A DNA stretch of 64,000 nucleotides from Mediterranea sp. An20 (GTDB lineage Bacteria; Bacteroidota; Bacteroidia; Bacteroidales; Bacteroidaceae): the NCBI RefSeq assembly GCF_002160055.1, contig NZ_NFJV01000020.1, positions 1 through 64,000 on the forward strand, written 5' to 3'. The position numbers and the translations under genes are program-made. Positions 1-64,000 of the stretch are shown here, piece after piece (within the stretch, counting starts at the first letter, position 1; each line of letters begins with the position of its first letter). Under the pieces are notes generated by a model that saw only the letters and a program-made list of their open reading frames with translations, was not told the origin of the DNA and did not search any database.

Positions 1-62
1 CGCTCGGGATGACAGAATGATAGTGTCGGAAGAGTTCTCGGACAATCTCCCCCATGGTTCAG

Positions 63-2174
63 TCATAAGCTCCCCCCTCGGGGGGAGTTGAGGGGGCCAT
101 GGGGGGAGTTGAGGGGGCTTTGATTGCCTTTTTTGCGCGATTCAATCTCACCGTCGCTCACTTCTTTCACGAGATAACCCCGTTTGCCACCGTCCCTCAC
201 GGGTTTGAATCCTAACTGCGACATGACGTGGCCTATTCTGACGGGGCTGAGGGGTTGGCGTAACCCGGTATTGATGCGTTGCAGGATCTGCGCATTGCTC
301 AAAAACACGCCGGGTTCTCCCGTTTCGGGCACCTGATAGTATGTCAGGATGAGGTCCCGCTCCAGGCAGGGCACCTCAAAATGCCGGTTGTGTTCATTCA
401 ACTGGTGGATTTCCTTTTCCTCCAGCCAGTATCTGAATCCGTTTTCAGACAGATATTTTGCCTGTGCGTAGATAGCCGGATAGTCCAGAGGATGTTTGTA
501 GGGGTTGTCTATATGTTCCACTTCGAAAGGCATCCAGCGCCGGTTTCCGGTCAGGTCGGTCAGGAAGTGCGGGTTGTTGCCCGTTCCGCAGAGGCTGGCA
601 ATGTGCGGCCGGTTTTCCTTGTAGTGCGCGTAGGCGGCACGTTCGTTGATGTGCAAGGTGGTAGCGAGGGCCTTGAGCTGGTTCAGTTCGCGGTCATTCA
701 TCTCGTCCAGTTCTTCTAAGCAGACCACGGCAAACTCGGCCAGGGTGAGCAGGTCGTCTTTATTGATGCTCCGGCTGTTGCTTTTCAGATAAAAATAACG
801 TTTCAGTTCGGGGGGAAGCAGATTGTTGAGCCAGGTGCTCTTGTAGATGCCCTGTTGTCCCACGAGCACCAGTATTTCGTGATTCACTACGCGGTCGTCG
901 GTCAGTGCGGCTACCATGGCCACCATCCATTTCTTGAAGAACAGCGGGAACAGTTCTGCTCCTTTGCTGACGTGTACCTGTGCGGCAAGGGCGGCGATGT
1001 GGTCGGTTTGTCCGTCCCATTCCGGTAGGGAATCCATATAGGCGGAAAACGGGTTGTAGAGTTCTCTAAAGTCCGATTCGATGACAGCCCGGATGTCCGT
1101 AATGCGTACCTGGCATACCTCGGTAGACATTTTCCTCCAGAGGCTGTTGACATCCCGGTCTGTCAGGTCTTCGAAGTGGTTGCTTCCTGCGGGTGCCATT
1201 TCATATTTCCCGGTGATGATGTTCTTGCGGAAACGCCCCTGGGTTTGGAGAAACGCCATTATCTCGGTTACGGGCAGGTCCTCATTCCGGTTGCTGCGGC
1301 GGCTTTTCAAGTGCAAGGTAGCATGTTCGGCTGTGTTCTGGTAACACGAATGAAAAATGCCTGCCACATCGCCGTCATAGTCTGCAAACTGCTGCACCGC
1401 CCATTCGGTGGCAACCTGTTGCGGTATGCCGTATGCATTCATCAGATAGCCTGTCCGCATGATGTATTCATTGTGCCGGTGTGCTTCATACACGATATTT
1501 TCGGCTTTCAGTTGCCGTCCGATGGCACGTACCACAGCTTCCATTCTCTGTTTCCCTTTATGTGGAGCACGGGGAGTGCCGACACTCACTGTCACCTTAA
1601 AAGGTTCCGCATCCGGTCTGAACCATACATCGGGGTCGTGAGCCAGTCCGCTTAACCGGGTGATGTTTTTGCACTTCTCGTCGTAGGCGAGACCGGTCAG
1701 TTGGGCATAATAGCTGTTCATCTGGCTGAAGGCCGCTGCGTAGAGGGTTGAAGGCGAGATGCGCACATCATTGACGGCAGGCACGTACCGGCTGATTACG
1801 CGGATGCCTTCCCCTCCGATGGTGATATAGGCCAGGAGGGTATGCGGGTCGTTCCGTATCTGTTGCACGCAGGCTGCCAGCATGTCTTCATCCACATGGT
1901 CGAAGTCGGCAAGGCACAGTCCGGTTTCAGCACAGATGTGGTTTTTGGTCTTTCCGCCTTCAAAGCGGACGGCCACGGCAAAGCAAGGGCAGGACGACTT
2001 CTCGTTTCGTGCCGCCTTGTCGTTGTGCTGCTTGCGGTAATACCGGTATCGTTCGGTGTGTTCGGCCACGCTGGCCTGGTGTCTGATCATCTCTACGATG
2101 TTTTCGAGTGTCTCTTCTGCGGGGCAGATGTCCTGATAGCCTTTAAACAGGCTGAGTTTGTTGGATGTAATCAT
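63..2174 (-). CDS. VirE/VapE-type primase-helicase-like protein
   Basis: This 703-residue protein has two parts. The first 200 or so residues resemble the VirE N-terminal (BT4734-like) domain, with the stretch around residues 65-130 (VAVRFEGG, LADFDHVD, TIGGEGIRV) typical of that primase-like fold. Residues about 380-600 resemble the VapE/VirE P-loop ATPase: the Walker A is LVGQQGIYKST near residue 440, and acidic CLEELDE follows as Walker B. Known relatives are phage- or island-encoded replication proteins, and in Bacteroides they often sit beside surface-polysaccharide loci. DNA-processing activity is inferred from family. The last 20 or so codons read through a repeated G-rich sequence (LNSP repeats), so the C terminus looks acquired. 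It starts at ATG 2174 and is transcribed away from the polysaccharide locus. Confidence 0.85.
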   Translation of the reverse strand: MITSNKLSLFKGYQDICPAEETLENIVEMIRHQASVAEHTERYRYYRKQHNDKAARNEKSSCPCFAVAVRFEGGKTKNHICAETGLCLADFDHVDEDMLAACVQQIRNDPHTLLAYITIGGEGIRVISRYVPAVNDVRISPSTLYAAAFSQMNSYYAQLTGLAYDEKCKNITRLSGLAHDPDVWFRPDAEPFKVTVSVGTPRAPHKGKQRMEAVVRAIGRQLKAENIVYEAHRHNEYIMRTGYLMNAYGIPQQVATEWAVQQFADYDGDVAGIFHSCYQNTAEHATLHLKSRRSNRNEDLPVTEIMAFLQTQGRFRKNIITGKYEMAPAGSNHFEDLTDRDVNSLWRKMSTEVCQVRITDIRAVIESDFRELYNPFSAYMDSLPEWDGQTDHIAALAAQVHVSKGAELFPLFFKKWMVAMVAALTDDRVVNHEILVLVGQQGIYKSTWLNNLLPPELKRYFYLKSNSRSINKDDLLTLAEFAVVCLEELDEMNDRELNQLKALATTLHINERAAYAHYKENRPHIASLCGTGNNPHFLTDLTGNRRWMPFEVEHIDNPYKHPLDYPAIYAQAKYLSENGFRYWLEEKEIHQLNEHNRHFEVPCLERDLILTYYQVPETGEPGVFLSNAQILQRINTGLRQPLSPVRIGHVMSQLGFKPVRDGGKRGYLVKEVSDGEIESRKKGNQSPLNSPHGPLNSPRGGSL
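81..118. repeat. Tandem G-rich repeat at the 3' end of the VirE gene
   Basis: Two copies of GGGGGAGTTGAGGGGGC lie at 81-97 and 102-118, next to a C-rich stretch (71-78) that can pair with them. They encode the duplicated LNSP motif at the VirE C terminus. The arrangement looks like a REP-type palindromic repeat that extended the reading frame. Confidence 0.6.
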
Positions 2175-2207
2175 ACGTTTTGTTTCGATTGTATTCAGTT
2201 AACATTG

Positions 2208-2239
2208 CAAAGATGCAAAGGGGATTTAATCCCTGCAAA
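2208..2239 (-). promoter_or_regulatory. Probable VirE promoter with an internal palindrome
   Basis: On the minus strand TTTG (2239-2236) is followed after 20 bp by CATCTTTG (2215-2208), close to the Bacteroides -33/-7 consensus. The 13-bp palindrome GGGATTTAATCCC (2221-2233) lies inside the spacer, where a bound repressor would block polymerase. That role is inferred. Confidence 0.45.
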
Positions 2240-2412
2240 TGACTGTTCAGACAAGATTGGACAGTATTTTACATAAGTTCACTCTTCTTGTGTTTTTGTT
2301 GCATTATAAAAGCCCGCAACTTCCCTGCCGTCGGCGCCGGCTCCTCCACGGGACACCGTCTGCCTGCGAAGGATTTGCGGTCATTTGTAAAATTTTTAAC
2401 AACAAAAACATC

Positions 2413-2729
2413 ATGAAGGAAATGAAAGACGAACCAACAGAAGACCAGTCATTAACCCCGAATGCCCACACCGGTCTGGGCGATTTCATAGCTTGGCTAC
2501 AGAAGAACATCCCCATTGACCACAGCCTGTTGAGTGGTATCTGCGTAGCCCGGCGCAGCGGCATAAGTCGTACAACATACGTCGCTGTAAAAAAGGGACC
2601 CTGTTGCGTGCACTTCCCTATCGCAAGGTGCTCTGCATTTACCGCGACACCCTGCTGAGTTTGGACGAAAGGCAGCAGTTGGAGGTTTTTCGCCGCTGGC
2701 TCCAATCCTTGGATGAGATTGAGCCTTAG
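2413..2729 (+). pseudogene. Small gene with a frameshift next to VirE, function unknown
   Basis: A reading frame opens at ATG 2413 (MKEMKDEPTEDQS...) and looks protein-like through GDFIAWLQKN and PIDHSLLSGIC, then degenerates and stops at 2658. A second frame, open from 2520, continues plausibly (RRCKKGTLLRALPYRKVL, DERQQLEVFRRWLQSLDEIE) to a stop at 2727-2729. Together they would give one protein of about 105 residues with a frameshift between about 2520 and 2580. I do not recognise the family. It is divergent from VirE and ends just before the repeat-rich region. Confidence 0.45.
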
Positions 2730-2758
2730 GAGTTTAAGGTAAACTCTGCACTGGCGGC

Positions 2759-2879
2759 GTGACAGTTGTGACAGTACTTTTATAACTTTTTTACGCGTAT
2801 GTACGCGAGAAACGTTTTTATAATCTTATATTACGTATATACGCAGAGAAAGTTGCAAAACCACTGTCACGTCTGTCAC
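2759..2879. repeat. Long-spaced inverted pair of GTGACAG repeats
   Basis: The left arm GTGACAGTTGTGACAGT (2759-2775) and the reverse complement of the right arm (2863-2879) match at 15 of 17 positions. Each arm is itself a doubled GTGACAG. Between them are two similar direct repeats starting at 2791 and 2831 (TTACG, then a TATxTACGC core, then GAGAAA). This looks like protein-binding DNA, possibly an operator or replication-type site, but no function is shown. Confidence 0.55.
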
Positions 2880-2917
2880 GGACGGCACGGTTCTTTCATG
2901 TAAAAAGAGCACGTAAA

Positions 2918-2980
2918 GGGTTAGCACGCTCAAACTTAGGGTTAGCACGCTAAACCTTAGAGTTAGCACGCTAAACCTAA
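2918..2980. repeat. Three tandem 21-bp repeats
   Basis: Three consecutive 21-bp units (2918-2938, 2939-2959, 2960-2980) share the core GTTAGCACGCTAAACCTTA. The same family recurs in reverse orientation at 38213-38275. Nothing else is visible between 2880 and the promoter at 3001. Confidence 0.7.
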
Positions 2981-3000
2981 GGTTTATGTGAAAAAAAAGA

Positions 3001-3031
3001 TTGGTCGTCTCAACCGTTTTCATTATCTTTG
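3001..3031 (+). promoter_or_regulatory. Probable promoter of the AAA-ATPase gene
   Basis: TTGG at 3001 and TATCTTTG at 3024-3031, separated by 19 bp, fit the Bacteroides -33/-7 pattern. The implied transcript starts near 3038, before the ATG at 3062. Confidence 0.5.
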
Positions 3032-3061
3032 TGCTACAAAATCCGAAAAAACTTCAGTAGT

Positions 3062-4624
3062 ATGGAACAGCCAAGGCGTTACCCCATAGGGATACAGACA
3101 TTTTCCGAACTTGTAAACAAGCATTATCTGTACATTGACAAGACGGAATACGTGTACCGCATGGCACACGGCGATTCCAGCTACCTGTTCCTGAATCGTC
3201 CGCGCCGTTTCGGCAAGTCGTTGCTTACGAGCACGCTGCATGCCTATTTCGAAGGCCGGAAAGAATTGTTCAAGGGTTTGGCAATCGAGCAGTTGGAGAC
3301 GGAATGGACACCGTATCCGGTGCTGCATTTCGACATGAGTCTGAGCAAGCATGCGGACCGTGACATGCTGAACCGTTACCTGCACAGCATACTGGAGGAT
3401 AATGAGAAACGCTTGGGGATTGAACCGCGCGACACGGTAGATGTAAACGTCCGGCTGAAGAACCTGATTATGGATACCTGCGCGAAAACCGGCCGTCAGG
3501 TAGTGGTTCTCATTGACGAATACGATGCTCCCTTGCTGGACGTGATGCACGAAGAGAAAGACCTTCCCGTGCTCCGCAACGTCATGCGCAATTTCTACAG
3601 TCCGCTGAAAGGCTGTGACCCTTACCTGCGCTTCGTGTTCCTGACGGGTATCACCAAGTTTTCCCAGCTGAGCATTTTCAGCGAACTGAATAACATCCAG
3701 AACATCAGCATGCTGCCCGAATATGCCGCCGTCTGCGGCATCACGCAGGAAGAGATGGAAACGCAAATGGACAAGGACCTGGATGTGCTGGCTTCCCGCC
3801 TGGAACTGACCCGCGAAGAGACACTGCAACAATTGAAGGATAACTATGACGGCTACCACTTCACGTGGCCCTCGCTAGACATCTACAATCCCTTCAGCTT
3901 GCTGAACGCCTTCAGCGAAGGACGTCTGAACTCTTACTGGTTCGGCAGCGGCACGCCCACCTACCTGATTGAGATGCTGAAACGTTTTGATGTATCCCCT
4001 TCCGAAATAGGTGGTCGTGAAACGATGGCAGAAGATTTCGATGCCCCCACCGAGCACATGACCGACATTACCCCGCTGCTCTACCAGAGCGGTTATCTGA
4101 CCATTAAGGACTACGACGGTTTTTCCGGGCTGTTCAACCTGGATATACCCAACCGGGAAATCCGCATCGGCCTCTACCGGAGTCTGTTGCCGCACTACAT
4201 TCAGGGCAGCAAGATACCGGGCAACACCGTGATTGCCAAAATGTCGGCCTCCATCCGCCGGGGCCACATGGAAGAAGCCCTGCAACTGTTGCAGACCTTC
4301 CTGTCCACCCTTCCTTATGCCGGTCAGCCCATGCAGGAGGCACATTACCAGCAGTTATTTTTTGTTGTCTTCAGTCTGCTGGGGGTGCATGTGGATATTG
4401 AAGTCCGCACAACCCTCGGACGGGTGGACATGGTGATGCGCACAGCAGACACCCTCTATCTGGTGGAACTGAAACTAAATCAAAGCGCCGAAGCGGCAAT
4501 GAACCAGATAGACCTGAAACAGTACCCGGAACGCTTTGCGCTGTGCGGGCTACCGGTTGTGAAGGTGGGTATCAATTTCGACAAGGAGAAACGGACGATT
4601 AGTGATTGGAAGATTGAGCAGTGA
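3062..4624 (+). CDS. AAA-ATPase-like protein with C-terminal PD-(D/E)XK nuclease domain
   Basis: The protein has 520 residues from ATG 3062, chosen because the upstream in-frame codons lie in promoter DNA. The N-terminal half carries a degenerate P-loop (LNRPRRFGKSLL, near residue 45) and a Walker B-like VLIDEYDAPLLD near residue 150, as in the AAA-ATPase_like family (PF09820). The C terminus (GRVDMVM, then YLVELKL) has the D...ExK signature of the DUF1703/PDDEXK_9 nuclease domain. The family is strongly expanded in Bacteroidetes. Its role is not known, though mobile-element or defence functions are often suspected. It stands alone with its own promoter. Confidence 0.85.
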   Translation: MEQPRRYPIGIQTFSELVNKHYLYIDKTEYVYRMAHGDSSYLFLNRPRRFGKSLLTSTLHAYFEGRKELFKGLAIEQLETEWTPYPVLHFDMSLSKHADRDMLNRYLHSILEDNEKRLGIEPRDTVDVNVRLKNLIMDTCAKTGRQVVVLIDEYDAPLLDVMHEEKDLPVLRNVMRNFYSPLKGCDPYLRFVFLTGITKFSQLSIFSELNNIQNISMLPEYAAVCGITQEEMETQMDKDLDVLASRLELTREETLQQLKDNYDGYHFTWPSLDIYNPFSLLNAFSEGRLNSYWFGSGTPTYLIEMLKRFDVSPSEIGGRETMAEDFDAPTEHMTDITPLLYQSGYLTIKDYDGFSGLFNLDIPNREIRIGLYRSLLPHYIQGSKIPGNTVIAKMSASIRRGHMEEALQLLQTFLSTLPYAGQPMQEAHYQQLFFVVFSLLGVHVDIEVRTTLGRVDMVMRTADTLYLVELKLNQSAEAAMNQIDLKQYPERFALCGLPVVKVGINFDKEKRTISDWKIEQ

Positions 4625-4709
4625 AAAATGCCTTTCATTGTTTGGAGGTTTCCCGATGAATGCATTAATTTGCAGGACATAAGTAATCAATTAGATTTAA
4701 TTTATATCC

Positions 4710-4871
4710 AACACAGAGACACGGAGCCACAAAGTTCTGTAACTGTCTGTCGGTAAAAATGACGGGAGGGCACAGAGTCCGCGGCTTCGCCGCATACGAG
4801 AGAAGGAAAATTAACTCTGGGAGCTGTGGACAAGAAAACAAAAACTCTGTGTTTCCGTGCTTCTGTGTTTA
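4710..4871 (-). repeat. CACAGAGACAC-type intergenic repeat, copy 1
   Basis: This is a 162-bp non-coding block bounded by AACACAGAGACACGGAG on the left and the inverted form (CCGTGCTTCTGTGTTTA) on the right. The centre carries a GCGGCTTCGCCGC palindrome. It aligns over its whole length with copies at 24525, 29705 and 63438, the latter in reverse orientation. Homology with the 63.6-kb copy continues about 30 bp beyond the left terminus (TTGATTACTTATG on the minus strand). No open frame is shared by the copies. Confidence 0.8.
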
Positions 4872-4872
4872 G

Positions 4873-5010
4873 TATCAACCGACCAGCCCGTTGAGCGCCG
4901 TGCCGTTGACGTATATCGCCCGGATGATGAAGTCGCAAGGCATTTCTCCGGAGGACATAGCCTTGTTTACGAAATTAAGTTTGGATGAGATAAACAGACT
5001 TGGGTTATAA
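4873..5010 (+). pseudogene. C-terminal remnant of an Rpn-type nuclease
   Basis: An open frame ending with TAA 5008-5010 encodes ARMMKSQGISPEDIALFTKL and then SLDEINRL. This resembles the conserved helical tail of Rpn-family recombination-promoting nuclease/putative transposase proteins. No start codon or nuclease domain remains: the CACAGAGACAC repeat abuts the fragment on its left. The assignment rests on the tail motif only. Confidence 0.4.
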
Positions 5011-5058
5011 ATTAGAAATGACAGTAAGATTCGGAACGCAGAAACGCAAAGCATCCCC

Positions 5059-5496
5059 ATGATAATCCTGAAGAAACTGCCTTTTGTCGATACCTTGGCT
5101 TCCATGCAGGAGTTGGCAGAGTTGGACACTCTGGTAAACCTGAAGAAACATCTGGCTGCGCTCCACAGTTGGGTTCCCTCCGGCTACCGCAAAGCGGACT
5201 ACGTTCTGGTAATCCACGCCGGGTTTACCACAGACCCTATGAGGCTGTATCATGCGTTGCCTGTCCGGGAACGGAAATCCGTTATGACCCTGATGGGCAT
5301 GAAAGCTGATGAGTACCTCACCTGGTCCCTGAAGGAGGACGAGGAATTGGTGATGCAGACCCTCCACTTGGTTATTTCCTACGAAGACGGCAACCGTTGT
5401 CGCCTCTATATGCCCGATTGTATTCGCAGGGAACTGGTGCGGGCACAGAAAGCTGAATTCATGCAGTTGCTCAACAGGATGGCGGGATTGAAATAA
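5059..5496 (+). CDS. Hypothetical protein
   Basis: This 145-residue reading frame has ordinary bacterial composition, no signal peptide and no membrane segment. The middle (VPSGYRKADYVLVIHAGF, MKADEYLTWSLKEDEE) looks globular and alpha/beta. I do not recognise a family. It starts at ATG 5059, about 50 bp after the Rpn-like remnant, and lies upstream of the polysaccharide locus on the same strand. It does not resemble UpxY or UpxZ, the antitermination regulators that usually head Bacteroides capsule operons. It may be an accessory-region orphan. Confidence 0.55.
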   Translation: MIILKKLPFVDTLASMQELAELDTLVNLKKHLAALHSWVPSGYRKADYVLVIHAGFTTDPMRLYHALPVRERKSVMTLMGMKADEYLTWSLKEDEELVMQTLHLVISYEDGNRCRLYMPDCIRRELVRAQKAEFMQLLNRMAGLK

Positions 5497-5824
5497 GGGT
5501 ACTTTTCAAAAGTAATTTTTATCTGACTCGGTTTGGGGGTACTATTGTTAGTGCCCTTACAAAGTGTATGCCCTGAATTGAGTGCTTAAAGGAATTCTAA
5601 AAATACATCATTTTGGGGTGTCTAATTCTGTATAATTGTTTTAAGGTGAACGCTTACAAAAGAAATGCTTAATCGTTCAAGTCAGATATTTTTCATTCGC
5701 ATATTTTATTAACTTATGTTTTGCAAATGCTCAATTTATTAGTAGTTGGCAAAGTTTCGATTGACTCGTTAACTTGTTGCTTGTCTGCTGCATCTTGAAC
5801 TTGCAAAAGTTGAATTATTAACTT
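5497..5824. other. AT-rich leader of the polysaccharide locus, no gene
   Basis: This 328-bp gap holds no convincing reading frame. TATTAACTTATG occurs twice, near 5706 and again directly over the start of the next gene at 5816. GTTCAAG near 5678 and CTTGAAC near 5793 form a short inverted pair. I see no good promoter match and no long inverted repeats that would mark an invertible promoter. Confidence 0.4.
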
Positions 5825-7621
5825 ATGATTCATATAACTGATAAGTCGCAGTGTTGCGGCTGTAATGCTTGTGGTGATGTTTGCAACCACAATGCCATTT
5901 CTTTTGTCACAGATATTGAAGGCTTTTGGTATCCCGTGGTTGATAAGGAGAAATGTGTGGATTGCGGGCTTTGCGAGAAGGTTTGCCCGATAGTCAATAT
6001 AAAAGAATTGAAGAAAAATGACCTGCCCCAGTCCATCTGTTATGCCGCTGAAAATAAGAATCTGGAAGTTGTCTTTGACAGTACTTCCGGGGGCTTGTTT
6101 TCAGCGTTGGCGGATATTATGTACCGTGACAAAGGGTATGTAGGCGGTGCAGTCTTCAACGATGACTTTTCTGTCCGCCATTACATTTCCAATGATAAGA
6201 ATGATTTGCCCAAGCTTCGCAGTTCCAAATATCTGCAAAGTAACTTGGAAGGGTTTTATAGGGAAGTCAAAGGTCTACTTAAAGCCGGAGAGAAAGTATT
6301 GGTTTGCGGCACCCCGTGCCAAATGGCAGCCCTGCGTGCTTTCTTGCACAAAGATTACGATAATCTGATTATCGCCGATTTCATATGCCTTGGGATTAAT
6401 TCCCCGAAAGTATGGCGCAAATATCTGGATTCTTTTGAAGAACGCTATGGACATAAGGTTGTTTATTGCAAGGCCAAGTCCAAGGAATATGGATGGCGGA
6501 ATCTGACCCAGAAAGTCATTTTGGACAATGGGAAAGCTTATTATGAAACAAGCAGTCAGAACAATTTTACTAAAGGATATCTACAGACGCATGTGTATGC
6601 TCGTCCCTCTTGTTATGACTGTAAGTTCAAGGGTTATCCACGAATATCGGATATCACGCTGGCTGATTTTTGGAAAATAGAGGAGGTTGATAAAACCTTG
6701 GATAAAAATCTGGGTACTTCATTGGTCATGGTAAATTCTGAAAAAGGCAGACTTTTCTTTGAACGAGTAAAACCTAGGATTAATTACCACGAAGTCCCAT
6801 TTACCTCTATTGAGTTAGGAAACAGGGCTTTGAAGTATTCGATAACTCCACCTTCTGTAGATAGGAAGCAATTCTTTGAAGATCTGGATAAAATGAGTTT
6901 TTTGGATATCGCTGCTAAATATATATTACCAGGTCAGAAAACTTTTAAGCAGAGAATTAAAAACTTGATTCGATATACATTCTGCATATTGCGGAATACG
7001 CAATTGCGCCCAAAGCCGGTTTATCAATTTTTACGTTATAATAGTCTGTCAGAAATAATTCATGGAAATATTTTGCTCCCCACCCCTTATTGTGTTATTG
7101 ACATTCACAAAGGGGCACATGTCATCAAAGAAGGGGTAACTATCCTAGGGCAGAAAGTTAAATTTAAGAAGTCTCATTTGGAAACCCGATTAAGTGTCGC
7201 ACGAGGTGGAATATTGTCCTTAGGTCCAGGAACTATTATAGGATATGGTGCCGATATCGAAGTGTTTGAGGGTGGTAAGCTCTCTTTTAAAGGGGAGGGT
7301 GGTTCCAATCTTAATTTGACAGTTATTTGTGCGAATCATATTGAATTTGGTAAGGGTGTGATGATGGGACGCAATGTGACAGTGCGTGATAACAATGGGT
7401 CTCATTATATAAATCGTCAAGGTTATAAGAATTCGAAACCTGTTCTTATTGGAGATAAGGTTTGGTTGTGTGAGTCGTGTACTGTAATGAATGGTGTTAT
7501 TATTGGAGATGGAGCGATAGTTGGGGCAAAATCTTTTGTTATTCGTAGTGTGCCCCCTTATACAATGGTATCAGGACATCCTGCAGAGGTGATTGATGAG
7601 GATATTTTGTGGAAGTATTAA
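5825..7621 (+). CDS. Ferredoxin/FrhB-like protein fused to a hexapeptide acyltransferase
   Basis: This 598-residue protein is a fusion. Residues about 1-55 carry two 4Fe-4S motifs (CCGCNACGDVC and CVDCGLCEKVC). Residues about 75-380 match the FrhB/FdhB-type F420 hydrogenase/dehydrogenase beta-subunit fold seen in many Bacteroides capsule loci. From about residue 415 the sequence turns into left-handed beta-helix repeats (VLIGDKVWLCESCTVMNGV, IIGDGAIVGAKSFV) typical of sugar O- or N-acyltransferases. The first half may be a flavin/iron-sulfur reductase acting on a sugar or pyruvyl group, and the second half acylates. It leads the locus, 27 bp before an ACP gene, so it is a candidate acceptor of the ACP-bound acyl group. 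Substrates are not known. Confidence 0.75.
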   Translation: MIHITDKSQCCGCNACGDVCNHNAISFVTDIEGFWYPVVDKEKCVDCGLCEKVCPIVNIKELKKNDLPQSICYAAENKNLEVVFDSTSGGLFSALADIMYRDKGYVGGAVFNDDFSVRHYISNDKNDLPKLRSSKYLQSNLEGFYREVKGLLKAGEKVLVCGTPCQMAALRAFLHKDYDNLIIADFICLGINSPKVWRKYLDSFEERYGHKVVYCKAKSKEYGWRNLTQKVILDNGKAYYETSSQNNFTKGYLQTHVYARPSCYDCKFKGYPRISDITLADFWKIEEVDKTLDKNLGTSLVMVNSEKGRLFFERVKPRINYHEVPFTSIELGNRALKYSITPPSVDRKQFFEDLDKMSFLDIAAKYILPGQKTFKQRIKNLIRYTFCILRNTQLRPKPVYQFLRYNSLSEIIHGNILLPTPYCVIDIHKGAHVIKEGVTILGQKVKFKKSHLETRLSVARGGILSLGPGTIIGYGADIEVFEGGKLSFKGEGGSNLNLTVICANHIEFGKGVMMGRNVTVRDNNGSHYINRQGYKNSKPVLIGDKVWLCESCTVMNGVIIGDGAIVGAKSFVIRSVPPYTMVSGHPAEVIDEDILWKY

Positions 7622-7648
7622 ATGTTCTAACTTTTATATATTATAATT

Positions 7649-7882
7649 ATGGAAGAATTGAAAGAGTTTATTTCAAAATTTACCGATTTGTTTGATAATG
7701 TAGATACAGACAGTCTAAGCGGTGATACGGAGTTTAGATATTTGGATGAATGGAGTTCCTTGAGCGCTCTGTCTGTGATTGCAATGATTGATGAAGAATA
7801 CGGCATATCTGTTTCCAGTATGGAAATCCGTAAAGCGGCTACTTTGTCTGATCTGTTTGAATTGGTAAAGTCTAAGAAATGA
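7649..7882 (+). CDS. Acyl carrier protein 1
   Basis: The 77-residue acidic helical protein fits the acyl carrier family. The motif DEWSSLSALSVI places Ser37 at the phosphopantetheine attachment position, where DSL is usual, and the following IDEEYGI is the conserved helix. It would hold an acyl chain as a thioester for the neighbouring SDR and KAS III enzymes. It overlaps the next gene by 4 bp (ATGA), which implies translational coupling. A dedicated role apart from housekeeping fatty-acid ACP is inferred from location. Confidence 0.85.
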   Translation: MEELKEFISKFTDLFDNVDTDSLSGDTEFRYLDEWSSLSALSVIAMIDEEYGISVSSMEIRKAATLSDLFELVKSKK

Positions 7883-8628
7883 ATGCTACCCCATTTTCTT
7901 TAGTCGGTAAGACAATCCTAATAACGGGTGCTTCATCCGGTATCGGTCGTTCAACGGCCATAGAATGTTCTAAAATGGGAGCTCGGCTGGTTATCAGTGG
8001 GCGTAATGAAAAACGTTTATGTGAAACTTTCCGTGCATTGGAAGGTGACGGTCATTCATATATAATGGCAGATTTATCAGATGGAAGTCAGCTGGATGAA
8101 CTGGTAGAGCAATCGCCCACGTTGGATGGTTTAGTCAATAATGCAGGCATTACGGAAACGCTTCCTACGCAGTTTATTAAGCAGGAAAAACTGATTCATG
8201 TATTGGAAGTCAATACAATTGCTCCTATTATGCTTACCCAGAAACTGCTCAAGGCAAAAAAAATAGGACGTGGATCCAGTATTGTTTTTACAGGTTCCAT
8301 CAGTGGAACCTGTGTGTGTGGGGGGGGGAATGTACTTTACTCCACATCCAAAGGTGCCATACATGGCTTCATGAAAAATGCCGCGCTGGATTTATCTGTG
8401 AAAGGAATCCGTGTGAATGAAGTGTGTCCAGGCATGATAGATACACATATTTTAGATAATAGTTCCATTTCGTCTGATATGCTGGAGGTTGAAGCCGGTC
8501 GTTATCCCATGAAGCGGTTTGGAAAGCCGGAAGAAGTGGCATACGGCATTATCTACCTTTTGTCGGAAGCATCTTCTTTTGTAACGGGTACAAGCCTTGT
8601 GATAGATGGTGGTTTTACACTGCAATAA
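7879..8628 (+). CDS. SDR-family 3-oxoacyl-ACP reductase-like protein
   Basis: This 249-residue short-chain dehydrogenase has the nucleotide motif TGASSGIG (17-24), NNAG (87-90), the catalytic serine near 140, and Tyr154/Lys158 in YSTSKGA. It most resembles FabG-type 3-oxoacyl-ACP reductases. With an ACP on each side and a KAS III downstream it probably reduces a 3-ketoacyl-ACP to the 3-hydroxy form. Its codons 148-150 are a run of nine G preceded by TG repeats. A slip there would remove Tyr154 and Lys158, so the gene may switch on and off. It overlaps the ACP gene by 4 bp. Confidence 0.85.
   Translation: MNATPFSLVGKTILITGASSGIGRSTAIECSKMGARLVISGRNEKRLCETFRALEGDGHSYIMADLSDGSQLDELVEQSPTLDGLVNNAGITETLPTQFIKQEKLIHVLEVNTIAPIMLTQKLLKAKKIGRGSSIVFTGSISGTCVCGGGNVLYSTSKGAIHGFMKNAALDLSVKGIRVNEVCPGMIDTHILDNSSISSDMLEVEAGRYPMKRFGKPEEVAYGIIYLLSEASSFVTGTSLVIDGGFTLQ
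8320..8328 (+). repeat. Nine-G tract inside the SDR gene
   Basis: A run of nine G, directly after five TG repeats (8311-8320), encodes three glycines just before the catalytic tyrosine. Such tracts are classic slipped-strand mutation sites. In this window the tract is in frame. Confidence 0.8.
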
Positions 8629-8633
8629 GATAT

Positions 8634-9680
8634 ATGAAAACAATAATAGACAATATTTCGATTCAATCGGTGGTTTCCTGGTTGCCGGAAAATGTGCTTG
8701 AACTGCGTACTCTCGGAAAGTTATACGGGGAGGCAGAGGTGGAAAGTATCATCAAGGCAACAGGTGTGGAACGGGTGCGGATAGCTGATTCCGGTATGAC
8801 TTCATCGGATATGTGTCAGAAAGCCGCAGAGTATCTGATTAAGCAGGATGCAATTGATAAGTCTCAAATTGACGGCTTGGTGTTCGTGTCTCAGACAACG
8901 GATTATATACTGCCTGCTACTTCCATTTGTCTGCAAGACCGTTTGGGCTTGTCTCAGGACACTGTTTGCATGGATATTCATTATGGCTGTTCAGGTTATA
9001 TTTACGGTTTGTTTCAGGCTGCCTGCTGGATTCACTCCGGTATGTGTACGAACGTATTGGTCTTGGCAGGAGATACATCAACTCGTATGATCAATCCTAT
9101 GGATAAATCCTTGCGCATGGTATTTGGTGATTGTGGAACTGCTACGCTGGTATCTGTTGGAAGTTCTCCGATGGGGATTCATATTCAGTCGGATGGCAGC
9201 GGCTTTGACCGTTTGATTATTCCTGCTGGAGGATTCCGTATGCCTTCATCACCATTGACAGCAGTGTTGGAATACGATGAAGACAAGAATGGAAGGACTC
9301 AGAATGATTTGTACATGGACGGTATGGCCATATTCAGTTTCGCCATCAATAAAGTTCATAAAAACATTAACCAACTTCTTGAGCTAATGGGATGGAAAAA
9401 GGATTCTGTGGGTTTGTTTGCTTTGCATCAGGCTAATTCATTCATGGTCAGCCACATTTGCAAGAAGTTAAAGGTTCGTCCCGAACTCACACCTGTTCAT
9501 GTGTCGAACTATGGTAATACAGGTCCAGCTACTTTGCCTTTACTTTTTTCCGATTTGTGCGGGAAAGGCATTTATGATTTATCCAGGGTTGTAATGAGCG
9601 GATTCGGAGTCGGATTGTCTTGGGGAAGTATAGCGACAGACATGCGTAGTACCCGCTTTTATGAACCGGTCAATACATAA
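8634..9680 (+). CDS. 3-oxoacyl-ACP synthase III (KAS III, FabH-like)
   Basis: The 348-residue protein has the full KAS III triad: Cys119 in HYGCSGYIYG, His265 in ALHQAN and Asn295 in SNYGNTGPAT. The C-terminal GFGVGLSWG closes the fold. Family members condense an acyl starter (usually acyl-CoA) with malonyl-ACP to give 3-ketoacyl-ACP. Set between two ACPs, two SDRs and an AMP ligase, it probably makes a short dedicated acyl group for the polysaccharide rather than membrane lipid. It begins 5 bp after the SDR stop. A decayed second KAS III lies 2.2 kb downstream. Confidence 0.88.
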   Translation: MKTIIDNISIQSVVSWLPENVLELRTLGKLYGEAEVESIIKATGVERVRIADSGMTSSDMCQKAAEYLIKQDAIDKSQIDGLVFVSQTTDYILPATSICLQDRLGLSQDTVCMDIHYGCSGYIYGLFQAACWIHSGMCTNVLVLAGDTSTRMINPMDKSLRMVFGDCGTATLVSVGSSPMGIHIQSDGSGFDRLIIPAGGFRMPSSPLTAVLEYDEDKNGRTQNDLYMDGMAIFSFAINKVHKNINQLLELMGWKKDSVGLFALHQANSFMVSHICKKLKVRPELTPVHVSNYGNTGPATLPLLFSDLCGKGIYDLSRVVMSGFGVGLSWGSIATDMRSTRFYEPVNT

Positions 9681-9733
9681 GTGTCATTTATCTAAAATAT
9701 AAAGAATACATAATCAATAAAATCTATAAATTT

Positions 9734-9961
9734 ATGAGAGAAAAGATATTTGATATCATCAATCAGATCCGCATTTCAAAAGGGTTGTCTGCCTTGTCTG
9801 CCTTGTCGCCGAAAGATAATTTGAGGAACGACCTCGGACTGACTTCCTTTGACTTGGCTGAACTTACTGTGCGTATAGAGGATGAGTTTGACATTGATAT
9901 ATTTGAAGACGGCATAGTGAGTACAGTAGGTGAAATATATGAAAAATTGGAGCAAGCATGA
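9734..9961 (+). CDS. Acyl carrier protein 2
   Basis: This 75-residue ACP carries LRNDLGLTSFDLAEL, with Ser38 as the phosphopantetheine site, followed by IEDEFDIDI. It differs clearly from ACP 1, so the two may serve different steps: one loaded by the AMP ligase, one carrying malonyl or ketoacyl. The start ATG 9734 follows a 53-bp gap, and its stop overlaps the ligase start by 4 bp, tying this ACP to the ligase. Confidence 0.85.
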   Translation: MREKIFDIINQIRISKGLSALSALSPKDNLRNDLGLTSFDLAELTVRIEDEFDIDIFEDGIVSTVGEIYEKLEQA

Positions 9962-11178
9962 AAGATATTTTTCTGATTGATGGAAACAGAGTCTTTACAT
10001 ACGCTGATTTGTTGACGGAAGTGAATAGGGAGCCGTCTTATTTCCCATTGTTCAAGACCAATGATTTGTTTGCCTATTTTTCTAATCTGGTAAAGGCACT
10101 GATAAACAATGCTTCGTTAACCCTGTTGGATTCAGATTTGAATCCGCAGGAACTGGAAGGAGTTGATGAACATCTCATTAATAGGCCGTTTCCTCTGTCA
10201 TTGAAGACTTTTGAATCAATGGAAGATCTTGTTTCAGCTTTGTGTGTATCTGCTTCTCATATTGTTATATTTACTTCTGGCACGACAGGACAACCTAAGC
10301 GGGTAGAACATACAGTTTCAACCCTAACTCGTGCAGTACGTGTGGGTGAATGGCATGCTGATGACAGATGGGCTTATGCTTATAATCCAACCCACATGGC
10401 AGGTTTGCAGGTCTTTTTCCAGGCTTTTGAGAATAAGAATACATTGGTCAATGTGTTCCATCTTTCGCGTAGTGAGGTGTACCGGTGCATTGAAAAATAT
10501 TCCATTACCCATTTGTCTGCCACTCCTACTTTTTACCGTCTGTTGCTTCCCTATGAGAAGGCATATCCCTCAGTCCGTCGGGTTACATTAGGCGGTGAAA
10601 AAAGTGATCAGTCTTTGTATGGCACTATCCATATGATATTTCCTAGTGCAAAGATAAATAATGTTTACGCTTCAACGGAAGCAGGAACGCTTTTTGCATC
10701 TCGGGGGGATTCGTTTCAAATACCAGAAGCATTTAGGGATAAGTTTCGCGTAGAAGACGGAGAACTCCTGATACATCGTTCTTTGTTGGGAGAATCAGAC
10801 AGCTTCTTGTTTGACAGTGATTATTATCATTCGGGCGACATGATAGAGTGGGTTGATGCAGAGAAGGGAATTTTTCGCTTTAAAAGCCGCAAGAACGAGT
10901 TAATAAATGTGGGTGGTTATAAGGTTAATCCGGGAGAGGTGGAGGCTGCTATCAACAGTATGGAAGGTGTCTGCCAATCGTTAGTTTATGGTCGCCCTAA
11001 TTCAGTTTTGGGGAATATCCTTTGCGCAGAAGTTCAGTTGGAAGGAGGTACCTCCTTGAATGAGCTGGATATCCGCCGCTATCTTCAAACATGCCTTCAG
11101 GATTTCAAGATTCCAAGGCGCATAAAATTTGTAGAAACAATATCATTGACAAGAACAGGTAAACTTAAAAGGTTATGA
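9958..11178 (+). CDS. AMP-dependent acyl/aryl ligase (ANL superfamily)
   Basis: The 406-residue protein has the ANL phosphate loop FTSGTTGQPK near residue 105, the YASTEAG adenylate motif near 240, the YHSGD hinge-region motif near 295 and the C-terminal catalytic lysine in TGKLKR (Lys402). It is shorter than typical acyl-CoA synthetases because the N-terminal domain is reduced. It should activate a carboxylic acid with ATP and pass it to CoA or, given the 4-bp overlap with ACP 2, to that ACP. The acid is not predictable from sequence. The next SDR overlaps it by 4 bp. Confidence 0.85.
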   Translation: MKDIFLIDGNRVFTYADLLTEVNREPSYFPLFKTNDLFAYFSNLVKALINNASLTLLDSDLNPQELEGVDEHLINRPFPLSLKTFESMEDLVSALCVSASHIVIFTSGTTGQPKRVEHTVSTLTRAVRVGEWHADDRWAYAYNPTHMAGLQVFFQAFENKNTLVNVFHLSRSEVYRCIEKYSITHLSATPTFYRLLLPYEKAYPSVRRVTLGGEKSDQSLYGTIHMIFPSAKINNVYASTEAGTLFASRGDSFQIPEAFRDKFRVEDGELLIHRSLLGESDSFLFDSDYYHSGDMIEWVDAEKGIFRFKSRKNELINVGGYKVNPGEVEAAINSMEGVCQSLVYGRPNSVLGNILCAEVQLEGGTSLNELDIRRYLQTCLQDFKIPRRIKFVETISLTRTGKLKRL

Positions 11179-11897
11179 ACTATTTGGTAACGGGATGCTC
11201 ACGCGGAGTGGGCTTGAAAATATGCGAAGTGTTGATTCGGGAAGGACATACGGTTTACGCCGTGGCCCGTTCATATACAGAAGAATTCAAGGCGTTGGAG
11301 GCAGCTTCCGATGGACGTCTGTTCTTTAAAAGTGTGGATCTTTCAATTCCTTTTGATATTCGTCAGACATTCTTTAAGGAATATCTGACAAGTAACATTC
11401 GTCTGGACGGTTTTGTAAATAATGCTGCTGTTGCTTATGATGACATTGTGACGAATCTGAATGCAGACCGTCTGCAAGCAATGTATGCAGTCAATGTGTT
11501 CACGCCGATGATGATTACTAAATATGCCATCCGCCATATGCTCCTTCACAAAAACAAGGGCAGTATTGTACATATTTCATCCATCAGTGCGCATACCGGA
11601 TATAAGGGATTGGCTATGTATGCATCTTCTAAAGGTGCGCTTGAGGCTTTTTCAAAGAATACAGCAAGGGAATGGGGCGGAGTCGGTATCCGCTCGAATG
11701 TGGTGGTGCCTGGATTCATGGAAACGGCTATGAGTTCGACTCTAACGAATGAGCAGAAAGACCGGATCTATAAGCGTACATCATTGAAAGCAGCGACAAG
11801 TATAGAATCAGTAGCTGAAACGGTTGCATTCTTATTGTCGGAGAAAGCCAGCTCTATTACAGGGCAGAATATTTACGTGGATAATGGTACGATATAA
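11175..11897 (+). CDS. SDR-family oxidoreductase
   Basis: The 240-residue SDR has TGCSRGVG (6-13), NNAA (82-85), the serine cluster near 135-138 and Tyr149/Lys153 in YASSKGA. It resembles FabG-type reductases but differs from the first SDR, so the locus encodes two different reductions. It overlaps the ligase gene by 4 bp and is the last intact gene of the ACP module. Its stop codon runs straight into the remnant of a KAS III gene. Confidence 0.85.
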   Translation: MNYLVTGCSRGVGLKICEVLIREGHTVYAVARSYTEEFKALEAASDGRLFFKSVDLSIPFDIRQTFFKEYLTSNIRLDGFVNNAAVAYDDIVTNLNADRLQAMYAVNVFTPMMITKYAIRHMLLHKNKGSIVHISSISAHTGYKGLAMYASSKGALEAFSKNTAREWGGVGIRSNVVVPGFMETAMSSTLTNEQKDRIYKRTSLKAATSIESVAETVAFLLSEKASSITGQNIYVDNGTI

Positions 11898-12122
11898 TGG
11901 TACACAAATTTATGTTGAACTCCATTCGCAAAGTGTGTGCCTTACTAGAGGAGAAATTTTTATATCAATCTGGAGAATACCAGTAATACCGTTTTATCAA
12001 CGATGTTTATAGAATTGAAGGATTGTCTGAATGCCAGGGTCATAAAGAACGGCATGAAGGTGATGATAACAGAGTTTGGCGTGGGACTGAACTGGGGTGG
12101 AACTGTCTTAAAATTTGTTTAA
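11897..12122 (+). pseudogene. C-terminal remnant of a second KAS III gene
   Basis: From 11897 one frame reads MVHKFMLNSIRKVCALLEEK, then a single shift near the T-run at 11956-11961 leads into YINLENTSNTVLSTMFIEL and on to TEFGVGLNWGGTVLKFV, stopping at 12120-12122. This is the last quarter of a 3-oxoacyl-ACP synthase III, including the SNT (asparagine) motif and the terminal GVGLxWG. Everything before the active-site histidine region is missing. It is not a duplicate tail of the intact KAS III, whose end reads differently. It marks a recombination junction between the SDR and the aldo/keto reductase. Confidence 0.75.
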
Positions 12123-12123
12123 G

Positions 12124-13050
12124 ATGAATGATTTGCCAACTATTATTTTAAATAATGGAGTATCTATTCCTTCAATAGGAATGGGGCCTGGGATACTTGG
12201 TTATTCCGCAAGGGATAGTAAATCTTATACTAACCCATTGTGCCAATTCTCTTATAGAGTCTATAATAAGATTTGTAGATATCCCAAATTGGTGAATAAT
12301 TACGTAAATGCCATAATTAATTCATTTCATGTAGGCTTTCGTTTGATAGACTATTCGTCTTCTTATGGTGATGGGACATTAATAGGAAAAGCTATCCGGA
12401 AAAGTGGCATTGATAGGAATACGCTATTCCTTACGACAAGGATCAGCAATCAGGTTCAATGGCAAGGAAATATACGGGAGTGTCTGTTTCAACAGTTGAA
12501 AGGGATGAATACTGATTATATCGATTTATTGATGTTTCATTGGCCTGTTACAAATGTATATGTTGATACGTGGAAAGAGATGATTAAGTTGTATAAAGAA
12601 GGGTATTGTCGTGCCTTGGGAGTTGCTAATTGTCATCAGCATCATATAGAGAAATTGATGGAAGTGGCAGATATAATTCCGGCTGTTAATCAATTTGAGG
12701 TTCATCCATTGTTTACGCAAAAAACGCTAATCTCTTATTGCAGGAATTTAGGCATTCAAGTCGAATCTTATACTGCTCTTGCACGAATGGATGACAGATT
12801 ATTTCGTTTGCCTTCGCTTAAAAATATAGCTAAAAAGTATAATAAAACGGTGGCGCAAATAGTTTTGCGGTGGCATATTCAAAATGATTTAATACCTGTA
12901 GTTCGCTCGTTAAATCCAAAACGGCAGATGGAAAATATCAGTATTTTTGATTTCAAATTGTCTAGTGATGAAATGGAGGAAATAGACGGAATAAATATAA
13001 ATGCTAGAGTGCGTTATGATCCTGATAATTGCGATTTTACCATATTGTAA
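12124..13050 (+). CDS. Aldo/keto reductase with altered catalytic tetrad
   Basis: This 308-residue protein has the AKR barrel motifs. Asp76 and Tyr81 (LIDYSSSYGDG) and His139 (MFHWPV) are present. The usual catalytic lysine position falls in FLTTRIS and is arginine (Arg106). Residues about 28-62 form an insertion before the DYSSSYG strand. AKRs reduce carbonyls with NADPH; here the substrate may be a sugar or acyl intermediate. I chose ATG 12124 rather than TTG 12115 because the latter lies inside the KAS III remnant, which stops one base before this ATG. Confidence 0.8.
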   Translation: MNDLPTIILNNGVSIPSIGMGPGILGYSARDSKSYTNPLCQFSYRVYNKICRYPKLVNNYVNAIINSFHVGFRLIDYSSSYGDGTLIGKAIRKSGIDRNTLFLTTRISNQVQWQGNIRECLFQQLKGMNTDYIDLLMFHWPVTNVYVDTWKEMIKLYKEGYCRALGVANCHQHHIEKLMEVADIIPAVNQFEVHPLFTQKTLISYCRNLGIQVESYTALARMDDRLFRLPSLKNIAKKYNKTVAQIVLRWHIQNDLIPVVRSLNPKRQMENISIFDFKLSSDEMEEIDGININARVRYDPDNCDFTIL

Positions 13051-13104
13051 TAAAATGTTAAAAATAATACTTCCTAATTTTATTTATTACGCAAAGGAGC
13101 TTCA

Positions 13105-13236
13105 ATGAAGGACTTTATTAAAAAAAATAGTATAATAAATTTTAATTCCCAATTTGTTGTATTATTCGATTTACTCATATTGCTTTTGAACTATTTCATT
13201 ATTATCGTGTCTGGGATAATTGGTTGGCATTATTGA
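13105..13236 (+). CDS. Possible 43-residue membrane peptide or remnant
   Basis: A short frame from ATG 13105 is strongly hydrophobic (VVLFDLLILLLNYFIIIVSG). It starts inside the stop of an even shorter frame at 13055-13108 (MLKIILPNFIYYAKELQ) by an ATGA overlap. The pair could be translated small peptides or leftovers of a lost polysaccharide gene. I do not recognise either. Confidence 0.2.
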   Translation: MKDFIKKNSIINFNSQFVVLFDLLILLLNYFIIIVSGIIGWHY

Positions 13237-13260
13237 GTAATCATGGGTTAAAATAGAATT

Positions 13261-14793
13261 ATGACTTCAGTCAATAAGACAATAGCTAAAAATACTATTT
13301 TTCTGTATTTCCGGATGATGTTTACGATGTTAGTTACATTGTACACATCGCGCGTGATACTGGATGTATTGGGCATTACTGATTATGGCTTGTATCAGAC
13401 AGTTGGTGGGGTTGTTGGAATGCTGTCCTTTATTAATGGTGCATTAAGTGGAGGTGCTTCCCGTTTCTTAACTTTTGAATTAGGTGCAGGCAATAAAGAT
13501 AGGTTGAAAAAGACTTTTTCGACCACTTTGGTAATTCATTTAGGGTTAGCTGCTTTCTTGTTTTTGGTAAGTGAAACTATAGGCTTGTGGTTCTTGTATG
13601 ACAAGTTGGTTATTCCCGATGATAGGCTATTGGCTGTTGTGCTTGTATATCATTTGTCTATTGCGACGGCTGTTGTAAACTTGTTGACGGTTCCTTACAA
13701 TGCTAGTATAATTTCTCACGAGTGTATGGCAGCTTATGCCTATCTGAGTATTTTTGAATGTTCGGCGAAGTTATTGATTGTTTATTTGTTGGGTGTTGGC
13801 GGTTTTGATAAATTGATAACTTATGCTTTTTTGATTCTGCTGTTGCAAGTAGGAATATGGTTTTATTATATGCGTTATAGTACGTCACGATTTGAAGAAA
13901 CAAAGTTCAGTTTCTTTTTTGATAAATCCATATTCAAACGCATACTTGGCTTTTCTAGTTGGAGCCTTTTTGCACAAGGCTCTATCGCGTTGAATAGTCA
14001 AGGTATTCTATTGTTATTGAATATGTTTTTTGAGCCTGCGGTTGTGGCTGCTCGCTCTATTTCCATTCAGGTGAATATGGCTGCGAACCAGTTCGTTTCC
14101 AATTTTCGTATGGCAGTTAATCCTCAAATTGTAAAAAGATATGCAGCCAATGATAAAGAAGGTAGTAAACATTTGTTGCTTGTATCTACGAAATACTCCT
14201 ATTATTTAATGTGGGTTATTTGCTTTCCGTTATGTTTGTTGGCTAGACCTATATTGGAATTGTGGCTGGTTGAAGTGCCAGATTACACAGTCATCTTTCT
14301 CCAATTGATTTTGATACAAAGTCTTTTTCAAGTGTTTGACACTTCTTTTTATACGGCTTTGTATGCAAAAGGACAACTTCGTGAAAATGCATTGATTTCT
14401 CCATTGATAGGGTTTATTGCATTCCCTATAATTTATTTGTTGTTTAAGATGGGATATCCGCCGGTAGCTCTTTCATGGGCTATGCTGGTAGTATATGCCT
14501 TGTTGGGGTTAGTCGTTAAGCCTTTACTTCTAATTCGGATTGTGAATTATACTTGGGCAGATATTTGGCAAGTCTTTCGTCCTTGTTTGATTGTAACGAT
14601 AGTATCACTTCCTATACCATTATTAGTGAATTATTTTTGGATTAGCCTCGACAATCTCTGGCAGGATTTCCTTTTGCTGCTGATAAGCATTGTTTGTGTA
14701 GGGCTATCTGTTTGGTTTTGTGGGCTGAAACGAACAATGCGGAAATTACTAATTGACAAACTAAAAGTATTGGTTAAAATTAAAAAAGAATAG
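13261..14793 (+). CDS. wzx: Wzx-type polysaccharide flippase
   Basis: The 510-residue protein has about 12-14 hydrophobic segments and the N-terminal signature of the MATE/MOP flippase superfamily (NTIFLYFRMMFTMLVTLYTS, then VLGITDYGLY). It should move the undecaprenyl-linked repeat unit across the inner membrane. It sits upstream of the glycosyltransferases and the Wzy-like gene, the usual Wzx/Wzy arrangement. The symbol reflects role; sequence similarity among Wzx proteins is low. Confidence 0.85.
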   Translation: MTSVNKTIAKNTIFLYFRMMFTMLVTLYTSRVILDVLGITDYGLYQTVGGVVGMLSFINGALSGGASRFLTFELGAGNKDRLKKTFSTTLVIHLGLAAFLFLVSETIGLWFLYDKLVIPDDRLLAVVLVYHLSIATAVVNLLTVPYNASIISHECMAAYAYLSIFECSAKLLIVYLLGVGGFDKLITYAFLILLLQVGIWFYYMRYSTSRFEETKFSFFFDKSIFKRILGFSSWSLFAQGSIALNSQGILLLLNMFFEPAVVAARSISIQVNMAANQFVSNFRMAVNPQIVKRYAANDKEGSKHLLLVSTKYSYYLMWVICFPLCLLARPILELWLVEVPDYTVIFLQLILIQSLFQVFDTSFYTALYAKGQLRENALISPLIGFIAFPIIYLLFKMGYPPVALSWAMLVVYALLGLVVKPLLLIRIVNYTWADIWQVFRPCLIVTIVSLPIPLLVNYFWISLDNLWQDFLLLLISIVCVGLSVWFCGLKRTMRKLLIDKLKVLVKIKKE

Positions 14794-14855
14794 TATGTTG
14801 TTCAATTCATTTGAATTCTTGTTCTATTTACTAAATAGCATTAAATGACTAAATC

Positions 14856-16004
14856 ATGGAACATGTATTATTAATAGGTATCGGCGGTGTCTATAACTAC
14901 GGGTGTGAAGCCATCGTGCGGGGAACCGTAGAAATTCTGAGGGAAGTCAATCCTCAAATGCAAATAGCTTATGCTTCCTATAATTATGAGGAAGATAAAA
15001 GACGTTTGGAAGATTGTGATATCAAAATTATCCCACGTTTCCATGTAAAAAAATGGTCTTTAGCAAATATCATCCGGAAAAGCCTATCCTATGTGGGTAT
15101 CTACTATTCACTACCTTTCGACAAGACAGGCTGGTTAGACGGTTTTGATACCGTATTCTCAATAGGCGGCGACATGTACACATTATCTTCACAAAACAGA
15201 TTTGATACTTCATTGCCCACATTCTTACATAAATGCCAAACGAAAGGATTAAAATACATTTTATGGGGCGCATCTGTTGGCAAATTTGAGAAAAACCCGA
15301 AAGCGTTAAAATTCTTTTCCAAACATCTTCCGAAAATAGACTTGATAGTAGCAAGAGAGAATAATACGGTTGAGTATCTGTATTCTTTAGGTGTGGGTGA
15401 GAATTGTGAATTGGCTCCTGACCCTGCATTTTTCGTCAAGAATCCTACAAAAAAGATTTCATCCCATACCGGTACGGTCATAGGTATAAACCTCAGTCCG
15501 TTGTCGGCTCTTTATGAATATGCAGACTTAGAGGTGGCTGTCCAAAGGCAATCGGAAGCTTTAGCTCGACTGATTGATGCGATGCAGTGCCATCTTTTGT
15601 TGTTGCCTCATGTCCTTTCACCTTATATGAATGATAACGATTTGTCCTATATGCGCCTGATTTATGCGAAAATGCCTAAGGAGTATCAGTCTAGGACACA
15701 GATTGTGGAATCTGATCCGGGATTTGTTGGCATTAAGAACTTTATTTGCCAATGTGATTTTGTTATTGCAGCACGTATGCATTGTGCGATTAACGCCATA
15801 ACGATGTCAGTGCCAACGCTGTTCTTGTCGTACAGTGAGAAGGCTAAAGGCATGGCTGAATTTGTTTATGGGACAAAAGAGGCGGTTATTGGCTTGACTG
15901 AATTTGAAAATACAACTGCTGTCGTAAATAAATTGAAAAATTGGAAATATACTTCACGACTGGATGAAATACAGAAGTTTGATTTTACTAAAATCCTAAA
16001 ATAA
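14856..16004 (+). CDS. Polysaccharide pyruvyl transferase family protein
   Basis: The 382-residue protein begins LLIGIGGVYNYGCEAIVRGT and has GGDMYTLSS, YILWGASVGKFE and the late AARMHCAINAITMSVPTLFL block. These are characteristic of the CsaB/WcaK-type pyruvyl transferase family, which adds a ketal-linked pyruvate from phosphoenolpyruvate to a sugar. Such a group would make the polymer acidic. It follows wzx after 62 bp, and WecB starts 8 bp after its stop. In many Bacteroides loci the family co-occurs with an FrhB-like protein, as at 5825 here. Confidence 0.85.
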   Translation: MEHVLLIGIGGVYNYGCEAIVRGTVEILREVNPQMQIAYASYNYEEDKRRLEDCDIKIIPRFHVKKWSLANIIRKSLSYVGIYYSLPFDKTGWLDGFDTVFSIGGDMYTLSSQNRFDTSLPTFLHKCQTKGLKYILWGASVGKFEKNPKALKFFSKHLPKIDLIVARENNTVEYLYSLGVGENCELAPDPAFFVKNPTKKISSHTGTVIGINLSPLSALYEYADLEVAVQRQSEALARLIDAMQCHLLLLPHVLSPYMNDNDLSYMRLIYAKMPKEYQSRTQIVESDPGFVGIKNFICQCDFVIAARMHCAINAITMSVPTLFLSYSEKAKGMAEFVYGTKEAVIGLTEFENTTAVVNKLKNWKYTSRLDEIQKFDFTKILK

Positions 16005-16012
16005 ATCACTCT

Positions 16013-17167
16013 ATGCAGAAAAAAGTAATGCTAGTTTTCGGAACCCGACCTGAAGCCATTAAAATGGCTCCCTTGGTGAAAGAGTTCCAAAAGTATCCGG
16101 ATAAGTTTAAGACCATTGTATGCGTGACCGGCCAACACCGCGAAATGTTGGATCAAGTCTTACGCATTTTTGAGATAGTTCCGGATTATGACTTGAACAT
16201 CATGAAACAAGGACAGGATTTGTATGACGTGACCTCGCGTGTTTTGTTGGGAATGCGGGATGTGCTGAAAGAAGTACAACCGGACATTGTATTGGTGCAT
16301 GGCGATACCACTACTTCCACGGCAGCAGCCTTGGCCGCATTTTATCAACAAATCCCTGTAGGCCATGTAGAAGCAGGATTGCGTACACACAATATCTACA
16401 GCCCATGGCCGGAGGAAATGAACCGCCAGTTGACGGGACGTATCGCTACCTATCATTTTGCACCAACTCCATTGAGCAAACAGAATCTGTTGGCTGAAAA
16501 TGTGAAGCTGGAACAGATTGCTGTCACAGGTAATACGGTGATAGATGCCCTGTATATGGTGGTAGACAAAATCAAGTCAAACAAAGAGTTGGATAAGGAA
16601 CTGGAGGAGATTTTACTTCGTTCCGGTTATGATGTCAACAGACTTTCAGATGGGAAGAAGCTGGTCTTGATAACCGGACATCGTCGTGAAAACTTTGGCG
16701 ATGGATTTATTTCCATGTGCAAGGCCATACAGACATTGACACAAAAGTATCCGGATGTAGACTTTGTGTATCCCATGCATTTGAATCCCAATGTACGCAA
16801 ACCCATCCACGAAGTATTCGGTAAGGATTTATCCCATTTGGGCAATATGTTCTTTATTGAACCATTGGAATACCTGTCCTTTGTCTACCTGATGGAGAAA
16901 TCAACAATTGTGCTGACGGATAGTGGCGGTATTCAAGAAGAGGCACCGGGGCTTGGCAAACCGGTACTGGTAATGCGAGATACGACAGAAAGGCCGGAAG
17001 CATTGGAGGCAGGTACGGTGAAATTGGTAGGAACGGATTTTGACAAGATTGTAAACGAGGTTTCGGAGCTGCTGACCAATCAAGGGTATTATGAGAGGAT
17101 GAGCAAGGCGGTGAATCCTTATGGGGATGGGAAGGCTTGTGGAAGAATAGTGGAATTTCTGGAATGA
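16013..17167 (+). CDS. wecB: UDP-N-acetylglucosamine 2-epimerase
   Basis: The 384-residue protein matches the non-hydrolysing epimerase family along its length: FGTRPEAIKMAPL, VHGDTTTSTAAA, HVEAGLRTHNIYSPWPEE, ITGHRRENFGDG and TDSGGIQEEAPGLGKP. It interconverts UDP-GlcNAc and UDP-ManNAc in the cytoplasm. No UDP-ManNAc dehydrogenase (WecC) is in the locus, so ManNAc itself is the likely building block unless the acid is made elsewhere. Its base composition is closer to the core genome than that of its neighbours. Confidence 0.93.
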   Translation: MQKKVMLVFGTRPEAIKMAPLVKEFQKYPDKFKTIVCVTGQHREMLDQVLRIFEIVPDYDLNIMKQGQDLYDVTSRVLLGMRDVLKEVQPDIVLVHGDTTTSTAAALAAFYQQIPVGHVEAGLRTHNIYSPWPEEMNRQLTGRIATYHFAPTPLSKQNLLAENVKLEQIAVTGNTVIDALYMVVDKIKSNKELDKELEEILLRSGYDVNRLSDGKKLVLITGHRRENFGDGFISMCKAIQTLTQKYPDVDFVYPMHLNPNVRKPIHEVFGKDLSHLGNMFFIEPLEYLSFVYLMEKSTIVLTDSGGIQEEAPGLGKPVLVMRDTTERPEALEAGTVKLVGTDFDKIVNEVSELLTNQGYYERMSKAVNPYGDGKACGRIVEFLE

Positions 17168-17264
17168 GAGATTCTTTCTTTGAACTAATATAATTATTTA
17201 TACTTCAGTGTATAAGGATAATTTCCTGAAATTTATATATTAAAGAAAGCTTGTTTTTATTAGA

Positions 17265-18332
17265 ATGAGTAAAAGAATTTTGTATTTGATGCATATTCCT
17301 TGGGGTTGGATTAAGCAGCGGCCTCATTTTATAGCAGAAGGTCTAAATGATAGATATGATGTGACAATTATTTGCCCAAGATCATTTAAAGCTTATCCAT
17401 CAAACAATACGCATGCTAAGGTTGTCGAACTATTTCGTTTGCCATTTGAACGCTTTTCTTTTGTGAGGATAATAAATAGGAATCTATATAATCTTCAAGT
17501 TAAAAAATACATAAAAAGAAATGATTGCATTTGGTTTACTTCTCCTTTAATGCTTCCTCAAAGGATGTATAAATATTTAGAAGGTAAAAGGGTTATCTAT
17601 GATTGTATGGATGATATGTTGGAATTTCCAGATTCTAATAAGGAAATAGTAATTCAATTGGAAAGGTCATTATATAAAAAAGCTGATGCCGTTTTTTGTT
17701 CTTCTGATTATCTGCTTTCTGTATTAAAAACTCGATATTTTGATAGGAATAACTTATTTGTCGTAAACAATGCTGTACGGGATTCTCTTCCTTGCAGTGT
17801 AGTAAAAAATACGGGTTTAATCCCTATTGGTAAAGGGGTGAAAATGGTATATATAGGTACAATATCAGAATGGTTTGATTTTGAATTGATAATCTTTCTA
17901 CAGAAAAATATACCTAATTTGGAATTATATCTTTTTGGTCCAAAAGATATAGAAATTCCAAGTGATACAAAAATACATTACTGTGGGATTATTCAACATG
18001 ATATTGTATTTTCTGTAATGGATGAGGCTGATATTTTAATTATGCCCTTTAAAGTGACTCAATTAATTTTATCAGTAAATCCAGTTAAGTTGTATGAATA
18101 TATACTTTCAGGTCGTCCCTGTCTTGCTCCTTTATATACTGAGAGCTTGAAATTTGGTGAATATGTTTATTTGTATAAAGATATGGAGGATTGTTTGAAT
18201 ATAGTTAAGAATATTATTTCCAGCGGATTTTCTCCTTTGAAAACAAAAGAGGCTTCTCAATTATTTGTAAAATCTAATACATGGGGCGAGCGATTAAAGC
18301 AGATAGATGCTGTTTTAAATATAATATTGTAG
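17265..18332 (+). CDS. Glycosyltransferase (GT4/GT1-like)
   Basis: The 355-residue protein starts RILYLMHIPWGWIKQRPHF, an N-terminal block typical of bacterial GT-B glycosyltransferases. It has VIYDCMDDMLEFP near residue 112 and a C-terminal nucleotide-sugar region (VKLYEYILSGRPCLAP). It probably adds one sugar of the repeat unit at the inner face of the cytoplasmic membrane. Donor and acceptor cannot be read from sequence. Very AT-rich codon use suggests acquisition with the following polymerase and GT2 genes. Confidence 0.8.
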   Translation: MSKRILYLMHIPWGWIKQRPHFIAEGLNDRYDVTIICPRSFKAYPSNNTHAKVVELFRLPFERFSFVRIINRNLYNLQVKKYIKRNDCIWFTSPLMLPQRMYKYLEGKRVIYDCMDDMLEFPDSNKEIVIQLERSLYKKADAVFCSSDYLLSVLKTRYFDRNNLFVVNNAVRDSLPCSVVKNTGLIPIGKGVKMVYIGTISEWFDFELIIFLQKNIPNLELYLFGPKDIEIPSDTKIHYCGIIQHDIVFSVMDEADILIMPFKVTQLILSVNPVKLYEYILSGRPCLAPLYTESLKFGEYVYLYKDMEDCLNIVKNIISSGFSPLKTKEASQLFVKSNTWGERLKQIDAVLNIIL

Positions 18333-18336
18333 TTAT

Positions 18337-19527
18337 ATGAATAATAGGCTATTGATAAGTTCTATTGATTACAGCTTGTTTTATGCGATATTCTTGTTGT
18401 ATTCATGTGGATTCTTATTGAATGAGATCTTTAAACATTATTCTCTTCCGCCGGTTTTTACAGTTTTGCGTATCTTTCTTATTATAGTGCTATTTTTTCG
18501 AATAATAAGTTTGAAGATGGCGGTTAATCAGAATACTCGTTTTTTAATCCTTTTAGTTTGTTGCTTATCTATCTATTATTTGACAATATGTGTGCCTAAT
18601 GGCGATTTTTTGATAGGATTAAAATCTTTACGAATATATGTAGAGCCATTAATGTTTGCATTGATGGTATATATATATCGTCATAATGATATGCCGATGA
18701 AATATCTTCAACAGATTTATATAAAATCTGTGTTAATAACGGCACTTATAAGTATAGTATTTTATATTATATATTGGACGGGGCATATAAATTATTTTAT
18801 CTCGGAAGTTCCTTTGACTTCTTTCTTGTCAGGGGGGATAATATTTCGTTCTTATTTGCCAATAGGCTGTCCAAATCAATTAGGTTTATTCTTACTAAGT
18901 GGAATTGTCTTGGCATATTTATCTGAGATAAAAAAGAAAAAATGTGTTTTAATCTTTTTGACTATATCGCTTATTTTAACAATTAGTAAAAGTGCAATAT
19001 TGGCTGCTTTATTTTATTTTGGTCTTCTATATTGTGGTAAATTTCGGAATATCAGAAAATTGATTGTTTTTTGGGTCCTATTGTTCTTTTGCTATTTTAT
19101 TATTGAATTATATTTTCCAGATACTCCATTTTATATTTATATTACAAATTTGTTTTCAGGGAATGACCCTTCTTCGAATGGGCATATTGCTTCGCTACAA
19201 GATGCTATAGAAGCTTTTCCGGAGTATTATTTGTTTGGTTATCCTACTGGGACTGTTGGGGCAAGAGTTGAAACTATTTACAACGTGGAAAGTTCTTTTT
19301 TTATTTTAATGTATGATAAAGGAATCCTTTTTTTCCTAATTTATATGTTCATCATGTTTATGTTGTTTGCAGATTCTTTGAAGGTTAAACCTATTAGAAT
19401 ATATATATATGCAATTATGCTAGCGCTGTCTGTTTTGCCCACTATTCAATCATTGGAATGTTTTGCTTTAATTTTAGTATCTCCATTATTGTTATCAAGA
19501 ATAAAAATTGTTAGTTGTAATATTTAA
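18337..19527 (+). CDS. wzy: O-antigen polymerase-like membrane protein (Wzy candidate)
   Basis: The 396-residue protein is almost entirely hydrophobic, with about 10-12 membrane segments and a longer loop between residues about 265 and 320 (NLFSGNDPSSNGH...). This is the usual Wzy/O-antigen ligase layout. It is the only polymerase candidate in the locus. It starts 4 bp after the upstream glycosyltransferase stop. Assignment rests on topology and context because Wzy sequences are poorly conserved. Confidence 0.7.
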   Translation: MNNRLLISSIDYSLFYAIFLLYSCGFLLNEIFKHYSLPPVFTVLRIFLIIVLFFRIISLKMAVNQNTRFLILLVCCLSIYYLTICVPNGDFLIGLKSLRIYVEPLMFALMVYIYRHNDMPMKYLQQIYIKSVLITALISIVFYIIYWTGHINYFISEVPLTSFLSGGIIFRSYLPIGCPNQLGLFLLSGIVLAYLSEIKKKKCVLIFLTISLILTISKSAILAALFYFGLLYCGKFRNIRKLIVFWVLLFFCYFIIELYFPDTPFYIYITNLFSGNDPSSNGHIASLQDAIEAFPEYYLFGYPTGTVGARVETIYNVESSFFILMYDKGILFFLIYMFIMFMLFADSLKVKPIRIYIYAIMLALSVLPTIQSLECFALILVSPLLLSRIKIVSCNI

Positions 19528-19533
19528 ATAATT

Positions 19534-20412
19534 ATGAAACAGATTTCTGTTGTTATAGTCACATATAATTCTGAGCGATTAATAGATGAATGTTTGAATT
19601 CTTTGTTCCAATATAATGATATAGGAGAGAATCTAGAGGTAATAATTGTAGATAATTGCAGTCTCAATGCAACTTCTTTTCTACAAAGAGTAAATAGGCT
19701 TTATCCTAGTGTAATTACGATAGAAAATAGTGGTAATAATGGCTATGGGCAAGGTAATAATGTGGGAATTATGGCAGCCAAGGCATCTATTGTAATGATA
19801 ATGAACCCGGATGTTCGTTTAAAGGAGCCTATATTTAAGAGAGCATTGGAGCTTTATAATACTAACAATAAGTTGATTCTATTAGGAATGCAGCAATTTC
19901 AAAGTTTATCATTGAGTTCTTTGTCTTATTGTTGTGATTGGCTTTCTTCGAATTGTTTTACAATGTTACTAGATAAACTATTGAATAAGTATAATATATT
20001 TATTCCTAAATTTCAATATATAGCAGGGGCTTGTTTTTTTATTAAGAAATATGAATTTGAACAAATAGGATTGTTTGACGAGCATATCTTTATGTACGGA
20101 GAAGAAGTTGATGTGAAACGGCGTTTGCAAAAGCAATATGGTACCTATTGCATTAGATACGCTCCAAAGTTATCTTATATTCATTTAATTCATGGCAGAC
20201 AGACATCGTTTAATTCGTTTAAATGTTCAATAGATTCTTTAGAGTATTTGTGTAATAAATATAATTGCGAAATCAAATCTTGTTTGAAGAATCAGAAAGG
20301 ACTTTTGAAAGTGTTACGTTACTGGTATAAAATAAAAAAGGATGTAAATAAAGTGGAATATTTTTCTAACTGTATAGATGAATTGAATAAGCGTGTTGAA
20401 AATATATCCTAA
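19534..20412 (+). CDS. Glycosyltransferase family 2
   Basis: The 292-residue protein has the GT-A start SVVIVTYNSERLIDECLNSL, the VDNCS turn and the MNPDVRL metal/nucleotide block near residue 90, followed by YIAGACFFIKK and MYGEEVDVKRRL, where EVD-type residues are catalytic in rhamnosyltransferase-like GT2 enzymes. It probably transfers rhamnose or a related sugar, though the donor is inferred only from overall resemblance. It follows the Wzy candidate by 6 bp. Confidence 0.85.
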   Translation: MKQISVVIVTYNSERLIDECLNSLFQYNDIGENLEVIIVDNCSLNATSFLQRVNRLYPSVITIENSGNNGYGQGNNVGIMAAKASIVMIMNPDVRLKEPIFKRALELYNTNNKLILLGMQQFQSLSLSSLSYCCDWLSSNCFTMLLDKLLNKYNIFIPKFQYIAGACFFIKKYEFEQIGLFDEHIFMYGEEVDVKRRLQKQYGTYCIRYAPKLSYIHLIHGRQTSFNSFKCSIDSLEYLCNKYNCEIKSCLKNQKGLLKVLRYWYKIKKDVNKVEYFSNCIDELNKRVENIS

Positions 20413-20468
20413 TAATTATATTATATAAATAACTTCTTAATCTTTTGGCTAATTTCACTGCTTTTTTT

Positions 20469-21581
20469 ATGATGAAAATTCTGTTTCAGTCTCGTAAGAC
20501 TTTGTTTACAGCTCCAGGTGGAGATACTACGCAAATTTTGAAGACTAAAGAGTTCTTAGAAAAATTGGGTTGTCACGTTGATATTACACTTGATTTGGAA
20601 CCAGATGTTTCAGATTATGATATTATTCATGTTTTTAATCTGATGAGGCCTCAAGAACTGTATTTGCAAGTAAAAAATGCTAAACGGCAAAATAAGAAGG
20701 TCGCTTTATCTACGATATATGGTCCATATGTAGAGTATGAAAAGAAAGCACGAGGAGGTTTTTTGCAATTGCTTAATCAGTTCTTATCTATTACACAAAT
20801 AGAATATCTAAAAGTAGTTGCGCGTGCTGTTTTAAATGCAGAATTTAATAAAGGAACATTTTTTTATTTATTGCATGGTCATAAAAGATTGCAAAGAAAA
20901 ATTATTAGTTTGGTAGATGTTTTTTTGCCTAATTCTGATTCAGAGATGTTTCGTGTTGCATCTGATTTTAACATGCATCACTATAATTATGTATCTGTTC
21001 CTAATGCGGTTGATATAGCAAAATTTGATTATGATAAAGTCGTTATAGATAAAGAATATGAATGTTTCCGTGATTGTATTTTGTGCGTATCAAGAATAGA
21101 AGGACGTAAAAATCAATTGAATATAATAAGAGCCGTTAAGGGTTTGCCATATAAATTCGTATTTGTAGGGAAAGCAGGGGCGAATTTTAAAAAGTATTAT
21201 GAAGAATGTAAAAATGAAGCCACTAATAATATGTTTTTTTTAGGGCAAATAGATCATGAAAAGTTACCACAATTATATAAACTTGCGAAAGTACATATTT
21301 TAGCTTCTTGGATGGAAACTCCGGGTTTGTCTTCTTTAGAAGCTGCTATAATGAGAACAAATATTGTAGTGACTAAGAAGGGAGATACGGAAGACTATTT
21401 TGGTGAGTATGCTTTCTATTGTGAACCTGATGATTTGACTTCGATTCGGAATTCAATAATTCAAGCATTTAAGTCTCCATTTAGATATGAATTACTAGAG
21501 AAAATTAGGATGAAATATAAATGGGAGGACACCGCTTTGGCGACTTTACAGGGATATAAGTTAGCTTTAGGATATGAGTAA
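20469..21581 (+). CDS. Glycosyltransferase family 4
   Basis: From ATG 20469 this is a 370-residue GT-B enzyme. The start is MMKILFQSRKTLFTAPGGDT, the hinge VLCVSRIEGRKNQLNIIRA lies near residue 205 and SWMETPGLSSLEAA is the C-terminal donor-binding EX7E-like block. TTG 20445 is in frame but has no support. It should add one sugar of the repeat unit. Its end overlaps the next gene by 8 bp. Confidence 0.83.
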   Translation: MMKILFQSRKTLFTAPGGDTTQILKTKEFLEKLGCHVDITLDLEPDVSDYDIIHVFNLMRPQELYLQVKNAKRQNKKVALSTIYGPYVEYEKKARGGFLQLLNQFLSITQIEYLKVVARAVLNAEFNKGTFFYLLHGHKRLQRKIISLVDVFLPNSDSEMFRVASDFNMHHYNYVSVPNAVDIAKFDYDKVVIDKEYECFRDCILCVSRIEGRKNQLNIIRAVKGLPYKFVFVGKAGANFKKYYEECKNEATNNMFFLGQIDHEKLPQLYKLAKVHILASWMETPGLSSLEAAIMRTNIVVTKKGDTEDYFGEYAFYCEPDDLTSIRNSIIQAFKSPFRYELLEKIRMKYKWEDTALATLQGYKLALGYE

Positions 21582-22656
21582 GCGCGTAGCAATTATTGGT
21601 ACAGTGGGTGTACCTGCCAATTATGGAGGCTTTGAGACTTTGGTGGAGAATATCATTGGTGACAATGCTTCTTCCAATATCGTATATACGGTTTATTGCA
21701 GCAGTAAAAGTTATCCTCAGAAGATTGTCCAATATAAAGGAGCTTCTTTGAAATATATTCCTTTACAAGCCAATGGGAGTCAAAGTATTTTATACGATAT
21801 ATTTTCTTTAATAAAGGCGACCAGGCGAAGTGATGTAATCCTTGTGTTGGGAGTTTCCGGTTGCTGTTTCCTTCCGGTTTATCGTTTTTTTTCAAAGAAA
21901 AAATTGATAATAAATATCGACGGTTTGGAACATCGCCGCGATAAATGGGGGAAATGGACACGCCGTTTCCTAAAGTTTTCCGAGAATATGGCTGTAAAGT
22001 ATGCCGATGTAATAGTTTCAGATAATAAAGGTATTCAAGATTACGTGAAGGAAGAATATGGAAAAGAATCGGAGTTGATTGCTTATGGCGGTGACCATGT
22101 TTTATGTGATGTGTCTGATATTCAAGAAGACATATTGCAACAGTATGGTCTGAAAAATACGGAATATTCTTTCTCGTTGTGTCGGATTGAACCGGAAAAT
22201 AATGTCCATGTTACTTTGGAGGCTTTTGCACGTTCAGGCAAATATCTTGTGTTTGTGGGTAACTGGGAACGTAGTTCCTATGGAAAAGAACTGTATGCAA
22301 AGTATAATTCTCTGCCTAACATTCAATTATTGTCTTCCATCTACGATCTAAGCGTATTGAATGTTTTGCGCGGTAATTGCCATTTTTATATTCATGGGCA
22401 TAGCGCAGGTGGAACAAATCCTTCGTTGGTGGAAGCAATGTTTTTTCATAAGCCGATATTAGCTTATGATGTTGTTTATAACCGTGAAACAACGGAAGGA
22501 AAGGCTAACTATTTTTCTTCAGAGAATGAGTTGCTGAACTTGTTAAATATGCCTTATGCAGACTATTCTGCTAATGCAGATGCGATGTTGGAAATCGCAA
22601 AAAGACGTTATTGCTGGATGTCAATTGCCTGGCAGTATGAGAATTTATATGAATGA
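21574..22656 (+). CDS. DUF1972-type glycosyltransferase
   Basis: The 360-residue protein begins RVAIIGTVGVPANYGGFETL, the hallmark of the DUF1972 N-terminal domain found in rhamnosyl- and related GT-B transferases. FVGNWERSSYG and HGHSAGGTNPSLVEAM mark the C-terminal half. It is a cytoplasmic or peripheral enzyme and the last gene of the AT-rich locus. It is not a polyprenyl-phosphate sugar-1-phosphate transferase, so the chain-initiating enzyme is not in this window. Confidence 0.83.
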   Translation: MSKRVAIIGTVGVPANYGGFETLVENIIGDNASSNIVYTVYCSSKSYPQKIVQYKGASLKYIPLQANGSQSILYDIFSLIKATRRSDVILVLGVSGCCFLPVYRFFSKKKLIINIDGLEHRRDKWGKWTRRFLKFSENMAVKYADVIVSDNKGIQDYVKEEYGKESELIAYGGDHVLCDVSDIQEDILQQYGLKNTEYSFSLCRIEPENNVHVTLEAFARSGKYLVFVGNWERSSYGKELYAKYNSLPNIQLLSSIYDLSVLNVLRGNCHFYIHGHSAGGTNPSLVEAMFFHKPILAYDVVYNRETTEGKANYFSSENELLNLLNMPYADYSANADAMLEIAKRRYCWMSIAWQYENLYE

Positions 22657-22696
22657 TTATTTCTTCTGTTGTCATTATCGGTGATCCTATCACTTA

Positions 22697-22735
22697 GTGA
22701 GACCCTTCGACTGTGCTCAGGGTGACAGGAAAAAT
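22697..22735. repeat. REP-like palindrome (CCCTTCGACTGTGCTCAGGG)
   Basis: The motif between the polysaccharide locus and the small antitoxin-like gene resembles a widespread intergenic palindrome. The first bases of the window (CGCTCGGGATGACA) look like the end of another copy. It creates a spurious in-frame extension (FDCAQGD) of the next gene. Confidence 0.5.
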
Positions 22736-22774
22736 GGAATAACATGTAATTTTCTTAACTTTGTTCTGACTATA

Positions 22775-23014
22775 ATGATAAATGGTATGGAAGCAACAGT
22801 TTTTAATCCTGTTCAGCAACATCTTCTGAAGATGTTTGCTTATGACGGTTCGGAGGAACGGCTTTCCGAAGTAGAAGAGGTGCTTTCCCGCTATTTCTTT
22901 GACAAACTTGATGAGAGTCTGAACAAGGCTTGGGAAACCGGTGGGCTTAGCCAGAAACGTCTGGATGAGTTGAGAAACGTGGATATCCGAAAATTGTTGA
23001 AGGATGAAAAATAG
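22775..23014 (+). CDS. Antitoxin-like small protein
   Basis: From ATG 22775 (or 22787) the protein has 79 residues: a MEATVFNPVQQHLLKMF start, then a charged helical stretch with EVEEVLSRYFFDKLDE. In Bacteroides, short proteins of this pattern commonly precede PIN-domain toxin genes and overlap them. Here the next frame begins inside the stop (23004), but it is broken after 22 codons. I infer an orphan antitoxin; the family is recalled rather than tested. Confidence 0.55.
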   Translation: MINGMEATVFNPVQQHLLKMFAYDGSEERLSEVEEVLSRYFFDKLDESLNKAWETGGLSQKRLDELRNVDIRKLLKDEK

Positions 23015-23072
23015 AAGGATCGGGTTGGATACCGCACTGAACCTGAAAGATTGTCCATTCATTACAAGGTAG
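23004..23072 (+). pseudogene. Remnant of a PIN-type toxin start
   Basis: The frame MKNRRIGLDTALNLKDCPFI overlaps the antitoxin-like gene by 11 bp and stops at 23070-23072. RIGLDT resembles the first strand and catalytic aspartate of PIN domains (RIVLDTN). In another frame, open to a TGA near 23117, the sequence (ERLSIHYKVEEASAGEVKW) looks protein-like but is unidentified. The remaining DNA to 23160 shows no gene. Confidence 0.35.
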
Positions 23073-23159
23073 AGGAGGCATCGGCAGGAGAAGTAAAATG
23101 GAATGCTTTTCATTGAATTTGCAGACAAACTTTAGAGCCTGTCGTACATTCTTATTTGC

Positions 23160-23255
23160 GCTGTCTTACTTCGCGAAGTCGAAGGGACTCACATAGCGTT
23201 TAGGGAGATGTTTCGACTTCGCTTCGCTTCGCTCCCTTAGACAGAGAAAGCGATT
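23160..23255. repeat. Imperfect REP-like palindrome
   Basis: TTCGCGAAGTCGAAGGGACT (from about 23169) and the later TTTCGACTTCGCTTCG (from about 23210) form an imperfect inverted pair related to the palindrome at 22697. The gap up to 23380 otherwise holds only AT-rich DNA. Confidence 0.45.
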
Positions 23256-23383
23256 TTTTAACGAACTCTGAATATTGTCTAAAAGAAATTGTGTTTCTTC
23301 TGAATCCGTTGAATATATAGTTATTTTAAGCTTAAGATTGCATTGTAATTTTATTCCCCTGGCCGGTTTCCCTTGATTCCGGC

Positions 23384-23393
23384 GGGGGGGGGG
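23384..23393 (+). repeat. Ten-G tract upstream of wzz
   Basis: A run of ten G lies 36 bp before the wzz ATG, in the probable promoter or 5' leader. Length changes could alter spacing or transcript folding. It is the longest G run noticed in the window. Confidence 0.7.
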
Positions 23394-23429
23394 TGTGCAT
23401 ATATTAACCAATTCAATCAATAAATATTT

Positions 23430-24509
23430 ATGGATCAAAACCAACAGGCTGCCGAACAGGAAATCGACCTGCTCGAACTGGCCAAGAAGTTGTGGCAACG
23501 CCGCAAGACTTTCTATAAAGCGTTTGGCATCGCCGTCGTGGTGGCTCTCGTCATCGCTTTCAGCTTGCCGAAGCAGTATGGCGTGACGGTTACTCTTTCG
23601 CCGGAGTCGGGCGAGAACAGCACGGGTGGCAACCTGGGCGGCATCGCCTCGATGATAGGCGTGAACCTGGGCGGAAGCGAGACGGATGCGCTGAACATCA
23701 CGCTTTTTCCGGACATCCTTTCGTCCAACCCTTTTGCCTTGGAGCTGTATGGGATGCCGGTGACGGTGGAGGACGGTGAAGAAACCACGTCCATGCCACT
23801 GAACGAGTACATGGAATCCCAAAGCAAGCCCTGGTGGGGCTGGCTGATGAGCCTGCCCGGCAAGGCTGTGGGAGGCATCCTTTCCCTGTTTAAGGACGAA
23901 GAGGAGGGGAGTGCTGCGTTGAATCCTTTCCGTCTGTCAAAGGAAGAAACACTGAAGCTGGAAGCCATCAAGCACTCCATGTCTGCCACGGTGGACAAGA
24001 AGACGGGCATCACGACCATCACGGTGACCCTTCAGGACCCGCTGGTGGCGGCTACCGTTGCTGACAGCGTGGTGCGCAAGCTGCAGGACTACGTGACGGA
24101 CTACCGGACGCGTAAGGCCATTGACGACTGTGCCTACTGGGAGAAACTGTACACGGAACGCCAGTCGGAATACTACACGGCGCAGCAGAAATATGCGGCA
24201 TACGTGGACGAGAACAAGGGACTGTACACGCAGAAGTCGAAGGTGGAGGGCGACCGCCTGCAGAACGACATGAACCTGGCTTACCAGGTGTATAGCCAGA
24301 CCGCCCAGCAACTCCAATTGACGCGCGGCAAGATTCAGGAGGCGAAGCCCGTGTTTGCTGTGGTCAATCCTGCCACGGTGCCGATTAAGGCAGCCAGTCC
24401 GAAGAAGCTGATGATTCTCGTCGGTTTCGTGTTCCTGGCCTTCTGCGGTACGGCGGGATGGATTCTCTTCGGGGAAGACATTTGGGGTAAATTGAGAATT
24501 AAAAATTGA
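23430..24509 (+). CDS. wzz: Wzz-type chain-length determinant / polysaccharide co-polymerase
   Basis: The 359-residue protein has a first membrane segment near residues 32-52 (FGIAVVVALVIAFSL), a large periplasmic region and a second segment near the C terminus (LMILVGFVFLAFCGTAGWIL) preceded by the proline-containing ATVPIKAASPKK. That is the Wzz_C/GNVR layout. No cytoplasmic kinase domain follows, so it is a Wzz rather than a Wzc. It should set polymer length together with Wzy and the exporter. Its codons are G+C-rich, unlike the genes at 5.8-22.7 kb. It is separated from them by the toxin-antitoxin remnant. Confidence 0.88.
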   Translation: MDQNQQAAEQEIDLLELAKKLWQRRKTFYKAFGIAVVVALVIAFSLPKQYGVTVTLSPESGENSTGGNLGGIASMIGVNLGGSETDALNITLFPDILSSNPFALELYGMPVTVEDGEETTSMPLNEYMESQSKPWWGWLMSLPGKAVGGILSLFKDEEEGSAALNPFRLSKEETLKLEAIKHSMSATVDKKTGITTITVTLQDPLVAATVADSVVRKLQDYVTDYRTRKAIDDCAYWEKLYTERQSEYYTAQQKYAAYVDENKGLYTQKSKVEGDRLQNDMNLAYQVYSQTAQQLQLTRGKIQEAKPVFAVVNPATVPIKAASPKKLMILVGFVFLAFCGTAGWILFGEDIWGKLRIKN

Positions 24510-24524
24510 GGATGAAGTGATATT

Positions 24525-24679
24525 AACACAGAGACACAGAGGCACAGAGTTTTTTTCTTGTTCACGGTTCACAGGGTTAATTTCCCTTCCGTGTGTGGCG
24601 AAGCCGCGGACTCCGTGGTCTCCCTGTCATTTTTCCGACAGACCGTTACGGAACTTTGTGTCTCTGTGTCTCTGCGTTT
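24525..24679 (+). repeat. CACAGAGACAC-type intergenic repeat, copy 2
   Basis: This 155-bp non-coding block lies between wzz and wza. Its ends are AACACAGAGACACAGAG and GTCTCTGTGTCTCTGCGTTT, and the centre has GGCGAAGCCGCGGAC. It is in the same orientation as the copy at 63438. The flanking GATATAAACCATTGATTACT is also shared with that copy, so the conserved unit extends past the terminal repeat almost to the wza start codon. Confidence 0.8.
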
Positions 24680-24708
24680 GATATAAACCATTGATTACTT
24701 ATATAAAT

Positions 24709-27102
24709 ATGAGAAAGAACAGACTATGGATATTCCTCCTGCTTCTGCTGGCAGGCGGGGGCGGCAGCCTGTGTGCCCAGTCAATGAGCGACAGCCAGGT
24801 GCTGGAGTATGTGAAAGAGAGCGTGCGTCAGGGCAAGGAACAGAAGCAGATAGCCGCCGAGCTTGCCCGCCAGGGCGTTACTAAGGAACAGGCCCTCCGG
24901 GTGAAGGAACAGTATGAACGGCAGAACGGTACGGCCGCTTCTACCATGACTGGTACGGACCAGAACGAGGCCCGCCTGCGGGAAGAGACCAAAGACGGGA
25001 CTTCGGCGATGCTGGACGAACAGCCTACCACGCAGGAACTGGCGCAGGAAGAGCAGGTGTTCGGCCGCAATATCTTCAACACGCGCAACCTGACTTTTGA
25101 GCCGAACAGCAACCTGCCCACTCCGCCCAACTACCGGCTGGGTCCGGGCGACGAGGTGGTGATAGACATCTGGGGGGCAAGCCAGAACACCATCCGGCAG
25201 ACCATCTCCCCGGACGGTACGATCAACCTGCAGGAACTGGGGCCTGCCTACCTGAGCGGCATGACCGTGGAGGAGGCCGGCCGATTCCTGAAAGCAGAGC
25301 TGGGTAAGGTCTACAGCAACGAGAATAACCAGATACGGGTGACGCTGGGCAACACGCGCACCATCCAGATCAACATCATGGGTGAGGTGGTGCAGCCGGG
25401 CACGTATGCGCTTTCCGCCTTCTCGACCGTGTTCCATGCCCTGTATCGTGCAGGCGGCGTGAACCGCATCGGCAGCCTGCGCGATGTGCAGCTGGTGAGA
25501 AACGGCAAGAAAATCGCTTCGGTGGATGTGTACGACTTCATTCTGGAAGGCCGTGTGCAGTCGGACATCAGTCTGCAGGAAGGCGATGTGGTCATCGTTC
25601 CCGCCTATGAGTCGCTGGTGAAGATGAGCGGCAAGGTGAAGCGTGCGATGAAGTTCGAGATGCGGAAAGACGAGACGCTGGCCACGCTGCTGGACTATGC
25701 CGGTGGCTTCGAGGCGGATGCCTACACGAAGACGGTGCGCATCGTGCGGCAGAACGGCGAGGAATATGAGGTGCGCACGGTGGAGGAGAAAGACTACCCG
25801 GTGACGGAGCTGCGTGACGGCGACGTGGTGACGGTGGGTGCCATCCTGAACCGTTTTACCAACAAGGTGGAGATAAAAGGCGCGGTCTACCGTCCCGACA
25901 TCTACGAGCTGGACGGCAAGGTGAACACGGTTCGTGCCCTGATAGGGCAGGCGCAGGGCCTGATGGACGATGCTTTCACGAACCGTGCCGTGCTGCAGCG
26001 CCAGCGTGACGACATGACCTCCGAGGTGCTTGCCGTGGACGTGAAGGCGCTGATGGAAGGCCGCATCCCCGACATCCCCCTTCATAAGAACGACATTCTG
26101 TATATCCCCAGCATCCACGACCTTCAGGACTTGGGCAGTGTGACCATCACGGGTGAGGTGGCCAGGCCGGACAGCTATCCCTATGCCGACCGCATGACGC
26201 TGGAAGACCTGATTATCCAGGCCGGCGGTCTGCGTGAGGCTGCTTCTACGGTGCGTGTGGACGTGTCGAGACGCATCAAGGACCCGGAGAGCCTGAATGC
26301 CACGGACAGCATCGGCCAGATGTTCTCCTTCGCGCTGAAGGACGGCTTCGTGATAGACGGCCAGCCCGGTTTCGTGCTCCAGCCTTACGACCAGGTGTTC
26401 GTGCGCCGCAGTCCCGGCTACCAGGTTCAGCAGAACGTTCGTGTGCAGGGCGAGGTGGTGTTTGGCGGTACTTACTCGCTGACCAGCCGTGCCGAACGCC
26501 TGAGCGACCTGGTGAAGAAGGCCGGCGGCCTGACAGCTACAGCATACGTGCGCGGCGCCAAGCTGACCCGCGTGGCCAACGACGACGAGAAGCGCCGCAT
26601 GCAGAGCGTCATCGAACTGATGGGGCGTGAGCTGGGTCAGGGCACGCTGGACTCCTTGGGCATCCGCGTGCAGGACACCTATACCATCGGCATCGACCTG
26701 GAAGCTGCGCTGGCCCGTCCGGGCAGCGACAAGGACCTGGTGCTTCGCGAGGGTGATGTGCTGCAGGTGCCTGAATATACGAACACGGTGAAGATAAGCG
26801 GTGCGGTGATGGTTCCGAACACGGTATCATACGCGCAGGGTGAGGGTGTGAAGTATTACCTGAGCCAGGCGGGCGGTTACAGCCAGCACGCGAAGAAGAG
26901 CAAGAAATTCATAATCTATATGAACGGTCAGGTGGCCAAGGTGAAAGGTCGTGGGCGCGGTCAGATAGAACCTGGCTGCGAGATAGTGGTGCCGAACAAG
27001 AAGAAACGGAACGGTGCCAACCTGTCGGCCATCCTGGGTTATGCCACTTCGTTTGCCTCGTTGGGCACAATGGCAGCCTCGATAATGAATCTGGTGAAAT
27101 AA
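24709..27102 (+). CDS. wza: Wza-type polysaccharide export outer-membrane protein with SLBB domains
   Basis: From ATG 24709 the protein has 797 residues with a Sec signal (LWIFLLLLLAGGGGSLCAQ). Residues about 22-75 form a charged helical segment (SQVLEYVKESVRQGKEQKQI). The polysaccharide-export domain begins near residue 145 (YRLGPGDEVVIDIWG) and is followed by a series of SLBB-type beta-grasp repeats, for example GEVVQPGTYALS, GKVKRAMKFEM, GAVYRPDIYEL, GEVARPDSYPY, GEVVFGGTYSL and GAVMVPNTVSY. It is about twice the length of E. coli Wza, as is usual in Bacteroidetes. It probably forms the export channel with Wzz. ATG 24709 was preferred to TTG 24691, which lies in repeat-derived DNA. Confidence 0.88.
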   Translation: MRKNRLWIFLLLLLAGGGGSLCAQSMSDSQVLEYVKESVRQGKEQKQIAAELARQGVTKEQALRVKEQYERQNGTAASTMTGTDQNEARLREETKDGTSAMLDEQPTTQELAQEEQVFGRNIFNTRNLTFEPNSNLPTPPNYRLGPGDEVVIDIWGASQNTIRQTISPDGTINLQELGPAYLSGMTVEEAGRFLKAELGKVYSNENNQIRVTLGNTRTIQINIMGEVVQPGTYALSAFSTVFHALYRAGGVNRIGSLRDVQLVRNGKKIASVDVYDFILEGRVQSDISLQEGDVVIVPAYESLVKMSGKVKRAMKFEMRKDETLATLLDYAGGFEADAYTKTVRIVRQNGEEYEVRTVEEKDYPVTELRDGDVVTVGAILNRFTNKVEIKGAVYRPDIYELDGKVNTVRALIGQAQGLMDDAFTNRAVLQRQRDDMTSEVLAVDVKALMEGRIPDIPLHKNDILYIPSIHDLQDLGSVTITGEVARPDSYPYADRMTLEDLIIQAGGLREAASTVRVDVSRRIKDPESLNATDSIGQMFSFALKDGFVIDGQPGFVLQPYDQVFVRRSPGYQVQQNVRVQGEVVFGGTYSLTSRAERLSDLVKKAGGLTATAYVRGAKLTRVANDDEKRRMQSVIELMGRELGQGTLDSLGIRVQDTYTIGIDLEAALARPGSDKDLVLREGDVLQVPEYTNTVKISGAVMVPNTVSYAQGEGVKYYLSQAGGYSQHAKKSKKFIIYMNGQVAKVKGRGRGQIEPGCEIVVPNKKKRNGANLSAILGYATSFASLGTMAASIMNLVK

Positions 27103-27127
27103 CGCCGTTCGGCAGACATAGCTTATT

Positions 27128-27181
27128 AAAAACGCCGCTATCCGGAAATGCAGAAGTGCGTCTCCGGATAGCGGCGTTTTT
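27128..27181. terminator. Bidirectional hairpin terminator
   Basis: AAAACGCCGCTATCCGGA (27128-27145) pairs perfectly with TCCGGATAGCGGCGTTTT (27163-27180). A-run and T-run lie on the outer sides. It sits between the converging wza and rRNA methyltransferase genes and can serve both. Confidence 0.9.
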
Positions 27182-27201
27182 GGTAAGTAGTTGCTTACAT
27201 T

Positions 27202-28386
27202 TTACTCCACGTAGAGCACCAGTCCCTTGAGATATTCCCCTTCCGGGTGATAGATATTCACCGGATGGTCGGCAGGCTGGGTCAGTTGGTGCAGGATGCG
27301 TACACTTCTGCCCGACATGGCGGCTGCCGTGAATACTGCCGTGCGGAACTGTTCCTTGCTGACAGCCTGCGAGCAGGAGAAGGTGAAGAGTATGCCGCCG
27401 GGTTTGATTTTCCCGAAAGCCCGTGCGTTCAGTTTGCGGTATCCCATCAGGGCGTTGCGGAGAGCATCCCGGTGCTTGGCAAAGGCAGGCGGATCCAGCA
27501 CGATGAGGTCGTAGGCATTGTCGTCCATTTGTTCCAGGAATTTGAAAGCATCCTCGGCGAAAGCCTTGTGGCGCGGATCGTCGGGGAAGTTCAGGCCGAT
27601 GTTTTTGTTGGTCAGTTCAATGGCCTTGGCCGAGCTGTCTACCGAATGTACCGACAGGGCACCGCCTCTCATGGCATACACCGAGAATCCTCCGGTGTAG
27701 CAGAACATGTTCAGCACCGTGCGTCCGTGTGCATACTTTTCCAGCAGGGCACGGTTTTCGCGTTGGTCTACGAAGAAGCCGGTTTTTTGTCCTTTCAGCC
27801 AGTCTATGTGGAAATTCAGCCCGTATTCAGTGGCCACGTTATCTGTGCTTCCTCCTTTCAGGAAACCGTTTTCCGGAAAAAGGTCTGCCTTGTAGGGGAG
27901 GGTCGTTTCCGATTTATAGTAGATGTTATCCACCTCGCCTTGCATCACTTCGGTCAGTGCTTCTGCTATCTGCATGCGTTCCATGTGCATACCGGCTGAG
28001 TGAGCCTGCATGACGGCAGTGCGCGCATAGATGTCAATCACCAATCCCGGCAGGTTGTCGCCTTCGCCATGTACCAAGCGGTAGGTGTTGTTGTCGGTAC
28101 GTCCGATGAGGCCGATGCTGCGTCGCATTTCGCGGGCTGTGGCCAGTTTACGCCGCCAGAAGCTGTTGTCTATCGTTTCGTCCTCGCGGAATGTGAGTAC
28201 CCGCACGGCGATGCTTCCTATCTGGAAATGTCCGCGGGCGATAAAATCTTTCTTCGATGTATAGACTTCTACGATTTCTCCTTCTTCGGGCTTTCCGTTG
28301 ATGCGTGCAATGGCGCCCGAGAATACCCACGGGTGAAAGCGTTTCAGCGATTCTTCTTTGCCTGGTTTCAGGTAGACTTTATGCAT
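27202..28386 (-). CDS. RlmI-like class I rRNA (cytosine-C5) methyltransferase
   Basis: The 394-residue protein has an N-terminal PUA domain (VYLKPGKEESLKRFHPWVFS) and a Rossmann SAM-binding half: LNMFCYTGGFSVYAM, then motif IV LIVLDPPAFAK and the catalytic-type cysteine region FTFSCSQAVS. This is the RlmI/COG1092 layout; RlmI makes m5C1962 in 23S rRNA. Substrate specificity is inferred. The exonuclease gene lies 29 bp upstream on the same strand, so the two may be co-transcribed. Confidence 0.88.
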   Translation of the reverse strand: MHKVYLKPGKEESLKRFHPWVFSGAIARINGKPEEGEIVEVYTSKKDFIARGHFQIGSIAVRVLTFREDETIDNSFWRRKLATAREMRRSIGLIGRTDNNTYRLVHGEGDNLPGLVIDIYARTAVMQAHSAGMHMERMQIAEALTEVMQGEVDNIYYKSETTLPYKADLFPENGFLKGGSTDNVATEYGLNFHIDWLKGQKTGFFVDQRENRALLEKYAHGRTVLNMFCYTGGFSVYAMRGGALSVHSVDSSAKAIELTNKNIGLNFPDDPRHKAFAEDAFKFLEQMDDNAYDLIVLDPPAFAKHRDALRNALMGYRKLNARAFGKIKPGGILFTFSCSQAVSKEQFRTAVFTAAAMSGRSVRILHQLTQPADHPVNIYHPEGEYLKGLVLYVE

Positions 28387-28415
28387 AAGTAAGTATTTTA
28401 AATTTTAATGGGAAT

Positions 28416-29051
28416 TCAAGGGGTCTGGAGTTGAGGTGTTTGTGGGTCGTCCGCAATCATGAAGTCGCCCGTGCGTTTCAGTTCCTCCAGCCGGTTGTAG
28501 ATGTTGAGGCATGCCCAGGCATCAGTGGCGGCATAGAGCTTTTGCGGTTCGGTCAGCCTGTCCGCTTCCCAGTTGGTGAGTTGTTGGTTTTTTGATATTT
28601 TTTCGCCGAAGAGTATGCCGTATATTTTCTGCAGGCTTTTGTCTTCAATGCCGAAGACTCTGACGTATTCTTGCAGTTCGATGCAGGCACGTTGTTCAAA
28701 GGGAGCCCGCTTGTGCAGCATCATGAAATCGTCTTTCAGCGACAGGCCTACTTTGGTGACATTCGGGCTTTCCAGCAAGTTGATGATGGGCAGCGTCAGT
28801 CCGGTCAGGTTGAGGCGGAACAGAAAGCAATGGTCTTCGGAGGACACTTGCAGGAGTGCAACCTTATGCGGCCGTCCTTTGGAGAACGAGGGACGTGTTT
28901 CGCTGTCGATGCCCACAATCTGGTATTGTTTCAGAAAGGCCACGGCTTTTTCTGCCTCCCACGGGGTCTGCACTACGTGTATCTGTCCGGGGAAAGTGAC
29001 CTTCGGCAGCTCTTTCAGTATTTCTTTGTCAATGCTTCGTTGGATAATCAT
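28416..29051 (-). CDS. DEDDy 3'-5' exonuclease (RNase D-like)
   Basis: The protein has 211 residues from ATG 29051 (MIIQRSIDKEILKELP). It has exonuclease motifs I (VGIDSETRPSF), II (KVGLSLKDDFMML) and III (LYAATDAWACLNIY), i.e. all four acidic residues and the tyrosine of DEDDy enzymes. It is a compact single-domain enzyme without an HRDC domain, as in the 'exonuclease domain-containing 2' group. It starts 13 bp after the DUF5063 stop, forming an operon with it and the methyltransferase. Its substrate, RNA or DNA, is not known. Confidence 0.85.
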   Translation of the reverse strand: MIIQRSIDKEILKELPKVTFPGQIHVVQTPWEAEKAVAFLKQYQIVGIDSETRPSFSKGRPHKVALLQVSSEDHCFLFRLNLTGLTLPIINLLESPNVTKVGLSLKDDFMMLHKRAPFEQRACIELQEYVRVFGIEDKSLQKIYGILFGEKISKNQQLTNWEADRLTEPQKLYAATDAWACLNIYNRLEELKRTGDFMIADDPQTPQLQTP

Positions 29052-29064
29052 GGGTTGCAGTATT

Positions 29065-29631
29065 TTATTGTGGAGCGAGGTCGAACTCCGTGTCCTCATC
29101 ATACAGTTCGTCTTCGCCTTGTTGGTATCTCACTTCATGCAGGGCGCGCAGCGTGTTTACTAACTTCTGTCCCCAATAGAGGCGGAAGTTTTCCTGGCAG
29201 ATGGCCAGTGCGTCGTGCATGGTTTCGTTCAGTCCCAGTCGGAAGACGAAGATGAAGTTCTTGATATCCTGGTAGATGTCGGCCAAGTCTTCGGAGATGT
29301 AGCGCGTGATGGGTTGGTCGCTGTACTTCATGTCTTCTACAAACACATCCAGATAGTCGTCTTTTTCTGCCAGAATGCCAGCTACGGTCATGCGCAACAC
29401 TTCGTAGGTTTCTTCCGTGACGCATTCTTCGGGCATCTCTTCGCCTATGGGTTCGCAGGGTGGCAGCAGAGTCGCTTTCAGATAGAGCAGGGGGAGTATC
29501 TTCAGCGTGGTGTCAACAAAGTCCGGACGGCGCACCCCTTCAGCCTGTTCCATGTATTTACAGAACTCGGCGGCTACGGTGACAAATTCGATGACGTTCC
29601 GGTCGAATATCGTTTGGCTTTCTTTCTTCAT
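29065..29631 (-). CDS. DUF5063 family protein
   Basis: The protein has 188 residues from ATG 29631 (MKKESQTIFDRNVIEFVTVA). It is acidic and helical, with LPLLYLKATLLPPCEP and SEDLADIYQDIKNFIFVFRLG as the most characteristic blocks, and an acidic tail (DELYDEDTEFD). It matches what I know of the Bacteroidales DUF5063 family. No function is known. It heads the minus-strand group with the exonuclease. A longer in-frame extension upstream runs into repeat DNA and was not used. Confidence 0.75.
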   Translation of the reverse strand: MKKESQTIFDRNVIEFVTVAAEFCKYMEQAEGVRRPDFVDTTLKILPLLYLKATLLPPCEPIGEEMPEECVTEETYEVLRMTVAGILAEKDDYLDVFVEDMKYSDQPITRYISEDLADIYQDIKNFIFVFRLGLNETMHDALAICQENFRLYWGQKLVNTLRALHEVRYQQGEDELYDEDTEFDLAPQ

Positions 29632-29704
29632 GATTCTGAATTTGATTTGCAAAGATAAGGGAATTTGGGGGGAAGCGCAAATTTCGTTCTTACAAAGTTT
29701 TCTT

Positions 29705-29873
29705 AAACGCGGAGACGCGGAGACACGGAGACGCAGAGTTCCGTTATTTCCTGTCGGAAAAATGGCGGGAGAGACGCGGAGCTCACGGCTTCGCTGCACT
29801 GGAGAAGGGAAAATAACTCTGTGAGCTATGGAGAAGAAAACAAAAACTCTGTGTCTCCGTGCCTCTGTGTTTA
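29705..29873 (-). repeat. CACAGAGACAC-type intergenic repeat, copy 3
   Basis: This 169-bp block lies between the divergent DUF5063 and Ogt genes, in reverse orientation to copies 2 and 4. Its left end is expanded by extra GGAGACxC units (AAACGCGGAGACGCGGAGAC), and its right end is CCGTGCCTCTGTGTTTA. The following 29877-29899 (TCATTTAATTTTGCACATTT...) also matches the flank of copy 4. A lone half-site, GTGTCTCTGCGCTCC, follows at 29912-29926. Confidence 0.8.
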
Positions 29874-29999
29874 GTGTCATTTAATTTTGCACATTTACTT
29901 AATCTGATTTGTGTCTCTGCGCTCCTTAATTTATTATGAAAAAAGGATGGACGGTATGGCAGAAAAAACTATCTTTGCTTTTGTTTGCGATAAGTAAAG

Positions 30000-30530
30000 A
30001 TGAAAGATAAAATTTGTGTACAGGTTTATCATGCTCCCTGCGGGGATTTGCGGGTAGGCTCCTGGAGAGATTGCCTGTGTCTGTGCAACTGGGTGCATGA
30101 GAAGCATCCAGGACGGGTGGACAGACGTTTGCAGGCTTACTTGAAAGCTGATTTTGAGTACCTTCCTACGCCGGTCACTCGTGAGGCTGTCTGTCAGTTG
30201 GAGGAGTATTTCAGCCGGAAAAGGCAAGTCTTCGACCTGCCTCTGCTTGAGGTGGGAACAGCGTTTCAGAAAGATGTCTGGAAACGGTTGAGGGAAATTC
30301 CATACGGACAGACTTGGACTTACGCGGCATTGGCTGCGCAGTTGGGGATGCCGTCTGCCGTCCGTGCCGTGGCTAATGCGAATGGGGCCAATGCGCTTTC
30401 TGTCTTCATACCCTGCCATCGGGTGATAGGTAGCAACGGTGCGCTGACCGGGTATGCAGGTGGCACAGAGGCTAAACTTTTTCTGTTGGAATTGGAGCGG
30501 GACGGGATGCTGGATAAAGGGGGGATGTAA
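30000..30530 (+). CDS. ogt: Methylated-DNA-[protein]-cysteine S-methyltransferase
   Basis: The 176-residue protein has the MGMT helix VGTAFQKDVWKRLREIPYGQ followed by TWTYAALAAQLG and the active site IPCHRVIGSNGALTGYAGG with acceptor Cys139. It repairs O6-alkylguanine by moving the alkyl group irreversibly to that cysteine. The N-terminal domain is short, as in Ogt rather than Ada. TAATTTTG at 29883-29890, shared with the neighbouring repeat flank, could be its -7 element. Confidence 0.92.
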   Translation: MKDKICVQVYHAPCGDLRVGSWRDCLCLCNWVHEKHPGRVDRRLQAYLKADFEYLPTPVTREAVCQLEEYFSRKRQVFDLPLLEVGTAFQKDVWKRLREIPYGQTWTYAALAAQLGMPSAVRAVANANGANALSVFIPCHRVIGSNGALTGYAGGTEAKLFLLELERDGMLDKGGM

Positions 30531-30539
30531 ACTCCTTAT

Positions 30540-30660
30540 GCCGGACGCTGATGTCGATGTATAAGGACGAATTATCTGGTAGGTCCTTTGTAGAAAGATG
30601 CCAGGCTATAAGCAGCCGACTGCCGGGGTATAAGCAGCGGGCTTGTTATATGTTAGAAAT
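30540..30660 (+). repeat. ATAAGCAGC dispersed repeat, copy A
   Basis: ATAAGCAGC occurs at about 30613 and 30636 with ACTGCCGGGG between the two. The same arrangement, including a GCTGATG...TGTA segment about 60 bp before it, occurs in reverse at 50905-51040. The rest of the 30531-30937 gap shows no gene. A possible promoter for the kinase-like gene may lie at 30810-30900, but the match is weak. Confidence 0.5.
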
Positions 30661-30937
30661 AACATGCTGACAGTCAACAGAATAAAGGTTGTGCCATTCA
30701 TGGATCCAGCGTTTAAGTTACTCCAATAGCAGAAAAACTGCCGCATAATATCCGGAAAATAAATGGGGGGATTGTCTGATAATTCCTCTATATTTTTTAA
30801 ATTTGCCCTTGACAAACAGAGAATCGTTTAAATCCCGTTCCGGCCAGTCGCCCCGAATAGGGTTGTGACTGCACCAGAAAAGTGATTTAAACAGTGCTCT
30901 ATATGTTTTCTGCAAATAAATATGGAGGAGAATAGAT

Positions 30938-31567
30938 ATGGATAATAAGTTCGTAGTAAACATTGGCCGTCAGTTGGGCAGTGGCGGTCGTGAAATTGGT
31001 GAGAAACTGGCCGCGCGTCTGGGCATATCTTTTTATGACAAGGAGCTTATCCAACTGGCTTCGGAAGAAAGTGGCCTGTGCAGTGAGTTTTTTGAGCGTG
31101 CCGATGAGCGCCCTGCCCAGGGATTGGTGGGGGGATGGTTTGGCATGCGCTTCCCGTTTATAACCGACGGCACCATACCTGCCAATAACTGTTTGAGCAA
31201 CGATTCGCTGTTTAAGGTGCAGAGTGATGTCATACGCCGCCTGGCTGCCGAGAAGTCGTGTCTGTTTGTGGGCCGTTGTGCCGACTACATCTTGCGCGAG
31301 CATCCGCGCTGTGCCAATGTCTTTATCTCATCGACCAAAGAAGACCGGATAGCCCGCCTGTGTCGTATTCATGGTTTTGGCGCACAAGAGGCTGAGGCAA
31401 TGATGGCGAAAGCCGACAAGAAGCGTTCGGAGTATTACAATTATTACAGTTACAAAACGTGGGGGGCAGCGGCTTCCTATCACCTTTGTGTGGACTCGTC
31501 GGTGCTGGGCATTGAAGGAACGGTGGACTTTGTAGAAGAATTCGTGCGTAAGAAACTGGCGCTTTAG
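30938..31567 (+). CDS. Cytidylate kinase-like family protein
   Basis: The 209-residue protein begins FVVNIGRQLGSGGREIGEKLA, a P-loop variant typical of the cytidylate_kin2 family (PF13189). It has YDKELIQLASEESGL and the LID-like VFISSTKEDRIARL with arginines. Family members are related to CMP kinase, but this group is widespread in gut bacteria with no proven substrate. RBS-like GGAGGAGAA lies 7-15 bp before ATG 30938. A strong hairpin terminator follows. Confidence 0.85.
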   Translation: MDNKFVVNIGRQLGSGGREIGEKLAARLGISFYDKELIQLASEESGLCSEFFERADERPAQGLVGGWFGMRFPFITDGTIPANNCLSNDSLFKVQSDVIRRLAAEKSCLFVGRCADYILREHPRCANVFISSTKEDRIARLCRIHGFGAQEAEAMMAKADKKRSEYYNYYSYKTWGAAASYHLCVDSSVLGIEGTVDFVEEFVRKKLAL

Positions 31568-31585
31568 GCGTAGGTCTTGTCTGTG

Positions 31586-31640
31586 AAACAGAAGAGACTG
31601 CCTGGCAGTGAATGTGTGCCGGGCAGCCTCTTCTGTTTTT
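31586..31640. terminator. Hairpin terminator
   Basis: AAACAGAAGAGACTGCCTGGC pairs with GCCGGGCAGCCTCTTCTGTTTTTT across a short loop with one bulge. It lies between converging genes and can serve both. Confidence 0.88.
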
Positions 31641-31656
31641 TATCGGTTTCCTGCTC

Positions 31657-33321
31657 TTACATCATGGTCAGCAATATCATTTGCCCTGCCAAGATGCGCA
31701 GGAACATGGTGAGCGGGTAGACCGTAGAGTAGCCTACAGACGGTGCTGTGTTGCCGGCTACCTGGTTGGAGTAAGCCAGTGCAGGAGGGTCGGTAGTGGC
31801 ACCGCCTATAAGACCCATCAGGATAAAATAGTTTACCTTGAAGAATCCGCGGGCGAACACGCCTACAATCAGCAACGGAATGACGGTAATCAGGAAGCCC
31901 CAGAGCACATACAGCATGCCATCGCCCTGCAGTACTGTCTGCACGAATTGTCCACCTGCGTCAATACCCACGCTGGCAAGGAACAGTACCAGACCAATCT
32001 CGCGCAGCATCAGGTTGGCACTCATCGTAGTGTAAGTGACCAGTTTCAGCTTATATCCGAAGCGGCCAATCAAAATGGCTACCACCAGCGGACCGCCGGC
32101 CAAGCCTAATTTGACGGGTGTCGGCATGCCGGGGAAGGAAATAGGCAGGCTGCCTACCAATATACCGAGGAACAAGCCGACAAAGATGGTGACAATGTTC
32201 GGTGTATCGAGCCTCTTCAACTGGTTGCCCAATACGAGGGCTACACCGTTGACGGCATCCTGCTGGCCTACCACCATCACACGGTCGCCTACCTGAAGTG
32301 TCAGGTTGGGAGCGGCGAAGAGGTCCATGCCCGAACGGTTGACACGTGTAACTGTTACGCCGTAGGTGCTGCGGAAGTGCATGTCGCCCAGCTTCTTGCC
32401 GTTGATTTCAGATTTGGTTACAAGGATGCGTCTGGATACCATCGGCATATCCTGATGTTCCCAGTCTACATCTACCTCACGGCCGATAAAGGCTGAGATG
32501 GCTTCAGCATCTTCTTCGGAACATACCATATAGAGCTGGTCGCCTATGTGGAATTTGGTGTTCTGGTCGGGGATGGAGACATGGCCTTCGTGACGGATGC
32601 GGGTACATACGAAAGGACGACCCAGAAATTCCTTGACCTGAAGCAGCCGCTTGCCGTCGATGGACTCGTTGCGTACCTCCAGCGTCATCAGGTGCGGCTT
32701 CTGTTTCTCATCGTCCTCGCTGTGGCGCAAGGCCTCTTCTTCCTTGTTGAAGTCCACGCGGAAGATGTAGCGGATGGCAATGATGGAGCCGATGATGCCC
32801 AACACGCCCAGCGGGTAGGCACAAGCATAGCCCAAGGCAATGGGGTCGCCCGTGTATTGCAGTTGGTTCAGGGCCTCCTGCGCAGCACCAAGTCCCGGTG
32901 TGTTGGTGACGGCACCGTAGAGGATACCGATCATCATTGGAAGCTCGACACGGCCGTTGGCTACGAAGTAAATAGTGAGGGCCACCACAATGTTGAGCAC
33001 TACAATCATGACTGCCAGCAGGTTCAGTGTCATGCCGCCTTTCTTGAAAGACGAGAAGAATGACGGACCTACCTGCAAGCCGATGCAGAACACGAACAGA
33101 GTCAGACCGAACTCACGTAAAAAATGAAGGATGGGCGTGGATACCGTGAAGCCGAAGTGCCCCATCAGAATGCCCATAAACAGGACGAATGTCACGCCCA
33201 GCGAGATACCTGCCACCTTGAGTTTGCCCAGCAATACGCCTATCGCTATCACAAAGGAATAGAGGAAGACGATGTGGGCTACGGATGACGGGTCCCATAA
33301 CAAACTGTTTAACCAATCCAT
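31657..33321 (-). CDS. AspT/YidE/YbjL-family transporter
   Basis: The 554-residue membrane protein has two hydrophobic halves (residues about 10-195 and 380-554) with duplicated glycine-rich blocks ([20 protein letters not shown] and [19 protein letters not shown]). They flank two TrkA-C/RCK-C-like soluble domains at about 205-375. This is the layout of the AspT-type antiporter family, which includes aspartate:alanine and succinate exchangers. The substrate here is unknown. It stands alone and is divergent from mutA. Confidence 0.87.
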
Positions 33322-33552
33322 AGTTTTTATAATGTTAATGATTTTGATTCGCGGTTAATGCCCGCAAAAGTACGCAATACGCACGAAGATGCCAAGTTTT
33401 TTAGCAGAAAAAAGAACTTCCTCATCTCCCTGTCGGTCTTATCCGGAGGTGCGTGGAAACCTTCTGCCTGTGTGGGGGATGCAAACGGACGCAACTTTCG
33501 CACAAAGTTGAAAAAAGTGAGCAATAGATGGTCCCACAATCGACTTATTCCT

Positions 33553-33560
33553 TATATTTG
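33553..33560 (+). promoter_or_regulatory. Probable -7 element of mutA
   Basis: TATATTTG matches TAnnTTTG. No clear TTTG lies 19-21 bp upstream. The transcript would start near 33567, ahead of ATG 33613. Confidence 0.4.
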
Positions 33561-33612
33561 CAGAATAAAGTGAAATCACACTTATTTCAACCTACATTAT
33601 AATAAATAAATT

Positions 33613-35484
33613 ATGGCAGAAAACAAAGAAAAACTCTTCTCCGACTTTCCATCCGTCAGCACTCAGGAATGGATGGACAAAGTCACGGCCGACCTGAAAG
33701 GTGCCGATTTTGAGAAGAAACTCGTTTGGCGCACAAACGAAGGATTCAATGTGAAACCTTTCTATCGCCGTGAAGACCTCGAAGGGCTCCGCATCACCGA
33801 TGCTCTGCCTGGTGAGTTCCCTTATCTGCGCGGCACGAAGAAAAACGACAATTCCTGGCTTATCCGTCAGGACATCCGTGTGGAAGACCCTGCGGAGGCC
33901 AATGCCAAAGCACTCGACATCCTGAATCGGGGCGTGGACTCCTTGGGCTTCAGCATCAAGGCCAAGCAATTGGATGAGGCTTATCTGGAAACTCTACTCA
34001 AGGACATTTGCGCCGAGTGCGTGGAACTGAACTTCTCCACTTGCCAGGGACATGTGGTCGAACTGGCTCATCTGTTAGTGGCTTATTTCAAGAAGCACGG
34101 ATATGACCTCTCCAAGCTCCGTGGCTCCATAGCCTACGACCCGCTGGGCAAGATGCTCTCCAAAGGCAAGGAGCGTACTCTCATGGCCGAAACGGGCAAG
34201 GCGTTGCTGGATGCCACTGCCGAACTTTGCGGCTATCAGGTGCTTGGCGTGGACGCGTCTTTGCTTTGCAATGCCGGTGCCTATATCTATCAGGAACTGG
34301 GCTATGCGTTGGCGTGGGGTAATGAGTATATGAATGCCCTGACCGAAGTCGGTGTGCCTGCCGCTACGGTGGCCAGAAACATCCGGTTCAATTTCGGCAT
34401 CTCTTCCAATTACTTCATGGAAATCGCCAAGTTCCGCGCTGCCCGCATGCTTTGGGCAGACATTGTAGAGCAGTATCTGGGCGAGGGCGAATGCAAATGT
34501 GCCGCCAAGATGCACGTACATGCCGAGACTTCCAAGTTCAATTTGACGCTCTTCGATTCGTATGTCAACCTGCTCCGCACACAGACAGAGGCCATGAGTG
34601 CGGCTTTGGCAGGTGTAGACTCCATGACGGTTCTGCCTTTCGATGCCGCCTATGAGACTCCCACCGAATTTTCCGAACGTCTGGCGCGCAACCAGCAGTT
34701 GTTGCTCCGCGAAGAGTCGCACTTCGATAAGGTGGTCGACCCGGCCGGCGGTTCTTATTACATTGAAAACCTGACAGCTTCTATCGCCGCCCAAGCCTGG
34801 AAACTCTTCCTGGCGATGGAAGAAGAAGGCGGATTCTATGCTGCTGTCAAGGCGGGTAAGGTGCAGGAAGCTGTCAATGCCAGCAATAAAGCCCGCCATG
34901 AGGCTGTTGCCCGCCGAAAGGAGATTCTCTTGGGTACCAACCAATATCCCAACTTCACCGAACTGGCCGGCGAGAAGCGTCCGATGGAAGCCACATGCTG
35001 CTGTGGAGGAGGCCATGAACATACGTGTGAGAAAGACTGTGCTTCGCTCGACTTCTCGCGTGCAGCCAGCCAGTTTGAGGCATTGCGTCTGGAAACGGAG
35101 CAGAGCGGCAAGCGCCCGAAGGCCTTCATGCTTACCATCGGCAATCTGGCCATGCGGCAGGCACGTGCCCAGTTCTCGTGCAATTTCCTGGCCTGTGCCG
35201 GTTATGAAGTTATCGACAACTTAGGCTTTGCTTCCGTTCAGGAAGGCATCGATGCTGCTATGGCTGCCAAGGCCGACATCGTGGTGCTCTGCTCCAGCGA
35301 CGATGAATATGCCGAATATGCCATTCCTGCCTTCCAGGCTTTGGCCGGGCGTGCCATGTTCATAGTGGCAGGGGCTCCCGCCTGCATGGACGAGCTGAAG
35401 GCTGCCGGCATCGAGAACTTCATCCATGTCCGTGTCAATGTGTTGGAAACACTGAGAGAATACAATAAGCAGTTATTAAAGTAG
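33613..35484 (+). CDS. mutA: Methylmalonyl-CoA mutase small (beta) subunit
   Basis: The 623-residue protein aligns by eye with MutB over the TIM-barrel part (VDPAGGSYYIENLTASIAAQAW) and ends in a B12-domain-like fold (VVLCSSDDEYAEYAIPAF) that lacks the DxHxxG cobalamin motif, as expected for the non-catalytic subunit. With MutB it interconverts succinyl-CoA and methylmalonyl-CoA in the propionate pathway. An odd cysteine/histidine-rich stretch (ATCCCGGGHEHTCEKDC, about residues 458-474) joins the two domains. The stop codon is the last base before a mobile insertion that separates it from mutB. Confidence 0.93.
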   Translation: MAENKEKLFSDFPSVSTQEWMDKVTADLKGADFEKKLVWRTNEGFNVKPFYRREDLEGLRITDALPGEFPYLRGTKKNDNSWLIRQDIRVEDPAEANAKALDILNRGVDSLGFSIKAKQLDEAYLETLLKDICAECVELNFSTCQGHVVELAHLLVAYFKKHGYDLSKLRGSIAYDPLGKMLSKGKERTLMAETGKALLDATAELCGYQVLGVDASLLCNAGAYIYQELGYALAWGNEYMNALTEVGVPAATVARNIRFNFGISSNYFMEIAKFRAARMLWADIVEQYLGEGECKCAAKMHVHAETSKFNLTLFDSYVNLLRTQTEAMSAALAGVDSMTVLPFDAAYETPTEFSERLARNQQLLLREESHFDKVVDPAGGSYYIENLTASIAAQAWKLFLAMEEEGGFYAAVKAGKVQEAVNASNKARHEAVARRKEILLGTNQYPNFTELAGEKRPMEATCCCGGGHEHTCEKDCASLDFSRAASQFEALRLETEQSGKRPKAFMLTIGNLAMRQARAQFSCNFLACAGYEVIDNLGFASVQEGIDAAMAAKADIVVLCSSDDEYAEYAIPAFQALAGRAMFIVAGAPACMDELKAAGIENFIHVRVNVLETLREYNKQLLK

Positions 35485-35986
35485 AACACAGAGACACAAA
35501 GTCACAGAGTATTTATGGATATACTGCAACGGGATTATTACAATGCTTTGAGCAATAAAATTATCGGAGCAGCTATTGATATCCATCGGGAATTAGGACC
35601 GGGACTATTAGAGACAGTGTATGAGGCTTGTTTGATAGCTGAGTTACATGACCGCGGATTGCAGGTTGATAGTCAGGTTGAACTTCCTGTTTATTATAAG
35701 GGGCATAAGTTGCATAAGGATTTCCGGATAGATTTATTGGTGGAGGATAAGATTATTGTAGAGTTGAAAGCTGTGGAAGAATTGAAAGATGTTCATGAAG
35801 TGCAGTTGGTCACCTACTTAAAGTTAGCCAATAAGAAATTGGGATTGCTTATCAATTTCAATGTTCCTGTGTTGATGCAAGGAGTTAAAAGAAGAATTAA
35901 CGGTTATTTTTGAACGAGAATAATTTTGACTCTGTGTCTTTGTAGCATAAAACATTAATCTTTGTGTCTTTGTGCCTCTGTGTTTA
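35485..35986 (+). mobile_element. 502-bp GxxExxY element inserted between mutA and mutB
   Basis: The element runs from AACACAGAGACACAAAG directly after the mutA stop to TTTGTGCCTCTGTGTTTA 15 bp before mutB. The termini are inverted repeats of the same type as the four 155-169 bp intergenic repeats in this window. A second half-site, CTCTGTGTCTTTGTAG (35930-35945), follows the gene, so the right end is doubled. The only gene inside is the GxxExxY nuclease-like gene. Mobility is inferred from shared termini and from interruption of an otherwise tight gene pair. Confidence 0.65.
35515..35913 (+). CDS. GxxExxY family protein (PD-(D/E)XK nuclease-like)
   Basis: The 132-residue protein carries the family-defining GLLETVY (Gly30, Glu33, Tyr36) after GAAIDIHRELGPG. 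The PD-(D/E)XK-like core is Asp73 in FRIDLLV and Glu83/Lys85 in VELKAVEEL, followed by HEVQLVTYLKLANKKLGLLINF. The family (PF13366) is widespread and of unknown role; the fold suggests a nuclease. Lower G+C than mutA and mutB and flanking inverted repeats indicate that it arrived as a unit. The start ATG 35515 lies 30 bp inside the left terminus. Confidence 0.88.
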   Translation: MDILQRDYYNALSNKIIGAAIDIHRELGPGLLETVYEACLIAELHDRGLQVDSQVELPVYYKGHKLHKDFRIDLLVEDKIIVELKAVEELKDVHEVQLVTYLKLANKKLGLLINFNVPVLMQGVKRRINGYF

Positions 35987-36001
35987 AATGGAAAAAGAAT
36001 T

Positions 36002-38149
36002 ATGAGAAAAGATTTCAAGAACATCGATATATATGCCGACTTCAAGCCCGCCAACGGGGCAGAGTGGCAAAAAAACAACGGCATCCATGCAGATTGGAAG
36101 ACGCCGGAACACATCGAAGTGAAGCCTGTTTATACCAAGGAAGACTTGGAAGGCATGGAACATCTGGATTATGCTGCCGGCATTCCGCCTTATTTACGCG
36201 GACCGTATTCCATGATGTATACCTTCCGTCCGTGGACCATCCGCCAGTATGCCGGATTCTCCACTGCCGAAGAGTCTAATGCATTCTATCGCCGCAATCT
36301 CGCCAGTGGCCAGAAGGGTTTGTCTGTTGCTTTCGACCTGCCTACACACCGTGGCTATGACCCCGACAATGAGCGTGTGGTGGGCGATGTAGGTAAGGCT
36401 GGCGTGTCTATCTGCTCGTTGGAGAACATGAAGGTGCTTTTCGAGGGTATTCCTTTGAATAAAATGTCCGTTTCCATGACGATGAACGGTGCCGTGCTGC
36501 CCGTCATGGCTTTCTACATTAATGCCGGTCTGGAGCAGGGCGCCAAGCTGGAGGAGATGGCCGGTACCATCCAGAACGACATCCTGAAGGAGTTCATGGT
36601 GCGCAACACTTACATCTATCCACCCGCATTCTCCATGAAGATTATTTCCGACATCTTCGAGTACACCTCGCAGAAGATGCCTAAGTTCAACTCCATCTCC
36701 ATTTCCGGCTATCACATGCAGGAAGCCGGTGCCACGGCCGACATCGAACTGGCTTATACCCTGGCTGACGGTCTGGAATATCTGCGTGCCGGTGTCAATG
36801 CCGGGTTGGACATCGATGCCTTTGCCCCGCGCTTGTCTTTCTTCTGGGCCATCGGAACCAACCACTTCATGGAAATCGCCAAGATGCGTGCTGCCCGTAT
36901 GCTGTGGGCCAAGATTGTGAAGCAGTTCAACCCGAAGAATCCCAAGTCGCTGGCACTGCGCACTCACTCACAGACATCCGGCTGGTCGCTCACCGAGCAA
37001 GACCCCTTCAACAACGTGGGACGTACCTGTATCGAGGCCATGGCGGCTGCCTTGGGTCACACGCAATCGCTGCATACCAATGCCTTGGACGAGGCCATCG
37101 CTCTGCCTACCGACTTCTCCGCCCGCATTGCCCGCAATACGCAGATTTATATCCAGGAAGAGACTTACATCTGCAAGAACGTCGACCCGTGGGCAGGTTC
37201 TTACTATGTGGAGTCTTTGACCAATGAGATTGCCCACAAGGCATGGGAGCATATTCAGGAAATCGAGAAACTGGGCGGTATGGCCAAGGCCATTGAAACC
37301 GGCTTGCCCAAGATGCGCATCGAAGAGGCGGCTGCCCGCACGCAAGCCCGCATCGACAGCGGCACGCAGACCATCGTGGGCGTGAACCGGTATCGCTTGG
37401 ACAAGGAGGCTCCCATCGACATCCTGGAGATTGACAATACGGCCGTGCGCCAGGAGCAGGAAGAGAACCTGAAGAAGCTGAAAGCCAACCGCAACCAGGC
37501 TGAGGTGGACAAGGCGTTGGATGCTATCACCGAATGTGTCAAGACCGGCAAGGGCAACCTGCTGGAGCTTGCCGTCGAGGCTGCCCGGGTACGTGCCACG
37601 CTGGGCGAAATCTCATACGCATGCGAGAAAGTTGTAGGACGTTATAAAGCAATCATCAGAACCATATCAGGCGTGTATTCATCAGAAAGTAAAAACGATG
37701 CAGACTTCGCCAAGGCATGTGAACTGTGCGAGAAGTTTGCCAAGAAGGAAGGTCGCCAGCCGCGTATCATGATAGCCAAGATGGGCCAGGACGGGCACGA
37801 CCGTGGTGCAAAAGTAGTGGCTACGGGTTATGCCGACTGCGGTTTCGACGTAGACATGGGTCCGTTGTTCCAGACTCCGGCCGAGGCTGCGCGCGAAGCG
37901 GTGGAAAACGATGTTCATGCCGTGGGCGTATCGTCGTTGGCTGCCGGTCATAAGACGCTCATCCCTCAGCTGATTGCCGAACTGAAGAAGTTGGGCCGTG
38001 AGGACATCGTGGTGTTTGCCGGTGGTGTCATTCCTCCGCAGGATTATGATTTCCTCTATCAGGCAGGTGTGGCTGCCATCTTCGGGCCGGGTACTCCGGT
38101 GGCCAAGGCTGCTTGTCAGATATTGGATATTCTGATGGACGAGGAATAA
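36002..38149 (+). CDS. mutB: Methylmalonyl-CoA mutase large (alpha) subunit
   Basis: From ATG 36002 the protein has 715 residues, the standard MutB length. The substrate-binding barrel is complete ([35 protein letters not shown]). The C-terminal cobalamin domain has MGQDGHDRG with the cobalt ligand His599, then [12 protein letters not shown] and [13 protein letters not shown]. It is the catalytic subunit that works with MutA. The 16-base leader after the mobile element includes AAAAAGAATT as the only upstream translation signal, so transcription probably reads through the insertion from mutA. Confidence 0.95.
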
Positions 38150-38212
38150 TCGTTCTGTCGGTAGCCGGAAAAGTAGAGGGTATTCCCGAAAGGGGGTACC
38201 CTTTTTGCGTAT

Positions 38213-38275
38213 GCTAACCTTGAGGTTTACGCTGCTAACCTTGAGGTTTACGTCGCTAATATGGACGTTTATGCT
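38213..38275. repeat. Three tandem 21-bp repeats, second site
   Basis: Units at 38213-38233, 38234-38254 and 38255-38275 share GCTAACCTTGAGGTTTACG; the third is diverged. This is the reverse complement of the family at 2918-2980. It directly precedes a short CACAGAGACAC repeat. Confidence 0.65.
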
Positions 38276-38282
38276 GGAATGG

Positions 38283-38371
38283 AACACAGAGACACGGAGT
38301 TTATTTCTGAAGAGGGGGAGAGTGCACGGAGCGAAAGTTTTGACTTCGTGTCTCTGCGCTCCATTTCTTCT
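38283..38371. repeat. Short CACAGAGACAC-type repeat
   Basis: AACACAGAGACACGGAG at the left and CGTGTCTCTGCGCTCC at the right enclose about 55 bp unrelated to the core of the long copies. It appears to be an internally deleted member of the family. From here to 38510 no gene is visible. Confidence 0.65.
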
Positions 38372-38513
38372 TTCCCGGAAACTGCCTTCACGCTTACACC
38401 ACCCGCTGAAATTTTGTGAATCAGATGGTTATGGTGAAAGATACATCCTTCACACATCTTTCACACTTTGATTTTACTTAAATAGTGTTATATAAGCCTT
38501 CCTTATGGAACAA

Positions 38514-38545
38514 TTTGTATATTTCCCAGAAAGGTTATATCTTTG
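38514..38545 (+). promoter_or_regulatory. Strong consensus promoter
   Basis: TTTG (38514-38517), 20 bp, then TATCTTTG (38538-38545) is a complete match to the Bacteroides consensus. No protein gene follows; a terminator lies 45 bp downstream. Confidence 0.7.
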
Positions 38546-38551
38546 CAGAGT

Positions 38552-38612
38552 GTTTTTCATAGTATTAGATTTTAAGGTTAACAAAGGTTGGGCTCAGCGG
38601 AGCCCTTTTTTT
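38552..38612 (+). ncRNA. Candidate small RNA of about 60 nt
   Basis: A full consensus promoter predicts transcription from about 38552. The intrinsic terminator GGGCTC-AGCG-GAGCCC with seven T ends at 38612. No start codon with a useful frame lies between. A promoter followed so closely by a terminator suggests a small RNA or an attenuated leader. I do not recognise an RNA family. Confidence 0.5.
38590..38612 (+). terminator. Intrinsic terminator
   Basis: A six-base GC stem GGGCTC/GAGCCC with an AGCG loop is followed by seven T. It ends the candidate small RNA. The following 38613-38903 shows only a CCAAGCTCT direct repeat near 38690-38716 and no gene. Confidence 0.85.
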
Positions 38613-38903
38613 ATGTCTGTATGCATGCGATTCCCGTTTGCCTCCATGCCAGAAAGCAGTATATACATATATTTATAAACTACATTTCCAAGCTCTTTGA
38701 CGCCGATTGCCAAGCTCTAAGCATCGCGGTGCCGGACTATGGGGAGCATGGTGCTTGTCACTTAGAAACAACCGTCTGTCTGCCAGAGAGATAGGGATTT
38801 TGTAATAACCGGTTTTCTAACTCCCGGCGGGCAGTGGTATGCATGGCTCTGAACAACAGGGAGAGAAATGCGTGGGGATGTCTCGGGAAAAGCATAAAAG
38901 TTA

Positions 38904-38911
38904 TATCTTTG
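38904..38911 (+). promoter_or_regulatory. Probable -7 element of the AraC-type gene
   Basis: TATCTTTG lies 35 bp before ATG 38947. No good -33 TTTG is visible, which would suit an activated or autoregulated promoter. Confidence 0.4.
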
Positions 38912-38946
38912 CAGGGTGAAACGAACTTGCATAAGCAGATGGAACG

Positions 38947-39846
38947 ATGGACGGTGTGTGTAACCATAAGATTCTCTTCTCCGAAGCGCTCAGGGATTTG
39001 GTAGAATTCCTGAGGCAGCGACGTTTGGCCGATGTGTTCCGTTTTGTATCTTTTGTACCGGGAGAATCGTACGGTCCGCACAGTCATCTGCGCATTGAAC
39101 TGAATTACGTGAAGAAAGGTTCGTGCCGGATTCTGTTGGAAGACGAAAGCGTGTCGTTTCAGGAAGGCGACCTGATGCTGCTTCCCTCCCATGTTTCCCA
39201 TAAGTTTGAGGCGGGCGAGAAGGGATGCACCCTGATGCAGCTTGAATTTCTGCCGGATATATTTTGGCAGTTGAATTCTCTTCAGCCCTTGTCGGTAGAA
39301 GAGCAGGGCACTTCCTTTGCTGCTCCCTTATGGAACCTCTCCGAACAGAAGCGTCTGCTGAAGATGGTGGATGACATACGGATTGTGCAGGAAGTTCGCT
39401 CTGTCATCAATGAGCTACAGCAGCAGGAGGAAGGGTATGAATATCTGGTGGTCTTGTCGTATGCCGAGCTTATGGTGCTGATTTACCGTTACATGGTTCG
39501 CCATGCATTCCCGTCCGGCATGAACAGGGTCTTGCAAAAGGCTGTCGGGTATTTGAGGCTGCACTATGCTTCGGATGTGACGATGGCCGACGTGGCTGCA
39601 CATACCGGGGTGAGCGGGCGCTATCTGAGGAAGATTTTCTCTCAGGAATTCCATCTGTCGCCTTTGGGCTATCTGCAACGTATCCGGATAGACAAGGCTG
39701 TGGAATTATTGAAGAATACGGATTTGTCAGTGAAAGAGGTGGCTTATCTCTGCGGCTACCATTCGTCTCAGTATTTCTCGCGTGTCTTCAGGCAGTATGC
39801 GGGAGTCCTCCCGCAGGAAATCGGACGGGGAAAGGAACGGAAGTAG
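38947..39846 (+). CDS. AraC-family transcriptional regulator
   Basis: The 299-residue protein has an N-terminal cupin-like sensor (residues about 30-100: PGESYGPHSHLRIELNYVKKG, FQEGDLMLLPSHVSHKF) and a C-terminal double helix-turn-helix (about 195-295: VTMADVAAHTGVSGRYLRKIF, then VKEVAYLCGYHSSQYFSRVFR). Such proteins sense a sugar or similar ligand and activate nearby genes. The fucosidase and GH2 genes follow on the same strand and are the obvious targets. Confidence 0.9.
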   Translation: MDGVCNHKILFSEALRDLVEFLRQRRLADVFRFVSFVPGESYGPHSHLRIELNYVKKGSCRILLEDESVSFQEGDLMLLPSHVSHKFEAGEKGCTLMQLEFLPDIFWQLNSLQPLSVEEQGTSFAAPLWNLSEQKRLLKMVDDIRIVQEVRSVINELQQQEEGYEYLVVLSYAELMVLIYRYMVRHAFPSGMNRVLQKAVGYLRLHYASDVTMADVAAHTGVSGRYLRKIFSQEFHLSPLGYLQRIRIDKAVELLKNTDLSVKEVAYLCGYHSSQYFSRVFRQYAGVLPQEIGRGKERK

Positions 39847-39911
39847 TTCCATTTTGTGTGGTTTTTCTTCTTGTCTGTTCCGTTTTCTTTCTAAAAATAG
39901 ACATGGGAGAG

Positions 39912-39943
39912 TTTGTGAATATAGTTTGTGTTGCTTAATTTTG
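39912..39943 (+). promoter_or_regulatory. Probable promoter of the fucosidase gene
   Basis: TTTG (39912-39915), 20 bp, then TAATTTTG (39936-39943) is a full consensus match. The leader to ATG 40161 is about 210 nt and contains a decayed reading frame. Confidence 0.6.
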
Positions 39944-39968
39944 CACGTGACTTTTCTATAACCTGTTT

Positions 39969-40160
39969 ATGTATATCGTGAAAATGAAATATATCTTGTT
40001 GCATATCGCTGCCTGTCTGTTGCGTTGTCTGTCTGTGCCCGTTCATGTTGCAGGGCTCAGTCCGCTGCGGGCAGCCTGTGTCGGCAACAGCATAACATCC
40101 CGTGCCGACATGTCCTATCGTGAGCCAAACGACAATAATTATTTTTTAGACAGAATAGAT
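39969..40160 (+). pseudogene. Possible N-terminal remnant of an SGNH esterase
   Basis: An in-frame stretch before the fucosidase start reads MKYILLHIAACLLRCLSV and then AACVGNSITSRADMSYREP. A hydrophobic signal followed by VACVGNSIT is the usual beginning of secreted SGNH/sialate O-acetylesterase-like enzymes. The frame runs into the fucosidase signal peptide without a stop. This looks like a deletion scar rather than a functional extension. Confidence 0.35.
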
Positions 40161-42410
40161 ATGAAAAGTAAAACTTTGTTTTTCAGCACGCTTTTGCTGG
40201 GTGCTTGGGCAATGCCTTTTATGGCTCAGGCGCAGGAGAAAGCGGGTGCAGGGGAAGATATTCCCTTTGCCAACACCATTTGTATTGAGGGCGACAGTCC
40301 GGAAGTTATCATTGAAAAGGCGGCTCATGTGGTGCCGACAGACAATCAGTTGTCTGCTCTCCGCAATGAGTTTATCGCTTTCATTCATTTCGGTCCCAAT
40401 ACCTTCAGTCGCCGTGAGTGGGGCACGGGCAAGGAAGACCCCTCTCTTTTTGCCCTGAAAGATTTGGATACCGACCAGTGGTGCCGTGCGATGAAGTCAG
40501 CCGGTATCAAGATGGTCATCTTTACTGCCAAGCATCACGACGGTTTTGTGCTGTGGCAGAGCCGTTATACGAAACACGGCATCATGTCTTCTCCTTTCCG
40601 CGACGGGAAGGGAGACATTCTGAAGGACCTTTCGGAATCTTGCCGGAAGTATGGGTTGAAGCTGGGTGTCTACCTTTCTCCCGCCGACCTGTACCAGATA
40701 GAGAATCCCGAAGGGCTCTACGGCAATCTGAGCAAGTACAGCGAGCGCACCATTCCCCGTGAAGTTCCTGGCCGTCCGTTTGCTGACAAGCGTAAGTTCA
40801 AGTTCGTGGTGGACGATTACAACGAGTATTTCCTGAACCAGCTTTATGAACTGCTGACCGAATACGGCCCCATCCACGAGGTGTGGTTCGACGGTGCTCA
40901 TCCCAAGCGCAAGGGTGGCCAGACCTATAACTACCCGGCGTGGAAGAAACTGATTCACGAGCTGGCTCCTGAAGCGGTCATCTTCGGCCGTGAGGACGTG
41001 CGCTGGTGCGGCAACGAGGCCGGCGGAACCCGCGACACAGAATGGAACGTGATTCCTTACAGCGAAAATCCTGACACGACCAGCCACTTCCCGGACATGA
41101 CGGATACCGACCTGGGCAGCCGTGAGCAGCTTTATAAAGGTAAATACCTTCACTACCAGCAGGCCGAGGTGAACACCTCCATCCGCGAAGGCTGGTTCTA
41201 CCGTGACGACACGGACCAGAGGACCCGCAGTGCGGACGATGTGTTCGACATCTACGAGCGTGCCGTGGGTGGTAACGCCACATTCCTGCTGAACATCCCG
41301 CCTAACCGCGAGGGACGTTTCTCGGAGACGGACGTGAAAGTGCTGGAGGAAGTCGGCAAAAGAATCCGTGAGACCTACGGAACAGACCTTCTTGAAGGGG
41401 CATCGGGTCCGGAAGAGGTCTTGGACGACAACGATGATACGTACATCATGCTGGACGGTACGAAGACATTCACCGTGACCATGCCCCAGCCTGTCAAAAT
41501 TAACCGCCTGATGCTGCAAGAAGCTGTGGCCCGGAGAAGCGAGCGGGTGGAGAAGTTTGCGGTGGATGCCCGTGTGGACGGTGCATGGAAGGAAATAGCC
41601 ACTTCGACAAATATCGGCTACAAGCGTCTGCTTCGCTTCCCCGAAGTGGTTACTGACGGTCTCCGTTTCCGTCTGCTGGCCTCCCGTATGTCTCCGTCCA
41701 TCAGCCATATCTCTGCCTATTACTATGCAGCCAAGGCTCCCCAGCTGGAGGTGGTGCAGGATGCTCAGGGCGTAGTGACTATCCGTCCCAAGCTGCAGGA
41801 TTTCGGCTGGAAGTCGCATAATCAGAACGCTTCCGAGAATCTGAATGCAGGTTACAAGATCTATTACACGACAGACGGTACCACGCCAGACGAGCACTCT
41901 GAGGTTTACAGCGCTCCGGTGTCTGTGGGCAACTGCACGCTGAAGGCCGTGGCTGTGCTGGACGGCGAAGCCGGAGCGGTATGTACGGAAAAGTTGGGTT
42001 ATGCCAAGTCTTCCTGGAAGCCAGTTTCGGCAAGCAGTGAAACGGAGAACCATCCCCTGTCGGCTGCTTTCGATGCCAACCCGAACACGTACTGGTCTTC
42101 GGCAGAAACAGCCCTTCCCCACAGTCTGACCATCGACTTGGGAGAGGAAAAGTCTCTTTCCGGATTTGCTTACACCCCACAGACCCACCAGCGTAAGGGT
42201 ATGATGGCCAAAGGCACGGTGAGTGTGAGCAGCGATGGCAGTCAATGGAGCAAGGCAGTCGACTTTGAATTCGGTAACCTGGTAAACGATCCTACCAAGC
42301 GCTTCTGCGACTTCACGAAGGCACAGAAGGCACGTTACGTGCGCATTGAAGTCACCGGCATCGAAGGAGGAGGAAACAGTGTGTCTGTGGCGGAGATTGA
42401 CTTGTTCTGA
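40161..42410 (+). CDS. GH29 alpha-L-fucosidase with carbohydrate-binding C terminus
   Basis: From ATG 40161 the protein has 749 residues and a Sec signal (TLFFSTLLLGAWAMPFMAQAQ). The GH29 barrel is clear: FIHFGPNTFSRREWGTG, IKMVIFTAKHHDGFVLW, YGLKLGVYLSP and the nucleophile aspartate in HEVWFDGAHP. The later half has a beta-sandwich region, a chitobiase-like GYKIYYTTDGTTPDEHSEVY segment and a discoidin (F5/8) domain at the end (ENHPLSAAFDANPNTYWSS). It should release fucose from host or dietary glycans in the periplasm or at the surface. The GH2 gene follows after 46 bp. Confidence 0.9.
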   Translation: MKSKTLFFSTLLLGAWAMPFMAQAQEKAGAGEDIPFANTICIEGDSPEVIIEKAAHVVPTDNQLSALRNEFIAFIHFGPNTFSRREWGTGKEDPSLFALKDLDTDQWCRAMKSAGIKMVIFTAKHHDGFVLWQSRYTKHGIMSSPFRDGKGDILKDLSESCRKYGLKLGVYLSPADLYQIENPEGLYGNLSKYSERTIPREVPGRPFADKRKFKFVVDDYNEYFLNQLYELLTEYGPIHEVWFDGAHPKRKGGQTYNYPAWKKLIHELAPEAVIFGREDVRWCGNEAGGTRDTEWNVIPYSENPDTTSHFPDMTDTDLGSREQLYKGKYLHYQQAEVNTSIREGWFYRDDTDQRTRSADDVFDIYERAVGGNATFLLNIPPNREGRFSETDVKVLEEVGKRIRETYGTDLLEGASGPEEVLDDNDDTYIMLDGTKTFTVTMPQPVKINRLMLQEAVARRSERVEKFAVDARVDGAWKEIATSTNIGYKRLLRFPEVVTDGLRFRLLASRMSPSISHISAYYYAAKAPQLEVVQDAQGVVTIRPKLQDFGWKSHNQNASENLNAGYKIYYTTDGTTPDEHSEVYSAPVSVGNCTLKAVAVLDGEAGAVCTEKLGYAKSSWKPVSASSETENHPLSAAFDANPNTYWSSAETALPHSLTIDLGEEKSLSGFAYTPQTHQRKGMMAKGTVSVSSDGSQWSKAVDFEFGNLVNDPTKRFCDFTKAQKARYVRIEVTGIEGGGNSVSVAEIDLF

Positions 42411-42456
42411 TACGGACTGAAACTTGTGAACTAACCACTAACAAACTTATCTGCTA

Positions 42457-45400
42457 ATGCAAAAACTTCTTCTGAATGCTTTTATATGGGCGGCTCTCTC
42501 TGTCGGACTGGAGGGAGCGTTTACGCCTGTTCGGGCGGCAGATGCTGAAAAGGAAAGTCGTTCTTATTGGTTGCCCGATTATGTGCGTGGCGTAGAAAAT
42601 CCGGTCATATCCCTGAATGGAGAATGGGAATTCCGATATACGGCCGACAGCCCGTGGACCTCTATCGAAGTGCCGGGTGAAGCCGCCATGCAAGGGTATG
42701 CCATCCGGCATGATGCACCTTTCTGTTATCGGAGGATGATTCATGTTCCTGCCGATTACCAGGGAAATAAAATCATCCTTCGTTTTGACGGGACTTACAG
42801 CAAAGCCCGGCTTTATGTCAACGGTACCTTGGTGCGTGAGCACAACGGTGGATTTACCCGGTGGGAAACAGACATTACTCCCTACGTGAAAGCCGGGGCA
42901 GACAATGAGCTGATGCTTGAACTGACGGACCCGTTGGATGACATTTCTTATGCTTCAGGCTATGCCCACCATCCAGTTGGTGGTATCCTGCGGGATGTGA
43001 CCCTTTTTGCCACCCCCAGCGAGTCTGTCTGCAACGGGGCATTTGTCACCGATTTGGACAGTCTGTATCAGGATGCCGTGTTGAGCTTTACCGGTGAGAC
43101 TGGCGATGCCCGCCGTATGTCTGTGCGTCTTTCGCTTTTTTCTCCTGAGGGCGATAAGGTGAAAACGGTTTCCCGGCGCATGGAAACAGAAGACGGTGTA
43201 GCGAAAGTTGAAATGGCTGTGTCCTCTCCCCGGAAATGGGATGCCGAACACCCGCATTTGTATAAAGTGAAACTGGAGGTGCTGAAAGGCAATAAAGTGA
43301 CTGCCAGCTATACGAAACAGGTGGGGTTTCGCGAAGTGGAGGTGCGTGGCAACCGCATGTTGGTTAATGGTCAGCCCGTGAAGTTGCGCGGGGCTTGCCG
43401 GCACGACATTCATCCTTTGCTGGGCAGGGTAGCTACCCCTGAAACGGACAGCTTGGATGCTGTGCTCTTCAAGGAGGCCAATATGAATTTTGTCCGTACT
43501 TCGCATTATCCTCCTACGGAACGATTTGTAGAGTTCTGTGACCGGTATGGTATCTATGTGGAGTGTGAGACTGCCGTCTGCTTCGTCAATACCCACCGCC
43601 AGAAGAACTATGCACCGGGAGCCACACAAGACAACCCGGACTATGCCGACTGGTATAAGTCGCAGTGCGTGGAGATGGTTCGTACCATGCGTTCTCATCC
43701 TTCTGTCTTATTCTGGAGCATCGGCAACGAAAGCACTTACGGTAGCAATTTCCAGTTGTGTTATGATTACGTGAAACGCACAGACAAGACACGTCCGGTC
43801 ATTTTCAGTTATCCCGGTTCGACACCCCGCGAGAAGAAGATTTATGATATTGTCAGCATGCACTACCAGGATGTATACGGCAATCTGGACCAATGGGGCG
43901 TTTCTACCCGTAACTTCCAAACTCCCGGTATGCCGGTCATTTTCGATGAATGGGCTCATCCGGCCTGCTACACATATTCTACGTTGCAGACCGATCCCAA
44001 TATCCGTGAATTCTGGGGAAAATCGCTGGACATGATGTGGAGTGGCCTGTTTGATGCCCCCGGTGGACTGGGAGGAGGCATCTGGGGCTATGTGGATGAA
44101 ACTTTTGCCCTGCCGGAGCCTAAGGTGGGCGATGCTTTCTGGAAGGAGTTTGCCCATACGGCCAAGCCCGAGGGATTCCGGGGCAATTGTGTGGGCTATG
44201 GTGAATGGGGCATTGTAGATGTCTGGCGCAGAAAGAAACCGGAGTTCTGGTCTACCAAGAAAGCTTATTCGCCGGTAAGGCTCTTGTCGGACGATGTCAT
44301 AGCATTTACTCCGGGCATGCCGATAGCGTTTACGGTGTACAATCGTTTTGACCATACGGACCTGGACGAGATAAAGGCTTTTTATTCTTGGCGGGGACTT
44401 CGGAAAGAAGTGGCTTTACCTTCTGTATCTCCTCATGCCAAAGGGGTGTTGAACATTCCCGGCGAGGATTGGACGGCAGGTGAGTCTTTGCGGGTAGAAT
44501 TTTGCACAGCCGATGGCGAACTGATAGATTCTTATCAGTTGGCATTAGGCTATAAGCCGGTGGCTTATCCGGAGTTGTTGGGAACCGGTACGGATTTGAA
44601 GGTAGAAGAAGATGACGCTTTTGTTGTGTTCGAGGGGAGTCGTTTTGAAATACCGTTCAACAAGACTACCGGCCTGATAGAAAATGCCCGGGTAAACGGG
44701 GAAGTATGGATTGAGCAAGGACCATTCCTCAACCTGTATGTCAATCTGAACCATTTGTCGGGGGCAGAAGTCCGTAAGATAGCCGACCATTATGAGGTGG
44801 CTGCAACCGATTGGGAGAAAAAATCCTTCCGTTGGGAACAACGGGCAGATGGCGTTTATGTCTATCTGAGCGGGACATACCGGCAGATAGAAGTCGGTTT
44901 GGTCTTTAAAATCACTGCCTCGGGTGAGATGACTGTAGATTATACGGTAGACGGTGCTCCCAATGGGTATGTGCGTGAGTCGGGGCTGGCTTTCCGGTTG
45001 TCAGGTTCCTTTGACCGCCTGTGCTGGAGTAGGGATGCTTATTGGAATGATTATCCCTCCGATGCCCTTGCCGGAAACGAAGGAAATGTGCCGCTTTTCA
45101 ACCCCGATGTGCCTGCTTACGGGCAGAAACCGGATGGGCCATGGGCTTTGGATACGCACAATTATTATTATTGGGCAGACAAAGGAGCCAATTGCCGGCA
45201 GCCCCTTACTCAAGCGGCAAAAGGGATGAAGGAGAATATTTACTATTATTCCTTGGAGTCGGCAGGTGGTGCAGGCAGATTCTCTGTGCTTTCCACCGAT
45301 GCGTCAGCGGCTTGCCGCATCCATAAAATGGCCGACGGGCAGTTGGTGCTTTATGCCAACAACCGTTGGGATTACCCAGAAATAGCCTGGGGAAATTATT

Positions 45401-45474
45401 GCCGACAGCTGGAAGCTTTGCCTTGCTATGGGCGAATCGCCTTTCAGTTTAACAAACCGACTAACTCCGATTAG
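42457..45474 (+). CDS. GH2 family glycosidase (beta-galactosidase-like)
   Basis: The 1005-residue protein has an N-terminal signal ending near VRAADA. It has the GH2 sugar-binding domain (about 40-190, SLNGEWEFRYT), an Ig-like domain, and a TIM barrel with RGACRHDIHPLLGR, the acid/base glutamate in FWSIGNES (near 425) and the nucleophile region PVIFDEWAH (near 498). About 400 further residues follow, including a beta-galactosidase small-chain-like region. Substrate may be a beta-galactoside exposed after fucose removal by its neighbour; other GH2 specificities are possible. The fucosidase and this gene form a small CAZyme operon without a SusC/SusD pair. Confidence 0.87.
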   Translation: MQKLLLNAFIWAALSVGLEGAFTPVRAADAEKESRSYWLPDYVRGVENPVISLNGEWEFRYTADSPWTSIEVPGEAAMQGYAIRHDAPFCYRRMIHVPADYQGNKIILRFDGTYSKARLYVNGTLVREHNGGFTRWETDITPYVKAGADNELMLELTDPLDDISYASGYAHHPVGGILRDVTLFATPSESVCNGAFVTDLDSLYQDAVLSFTGETGDARRMSVRLSLFSPEGDKVKTVSRRMETEDGVAKVEMAVSSPRKWDAEHPHLYKVKLEVLKGNKVTASYTKQVGFREVEVRGNRMLVNGQPVKLRGACRHDIHPLLGRVATPETDSLDAVLFKEANMNFVRTSHYPPTERFVEFCDRYGIYVECETAVCFVNTHRQKNYAPGATQDNPDYADWYKSQCVEMVRTMRSHPSVLFWSIGNESTYGSNFQLCYDYVKRTDKTRPVIFSYPGSTPREKKIYDIVSMHYQDVYGNLDQWGVSTRNFQTPGMPVIFDEWAHPACYTYSTLQTDPNIREFWGKSLDMMWSGLFDAPGGLGGGIWGYVDETFALPEPKVGDAFWKEFAHTAKPEGFRGNCVGYGEWGIVDVWRRKKPEFWSTKKAYSPVRLLSDDVIAFTPGMPIAFTVYNRFDHTDLDEIKAFYSWRGLRKEVALPSVSPHAKGVLNIPGEDWTAGESLRVEFCTADGELIDSYQLALGYKPVAYPELLGTGTDLKVEEDDAFVVFEGSRFEIPFNKTTGLIENARVNGEVWIEQGPFLNLYVNLNHLSGAEVRKIADHYEVAATDWEKKSFRWEQRADGVYVYLSGTYRQIEVGLVFKITASGEMTVDYTVDGAPNGYVRESGLAFRLSGSFDRLCWSRDAYWNDYPSDALAGNEGNVPLFNPDVPAYGQKPDGPWALDTHNYYYWADKGANCRQPLTQAAKGMKENIYYYSLESAGGAGRFSVLSTDASAACRIHKMADGQLVLYANNRWDYPEIAWGNYCRQLEALPCYGRIAFQFNKPTNSD

Positions 45475-45535
45475 GTTTCCAGAAAGAGCTTCCTGAGGCG
45501 ATTCGGCTGTTTGCCAGTATGTCATCCGGAACAAA

Positions 45536-45580
45536 GTGAAGCATCTCCTCCCGGCTTTTGGCGGGTGGGGGATGCTTCAC
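45536..45580 (+). terminator. Hairpin after the GH2 gene
   Basis: GTGAAGCATC (45536-45545) pairs exactly with GATGCTTCAC (45571-45580), with an additional inner CTCCCG/CGGGTG stem. There is no T-run, so termination is likely but not certain. The remainder of 45475-45902 holds no gene I can support. Confidence 0.6.
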
Positions 45581-45902
45581 ATGCTTTATAAAGGCAGGCT
45601 TCCGCATACGCTCTTTCGTGCGTATCTGCCTCAGGGGCTCTGCCATAAGGTCTTGAGAAGCGAATTATGTCGTAATTGGTTGTCATTCAGTAGACTGTCG
45701 GGGGAAACACATTCTCTGCATCACCTTCACGGCATACACTGTCTGCCTAAGCGCGTACAGCGCCGCTTCTTATATATACGCCGTTTGCTTCCAAGCTATA
45801 TGCTGCTGCCTGCTTCAGTATAAGCTTTCCAGTGCCGGGCAATAGAAACATCTCTGCTTCTTCCCAATCCGGACAAGTCCCGAATTAACTGATATTTTTT
45901 TG

Positions 45903-45910
45903 TATCTTTG
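45903..45910 (+). promoter_or_regulatory. Probable -7 element of topB
   Basis: TATCTTTG lies 30 bp before ATG 45940. No matching -33 element is obvious. Confidence 0.4.
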
Positions 45911-45939
45911 TCCCCCGAATAGTAAGACTTGAATACAGA

Positions 45940-48078
45940 ATGATAGTTTGCATTGCCGAAAAACCTTCCGTGGCGCGCGACATAGCCGACGTGCTGGGGG
46001 CAAGGGAGAAGAAAGACGGATACATCGAGGGAAACGGTTACCAGGTGACGTGGACCTTCGGACACCTCTGCACACTGAAAGAGCCGCACGAATATACGCC
46101 CGACTGGAAGCAGTGGCGGCTGGAGTATCTGCCTATGATTCCGCCACGTTTTGGCATTAAACTGATAGAAAACCCCACCTATGAACGCCAGTTCCGAGTC
46201 ATCGAACGCCTCATGCAGCAGGCCGACATGATTATCAATTGTGGCGATGCCGGGCAGGAGGGGGAGCTCATCCAGCGCTGGGTGATGCAGAAAGCAGGGG
46301 CACACTGTCCCGTGAAACGCCTGTGGATTTCTTCGCTCACCGAGGAGGCTATCCACGAAGGGTTTGCCAAGTTGCGCGATGCTTCCGATTTCCAGCCTCT
46401 TTATGAAGCCGGGTTGAGCCGCGCCATCGGTGACTGGCTGCTGGGCATGAACGCCACACGGCTTTATACCATGAAGTATGGGCAGAACCGGCAGGTGCTG
46501 TCTATCGGGAGGGTGCAGACGCCTACCCTGGCGCTGATTGTAAACCGTCAGCTGGAAATAGAACATTTTGTGCCTAAGCAATATTGGGTGCTGAACACTC
46601 TTTACCGGGAAACCGCGTTCACCGCGCTGGTGAAGAAAAGTGAAGAAGAACTGATTCTGGATGCGGAAAAACAGAAGGGACTTCCTGCCGGACAGAAGCC
46701 CAAGAGGGAGGAAGACAACCGTGGCATTGAACCGATTACGGACAAGGCGCGCGGCGAAGAGTTGCTGGCCCGCATCAAGGATTTGCCTTTCACGGTGACT
46801 GCCGTGACCAAGAAGGAGGGGAAGGAAGCGCCGCCGCGTTTGTTCGACCTGACTTCCTTGCAGGTGGAGTGCAACCGGAAGTTTGCCTATTCTGCCGACG
46901 AAACACTGAAGCTTATCCAGTCGCTCTACGAGAAAAAGGTGGCTACATATCCTCGCGTAGATACTACTTTCTTGAGCGATGATATTTACCCCAAATGTCC
47001 AGGTATCCTGAAGGGATTGCGCGGATACGAAACGCTGACCGCACCGCTGGAGGGACAGCATTTGCCTAAATCGAAGAAAGTATTCGACAATTCTAAAGTG
47101 ACCGATCACCATGCCATTATTCCCACCGGGCAGCCTCCCGTTAATCTGACAGATATGGAACGGCGGGTGTTCGACCTTATAGCCCGGCGGTTCATTGCTG
47201 TTTTTTATCCCGACTGTAAATTTGCCACAACAACCGTGTGGGGAGAGGTAGACGGCATTGAGTTTAAAACTTCCGGCCGCCAAATTCTGGAACCCGGTTG
47301 GAGAGTGGTCTTCGCTGCTTCGGCTGCTGCAGACGACAAGGACGAGAAAGAAGGAGATGCCGAACGGGTATTGCCCGTTTTTGTAAAAGGCGAATGCGGA
47401 CCCCATCAGCCCGACTTGGTGGAGAAGTGGACCCAGCCTCCTAAGCCTTATACGGAGGCCACTTTGTTGCGCGCCATGGAGACGGCAGGTAAGCTGGTGG
47501 ATAACGATGAACTGCGTGATGCCCTGAAAGAAAACGGTATCGGTCGCCCGTCTACCCGTGCCGCCATCATAGAGACACTGTTTAAACGTAACTATATCCG
47601 CAAGGAACGCAAGAACCTGATAGCAACCCCTACGGGTATAGAACTCATACAGACTATCCACGAAGAACTGTTAAAGTCGGCCGAACTGACAGGTATTTGG
47701 GAGAAAAAACTGCGCGAGATAGAGAAACGGACGTATGATGCCGCTCAATTTCTGGAAGAACTGAAGCAGATGGTGCGCGAGATTGTGGCAAGCGTATTGG
47801 CCGACCACAGCAACCGTCGTATTACCGTGCAGGCCTCTGCGTCTGAAAAGAAATCTGCTCCTAAGGAAAAAAAGGCAGAAGCCCCCGTAAAAGAGCCTAA
47901 AAAACGGGCTCCGCGGAAGAAGAAAACCGAACAGCCTGTTGTATCTGCCGAAGGGGATGCATGCGTGGGCAAGCCTTGTCCTTTGTGTGGAAAAGGTGTG
48001 ATTATCAAAGGAAAAACGGCTTACGGTTGCTCCGAATGGAAAAACGGATGCACGTACCGGAAGCCGTTTGGCAGTTGA
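45940..48078 (+). CDS. topB: DNA topoisomerase III
   Basis: The 712-residue type IA topoisomerase has the Toprim start MIVCIAEKPSVARDIADVLG and NCGDAGQEGELIQRW, the DNA-gate SIGRVQTPTLALIVNRQLEI, and the active-site Tyr337 in VATYPRVDT. A basic tail (about 630-680) is followed by a C-terminal zinc-ribbon (CPLCGKGV ... YGCSEWKNGC). It decatenates and relaxes negatively supercoiled DNA. The length is normal for full TopB. TopB copies are also common on Bacteroides mobile elements, but nothing around this one points to such an element. Confidence 0.93.
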   Translation: MIVCIAEKPSVARDIADVLGAREKKDGYIEGNGYQVTWTFGHLCTLKEPHEYTPDWKQWRLEYLPMIPPRFGIKLIENPTYERQFRVIERLMQQADMIINCGDAGQEGELIQRWVMQKAGAHCPVKRLWISSLTEEAIHEGFAKLRDASDFQPLYEAGLSRAIGDWLLGMNATRLYTMKYGQNRQVLSIGRVQTPTLALIVNRQLEIEHFVPKQYWVLNTLYRETAFTALVKKSEEELILDAEKQKGLPAGQKPKREEDNRGIEPITDKARGEELLARIKDLPFTVTAVTKKEGKEAPPRLFDLTSLQVECNRKFAYSADETLKLIQSLYEKKVATYPRVDTTFLSDDIYPKCPGILKGLRGYETLTAPLEGQHLPKSKKVFDNSKVTDHHAIIPTGQPPVNLTDMERRVFDLIARRFIAVFYPDCKFATTTVWGEVDGIEFKTSGRQILEPGWRVVFAASAAADDKDEKEGDAERVLPVFVKGECGPHQPDLVEKWTQPPKPYTEATLLRAMETAGKLVDNDELRDALKENGIGRPSTRAAIIETLFKRNYIRKERKNLIATPTGIELIQTIHEELLKSAELTGIWEKKLREIEKRTYDAAQFLEELKQMVREIVASVLADHSNRRITVQASASEKKSAPKEKKAEAPVKEPKKRAPRKKKTEQPVVSAEGDACVGKPCPLCGKGVIIKGKTAYGCSEWKNGCTYRKPFGS

Positions 48079-48097
48079 TGCACGCTTTGTGTGTGCG

Positions 48098-49459
48098 TTA
48101 CATACTTCCGTAGTTCAGGTAGAATTCCGTGACGGCCACGATGCCTTTGTGCAAGATGTCCAACGGTATGTTTTCGTTGGGCGAATGAATGGCATTGCTC
48201 TCCAAACCGAATCCCATCAATACAGTCTTGATTCCTAACACCTGCTCGAAGGTTGAGATAATGGGAATGCTGCCTCCACGGCGTACGGCCAGCGGCTTTT
48301 GTCCGAAAGCTTTCTCAAAACCTTTCTCGGCAGCCTGGTAAACAGGCAGCGTGATGGGGCAGACGTAGCCCTGTCCGCCGTGCATGGGGGTAACTTTTAC
48401 CTGCACGGTATCCGGAGCAATGGCCACGATATAGTCGGCAAACTGGCGTGAAATCTTCTCGTGGTCCTGGTGGGGAACAAGCCGGCACGATACTTTGGCG
48501 TATGCCTTGGACGGGAGTACCGTTTTCGAACCTTCGCCCGTATATCCTCCCCAGATGCCGCAGACATCGAAGGAAGGTCGGCAGCTATTGCGCTCCAGTG
48601 TGCTGTAGCCTTTTTCGCCCGCCAGGGCTTTTACTCCTATGGCCTGTTTGTATTTTTCTTCGTCGAAGGGGATGCGGGCTATCATGTCGCGTTCGGCCTG
48701 GGGCACTTCTTCTACATCATCGTAGAAACCGGGCACGGTGATGCGGCCGTCTTTGTCTGTAATCCGGGCAATCATTTGGCACAGTACGTTGATGGGATTG
48801 GCCACGGCACCGCCGAAATGGCCGGAATGCAGGTCACGGTTGGGTCCTGTTACCTCTATTTCCCAGTAGGCCAGTCCGCGCAGGCCGGTGGTGAGCGAGG
48901 GCAGGTCGGCACCCAGCATACTGGTATCTGACACAAGAATGACATCGGCTTTCAGCAGTTCCCTATGCTCCCGGCAGAATCCTTCCAAGCTGGGAGAGCC
49001 GATTTCCTCTTCCCCTTCGAAGATGAATTTCACATTGACGTTCAGCAGACCGTTCTTTGCCAAATATTCGAAAGCCTTGACCTGAATGAACGACTGTCCT
49101 TTGTCGTCATCGGCACCGCGTGCCCAGATATGTCCGTCGCGCACTTCGGGTTCAAAGGGGGCACTTTTCCACAACTCCAGGGGTTCGGCGGGCATCACAT
49201 CATAGTGGGCATAAACCAGCACGGTTTTAGCATCGGGATTTACGAGTTTCTGTGCAAAAACAATCGGGTTTCCTGCCGAGGGCATCACATGGGCTTCGTC
49301 TGCTCCGGCTTCCAGCAGGAGCTGCCTCCAGCGTTGGGCGCAGGCCAGCATATCATCTTTATGTTCGGGTTTGGCACTGATGCTGGGAATGCGGATAAGG
49401 CTGAACAGTTCGTCAAGCATCCGCGGCTCGTTGTCTTGGATATATTGTTTAATGGACAT
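48098..49459 (-). CDS. M20-family dipeptidase
   Basis: The 453-residue metallopeptidase has the di-zinc ligands of the M20 family: His in VYAHYDVMP, Asp in WARGADDDKGQ, the EE pair in FEGEEEIGS, Asp in VSDTSMLG and the late His in NAIHSPNE. The lid domain (LRGLAYWEIEVTGPNRDLHSG) is inserted. It resembles the CNDP-type cytosolic non-specific dipeptidases rather than PepV. No signal peptide is present. It converges with topB, with only about 20 bp between them. Confidence 0.9.
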   Translation of the reverse strand: MSIKQYIQDNEPRMLDELFSLIRIPSISAKPEHKDDMLACAQRWRQLLLEAGADEAHVMPSAGNPIVFAQKLVNPDAKTVLVYAHYDVMPAEPLELWKSAPFEPEVRDGHIWARGADDDKGQSFIQVKAFEYLAKNGLLNVNVKFIFEGEEEIGSPSLEGFCREHRELLKADVILVSDTSMLGADLPSLTTGLRGLAYWEIEVTGPNRDLHSGHFGGAVANPINVLCQMIARITDKDGRITVPGFYDDVEEVPQAERDMIARIPFDEEKYKQAIGVKALAGEKGYSTLERNSCRPSFDVCGIWGGYTGEGSKTVLPSKAYAKVSCRLVPHQDHEKISRQFADYIVAIAPDTVQVKVTPMHGGQGYVCPITLPVYQAAEKGFEKAFGQKPLAVRRGGSIPIISTFEQVLGIKTVLMGFGLESNAIHSPNENIPLDILHKGIVAVTEFYLNYGSM

Positions 49460-49557
49460 GGGTAGAAGTTATTTATTGAGCGCGGATTACGCGGATAATT
49501 GGAGAGAGTATGGTGTACTTGTCCGTGAAATCCGTGTAATCCGCACCCATGATAGGT

Positions 49558-50634
49558 CTATAACTGGGTCATGCGGTCAATCAGGTAATAGTCCAGCATG
49601 GTCATGGCAGCCATGGCTTCCACGATGGGTACGGCGCGCGGCAGTACGCAGGGGTCATGCCTTCCGCGTGCTTTCAGCGTGGTGTCCTGTCCGTCTAAGT
49701 TGACAGTGTGCTGTTCCATCAGTACAGTAGCTACAGGCTTGAAGGCTACGCGGAAGTAGATGTCTTCGCCGTTGCTGATGCCGCCTTGTATGCCGCCCGA
49801 ATAGTTGGTGCGTGTTTCGATACGTCCGTTATGGTTGTAGAACACATCGTTTTGTTCCGAACCTTTCATCTTCAGTCCCTTGAATCCTTCGCCGTATTCG
49901 AAGGCTTTGGCAGCATTGATGCTCAGCATGCCCGAAGCCAAAGCCGCTTGCAACTTGCCGAATACAGGTTCGCCCAATCCGATGGGCACACCTTGGATAA
50001 CACAAGTCACCACGCCGCCTATCGTGTCGCCCTCTTCCTTCACCTTATATATATATTCCTCCATTTCCTTGGCTTTTTCCGGGTCCGGACAACGCACAGG
50101 GTTGGTTTCGATGAGGCTGAGGTCATAGGCCGTATAGTTTTCTTCCAGTCGGATGGCTCCTACCTGCGAGGTGTAAGCCGTGATGTGCATGCCCAACTGG
50201 CGTAAAGCCAATTTGGCCAACGCTCCTCCTACCACCCGGGCAATGGTTTCGCGGGCCGATGAGCGTCCGCCGCCCCGGTAGTCGCGAATACCGTATTTCA
50301 GCTTATAGGTATAGTCGGCATGTGAAGGCCGGTAGACACTCTGCATTTCGCTGTAATCGCTGGAGTGCTGGTTTTTGTTCCATACCAGGAATCCGATGGG
50401 GCTGCCCGTAGAGCGTCCTTCGAAGACGCCCGACAGAAGTTCCACCTTGTCATCTTCCGAGCGCGAGGTGGTAATACGCGACTGTCCCGGCCGGCGCCGG
50501 TTCAGTTCTGCCTGCACAAAGTCCATGTCTATTTTGACACCCGCGGGAAATCCGTCTAATACGCCTCCGATGGCCTTGCCGTGTGATTCCCCAAAAGTGG
50601 TAAGGCGGAGGAAATTACCGAATGAATTAAACAT
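49558..50634 (-). CDS. aroC: Chorismate synthase
   Basis: The 358-residue protein shows the chorismate synthase signatures [55 protein letters not shown] and the C-terminal [17 protein letters not shown]. It makes chorismate from EPSP with reduced FMN, the last shared step of aromatic amino-acid synthesis. Upstream on the minus strand TAACTTTA near 50719-50712 may be the -7 element. The dipeptidase gene lies 98 bp downstream on the same strand. Confidence 0.95.
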
Positions 50635-50904
50635 ACTTCAAATGCTTTAAAGGTTGATAATTAGGCTGATGCATTGGTCTCCCGGTAAAAAGCGACGTTT
50701 GCTCTTTGTAAAGTTAGTCATTTTTTCTGAAAAAAGCTCAGTTTATGGTAGTTTTTTTGTGCATTTTCCTTTGAAAGGCCGGAAGGTGCCGGAAATGCCG
50801 AGTGACGAATGCGGAATCTCGTCCTGAGAAAGCTGCTGTCTTGTCCGGTGAAGTGATTGGGAATGTTCGGTCTGCGTATGATGTATATCGTTGGTAATCA
50901 GTGC

Positions 50905-51040
50905 CCCAGTCCTTATATATAAGCAGCACGCTGCTTATGGCCCGGCAGTGCGCTGCTTATCGCTTGGAAATTTCTCTGGAAGGGCTTATCGGCAAACGGG
51001 CTTGTACATACGGGCATCAGCATAGGGTATAAACAGTTTA
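50905..51040 (-). repeat. ATAAGCAGC dispersed repeat, copy B
   Basis: ATAAGCAGCACGCTGCTTAT (50920-50939) and a second GCTGCTTAT about 20 bp later match the 30540-30660 repeat in reverse orientation, including the GGCAGT spacer. The wider gap 50635-51398 contains no protein gene I can support. A possible promoter (TTACTTTGC, 51316-51324) precedes the lipoprotein gene. Confidence 0.5.
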
Positions 51041-51398
51041 AATCACTTGGATGCTTGTTCTGGTAGTGCCTTTGCCGAACTTTGTCTTTTCCTTTCCATT
51101 CTTTTTCTTATCGCAGGGAGATGAGAAACTGGTTTCCGCCTTGCTGTTTGCCCTTCGTATGTCCTGTTTTTGTCGCTTATTGTGCTATTTTTCTTCCGTT
51201 TTAAACGTATTTTTGCTTTTGGATAATATCCGTTTTCTGTTTGCTTTATTGGATGTGTCTTAAAAAAAGACCACCTATTTTATAAAAAAGACTTGTTTGC
51301 TTGCTATAAAAAGCGTTACTTTGCACCCCAGTTTAAAAAAGGGAAATCTAACGGCCTATAGAGGCCATTTATTAACTAAACAAATGTTTTAAAGAAGT

Positions 51399-52736
51399 AT
51401 GAAGAAAAATTGGCTTTATTTATTTGCGCTGATTTGCTCTGTGGCTTTGTTCACGGCTTGTAGCGATGATGAGCTCGCAAATTGGCAAAAATTGCCAACA
51501 GAAAGCATTTCGGCAGAGAATTTGACATTGACTACAAATTCTCAGACTCAGGCAAACGCGAGCGTGACATTGTCTATGACAGATGCTCAAAATGGTGTTT
51601 TGACATTGACTAATGCAATCCGCGGATTAGATGAAGTGTCTGTTAATGTAACAGCTACAGAACAGACTGATGGATCTTTCTCTTTCCAGGGAGCTACTTC
51701 TGTTCCTATGACAAAGGCTGTTGCGGATTTAATTAACTCTATTGATGTAACAGTATCTGGAACTATTACTCAGGAGGGAACTGCTACGGTGGATGTGACA
51801 ACAGCTGCCGATGGCTATTTGGTGAAAAAATGGAATTTGTGTGATGCTACTTACACAGATATTTTGAATGTTATCTACGGAGCCGCTAAAATAAATTGGG
51901 AAGCTGATTATATGACGGCTTCAGGTGTTAATCCTGCTACTAATATTCAAGCTATCGGAACATTGGCTTTGCATGCTATCATGCAGCAGGTTTTGCGTGA
52001 TGTAGAATTTAGAGCTGACGGTTCTATTGTTGCAAGTTATGCTTCTGAAATTAATTTGACTCAGGAATCCATTATGTCTGCTATATTTGGTGGCGGCGTT
52101 GATGTGTCTACAATTGAATGGGTTTCTTCTCCGGCAAATTTGGCATATTGGTATCCTTCAGGCGATAATATCAATGTTGTCCTTGATATTCCTGCCATCA
52201 TAGCTCAAGCTACTCAGGACCAAGGTGGAGATTCTAGCATAGGTGAAACAGTGATGTCTGTTTTGGAAATGTTGCAAACAGCTACTCCTGCTGAAATAAA
52301 ATCAACATTAAATGGATTGTTGCAGTCTGTAGGTCAGGGAACAGTTCTGGCTGAATTGGATCTGAATCAGATAGCAGATGAAGACATCACTGAGTTGATG
52401 AGCTATTTAAATAATGGTTTCCCCTTAAAGTATGATATTACTACTCCGGTGTTGGGTGACGATGTTACAACGGTGAATGATGTTTTTGTTTACCTTGACA
52501 AAGATTTTATGGATATTCTGATGCCTGCTTTGAAACCCGTAATAGCTTCACCTGATTTTGAAACAATGGTAAGCGAAGCTGTGGGGTCTTATTGGGTACT
52601 GTTGAAAATGGTACTTGGTATCAACTCCTTGGCTGAAATTAATGATGTCTGGGATGCTACCAGCTTATTCAAGGTTGGCATTGATTTGACGGATGGTTCC
52701 TTTAAGTTGCCAGAAGCAGAAACCTCTGCGGAATAA
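51399..52736 (+). CDS. Lipoprotein, DUF4925-like
   Basis: The 445-residue protein has a lipoprotein signal (LICSVALFTACSDDE), so the mature N-terminal cysteine is near residue 21 and the protein is lipid-anchored to the envelope. After it comes a beta-rich region (SANASVTLSMTD-like repeats of T and N) and then a more helical half. The overall pattern fits the Bacteroides DUF4925 family as I know it. No enzyme motif is visible. Codon use is more AT-rich than its neighbours, and it stands alone with its own terminator. Confidence 0.65.
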   Translation: MKKNWLYLFALICSVALFTACSDDELANWQKLPTESISAENLTLTTNSQTQANASVTLSMTDAQNGVLTLTNAIRGLDEVSVNVTATEQTDGSFSFQGATSVPMTKAVADLINSIDVTVSGTITQEGTATVDVTTAADGYLVKKWNLCDATYTDILNVIYGAAKINWEADYMTASGVNPATNIQAIGTLALHAIMQQVLRDVEFRADGSIVASYASEINLTQESIMSAIFGGGVDVSTIEWVSSPANLAYWYPSGDNINVVLDIPAIIAQATQDQGGDSSIGETVMSVLEMLQTATPAEIKSTLNGLLQSVGQGTVLAELDLNQIADEDITELMSYLNNGFPLKYDITTPVLGDDVTTVNDVFVYLDKDFMDILMPALKPVIASPDFETMVSEAVGSYWVLLKMVLGINSLAEINDVWDATSLFKVGIDLTDGSFKLPEAETSAE

Positions 52737-52759
52737 AGTAAATAAGTAAAATAAAATGT

Positions 52760-52798
52760 AAAAAGGAGGACAAACTGATTGCTTGTTCTCCTTTTTTA
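52760..52798 (+). terminator. Intrinsic terminator
   Basis: AAAAAGGAGGACAA and TTGTTCTCCTTTTTT form a stem with a short loop ending in a T-run, 23 bp after the lipoprotein stop. From here to the rel promoter the DNA is AT-rich with no gene. Confidence 0.85.
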
Positions 52799-52963
52799 TT
52801 GGCTTTGCGGATTGTTGGTTGTTGTTTATATATAATGGAAATGCTAGAGTGAAGTTTTTGTGTATAGGTATAGGATATTCGAAAATTCAAGAATTATACA
52901 AAGATTAAAAAATAGTCAAACATTTTTTTTGCTGTAATCGCTTGTCCGCTATCAAATAATGCT

Positions 52964-52971
52964 TATTTTTG
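52964..52971 (+). promoter_or_regulatory. Probable -7 element of rel
   Basis: TATTTTTG matches TAnnTTTG, with TTGT 18 bp upstream as a possible -33. The transcript would begin near 52978, before ATG 53023. Confidence 0.5.
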
Positions 52972-53022
52972 CAAAACTCTTCGCAGTAATAAACCAGAAG
53001 AGGGATTAAAATGTATTGAACC

Positions 53023-55290
53023 ATGGAAGAGCATTTGAGTCTGAAAGAGAAGGAACAAGCTGAAGAAGCAATGATACAGCAGGCGTTCCAGGAATTGCTG
53101 AATGATTATCTGTCTACGAAGCATCGCAAGCGGGTGGAAATCATCACCAAGGCATTCAATTTTGCCAATCAGGCCCACAAGGGCATCAAACGACGTTCGG
53201 GAGAGCCATATATCATGCATCCCATCGCCGTGGCTAAGATCGTGTGCAATGAAATCGGACTCGGCTCTACCTCCATCTGTGCAGCCCTGCTGCATGATGT
53301 GGTGGAGGATACCGACTATACGGTGGAAGACATTGAAAACCTGTTCGGACCCAAGATTGCACAGATTGTAGACGGACTGACCAAAATCTCCGGAGGCATC
53401 TTTGGTGACCGTGCTTCGGCGCAGGCCGAGAATTTCAAGAAACTGCTGCTCACCATGAGCGATGACATCCGTGTCATTCTTATCAAAATAGCCGACCGGT
53501 TGCACAACATGCGTACGCTGGGTTCCATGCTGCCCAACAAACAATATAAAATTGCCGGCGAAACCCTTTATATTTATGCCCCTCTTGCCAATCGTCTCGG
53601 CCTGAACCGCATCAAGACCGAACTGGAAAACCTCAGCTTTAAGTATGAGCATCCCGAAGAATATGCCGAGATAGAGAAGAAACTGGTCGCCACGGCAGCC
53701 GAACGTGACAAGGTGTTCCGTGAGTTTACCGCTCCCATACGTGCGCAATTGGATAAGATGGGGTTGAAGTATCATATCCTGGCGCGTGTGAAATCCATTT
53801 ACTCCATTTGGAACAAAATGCAGACCAAGCATGTGCCTTTTGAGGAAATCTATGATATTCTGGCCGTGCGCATCGTATTCAAACCGAGAAAGTTGGAAGA
53901 GGAACTGAATGACTGCTTTGATATTTATGTGGCTATCTCCAAAATATACAAACCTCATCCCGACCGCCTGCGTGACTGGGTAAGCCATCCCAAGAGCAAC
54001 GGCTACCAGGCCTTGCATGTTACGTTGATGGGCAACAACGGGCAATGGATTGAAGTGCAAATACGCAGTGAGCGGATGGATGATGTGGCCGAGCAAGGCT
54101 TTGCTGCCCATTGGAAGTATAAGGAAGGAGGAGGCAGCGAGGACGAAGGCGAACTGGAACGCTGGTTGCACACCATCAAGGAGATATTGGATGATCCACA
54201 GCCCGATGCCATTGACTTTCTGGATACCATCAAGCTGAATCTTTTTGCTTCCGAAATATTTGTCTTTACCCCTAAGGGAGAACTGAAAACCATGCCGCAG
54301 GATGCGACGGCGCTCGACTTCGCTTTTTCTCTTCACACGGATATTGGCACACACTGCATCGGTGCCAAGGTAAATCACAAACTGGTTCCCCTGAGTCATC
54401 GTCTGAAGAGTGGTGACCAAGTGGAAATCCTGACTTCCAAGTCGCAACGCGTACAGCCGGAGTGGGAGGCATACGCTACTACGGCCCGTGCTAAGGCCAA
54501 AATCAGCGAAATCCTGCGCAAAGAGGCCAAGGTCAACCAAAAGAAGGGAGAGGAACTTTTGACCGAGTTCTTGCAGAAAGAGGGGGTGCGCAACGACGAG
54601 TCGGCCATAGACCGCCTGACCAACTTGCACAATTTCCACACGCCCGATGAACTGATGGTGGCCATTGGAAGCGGCAAATTGGTATTGGGGGATGTCGACC
54701 GCAATCTCTTTAAGGAGAAGCAAGGGAAAAATTGGAAGAAATTGCTTTCTTTCTCTTTTGGCAAGGAAGCCAAAGATAAGGAGAAAGAAGTGAAAGAAGA
54801 ATCTCAACCTGTCGGTAAGACCGAGAAAATAGATACCAAGCAGATATTGAAGCTGACCGAGGAGGCTATCTCTAAGGAATATGTCATGGCAGAGTGTTGT
54901 CATCCTATACCGGGCGATGACGTCTTGGGGTATATCGACGAACACAATCGCGTCATTATCCATAAACGCCAGTGTCCTGTGGCCGTGAAGCTGAAGAGCA
55001 GCTACGGTAACCGCATCATAGCTACCCAGTGGGATACGCACAAGGAACTTTCTTTCCTTGTTACCCTGTATGTGGAGGGCATTGATGGGGTGGGAGTGCT
55101 GAATGAAGTGACACAAGTCATCTCCCGCCAGCTTAATGTCAATATCCGTAAGCTGAACATCGATGCCAACGACGGTATCTTCGAAGGCAAAATACAATTG
55201 TATGTGCATGATGTAGACGATGTGCGCGCCATCTGCAACAATCTGAAGCAAGTGCAGCATGTCAAACAGGTGGCACGTATTGAGGACTGA
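53023..55290 (+). CDS. rel: Bifunctional (p)ppGpp synthetase/hydrolase
   Basis: The 755-residue long RSH protein has an HD hydrolase domain with intact motifs (CAALLHDVVEDTDYT near residue 90, IADRLHNMRTLGSM near 155), so hydrolysis is expected. The synthetase domain follows (RVKSIYSIWNKMQ, YDILAVRIVFKPR). A TGS domain (VFTPKGELKTMPQDATALDFAFS) lies near 415-475, a Zn-finger-like/helical region holds ECCHPIPGDD, and a C-terminal ACT domain is at about 675-755. It sets (p)ppGpp levels in starvation. Confidence 0.95.
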   Translation: MEEHLSLKEKEQAEEAMIQQAFQELLNDYLSTKHRKRVEIITKAFNFANQAHKGIKRRSGEPYIMHPIAVAKIVCNEIGLGSTSICAALLHDVVEDTDYTVEDIENLFGPKIAQIVDGLTKISGGIFGDRASAQAENFKKLLLTMSDDIRVILIKIADRLHNMRTLGSMLPNKQYKIAGETLYIYAPLANRLGLNRIKTELENLSFKYEHPEEYAEIEKKLVATAAERDKVFREFTAPIRAQLDKMGLKYHILARVKSIYSIWNKMQTKHVPFEEIYDILAVRIVFKPRKLEEELNDCFDIYVAISKIYKPHPDRLRDWVSHPKSNGYQALHVTLMGNNGQWIEVQIRSERMDDVAEQGFAAHWKYKEGGGSEDEGELERWLHTIKEILDDPQPDAIDFLDTIKLNLFASEIFVFTPKGELKTMPQDATALDFAFSLHTDIGTHCIGAKVNHKLVPLSHRLKSGDQVEILTSKSQRVQPEWEAYATTARAKAKISEILRKEAKVNQKKGEELLTEFLQKEGVRNDESAIDRLTNLHNFHTPDELMVAIGSGKLVLGDVDRNLFKEKQGKNWKKLLSFSFGKEAKDKEKEVKEESQPVGKTEKIDTKQILKLTEEAISKEYVMAECCHPIPGDDVLGYIDEHNRVIIHKRQCPVAVKLKSSYGNRIIATQWDTHKELSFLVTLYVEGIDGVGVLNEVTQVISRQLNVNIRKLNIDANDGIFEGKIQLYVHDVDDVRAICNNLKQVQHVKQVARIED

Positions 55291-55315
55291 ATTAATTATA
55301 TCCTAATACTAATTT

Positions 55316-57076
55316 ATGAAACGAACATTTGTCTTTACTCTGCTGTGGGCATTCTGCCTTGCTTGTTTTGCCCAGCAGACTTTAGAGAGCTATGAAGAAC
55401 TGACAGACACTAAGCCGCATGATGGTCCGGAAGTATGGAGCCAGATAGGCACTCCTGTTCAGTTAAGTTGGGGAAGTGTGGATATCCGCTACAAGAAGTT
55501 GGATGTGCCCGATGTGAAGCAAAGCAGCCGTCTGCGTAAGAAGGCCTGGAAAGGTGAACGCATACATGCGCAGGCTGTATTGTGGACAAATAAGGACTTG
55601 AAGAATGTTACGCTGAAGATGGTTAACTTGAAGAGCGGTTCGTCGGTTATTCCTTCATCGGCTGTCAGCACTCACTTTGTGCGCTATGTGATGACAGACG
55701 AACTGAATCCGGGTGGTGGAGGCTGCGGCCATCGCGAAAACAAGGCGGAATGGGATTCCTCGCTCGTGGCCGATATGCTCGACATTGCTCAGGAATTGGA
55801 TATCAAGGCTAACAGCACCCGTCCTATCTGGGTGAAAGTGTGGGTGCCTGCCGATGCTAAGGCGGGTAAGTATCGTGGTACGCTGACCGTGTCGGGCGAA
55901 GGCATGAAACCAATGGACTTGACGCTGGAAGTGGATGTGCTGAACCGTACATTGTCTGCTCCGAAAGATTGGGAGTTTAACCTCGATTTGTGGCAGAACC
56001 CCTATGCGGTGGCACGCTATTACAATGTGCCTTTGTGGAGTAAAGAACACTTTGACCTGCTGCGTCCCGTCATGAAGATGCTGGCCGATGTCGGGCAGGA
56101 TGCCATTACCGCAAGCATCATGTACAAGCCGTGGAACGGACAGACGGAAGACCATTACGACAGCATGATAGGTCGCATGAAGAAGCTTGACGGCACGTGG
56201 AGCTACGATTATACGGTGTTTGACAAATGGGTGACCTTTATGAAAGAAGACATTGGCATAGACGGCCTGATAAGCTGCTATACAATGATTCCGTGGGCGT
56301 TGCGCTTTGACTATTACGACCAGGCCACCAGTCGCATCCAGTTTGTAGAGGCTAAACCAGGCGAGGAAGCCTATAAGGAATATTGGGTAACATTCCTCAA
56401 GGATTTTGCCCGTCATCTGCGGGAGAAAGGCTGGTTTGAGCAGACCTCCATTTCGATGGACGAGCGTCCGTTGGAAGACATGAAAGCGGCTATTGCTGTC
56501 ATCCGTCAGGCAGATCCGGAGTTCAAGATAACTTTGGCTGGTAACTATCATGAAGAAATTTTGGATGACCTGTATTATCTGGCTATCCCTTACGGCCATA
56601 AGTTCCCTGCCGAGGTGAAAGCACGGCGTGCAGAGAAAGGCCAAATCAGTTGCGTATATACCTGCTGTACGGAGACTTTCCCCAACATCTTCACTTTCTC
56701 TGACCCTGCCGAAGCGGCTTGGACACCCATTCATGCAGTGGCAGGTGGTTACGACGGCTTCCTGCGTTGGTCTATCAATTCCTGGACAGCCGACCCGTTG
56801 CGTGATTCCCGTTTCCGCACATGGGCTGCCGGCGATACGTACAGCATTTATCCCGGTCCGCGTAGCAGCATACGCTTCGAACGTCTGATGGAAGGCTTGC
56901 AGGATTGCGAGAAAATCCGCCTGCTGCGTGAAGAATTCAAGTCCAAAGGTGCTACCGGTAAGCTGAACCGGCTGAATAAAGTGCTGGCGAAGTTCACACC
57001 TGAAGGAATGAAGGAAGGCAAGCAGACGGCTGCCGAAATGGTGCAAGAATTGGATGCTCTGTTGAATTCGCTGTAA
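55316..57076 (+). CDS. Secreted DUF4091 glycosidase-like protein
   Basis: The 586-residue protein has a Sec signal (FVFTLLWAFCLACFAQQ). Residues about 50-215 form a beta-rich N-terminal domain, 220-450 a barrel-like region (WEFNLDLWQNPYAVARYY, SMDERPLEDM), and 460-540 the DUF4091 block (GGYDGFLRWSINSWTADPL, YSIYPGPRSSIRFERL). The family occurs with glycoside hydrolases in Bacteroides and is assumed to act on glycans; activity is not proven. It follows rel by 25 bp, which may be read-through transcription rather than functional linkage. Confidence 0.82.
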   Translation: MKRTFVFTLLWAFCLACFAQQTLESYEELTDTKPHDGPEVWSQIGTPVQLSWGSVDIRYKKLDVPDVKQSSRLRKKAWKGERIHAQAVLWTNKDLKNVTLKMVNLKSGSSVIPSSAVSTHFVRYVMTDELNPGGGGCGHRENKAEWDSSLVADMLDIAQELDIKANSTRPIWVKVWVPADAKAGKYRGTLTVSGEGMKPMDLTLEVDVLNRTLSAPKDWEFNLDLWQNPYAVARYYNVPLWSKEHFDLLRPVMKMLADVGQDAITASIMYKPWNGQTEDHYDSMIGRMKKLDGTWSYDYTVFDKWVTFMKEDIGIDGLISCYTMIPWALRFDYYDQATSRIQFVEAKPGEEAYKEYWVTFLKDFARHLREKGWFEQTSISMDERPLEDMKAAIAVIRQADPEFKITLAGNYHEEILDDLYYLAIPYGHKFPAEVKARRAEKGQISCVYTCCTETFPNIFTFSDPAEAAWTPIHAVAGGYDGFLRWSINSWTADPLRDSRFRTWAAGDTYSIYPGPRSSIRFERLMEGLQDCEKIRLLREEFKSKGATGKLNRLNKVLAKFTPEGMKEGKQTAAEMVQELDALLNSL

Positions 57077-57086
57077 TTCTTCCTTT

Positions 57087-57160
57087 TTGAAGATACGGAG
57101 AGGCACAAAGACGTGAAATCCTTTGGGAGGAAACTTTCAGGTCTTTGTGCCTCTGGTGTA
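57087..57160. repeat. Short CACAGAG-type palindrome acting as a shared terminator
   Basis: AGGCACAAAGAC pairs with GTCTTTGTGCCT, with additional inner pairing (GTGAAA/TTTCA, TCC/GGA), forming a long hairpin between two converging genes. The terminal words resemble the CACAGAGACAC repeat family, so this may be a family member now used as a terminator. Confidence 0.6.
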
Positions 57161-57161
57161 T

Positions 57162-57578
57162 TTATTCTTCTGTGTCTTTTTCTTCTTTCTGGGCGGTTTC
57201 AATGTTCTGTTTCAGTGCTTCCATACTTTCGTAAGTAAAGCAGTTGAGCGCATCGCGCATGTTTACAAGCTCTTCACGGATGGCTTTGAGCCGTTCTACC
57301 ACCTCAAAACTTTTCAGGGTACCTTCTCGATTGTTCTTCAGGCGTTGGCGGGCTCCTTGTAGGGTCATGCCCCGTTCCTTGACCAAATGATAGATCAGTT
57401 TGAGTGCTTCAATGTCTTCGGCACTGTATTGGCGTATGTTCCTGCCTGCGCGTTTGGGTTTGAGTTGTTGGGGAAACTCGTCTTCCCAGTAACGTAGCAG
57501 TGACTCATTCACTCCCAGCATTTGTGCCACTTCGCTGATGGAGTAATACAGTTTCAGTTTCTTGTCTTTATTCTGCAC
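57162..57578 (-). CDS. MerR-family transcriptional regulator
   Basis: The 138-residue protein begins with a MerR helix-turn-helix (YYSISEVAQMLGVNESLLRYW) followed by the wing (RNIRQYSAEDIEALKLI) and a helical dimerisation region ending in a charged tail. No cysteine-rich metal-binding loop is present. Bacteroidetes carry a conserved MerR of this kind near an M23 peptidase gene. The start is a GTG at 57578; no in-frame ATG lies upstream before a stop. Confidence 0.87.
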   Translation of the reverse strand: MQNKDKKLKLYYSISEVAQMLGVNESLLRYWEDEFPQQLKPKRAGRNIRQYSAEDIEALKLIYHLVKERGMTLQGARQRLKNNREGTLKSFEVVERLKAIREELVNMRDALNCFTYESMEALKQNIETAQKEEKDTEE

Positions 57579-57623
57579 GTTGGATTCATTAATGGGGTTA
57601 ATAGTTGGTGGCGATATGTCTTG

Positions 57624-58592
57624 TCAGTCCATCATCTTGCCGTGGTTGGCTGCCAGTTGAATCATTCGGTCGTAGTCTTCGGCATTCAGGTCCATGAAGT
57701 AATAATTTACGGGATTTACTACCTGTCCTTTCACATGCACCTCGTAGTGCAGGTGTGGGCCTGTACTTTTTCCTGTGCTGCCCACGCCGCCTATCACTTC
57801 GCCGCGCACCACTTTCTTGCCCAGTTTGGTGCGGAATTCTTGCAGGTGTGCATACCAGGTCTCATAGCCGAAACCGTGGTCGATAATGATAACGTTGCCG
57901 TAGCCGGTCTGCCAGCCCATCTTTACCACTGTACCGTCGCCCGTGGCATACACATCTGTGCCCAGATTGGCGGAGAAGTCCATGCCTGCATGGAAGCGTG
58001 TGGTGCCATAGATGGGGTCAACACGTGTACCATATCCAGAGGCCGTCTGTTTCAGGTCTTTGTTCGATACGGGCTGTATGGCAGGTATGCAGCGTAGCAT
58101 CTCATCGTGCTGGCGGCACATTTCCACTACTTCATCAAACGACCGGGATTGAAGATATAATTGACGGTAGAGCACATCCAGCTTTTGTGTGGTGTTCACT
58201 ACCAGTTCTGCGTCGGCCATGTCCATCAGCGGCTCGTAGCGGTTGGTGCCTCCGTAACTGGCTTGGCGGACAGCCGGCGAAATGGGGTCGGCCTGGAAAA
58301 TGACGCGATAAAGGTTGTCATCGCGTTGCTGTATGTCTTGTAGCACTCCCATCGCTTCGTCCATGCGGTGCGACAGTACGTTGTATTGTGCCTGCAGGCG
58401 GCTGTTTTCCTTGCGCAGTTCTTTCTCTGACGGCGAACCGAAGATAATAAGCGGTGCAATGAAACAGGCAGCGCCCAGCCCCATTCCGATAAACAGGCGT
58501 CGCAGGTGGCTCATCAGACGTTGGCGGACGGTGGGGTAGATGCGGTCGTAGGTCTGAGTACGAGGATTGTATATGTAGTAAACTTTGCGCAT
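57624..58592 (-). CDS. M23-family metallopeptidase
   Basis: The 322-residue protein has a short cytoplasmic start, a single membrane segment near residues 32-52 (RRLFIGMGLGAACFIAPLIIFGS), a coiled-coil stretch (KELRKENSRLQAQYNVLSHRM) and a C-terminal LytM/M23 domain with HAGMDFSANLGTDVYATGDG and the HLHYE zinc motif. It is anchored in the inner membrane facing the periplasm and probably cleaves peptidoglycan cross-bridges. The MerR gene follows 45 bp downstream on the same strand. It is divergent from alaS. Confidence 0.92.
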   Translation of the reverse strand: MRKVYYIYNPRTQTYDRIYPTVRQRLMSHLRRLFIGMGLGAACFIAPLIIFGSPSEKELRKENSRLQAQYNVLSHRMDEAMGVLQDIQQRDDNLYRVIFQADPISPAVRQASYGGTNRYEPLMDMADAELVVNTTQKLDVLYRQLYLQSRSFDEVVEMCRQHDEMLRCIPAIQPVSNKDLKQTASGYGTRVDPIYGTTRFHAGMDFSANLGTDVYATGDGTVVKMGWQTGYGNVIIIDHGFGYETWYAHLQEFRTKLGKKVVRGEVIGGVGSTGKSTGPHLHYEVHVKGQVVNPVNYYFMDLNAEDYDRMIQLAANHGKMMD

Positions 58593-58642
58593 GATAGGGA
58601 ATTATTTCGAGTCAATATGCGGCAAAAGTAATAAAAACAAGC

Positions 58643-58650
58643 TATCTTTG
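58643..58650 (+). promoter_or_regulatory. Probable -7 element of alaS
   Basis: TATCTTTG lies 38 bp before ATG 58689. A -33 match is not clear. Confidence 0.45.
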
Positions 58651-58688
58651 CGCAGTTTTTTTGAGAATATTAACCGCTAAATAAGAGT

Positions 58689-61313
58689 ATGTTGACAGCA
58701 AATGAAATCAGAGACTCGTTCAAGAGTTTCTTCGAGAGCAAGGGACACCACATCGTACCCTCAGCTCCCATGGTGATTAAGGATGACCCCACGCTGATGT
58801 TTACCAACGCAGGCATGAACCAGTTCAAAGACATCATTCTGGGCAACCATCCGGCGCAGTGGAAGCGTGTGGCCGACTCACAGAAGTGCCTCCGCGTGAG
58901 CGGTAAGCACAACGACCTGGAAGAGGTGGGACACGATACCTATCATCACACCATGTTCGAAATGTTGGGCAACTGGTCGTTCGGCGACTACTTCAAGAAG
59001 GAAGCTATCTCCTGGGCATGGGAATACCTGGTGGATGTGCTGAAACTGAATCCCGACAACCTCTATGCCACCGTCTTCGAAGGAAGCCCTGAAGAGGGAT
59101 TGGGACGCGATGATGAGGCCGCTTCTTATTGGGAACAATTCCTGCCCAAAGACCATATCATTAACGGTAACAAACACGATAACTTCTGGGAGATGGGCGA
59201 TACGGGGCCTTGCGGTCCTTGTTCGGAAATCCACATCGACCTGCGTAGCGATGAAGAAAAGTCTCAGGTGCCGGGCCGCGATATGGTGAACCACGACCAT
59301 CCGCAGGTTATAGAAATCTGGAATCTGGTCTTCATGCAATTCAATCGCAAAGCCGACGGTAGTCTGGAAGACCTGCCTGCCCGTGTCATCGATACCGGTA
59401 TGGGATTCGAGCGACTCTGCATGGCCTTGCAGGGTAAGACTTCCAACTACGATACCGATGTGTTCCAGCCCATGATTCAGGCTATTGCTGCCATGGCGGG
59501 CACGCCTTATGGAGCTGACCCGCAGAAAGACGTGGCTATGCGCGTGGTAGCAGACCACATCCGCACCATTGCTTTCTCTATTACAGACGGACAGTTGCCC
59601 GGCAATGCCAAGGCGGGTTATGTCATCCGCCGCATCTTGCGTCGCGCAGTACGCTACGGCTATACGTTCCTCGGTCAGAAGCAGGCTTTCATGTATAAGC
59701 TCTTGCCCGTGCTGATTCAGGAGATGGGGGCTGCCTATCCCGAACTGAATGAGCAGAAGGAGCTTATCGGCAAAGTGATGAAGGAAGAAGAGGAAGCTTT
59801 CCTCCGTACGTTGGAGACAGGAATCCGCTTGTTGGATAAGACCATGGCTGATGCCAAGGCTGCCGGAAAGACCGAAATCAGCGGAAAGGACGCTTTTACC
59901 CTTTACGATACCTTTGGTTTCCCTCTCGACCTGACAGAACTTATCCTTCGTGAAAACGGCATGACAGCAGACATTCAGGAGTTTGATGCCGAGATGCAAC
60001 AACAGAAGCAGCGTGCACGTAATGCTGCTGCCGTAGAAACGGGTGACTGGGTGACGCTGAAAGAGGGAACCACTGAGTTCGTGGGCTATGACTATACGGA
60101 ATACGAAACCAGCATTTTGCGTTACCGCCAAGTGAAGCAAAAGAACCAAACGCTCTACCAAATTGTATTGGACAAGACTCCTTTTTATGCCGAGAGCGGT
60201 GGCCAGGTGGGCGACACAGGTGTGCTGGTCAGTGAGTACGAGACCATTGAGGTCATCGACACGAAAAAAGAGAATAACCTGCCTATCCATCTCACCAAGA
60301 AGTTGCCCCAACATCCTGAAGCACCTATGATGGCTTGTGTGGATGCTGACAAACGTGCAGCCTGTGCAGCCAACCACTCGTGTACGCACTTGCTGGACGA
60401 GGCGCTTCGCCAGGTGTTGGGCGACCATGTGCAGCAGAAGGGGTCGCTGGTGACACCCGATTCGTTGCGTTTCGATTTTTCCCATTTCCAGAAGGTGACG
60501 GACGAGCAGCTTCGCGAGGTGGAGCACCGGGTGAATGCCAAAATCCGTGCCAACATCCCTCTGACGGAATACCGGAATATCCCCATTGAGGAGGCAAGGC
60601 AATTGGGTGCTATCGCCCTCTTCGGTGAGAAGTACGGCGACCACGTGCGTGTCATTCAGTTTGGCTCTTCTGTTGAGTTCTGTGGCGGAACACACGTTTC
60701 TGCCACGGGCTGCATCGGCATGGTGAAGATTATTTCTGAAAGTTCGGTTGCTGCCGGTGTGCGCCGCATTGAGGCACTGACCGGCGCCAAGGTAGAGGAG
60801 ATGCTGGATGGCTTCCAAGATACGATGCGTGACTTGCGCGCCCTTTTCAACAACGCTCCTGATTTGAAGACGGCTATTCACAAATATATTGACGAGAATG
60901 CCGGGCTGAAGAAGCAGATAGAGGAATTTGTCAAGGAGAAAGAAGCACAACTGAAGGACAAGCTTCTGCAGGGAGTCCGTGAGGTACACGGTGTGCAGTT
61001 GGTGCGCTTCGAGGCTCCTATGACTCCACCCGAAACCGTGAAGAACATTGCCTTCCAGCTTCGTGGCGAATTGGGCGATAATTTCTGTTTCGTGGCCGGC
61101 ACCTTGTTTGAAGGTAAACCCATGCTGACGGTTATGCTGGGTGAGAAACTGGTGGCCGATGGTCTGAAAGCAGGCGCATTGGTGAAGGAAGCCGCCAAGT
61201 TGATTCAGGGTGGAGGAGGCGGACAGCCTCATTTTGCCACAGCAGGAGGCAAGAATCCCGATGGCGTGAAAGCAGCTGTAGACAAGGTGCTGGAACTGGC
61301 CGGATTGCTTTAA
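58689..61313 (+). CDS. alaS: Alanyl-tRNA synthetase
   Basis: The 874-residue protein is complete. The class II catalytic domain has the N-terminal [16 protein letters not shown] and [13 protein letters not shown], then [21 protein letters not shown]. The editing domain has the zinc ligands in [13 protein letters not shown] and [16 protein letters not shown]. The C-terminal DHHA1-type end has [16 protein letters not shown]. It charges tRNA-Ala. A hairpin terminator follows and is shared with the converging DUF4954 gene. Confidence 0.97.
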
Positions 61314-61343
61314 ACTAAATAAGCACGATTGTATAGAAAAACA

Positions 61344-61377
61344 GCCCGTACAGGCATTCAAAGTGGCCTGTACGGGC
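61344..61377. terminator. Bidirectional hairpin terminator
   Basis: GCCCGTACAGGC (61344-61355) and GCCTGTACGGGC (61366-61377) form a perfect 12-bp stem with a 10-base loop, flanked by AAAA and TTTT. It lies between alaS and the converging DUF4954 gene. Confidence 0.88.
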
Positions 61378-61401
61378 GTTTTGCTTAATATGTGGGGTTG
61401 T

Positions 61402-63390
61402 CTATCCGGCTATCTGTTTCATTCGCCCGATAAGTTCATCGCCCAAAGCTGTTTTTACTTCGATATGCTTCAGTACTGCTGTTACGAAAGGATTGCTTTC
61501 AAAGTCACCGCGCACTTGTTCAAAATCCTGTTTTTTCTCCTGTCGCGAGCCATCGGCTCCGAAACCTGTCATCGAAGCTAATGAGAACTCTTTGCGGGCA
61601 TCTTCGTAGAGCATATTGTCCAGCCCCACTACGGCTTCTTTCCATTTTTCTACGATGCGGATAATGTCGGTAGCTGTCATTTCCTCCGGACATATACCGT
61701 AAAATTCCTCTATTTTTCCATAAGCCCACGTCCACTCATACGTGTAATAATTGAGGTGCATTTGTTCGAATTCGGCATTAATGTCTTTCAGCCGGTTCAC
61801 GCTACCTGTTTCAATGTTGTCTATCAGCCGTTCGATTTCGCTTTTCGGGGCAATCAGTCCAGCCACGTCCACCCATTCTCCACTGCCTGTAGCCGTGTCG
61901 GGGCGCAAGCGGGCGCGTATTTCCTCATTATTTCGGAACTGCATTTCTTCCAGTCGCTTGATGATAGAGTTGCCCAGGAATTTGTGGATAGCCGTCTCAT
62001 ATAATTGTATCCCCTTTACGAGAGCCGAATTGCGTATCTTGGCACTGTGAAACGAGTAGATGTCCGACAGTTCGCCTGAAGCCTGGCGCAGGTTGAGCAA
62101 AATTTCCCGTCCCTTGAACATCTTCTGTACGGTGTAGGGGCTCAGCAGGTTGTAGTTGATGAAATCCAGCTTGTCCGGGTCGGTTCGTCCGTCACGTTTC
62201 GGCCATTTTTGTGCGTCGCGTATCGTTCCTACACTGCGCAGGTTCACACCCGGTGCCAGATAGGTAGTGTTCTGCTGTTCGATGAGGTAGGAGAAGGGCA
62301 GGTTGCTGGTGTCGGCGTGGTTGACGTGACGCCCCATGACGAGCGAAAAAGCTCCCACCTTGGCTGGCCAGAGAATGTAAGAGTCGGACGAGGTTTTCGA
62401 CCCCCTTTCCAGGATGCCCTGATGGATAGGTCCCAGCTTGTACATGTGGTTGCTCTGGTTAGAGCCGGAACCTGCATTCATGAACGAGAACATACCTGCT
62501 ATGAGCAGCGTACTTTTATGGTGTGTCACGGTGAAGGGACCTGCGAAGATGGCACATGCTTCGCCGTTTTCGCCCTGGCAGTTGCTGAAAAACAGCGAGT
62601 CCGAGGCAGAATAACTGTGCCCCAGCCGACAGGCCTGTCCCACGAAGCAGCGTGTCAGCATAGCCCCGTCATCCACGTGCGAACCGCTGGATATGATGAA
62701 GTCCTCGCAGATGACGCCATGTCCGATGTGTACAGGGGCTTCGGTCCGGCTGTTGATACTGCCGTTATACAGTCGTCCGGCACCTGATATGCGACAACAG
62801 TCACCGATGCGCACGTTTTTAATGCTGCCGGTGTTCAGTATGGTTACTTGGCTGCCTATGCAGCCACGGTCTGAAGCATGTTTGCTGGCATAGAAATCTG
62901 TTATTTCCTTTAGTCGGGCGGTCAGTGACGGCCGGTGCCGATACAAGGCCATAATATAGGCGATATGTGCCGATAACTTGTCGCTGATAGGTACCTCACG
63001 ACCTCCGGTTTCATTCAGAACGGACACTTCCACGCCATTGCCGAATCTCGACACACCTTCCGTCAGGATGCGGTCCACGTTTTCGATGAATGTGCTATCG
63101 CCAATGTCATAGTTGGCAATGTAGTTCTGGATATTCTCAATGCAGCAGTTATTACCTACTGTTACGTTGTGCAGTGTCACGTGTCGCAGGCCCGAATGTT
63201 TTTTGATTCCCCCTGGCAGGGTAAAATCGCTTTCAAATACACCCAAGCGTACTTCACCTGAAAAACGGGTGTGGTGTACATATTCGGTAGTGAATCCTTC
63301 GGCCACACTTATTCTCTCCCAATCATCGGCCAGGCAAGATTGTGCTTGCAGGCTGGTGATTTCCCGGTTTGTCAGTTTTCGGTAATTCAT
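61402..63390 (-). CDS. DUF4954 family protein with beta-helix repeats
   Basis: From ATG 63390 (MNYRKLTNREITSLQAQS) the protein has 662 residues. The first 400 or so contain hexapeptide-type left-handed beta-helix repeats (NVTVGNNCCIENIQNYIAN, VRIGDCCRISGAGRLYNGS, VICEDFIISSGSHVDDGAML), as in UDP-acyl and nucleotidyl transferases. The remainder is helical. It matches the Bacteroidales DUF4954 family; the function is unknown but a sugar-nucleotide or acyltransferase role is plausible. TAATTTTG on the minus strand (63429-63422) is a likely -7 element and lies in the flank shared with repeat copy 4. Confidence 0.8.
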   Translation of the reverse strand: MNYRKLTNREITSLQAQSCLADDWERISVAEGFTTEYVHHTRFSGEVRLGVFESDFTLPGGIKKHSGLRHVTLHNVTVGNNCCIENIQNYIANYDIGDSTFIENVDRILTEGVSRFGNGVEVSVLNETGGREVPISDKLSAHIAYIMALYRHRPSLTARLKEITDFYASKHASDRGCIGSQVTILNTGSIKNVRIGDCCRISGAGRLYNGSINSRTEAPVHIGHGVICEDFIISSGSHVDDGAMLTRCFVGQACRLGHSYSASDSLFFSNCQGENGEACAIFAGPFTVTHHKSTLLIAGMFSFMNAGSGSNQSNHMYKLGPIHQGILERGSKTSSDSYILWPAKVGAFSLVMGRHVNHADTSNLPFSYLIEQQNTTYLAPGVNLRSVGTIRDAQKWPKRDGRTDPDKLDFINYNLLSPYTVQKMFKGREILLNLRQASGELSDIYSFHSAKIRNSALVKGIQLYETAIHKFLGNSIIKRLEEMQFRNNEEIRARLRPDTATGSGEWVDVAGLIAPKSEIERLIDNIETGSVNRLKDINAEFEQMHLNYYTYEWTWAYGKIEEFYGICPEEMTATDIIRIVEKWKEAVVGLDNMLYEDARKEFSLASMTGFGADGSRQEKKQDFEQVRGDFESNPFVTAVLKHIEVKTALGDELIGRMKQIAG

Positions 63391-63437
63391 AGCTGTCTTG
63401 TTAATGGTCAGTAAATGTGCAAAATTAAATGATACTG

Positions 63438-63598
63438 AACACAGAGGCACGGAGACACAGAGCTTTTGTTTTCTTGTCCATAGCTCACAGAGTTAATTTC
63501 CCTTCTCTCGTATGCGGCGAAGCCGCGGACTCTGTGACCTCCCGTCATTTTTACCGACAGACAGTTACAGAACTTTGTGTCTCTGTGTCTCTGTGTTT
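63438..63598 (+). repeat. CACAGAGACAC-type intergenic repeat, copy 4
   Basis: This 161-bp block lies between the hflX and DUF4954 genes. Its ends are AACACAGAGGCACGGAG and GTCTCTGTGTCTCTGTGTTT, and the centre has GCGGCGAAGCCGCGGAC. It is the closest relative of copy 1 (inverted), with most positions identical, and shares right-flank GATTGATTACTTATG with copies 1 and 2. Confidence 0.82.
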
Positions 63599-63647
63599 GA
63601 TATAAACTAATTCTGATTGATTACTTATGGAGCAAAAGTTTCCCCGG

Positions 63648-64000
63648 TTATTCCTCTTCCTCGTATGACTGGTACAGGAAGTCGTTGTAGGGATATTTCT
63701 GCACGTGCAGTTCTTTGACGCGGGCATAGACCACACGTCGCAGTTCGTCTATGTTGATGCGTTCGCGGGCAGAGATGAAGATGCAGTCGCCTGCCATTTT
63801 TGCCATCCAGGTATTCATCAGCTCCTCCAGGGTAAGGTTTTCCCTCGTTTTCGGTGTGAGGTCGTCTTCGGCCTTCTTTACGTAGGTATAGGCATCGGTC
63901 TTGTTGAAGATTATCATCATGGGTTTACCGGCAGCCCCTATATCGGCCAGTGTCCTGTTCACCACTTCAATCTGTTCTTCAAAGTCGGGGTGGCTGATGT
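63648..64000 (-). CDS. hflX: GTPase HflX, C-terminal part (runs off the window)
   Basis: The last 117 residues are present. IIFNKTDAY is the GTPase G4 (NKxD) motif and IFISARERINIDELRRVV is the G5/SAR region, followed by a short acidic tail (YQSYEEEE). The upstream ISHPDFEEQIEVVNRTL is the typical HflX stretch before G4. HflX splits or rescues ribosomes in stress. The remaining N-terminal part lies beyond the window end. Confidence 0.85.
   Translation of the reverse strand, partial: ISHPDFEEQIEVVNRTLADIGAAGKPMMIIFNKTDAYTYVKKAEDDLTPKTRENLTLEELMNTWMAKMAGDCIFISARERINIDELRRVVYARVKELHVQKYPYNDFLYQSYEEEE

Follow-up and report, generated by a model that had tools for sequence, protein, structure and literature searches.

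A multicopy, TA-flanked and probably MITE-like composite repeat with an ORF-less GxxExxY-type hairpin in Mediterranea sp. An20

The related non-coding repeats found in a window of 64,000 nucleotides from Mediterranea sp. An20 (the whole stretch of contig NZ_NFJV01000020.1 analysed here) represent a real element that, as judged from its sequence, appears to be a multicopy TA-flanked composite of a MITE-like shell and an ORF-less hairpin of the GxxExxY type. We favor the reading, with a probability of roughly 0.65, that the repeats are a non-autonomous TA-targeting MITE which carries a second, ORF-less GxxExxY-type hairpin as its interior. The repeats are probably MITE-like in that they are short, non-coding, multicopy units with inverted ends, the TA duplication resting on one empty site. 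A preliminary description of the window had reported four repeats at 63438, 24525, 4710 and 29705 that align end to end, and both the positions and the alignment hold. Two copies lie in each orientation (63438 and 24525 on the plus strand, 4710 and 29705 on the minus strand) and all four are intergenic. The window contains 24 occurrences of the sequence CACAGAGNCACNGAG at up to two mismatches, compared to 0.99 expected. The innermost palindrome GCGGCGAAGCCGC is exact in the copies at 63438 and 4710, contains one change in the copy at 24525 and more changes in the copy at 29705.

Both outer arms are retained in one window copy only, which alignment places at 63408..63627 on the plus strand as the complete composite unit of outer arm, inner CACAGAG hairpin and outer arm. 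It consists of the left, MITE-type outer arm (63408..63437, +; the flanking dinucleotide of this copy is TC), the inner hairpin of inverted tandem CACAGAG units, which is the stretch described initially (63438..63598, +) and encloses the innermost palindrome (63514..63526), and the right outer arm GATATAAACTAATTCTGATTGATTACT-TA (63599..63627, +). This unit occupies the whole gap from the end of an hflX-like gene (63648-63965, -) to a DUF4954 gene (start approximately 63390, -). The left outer arm is lost from the composite copy at 4680..4877 (-), whose flanks are common to loci L015 and L017, and it is lost or decayed in the copy at 24512..24701 (+), which lies between wzz-like and polysaccharide-export genes. 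The copy at 29705..29901 (-) lost its right outer arm, which is replaced by extra CGCGGAG units. At 38283..38362 (+) lies a short CACAGAG hairpin that has neither an ORF nor outer arms. The same-flank loci L015, L017, L019 and L132 all carry the 220-bp unit; three of them share the insertion position downstream of an AAA-ATPase-like gene, which is a PF09820 gene beside the window copy, and the position in L132 differs.

A DNA search of the genome (3.84 Mb in 88 contigs; the assembly is 96% complete) yielded 51 matching pieces. After removal of pieces aligned over fewer than 140 bases and of double counts from overlapping loci, the family comprises at least 41 copies, each aligned over at least 140 bp (40 of 120 candidates scored). 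The genome-wide count and alignment proposed in the preliminary description show the unit to be short, non-coding and multicopy, and its ends are defined. Among 32 near-complete copies the pairwise identity has a median of 92% and a minimum of 77%, and the innermost palindrome is present within two substitutions in 41/41 copies, with GGCGAAGCC exact in 33. By mechanical ORF calls, 35 of the 41 copies have no overlap of more than 60 bp with any predicted ORF of at least 80 aa, and six do overlap. The neighboring genes are found in all orientations (12 ++, 11 -+, 11 --, 5 +-, and two copies with one side unknown). No match at E<=1e-20 was obtained in the other 157 genomes of the genus (158 searched, with five candidates scored per genome), and a plasmid search gave no match.

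Alignment of the copies with 60-base flanks delimits a unit of approximately 220 bp, TA-AGTAA...TTACT-TA, with the left end TA-AGTAAATGTGCAAAATTAAATGATACTAA and the right end GATATAAACTAATTCTGATTGATTACT-TA, at which the homology among copies stops. The homology noted earlier beyond the CACAGAG termini is therefore real and continues to the outer arms in most copies. The CACAGAG sequences themselves, which had been regarded as the termini of the unit, were rejected as such: the real ends are TA-AGTAA/TTACT-TA, and in sister species these enclose unrelated hairpins. The terminal inverted repeat AGTAA/TTACT is perfect over 5 bases (7 with the TA) and imperfect further in. The left arm, with three mismatches allowed, occurs at 45 places in the genome and the right arm at 36, the reversed-pattern controls giving 0. 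A TA lies just outside the left arm in 24/32 copies and just outside the right arm in 29/32, against a background of 6% in the outer flanks, and it is present on both sides in 16 of the 26 copies with both arms. Since the L012 flanks joined by a single TA match an uninterrupted stretch of L003 at 36/37 bases, insertion at TA with duplication of the TA is likely, as seen at this single empty site; L012 and L003 are both situated in relatives of one intergenic repeat. TA is also the target of the Correia elements of Neisseria and of the RUP elements of pneumococcus.

These ends bear directly on the question whether a mobile element is involved at all. Palindromes might instead have grown and spread as passive products of template switching, repeat recombination and slippage during replication, which would fit the tandem unit expansions in the copies L028, L029 and 29705 as well as the search for the one transposase family sought, the IS630-type, which found no DDE_3 (PF13358) match in the genome; quasi-palindrome correction would moreover be expected to produce arms that match in a locus-specific manner. 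We consider passive spread unlikely, as it accounts neither for the sharp limits of a 220-bp unit that lies at TA, in 41 or more places and with a median identity of 92%, nor for the empty site that indicates a TA duplication. For the TA-targeting MITE, the composite would have multiplied in this species by means of a TA-specific transposase acting in trans, which may have been lost, may be unassembled or may come from a family outside the search. An exact-pattern search of viral contigs gave no match to the outer arms. The locus L128 (C4:4000-9500), in which the outer arms are 4.4 kb apart, was considered as an autonomous element and rejected, the core being simply interrupted. Between its arms lie a gene that resembles those of tyrosine recombinases, with scores below the family cut-offs, and other genes, two of which we presume to be SMR-like.

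The two layers of the unit occur separately across the genomes of the genus. The left outer arm is present in 15 of 99 genus genomes, the window genome included. At arm loci outside the window genome, a TA is found outside the left arm in 25 of the 27 loci read, and a right arm follows inside 445 bases in 18 of the 27 by a loose match (up to 8 errors), 14 of these being firm and the doubtful ones being L066, L075 and L081 at the 8-error limit and L084, which spans a second element. The interiors of these shells in other species are mutually unrelated and comprise inverted tandem repeats of the CGCAGAT, ACCACAGAT, GTTTAGTG and GAAGAATGAAG types and palindromes of the GTAGGAGGTGCCGC, GTAGGGGCG, CCTCCTCC and TGTCATCCTGAGC types; the shells L079, L064 and L085 are nearly empty. 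CACAGAG inner hairpins without outer arms are found in turn in G035, G045, G082 and other genomes. As the same arms surround different hairpins, or almost nothing, in sister species, the unit is composite. The nesting can be deeper: in L093 a TGTCAT-type palindrome lies within CGCAGAT arms, which lie within outer arms, and L081 is nested alike with a decayed right outer arm. In this genome, a AGGGTGTGTCA...TGATACACCCT element takes the place of the innermost palindrome in L146, and sequences of the AGGGTGTGTCA kind flank a CACAGAG hairpin on both sides in G038 (L041). Related shells (TAAGTAGCCGTTCATAATTAGTTTATA..., AAGTAGTTGTTGATATTTAGTTTATATG) with palindromes of the TGTCATTCTGAGCGAAGC type were also observed in this genome at L129, L135, L139 and L145.

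The window contains a gene-bearing counterpart of the inner hairpin at 35485..35984 (+), in which CACAGAG/CACAAAG arms surround a GxxExxY gene (35515..35913, +; TIGR04256, E 1.5e-46; PDDEXK_3, E 3.2e-45) and no outer MITE arms were seen. It lies between mutA (33613-35484) and mutB (36002-38149), which encode the small and the large subunit of methylmalonyl-CoA mutase; the first base of the hairpin directly follows the mutA stop codon. The gene is the sole match to the family in this genome, and its product contains the PD-(D/E)XK residues D73, E83 and K85. Across 107 sequences, in which that of the window is counted twice, conservation is 98-100% at E33, Y36, D73, E83, K85, Q97 and Y101, as expected of an enzyme that, by its sequence, would be an active member of the PD-(D/E)XK class. 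The similarity to Cas4 is weak (E 4e-4; Pfam 0.045), a sequence search of the PDB returned no relative, and an AlphaFold model computed without relatives is poor (pLDDT 59.5), a PDB search with this model giving nothing at E<=0.001. No relatives were found in viral contigs and no assignment of a role in the sources searched.

GxxExxY genes score above the cut-off in 60/149 genomes of the genus and in 50/99 genomes of a phylum sample, and they are mostly embedded in inverted repeats. With 330-base flanks, a score of at least 16 and control stretches located 670-1000 bases further out, inverted repeats were detected at 53/56 genus and phylum loci versus 3/56 further-out stretches, and at 46/49 further genus loci versus 1/48 control stretches, so that for Bacteroidota 99 of 105 loci combined lie within inverted repeats compared to 4/104 for the distant control. 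The 56-locus set contains the best-scoring loci, three having been omitted for length, two of which were refetched into the 49-locus set; some of the 105 loci are near-copies in sister species, and most fragmentary genus matches are outside the sample. The flanks of an unrelated gene (DUF4954) contain inverted repeats in 3/60 cases. The arms usually consist of about three 7-mers with 1-3 bases between them, such as CACAGAG, CGCAGAT, CACGGAT and CGCAAAG. Of the 46 inverted repeats in the second set, 26 contain a strict two-unit CRCNRAK pattern and others use different units, for example AGACATAAGAACA; the tandem-7-mer kind is not clearly recognizable in a few of the 99 (L267, L283). This widespread family is thus tied to a defined DNA architecture, and its own hairpin is a candidate substrate.

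The inverted CACAGAG repeats of the inner hairpin are of the same kind as the arms of the window GxxExxY hairpin, but the repeats lack the ORF, and a tblastn search of the five window units revealed no remnant of a GxxExxY gene. From its sequence, the inner hairpin looks like an empty version of the gene-bearing hairpin. The earlier proposal of a non-autonomous relative of the GxxExxY element is accordingly sustained for the inner hairpin, by arms of the kind seen at 99/105 loci, and fails for the whole 220-bp unit. A simpler form of this proposal treats the repeats as plain GxxExxY derivatives, with the CACAGAG ends as mobile termini and the flanking homology as incidental. The likeness of the arms to those of the window GxxExxY hairpin and the arm-less CACAGAG hairpins of other genomes speak for it; yet most copies are homologous out to TA-AGTAA/TTACT-TA, and those arms hold other hairpins elsewhere, which makes it quite improbable and confines it to arm-less hairpins like that at 38283-38362.

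A second family of small proteins is housed in the same manner. Four-helix-bundle TIGR02436 genes in Bacteroides, sampled as the best-scoring loci among L286-L315 with three omitted for length, have arms of inverted tandem units in 27/27 loci versus 0/27 for the control. The units (AGTTGACA, AGCTACGA, GAGTTATG and others) differ from those of GxxExxY. We take TIGR02436 to be the family of proteins that is encoded in intervening sequences (IVS) of 23S rRNA. According to the available part of a report on Coxiella, the IVS is a selfish element of 428 nt whose 28-bp stem is cut by RNase III and whose four-helix S23p ORF is preceded by tandem heptamers GACAGAT (PMC4990558). The hairpins studied here resemble the IVS of Coxiella and Leptospira, as far as that part of the source describes them, in having a hairpin stem and a small ORF in the loop (PMC4990558). 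Unlike these, they lie outside rRNA, have locus-specific arms and, in the CACAGAG class, contain a PD-(D/E)XK-family protein in place of the ORF; the window copies are surrounded by protein genes, not by 23S rRNA. The S23p/IVS elements may hence belong to a wider group that is found outside rRNA, as these data suggest.

The two arms of a hairpin fit each other better than they fit the arms of other loci. Among 31 non-redundant GxxExxY loci, the fit to the own partner has a median of 22.5 versus 11 to others, the own right arm beats all others in 16/31 loci, and 0 of 5000 permutations of the arm pairing reach the observed mean. For 14 non-redundant TIGR02436 loci, the permutations likewise gave 0/5000. 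For these sets, loci with shared flanks were removed (31 of 56 GxxExxY and 14 of 27 TIGR02436 loci kept); before removal, 6/2000 and 5/2000 permutations, respectively, reached the observed mean. At one orthologous site, identified by the start of the neighboring gene, both arms switched units together: the 28-base arms match at 28 positions in L230, 28 in L235, 26 in L233 and 27 in L240. L240 compared with L230 and L235 shows 5 and 6 double changes that keep the pair, no one-sided change and one double change by which the pairing is lost, and L233 has two one-sided changes. The pattern is less clear-cut in L241/L252, a more diverged pair with five double and six one-sided changes; L232, L244 and L253 were left out of this count. 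The matching of the arms may be maintained by quasi-palindrome correction, a mechanism that keeps arms matched, or by selection on an RNA stem as in the 23S rRNA intervening sequences.

The latter touches on the suggestion that the repeats are structured regulatory RNAs, whose transcripts form long stems for cleavage by RNase III or for attenuation in operons. The whole unit folds very stably (-80.8 kcal/mol, z -7.6), copies are found where short gaps separate co-directional genes, e.g., at 24512-24701 and 63408-63627, and precedents for the cleavage of such stems by RNase III are reported in the available parts of the sources on the Coxiella IVS (PMC4990558) and on Correia-bearing transcripts, which are cut at the inverted repeats (PMC10969869). 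The search for compensatory changes that had been proposed for a folded RNA gave a divided answer: the arms of the gene-bearing hairpins co-change across species, but the copies within this genome show weak covariation (term -0.48; double change in 2/36 pairs). The occurrence of neighboring genes in all orientations, the absence of any Rfam 15 family on the repeats at gathering score, and TA-bounded ends together with a burst in one species only, which is the pattern of a mobile element, argue against a regulatory RNA, and we regard this explanation as rather unlikely. Simple scans of the 220-bp unit revealed no promoter or terminator signals. The single Rfam match of the window, the Bacteroidetes small RNA FopS (RF04319) at 38550-38615, is unrelated to the repeats.

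For the favored TA-targeting MITE with a GxxExxY-type interior, the first step would have been that an ORF-less CACAGAG hairpin came to sit in the tip of the MITE. Inner hairpins may generally enter other hairpins at their tips, through insertion or through template switching at extruded palindromes, and cutting by the GxxExxY nuclease perhaps aids the nesting. It is also conceivable, though we put this forward tentatively and as less than an even chance, that Bacteroidota contain a general class of self-nesting hairpins with small proteins encoded in the loop (GxxExxY PD-(D/E)XK nucleases and S23-like four-helix bundles). In that class, the arms would be concerted tandem units of about 7 bp with an own unit class for each protein family, and ORF-less versions would multiply within individual species and lodge at the tips of other palindromes, including TA-MITE shells, which would spread them. 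We find this wider pattern, in which nesting hairpins with tandem-unit arms that co-evolve house small proteins, more interesting than the MITE part, which resembles a known kind of element as a variant of it.

The repeats share with the Correia and RUP MITEs the short, non-coding structure with inverted ends, the mostly intergenic location and the tens of copies. They differ from these in that the shell contains exchangeable hairpins which also live alone, and in that no partner transposase was found, the family sought being the IS630-type. Another Bacteroidota MITE, BrickBuilt of Porphyromonas gingivalis, also has inverted ends around internal tandem repeats, and the available text of its description reports 19 copies without a transposase remnant inside (PMC4596501). 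According to the same text, it differs by 23-nt direct tandem repeats, where the repeats studied here have a hairpin of inverted 7-mers, by duplications of varying length and by ends that resemble known IS ends (PMC4596501). No description of the elements reported here was found among the matches listed from the open-licence PMC literature. The REP/BIME palindromes serve as targets of other elements, and the likeness of the hairpins to these lies in palindromes acting as targets.

The individual unit types are distributed unevenly across species. Exact 8-spaced CACAGAG triples occur in 21/149 genomes of the genus, with 85 in this genome, 52 in G038, 50 in G142 and 48 in G082; the reversed control is uninformative for this pattern, which reads nearly the same backwards. 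CGCAGATTNACGCAGATT occurs in 19/149 genus genomes, with 73 occurrences in G056, 58 in G061 and 0 here (control 0). Among 79 GxxExxY loci of the genus, which come from 58 genomes, G082 and G018 have a CACNGAG pair with strict 8-spacing on both arms, G142 and G091 on a single arm. The window GxxExxY arms have the same 8-spacing with a CACAAAG unit. Of the 11 genomes with at least eight exact CACAGAG triples, four (G000, which is this genome, G018, G082 and G142) have GxxExxY arms of a like kind, four have GxxExxY in other arms and in three none was found. This suggests that the ORF-less copies are tied to a resident GxxExxY gene. However, CACAGAG copies have no clear association with the presence of any GxxExxY gene (8/13 carriers vs 43/99), G091 has one CACNGAG-type arm and no CACAGAG triples, and the fit of CGCAGAT units to the resident GxxExxY arms is poor, as G061 matches and G056 does not. 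At least 120 stretches with CACAGAG triples were found in IMG/VR contigs from many metagenomes, with an inverted partner within 900 bases in 45 of 80 loci among the matches listed, and this unit class therefore reaches far beyond the genus.

The site of the complete window unit was compared with the hflX-DUF4954 loci of relatives, of which 80 were fetched and 21 read around the gap. The nearest named loci are those of uncultured Bacteroides, 'Candidatus Bacteroides intestinipullorum' and B. heparinolyticus, which would place the host in Bacteroides or near it. The copies had been envisaged, as the contrary case, to be few and fixed at the same positions; they are many, and the 220-bp unit is absent from the 63438 gap in all 21 relatives read. 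A CACAGAG pair with up to one mismatch is absent from all 80 loci, and a different gene lies upstream of the gap in L157 and L178. The intergenic gaps in Bacteroides are, as their sequences indicate, filled by interchangeable hairpins. In the same hflX-DUF4954 gap, other Bacteroides species carry different inverted tandem repeats (L148, L149, L152 and L159).
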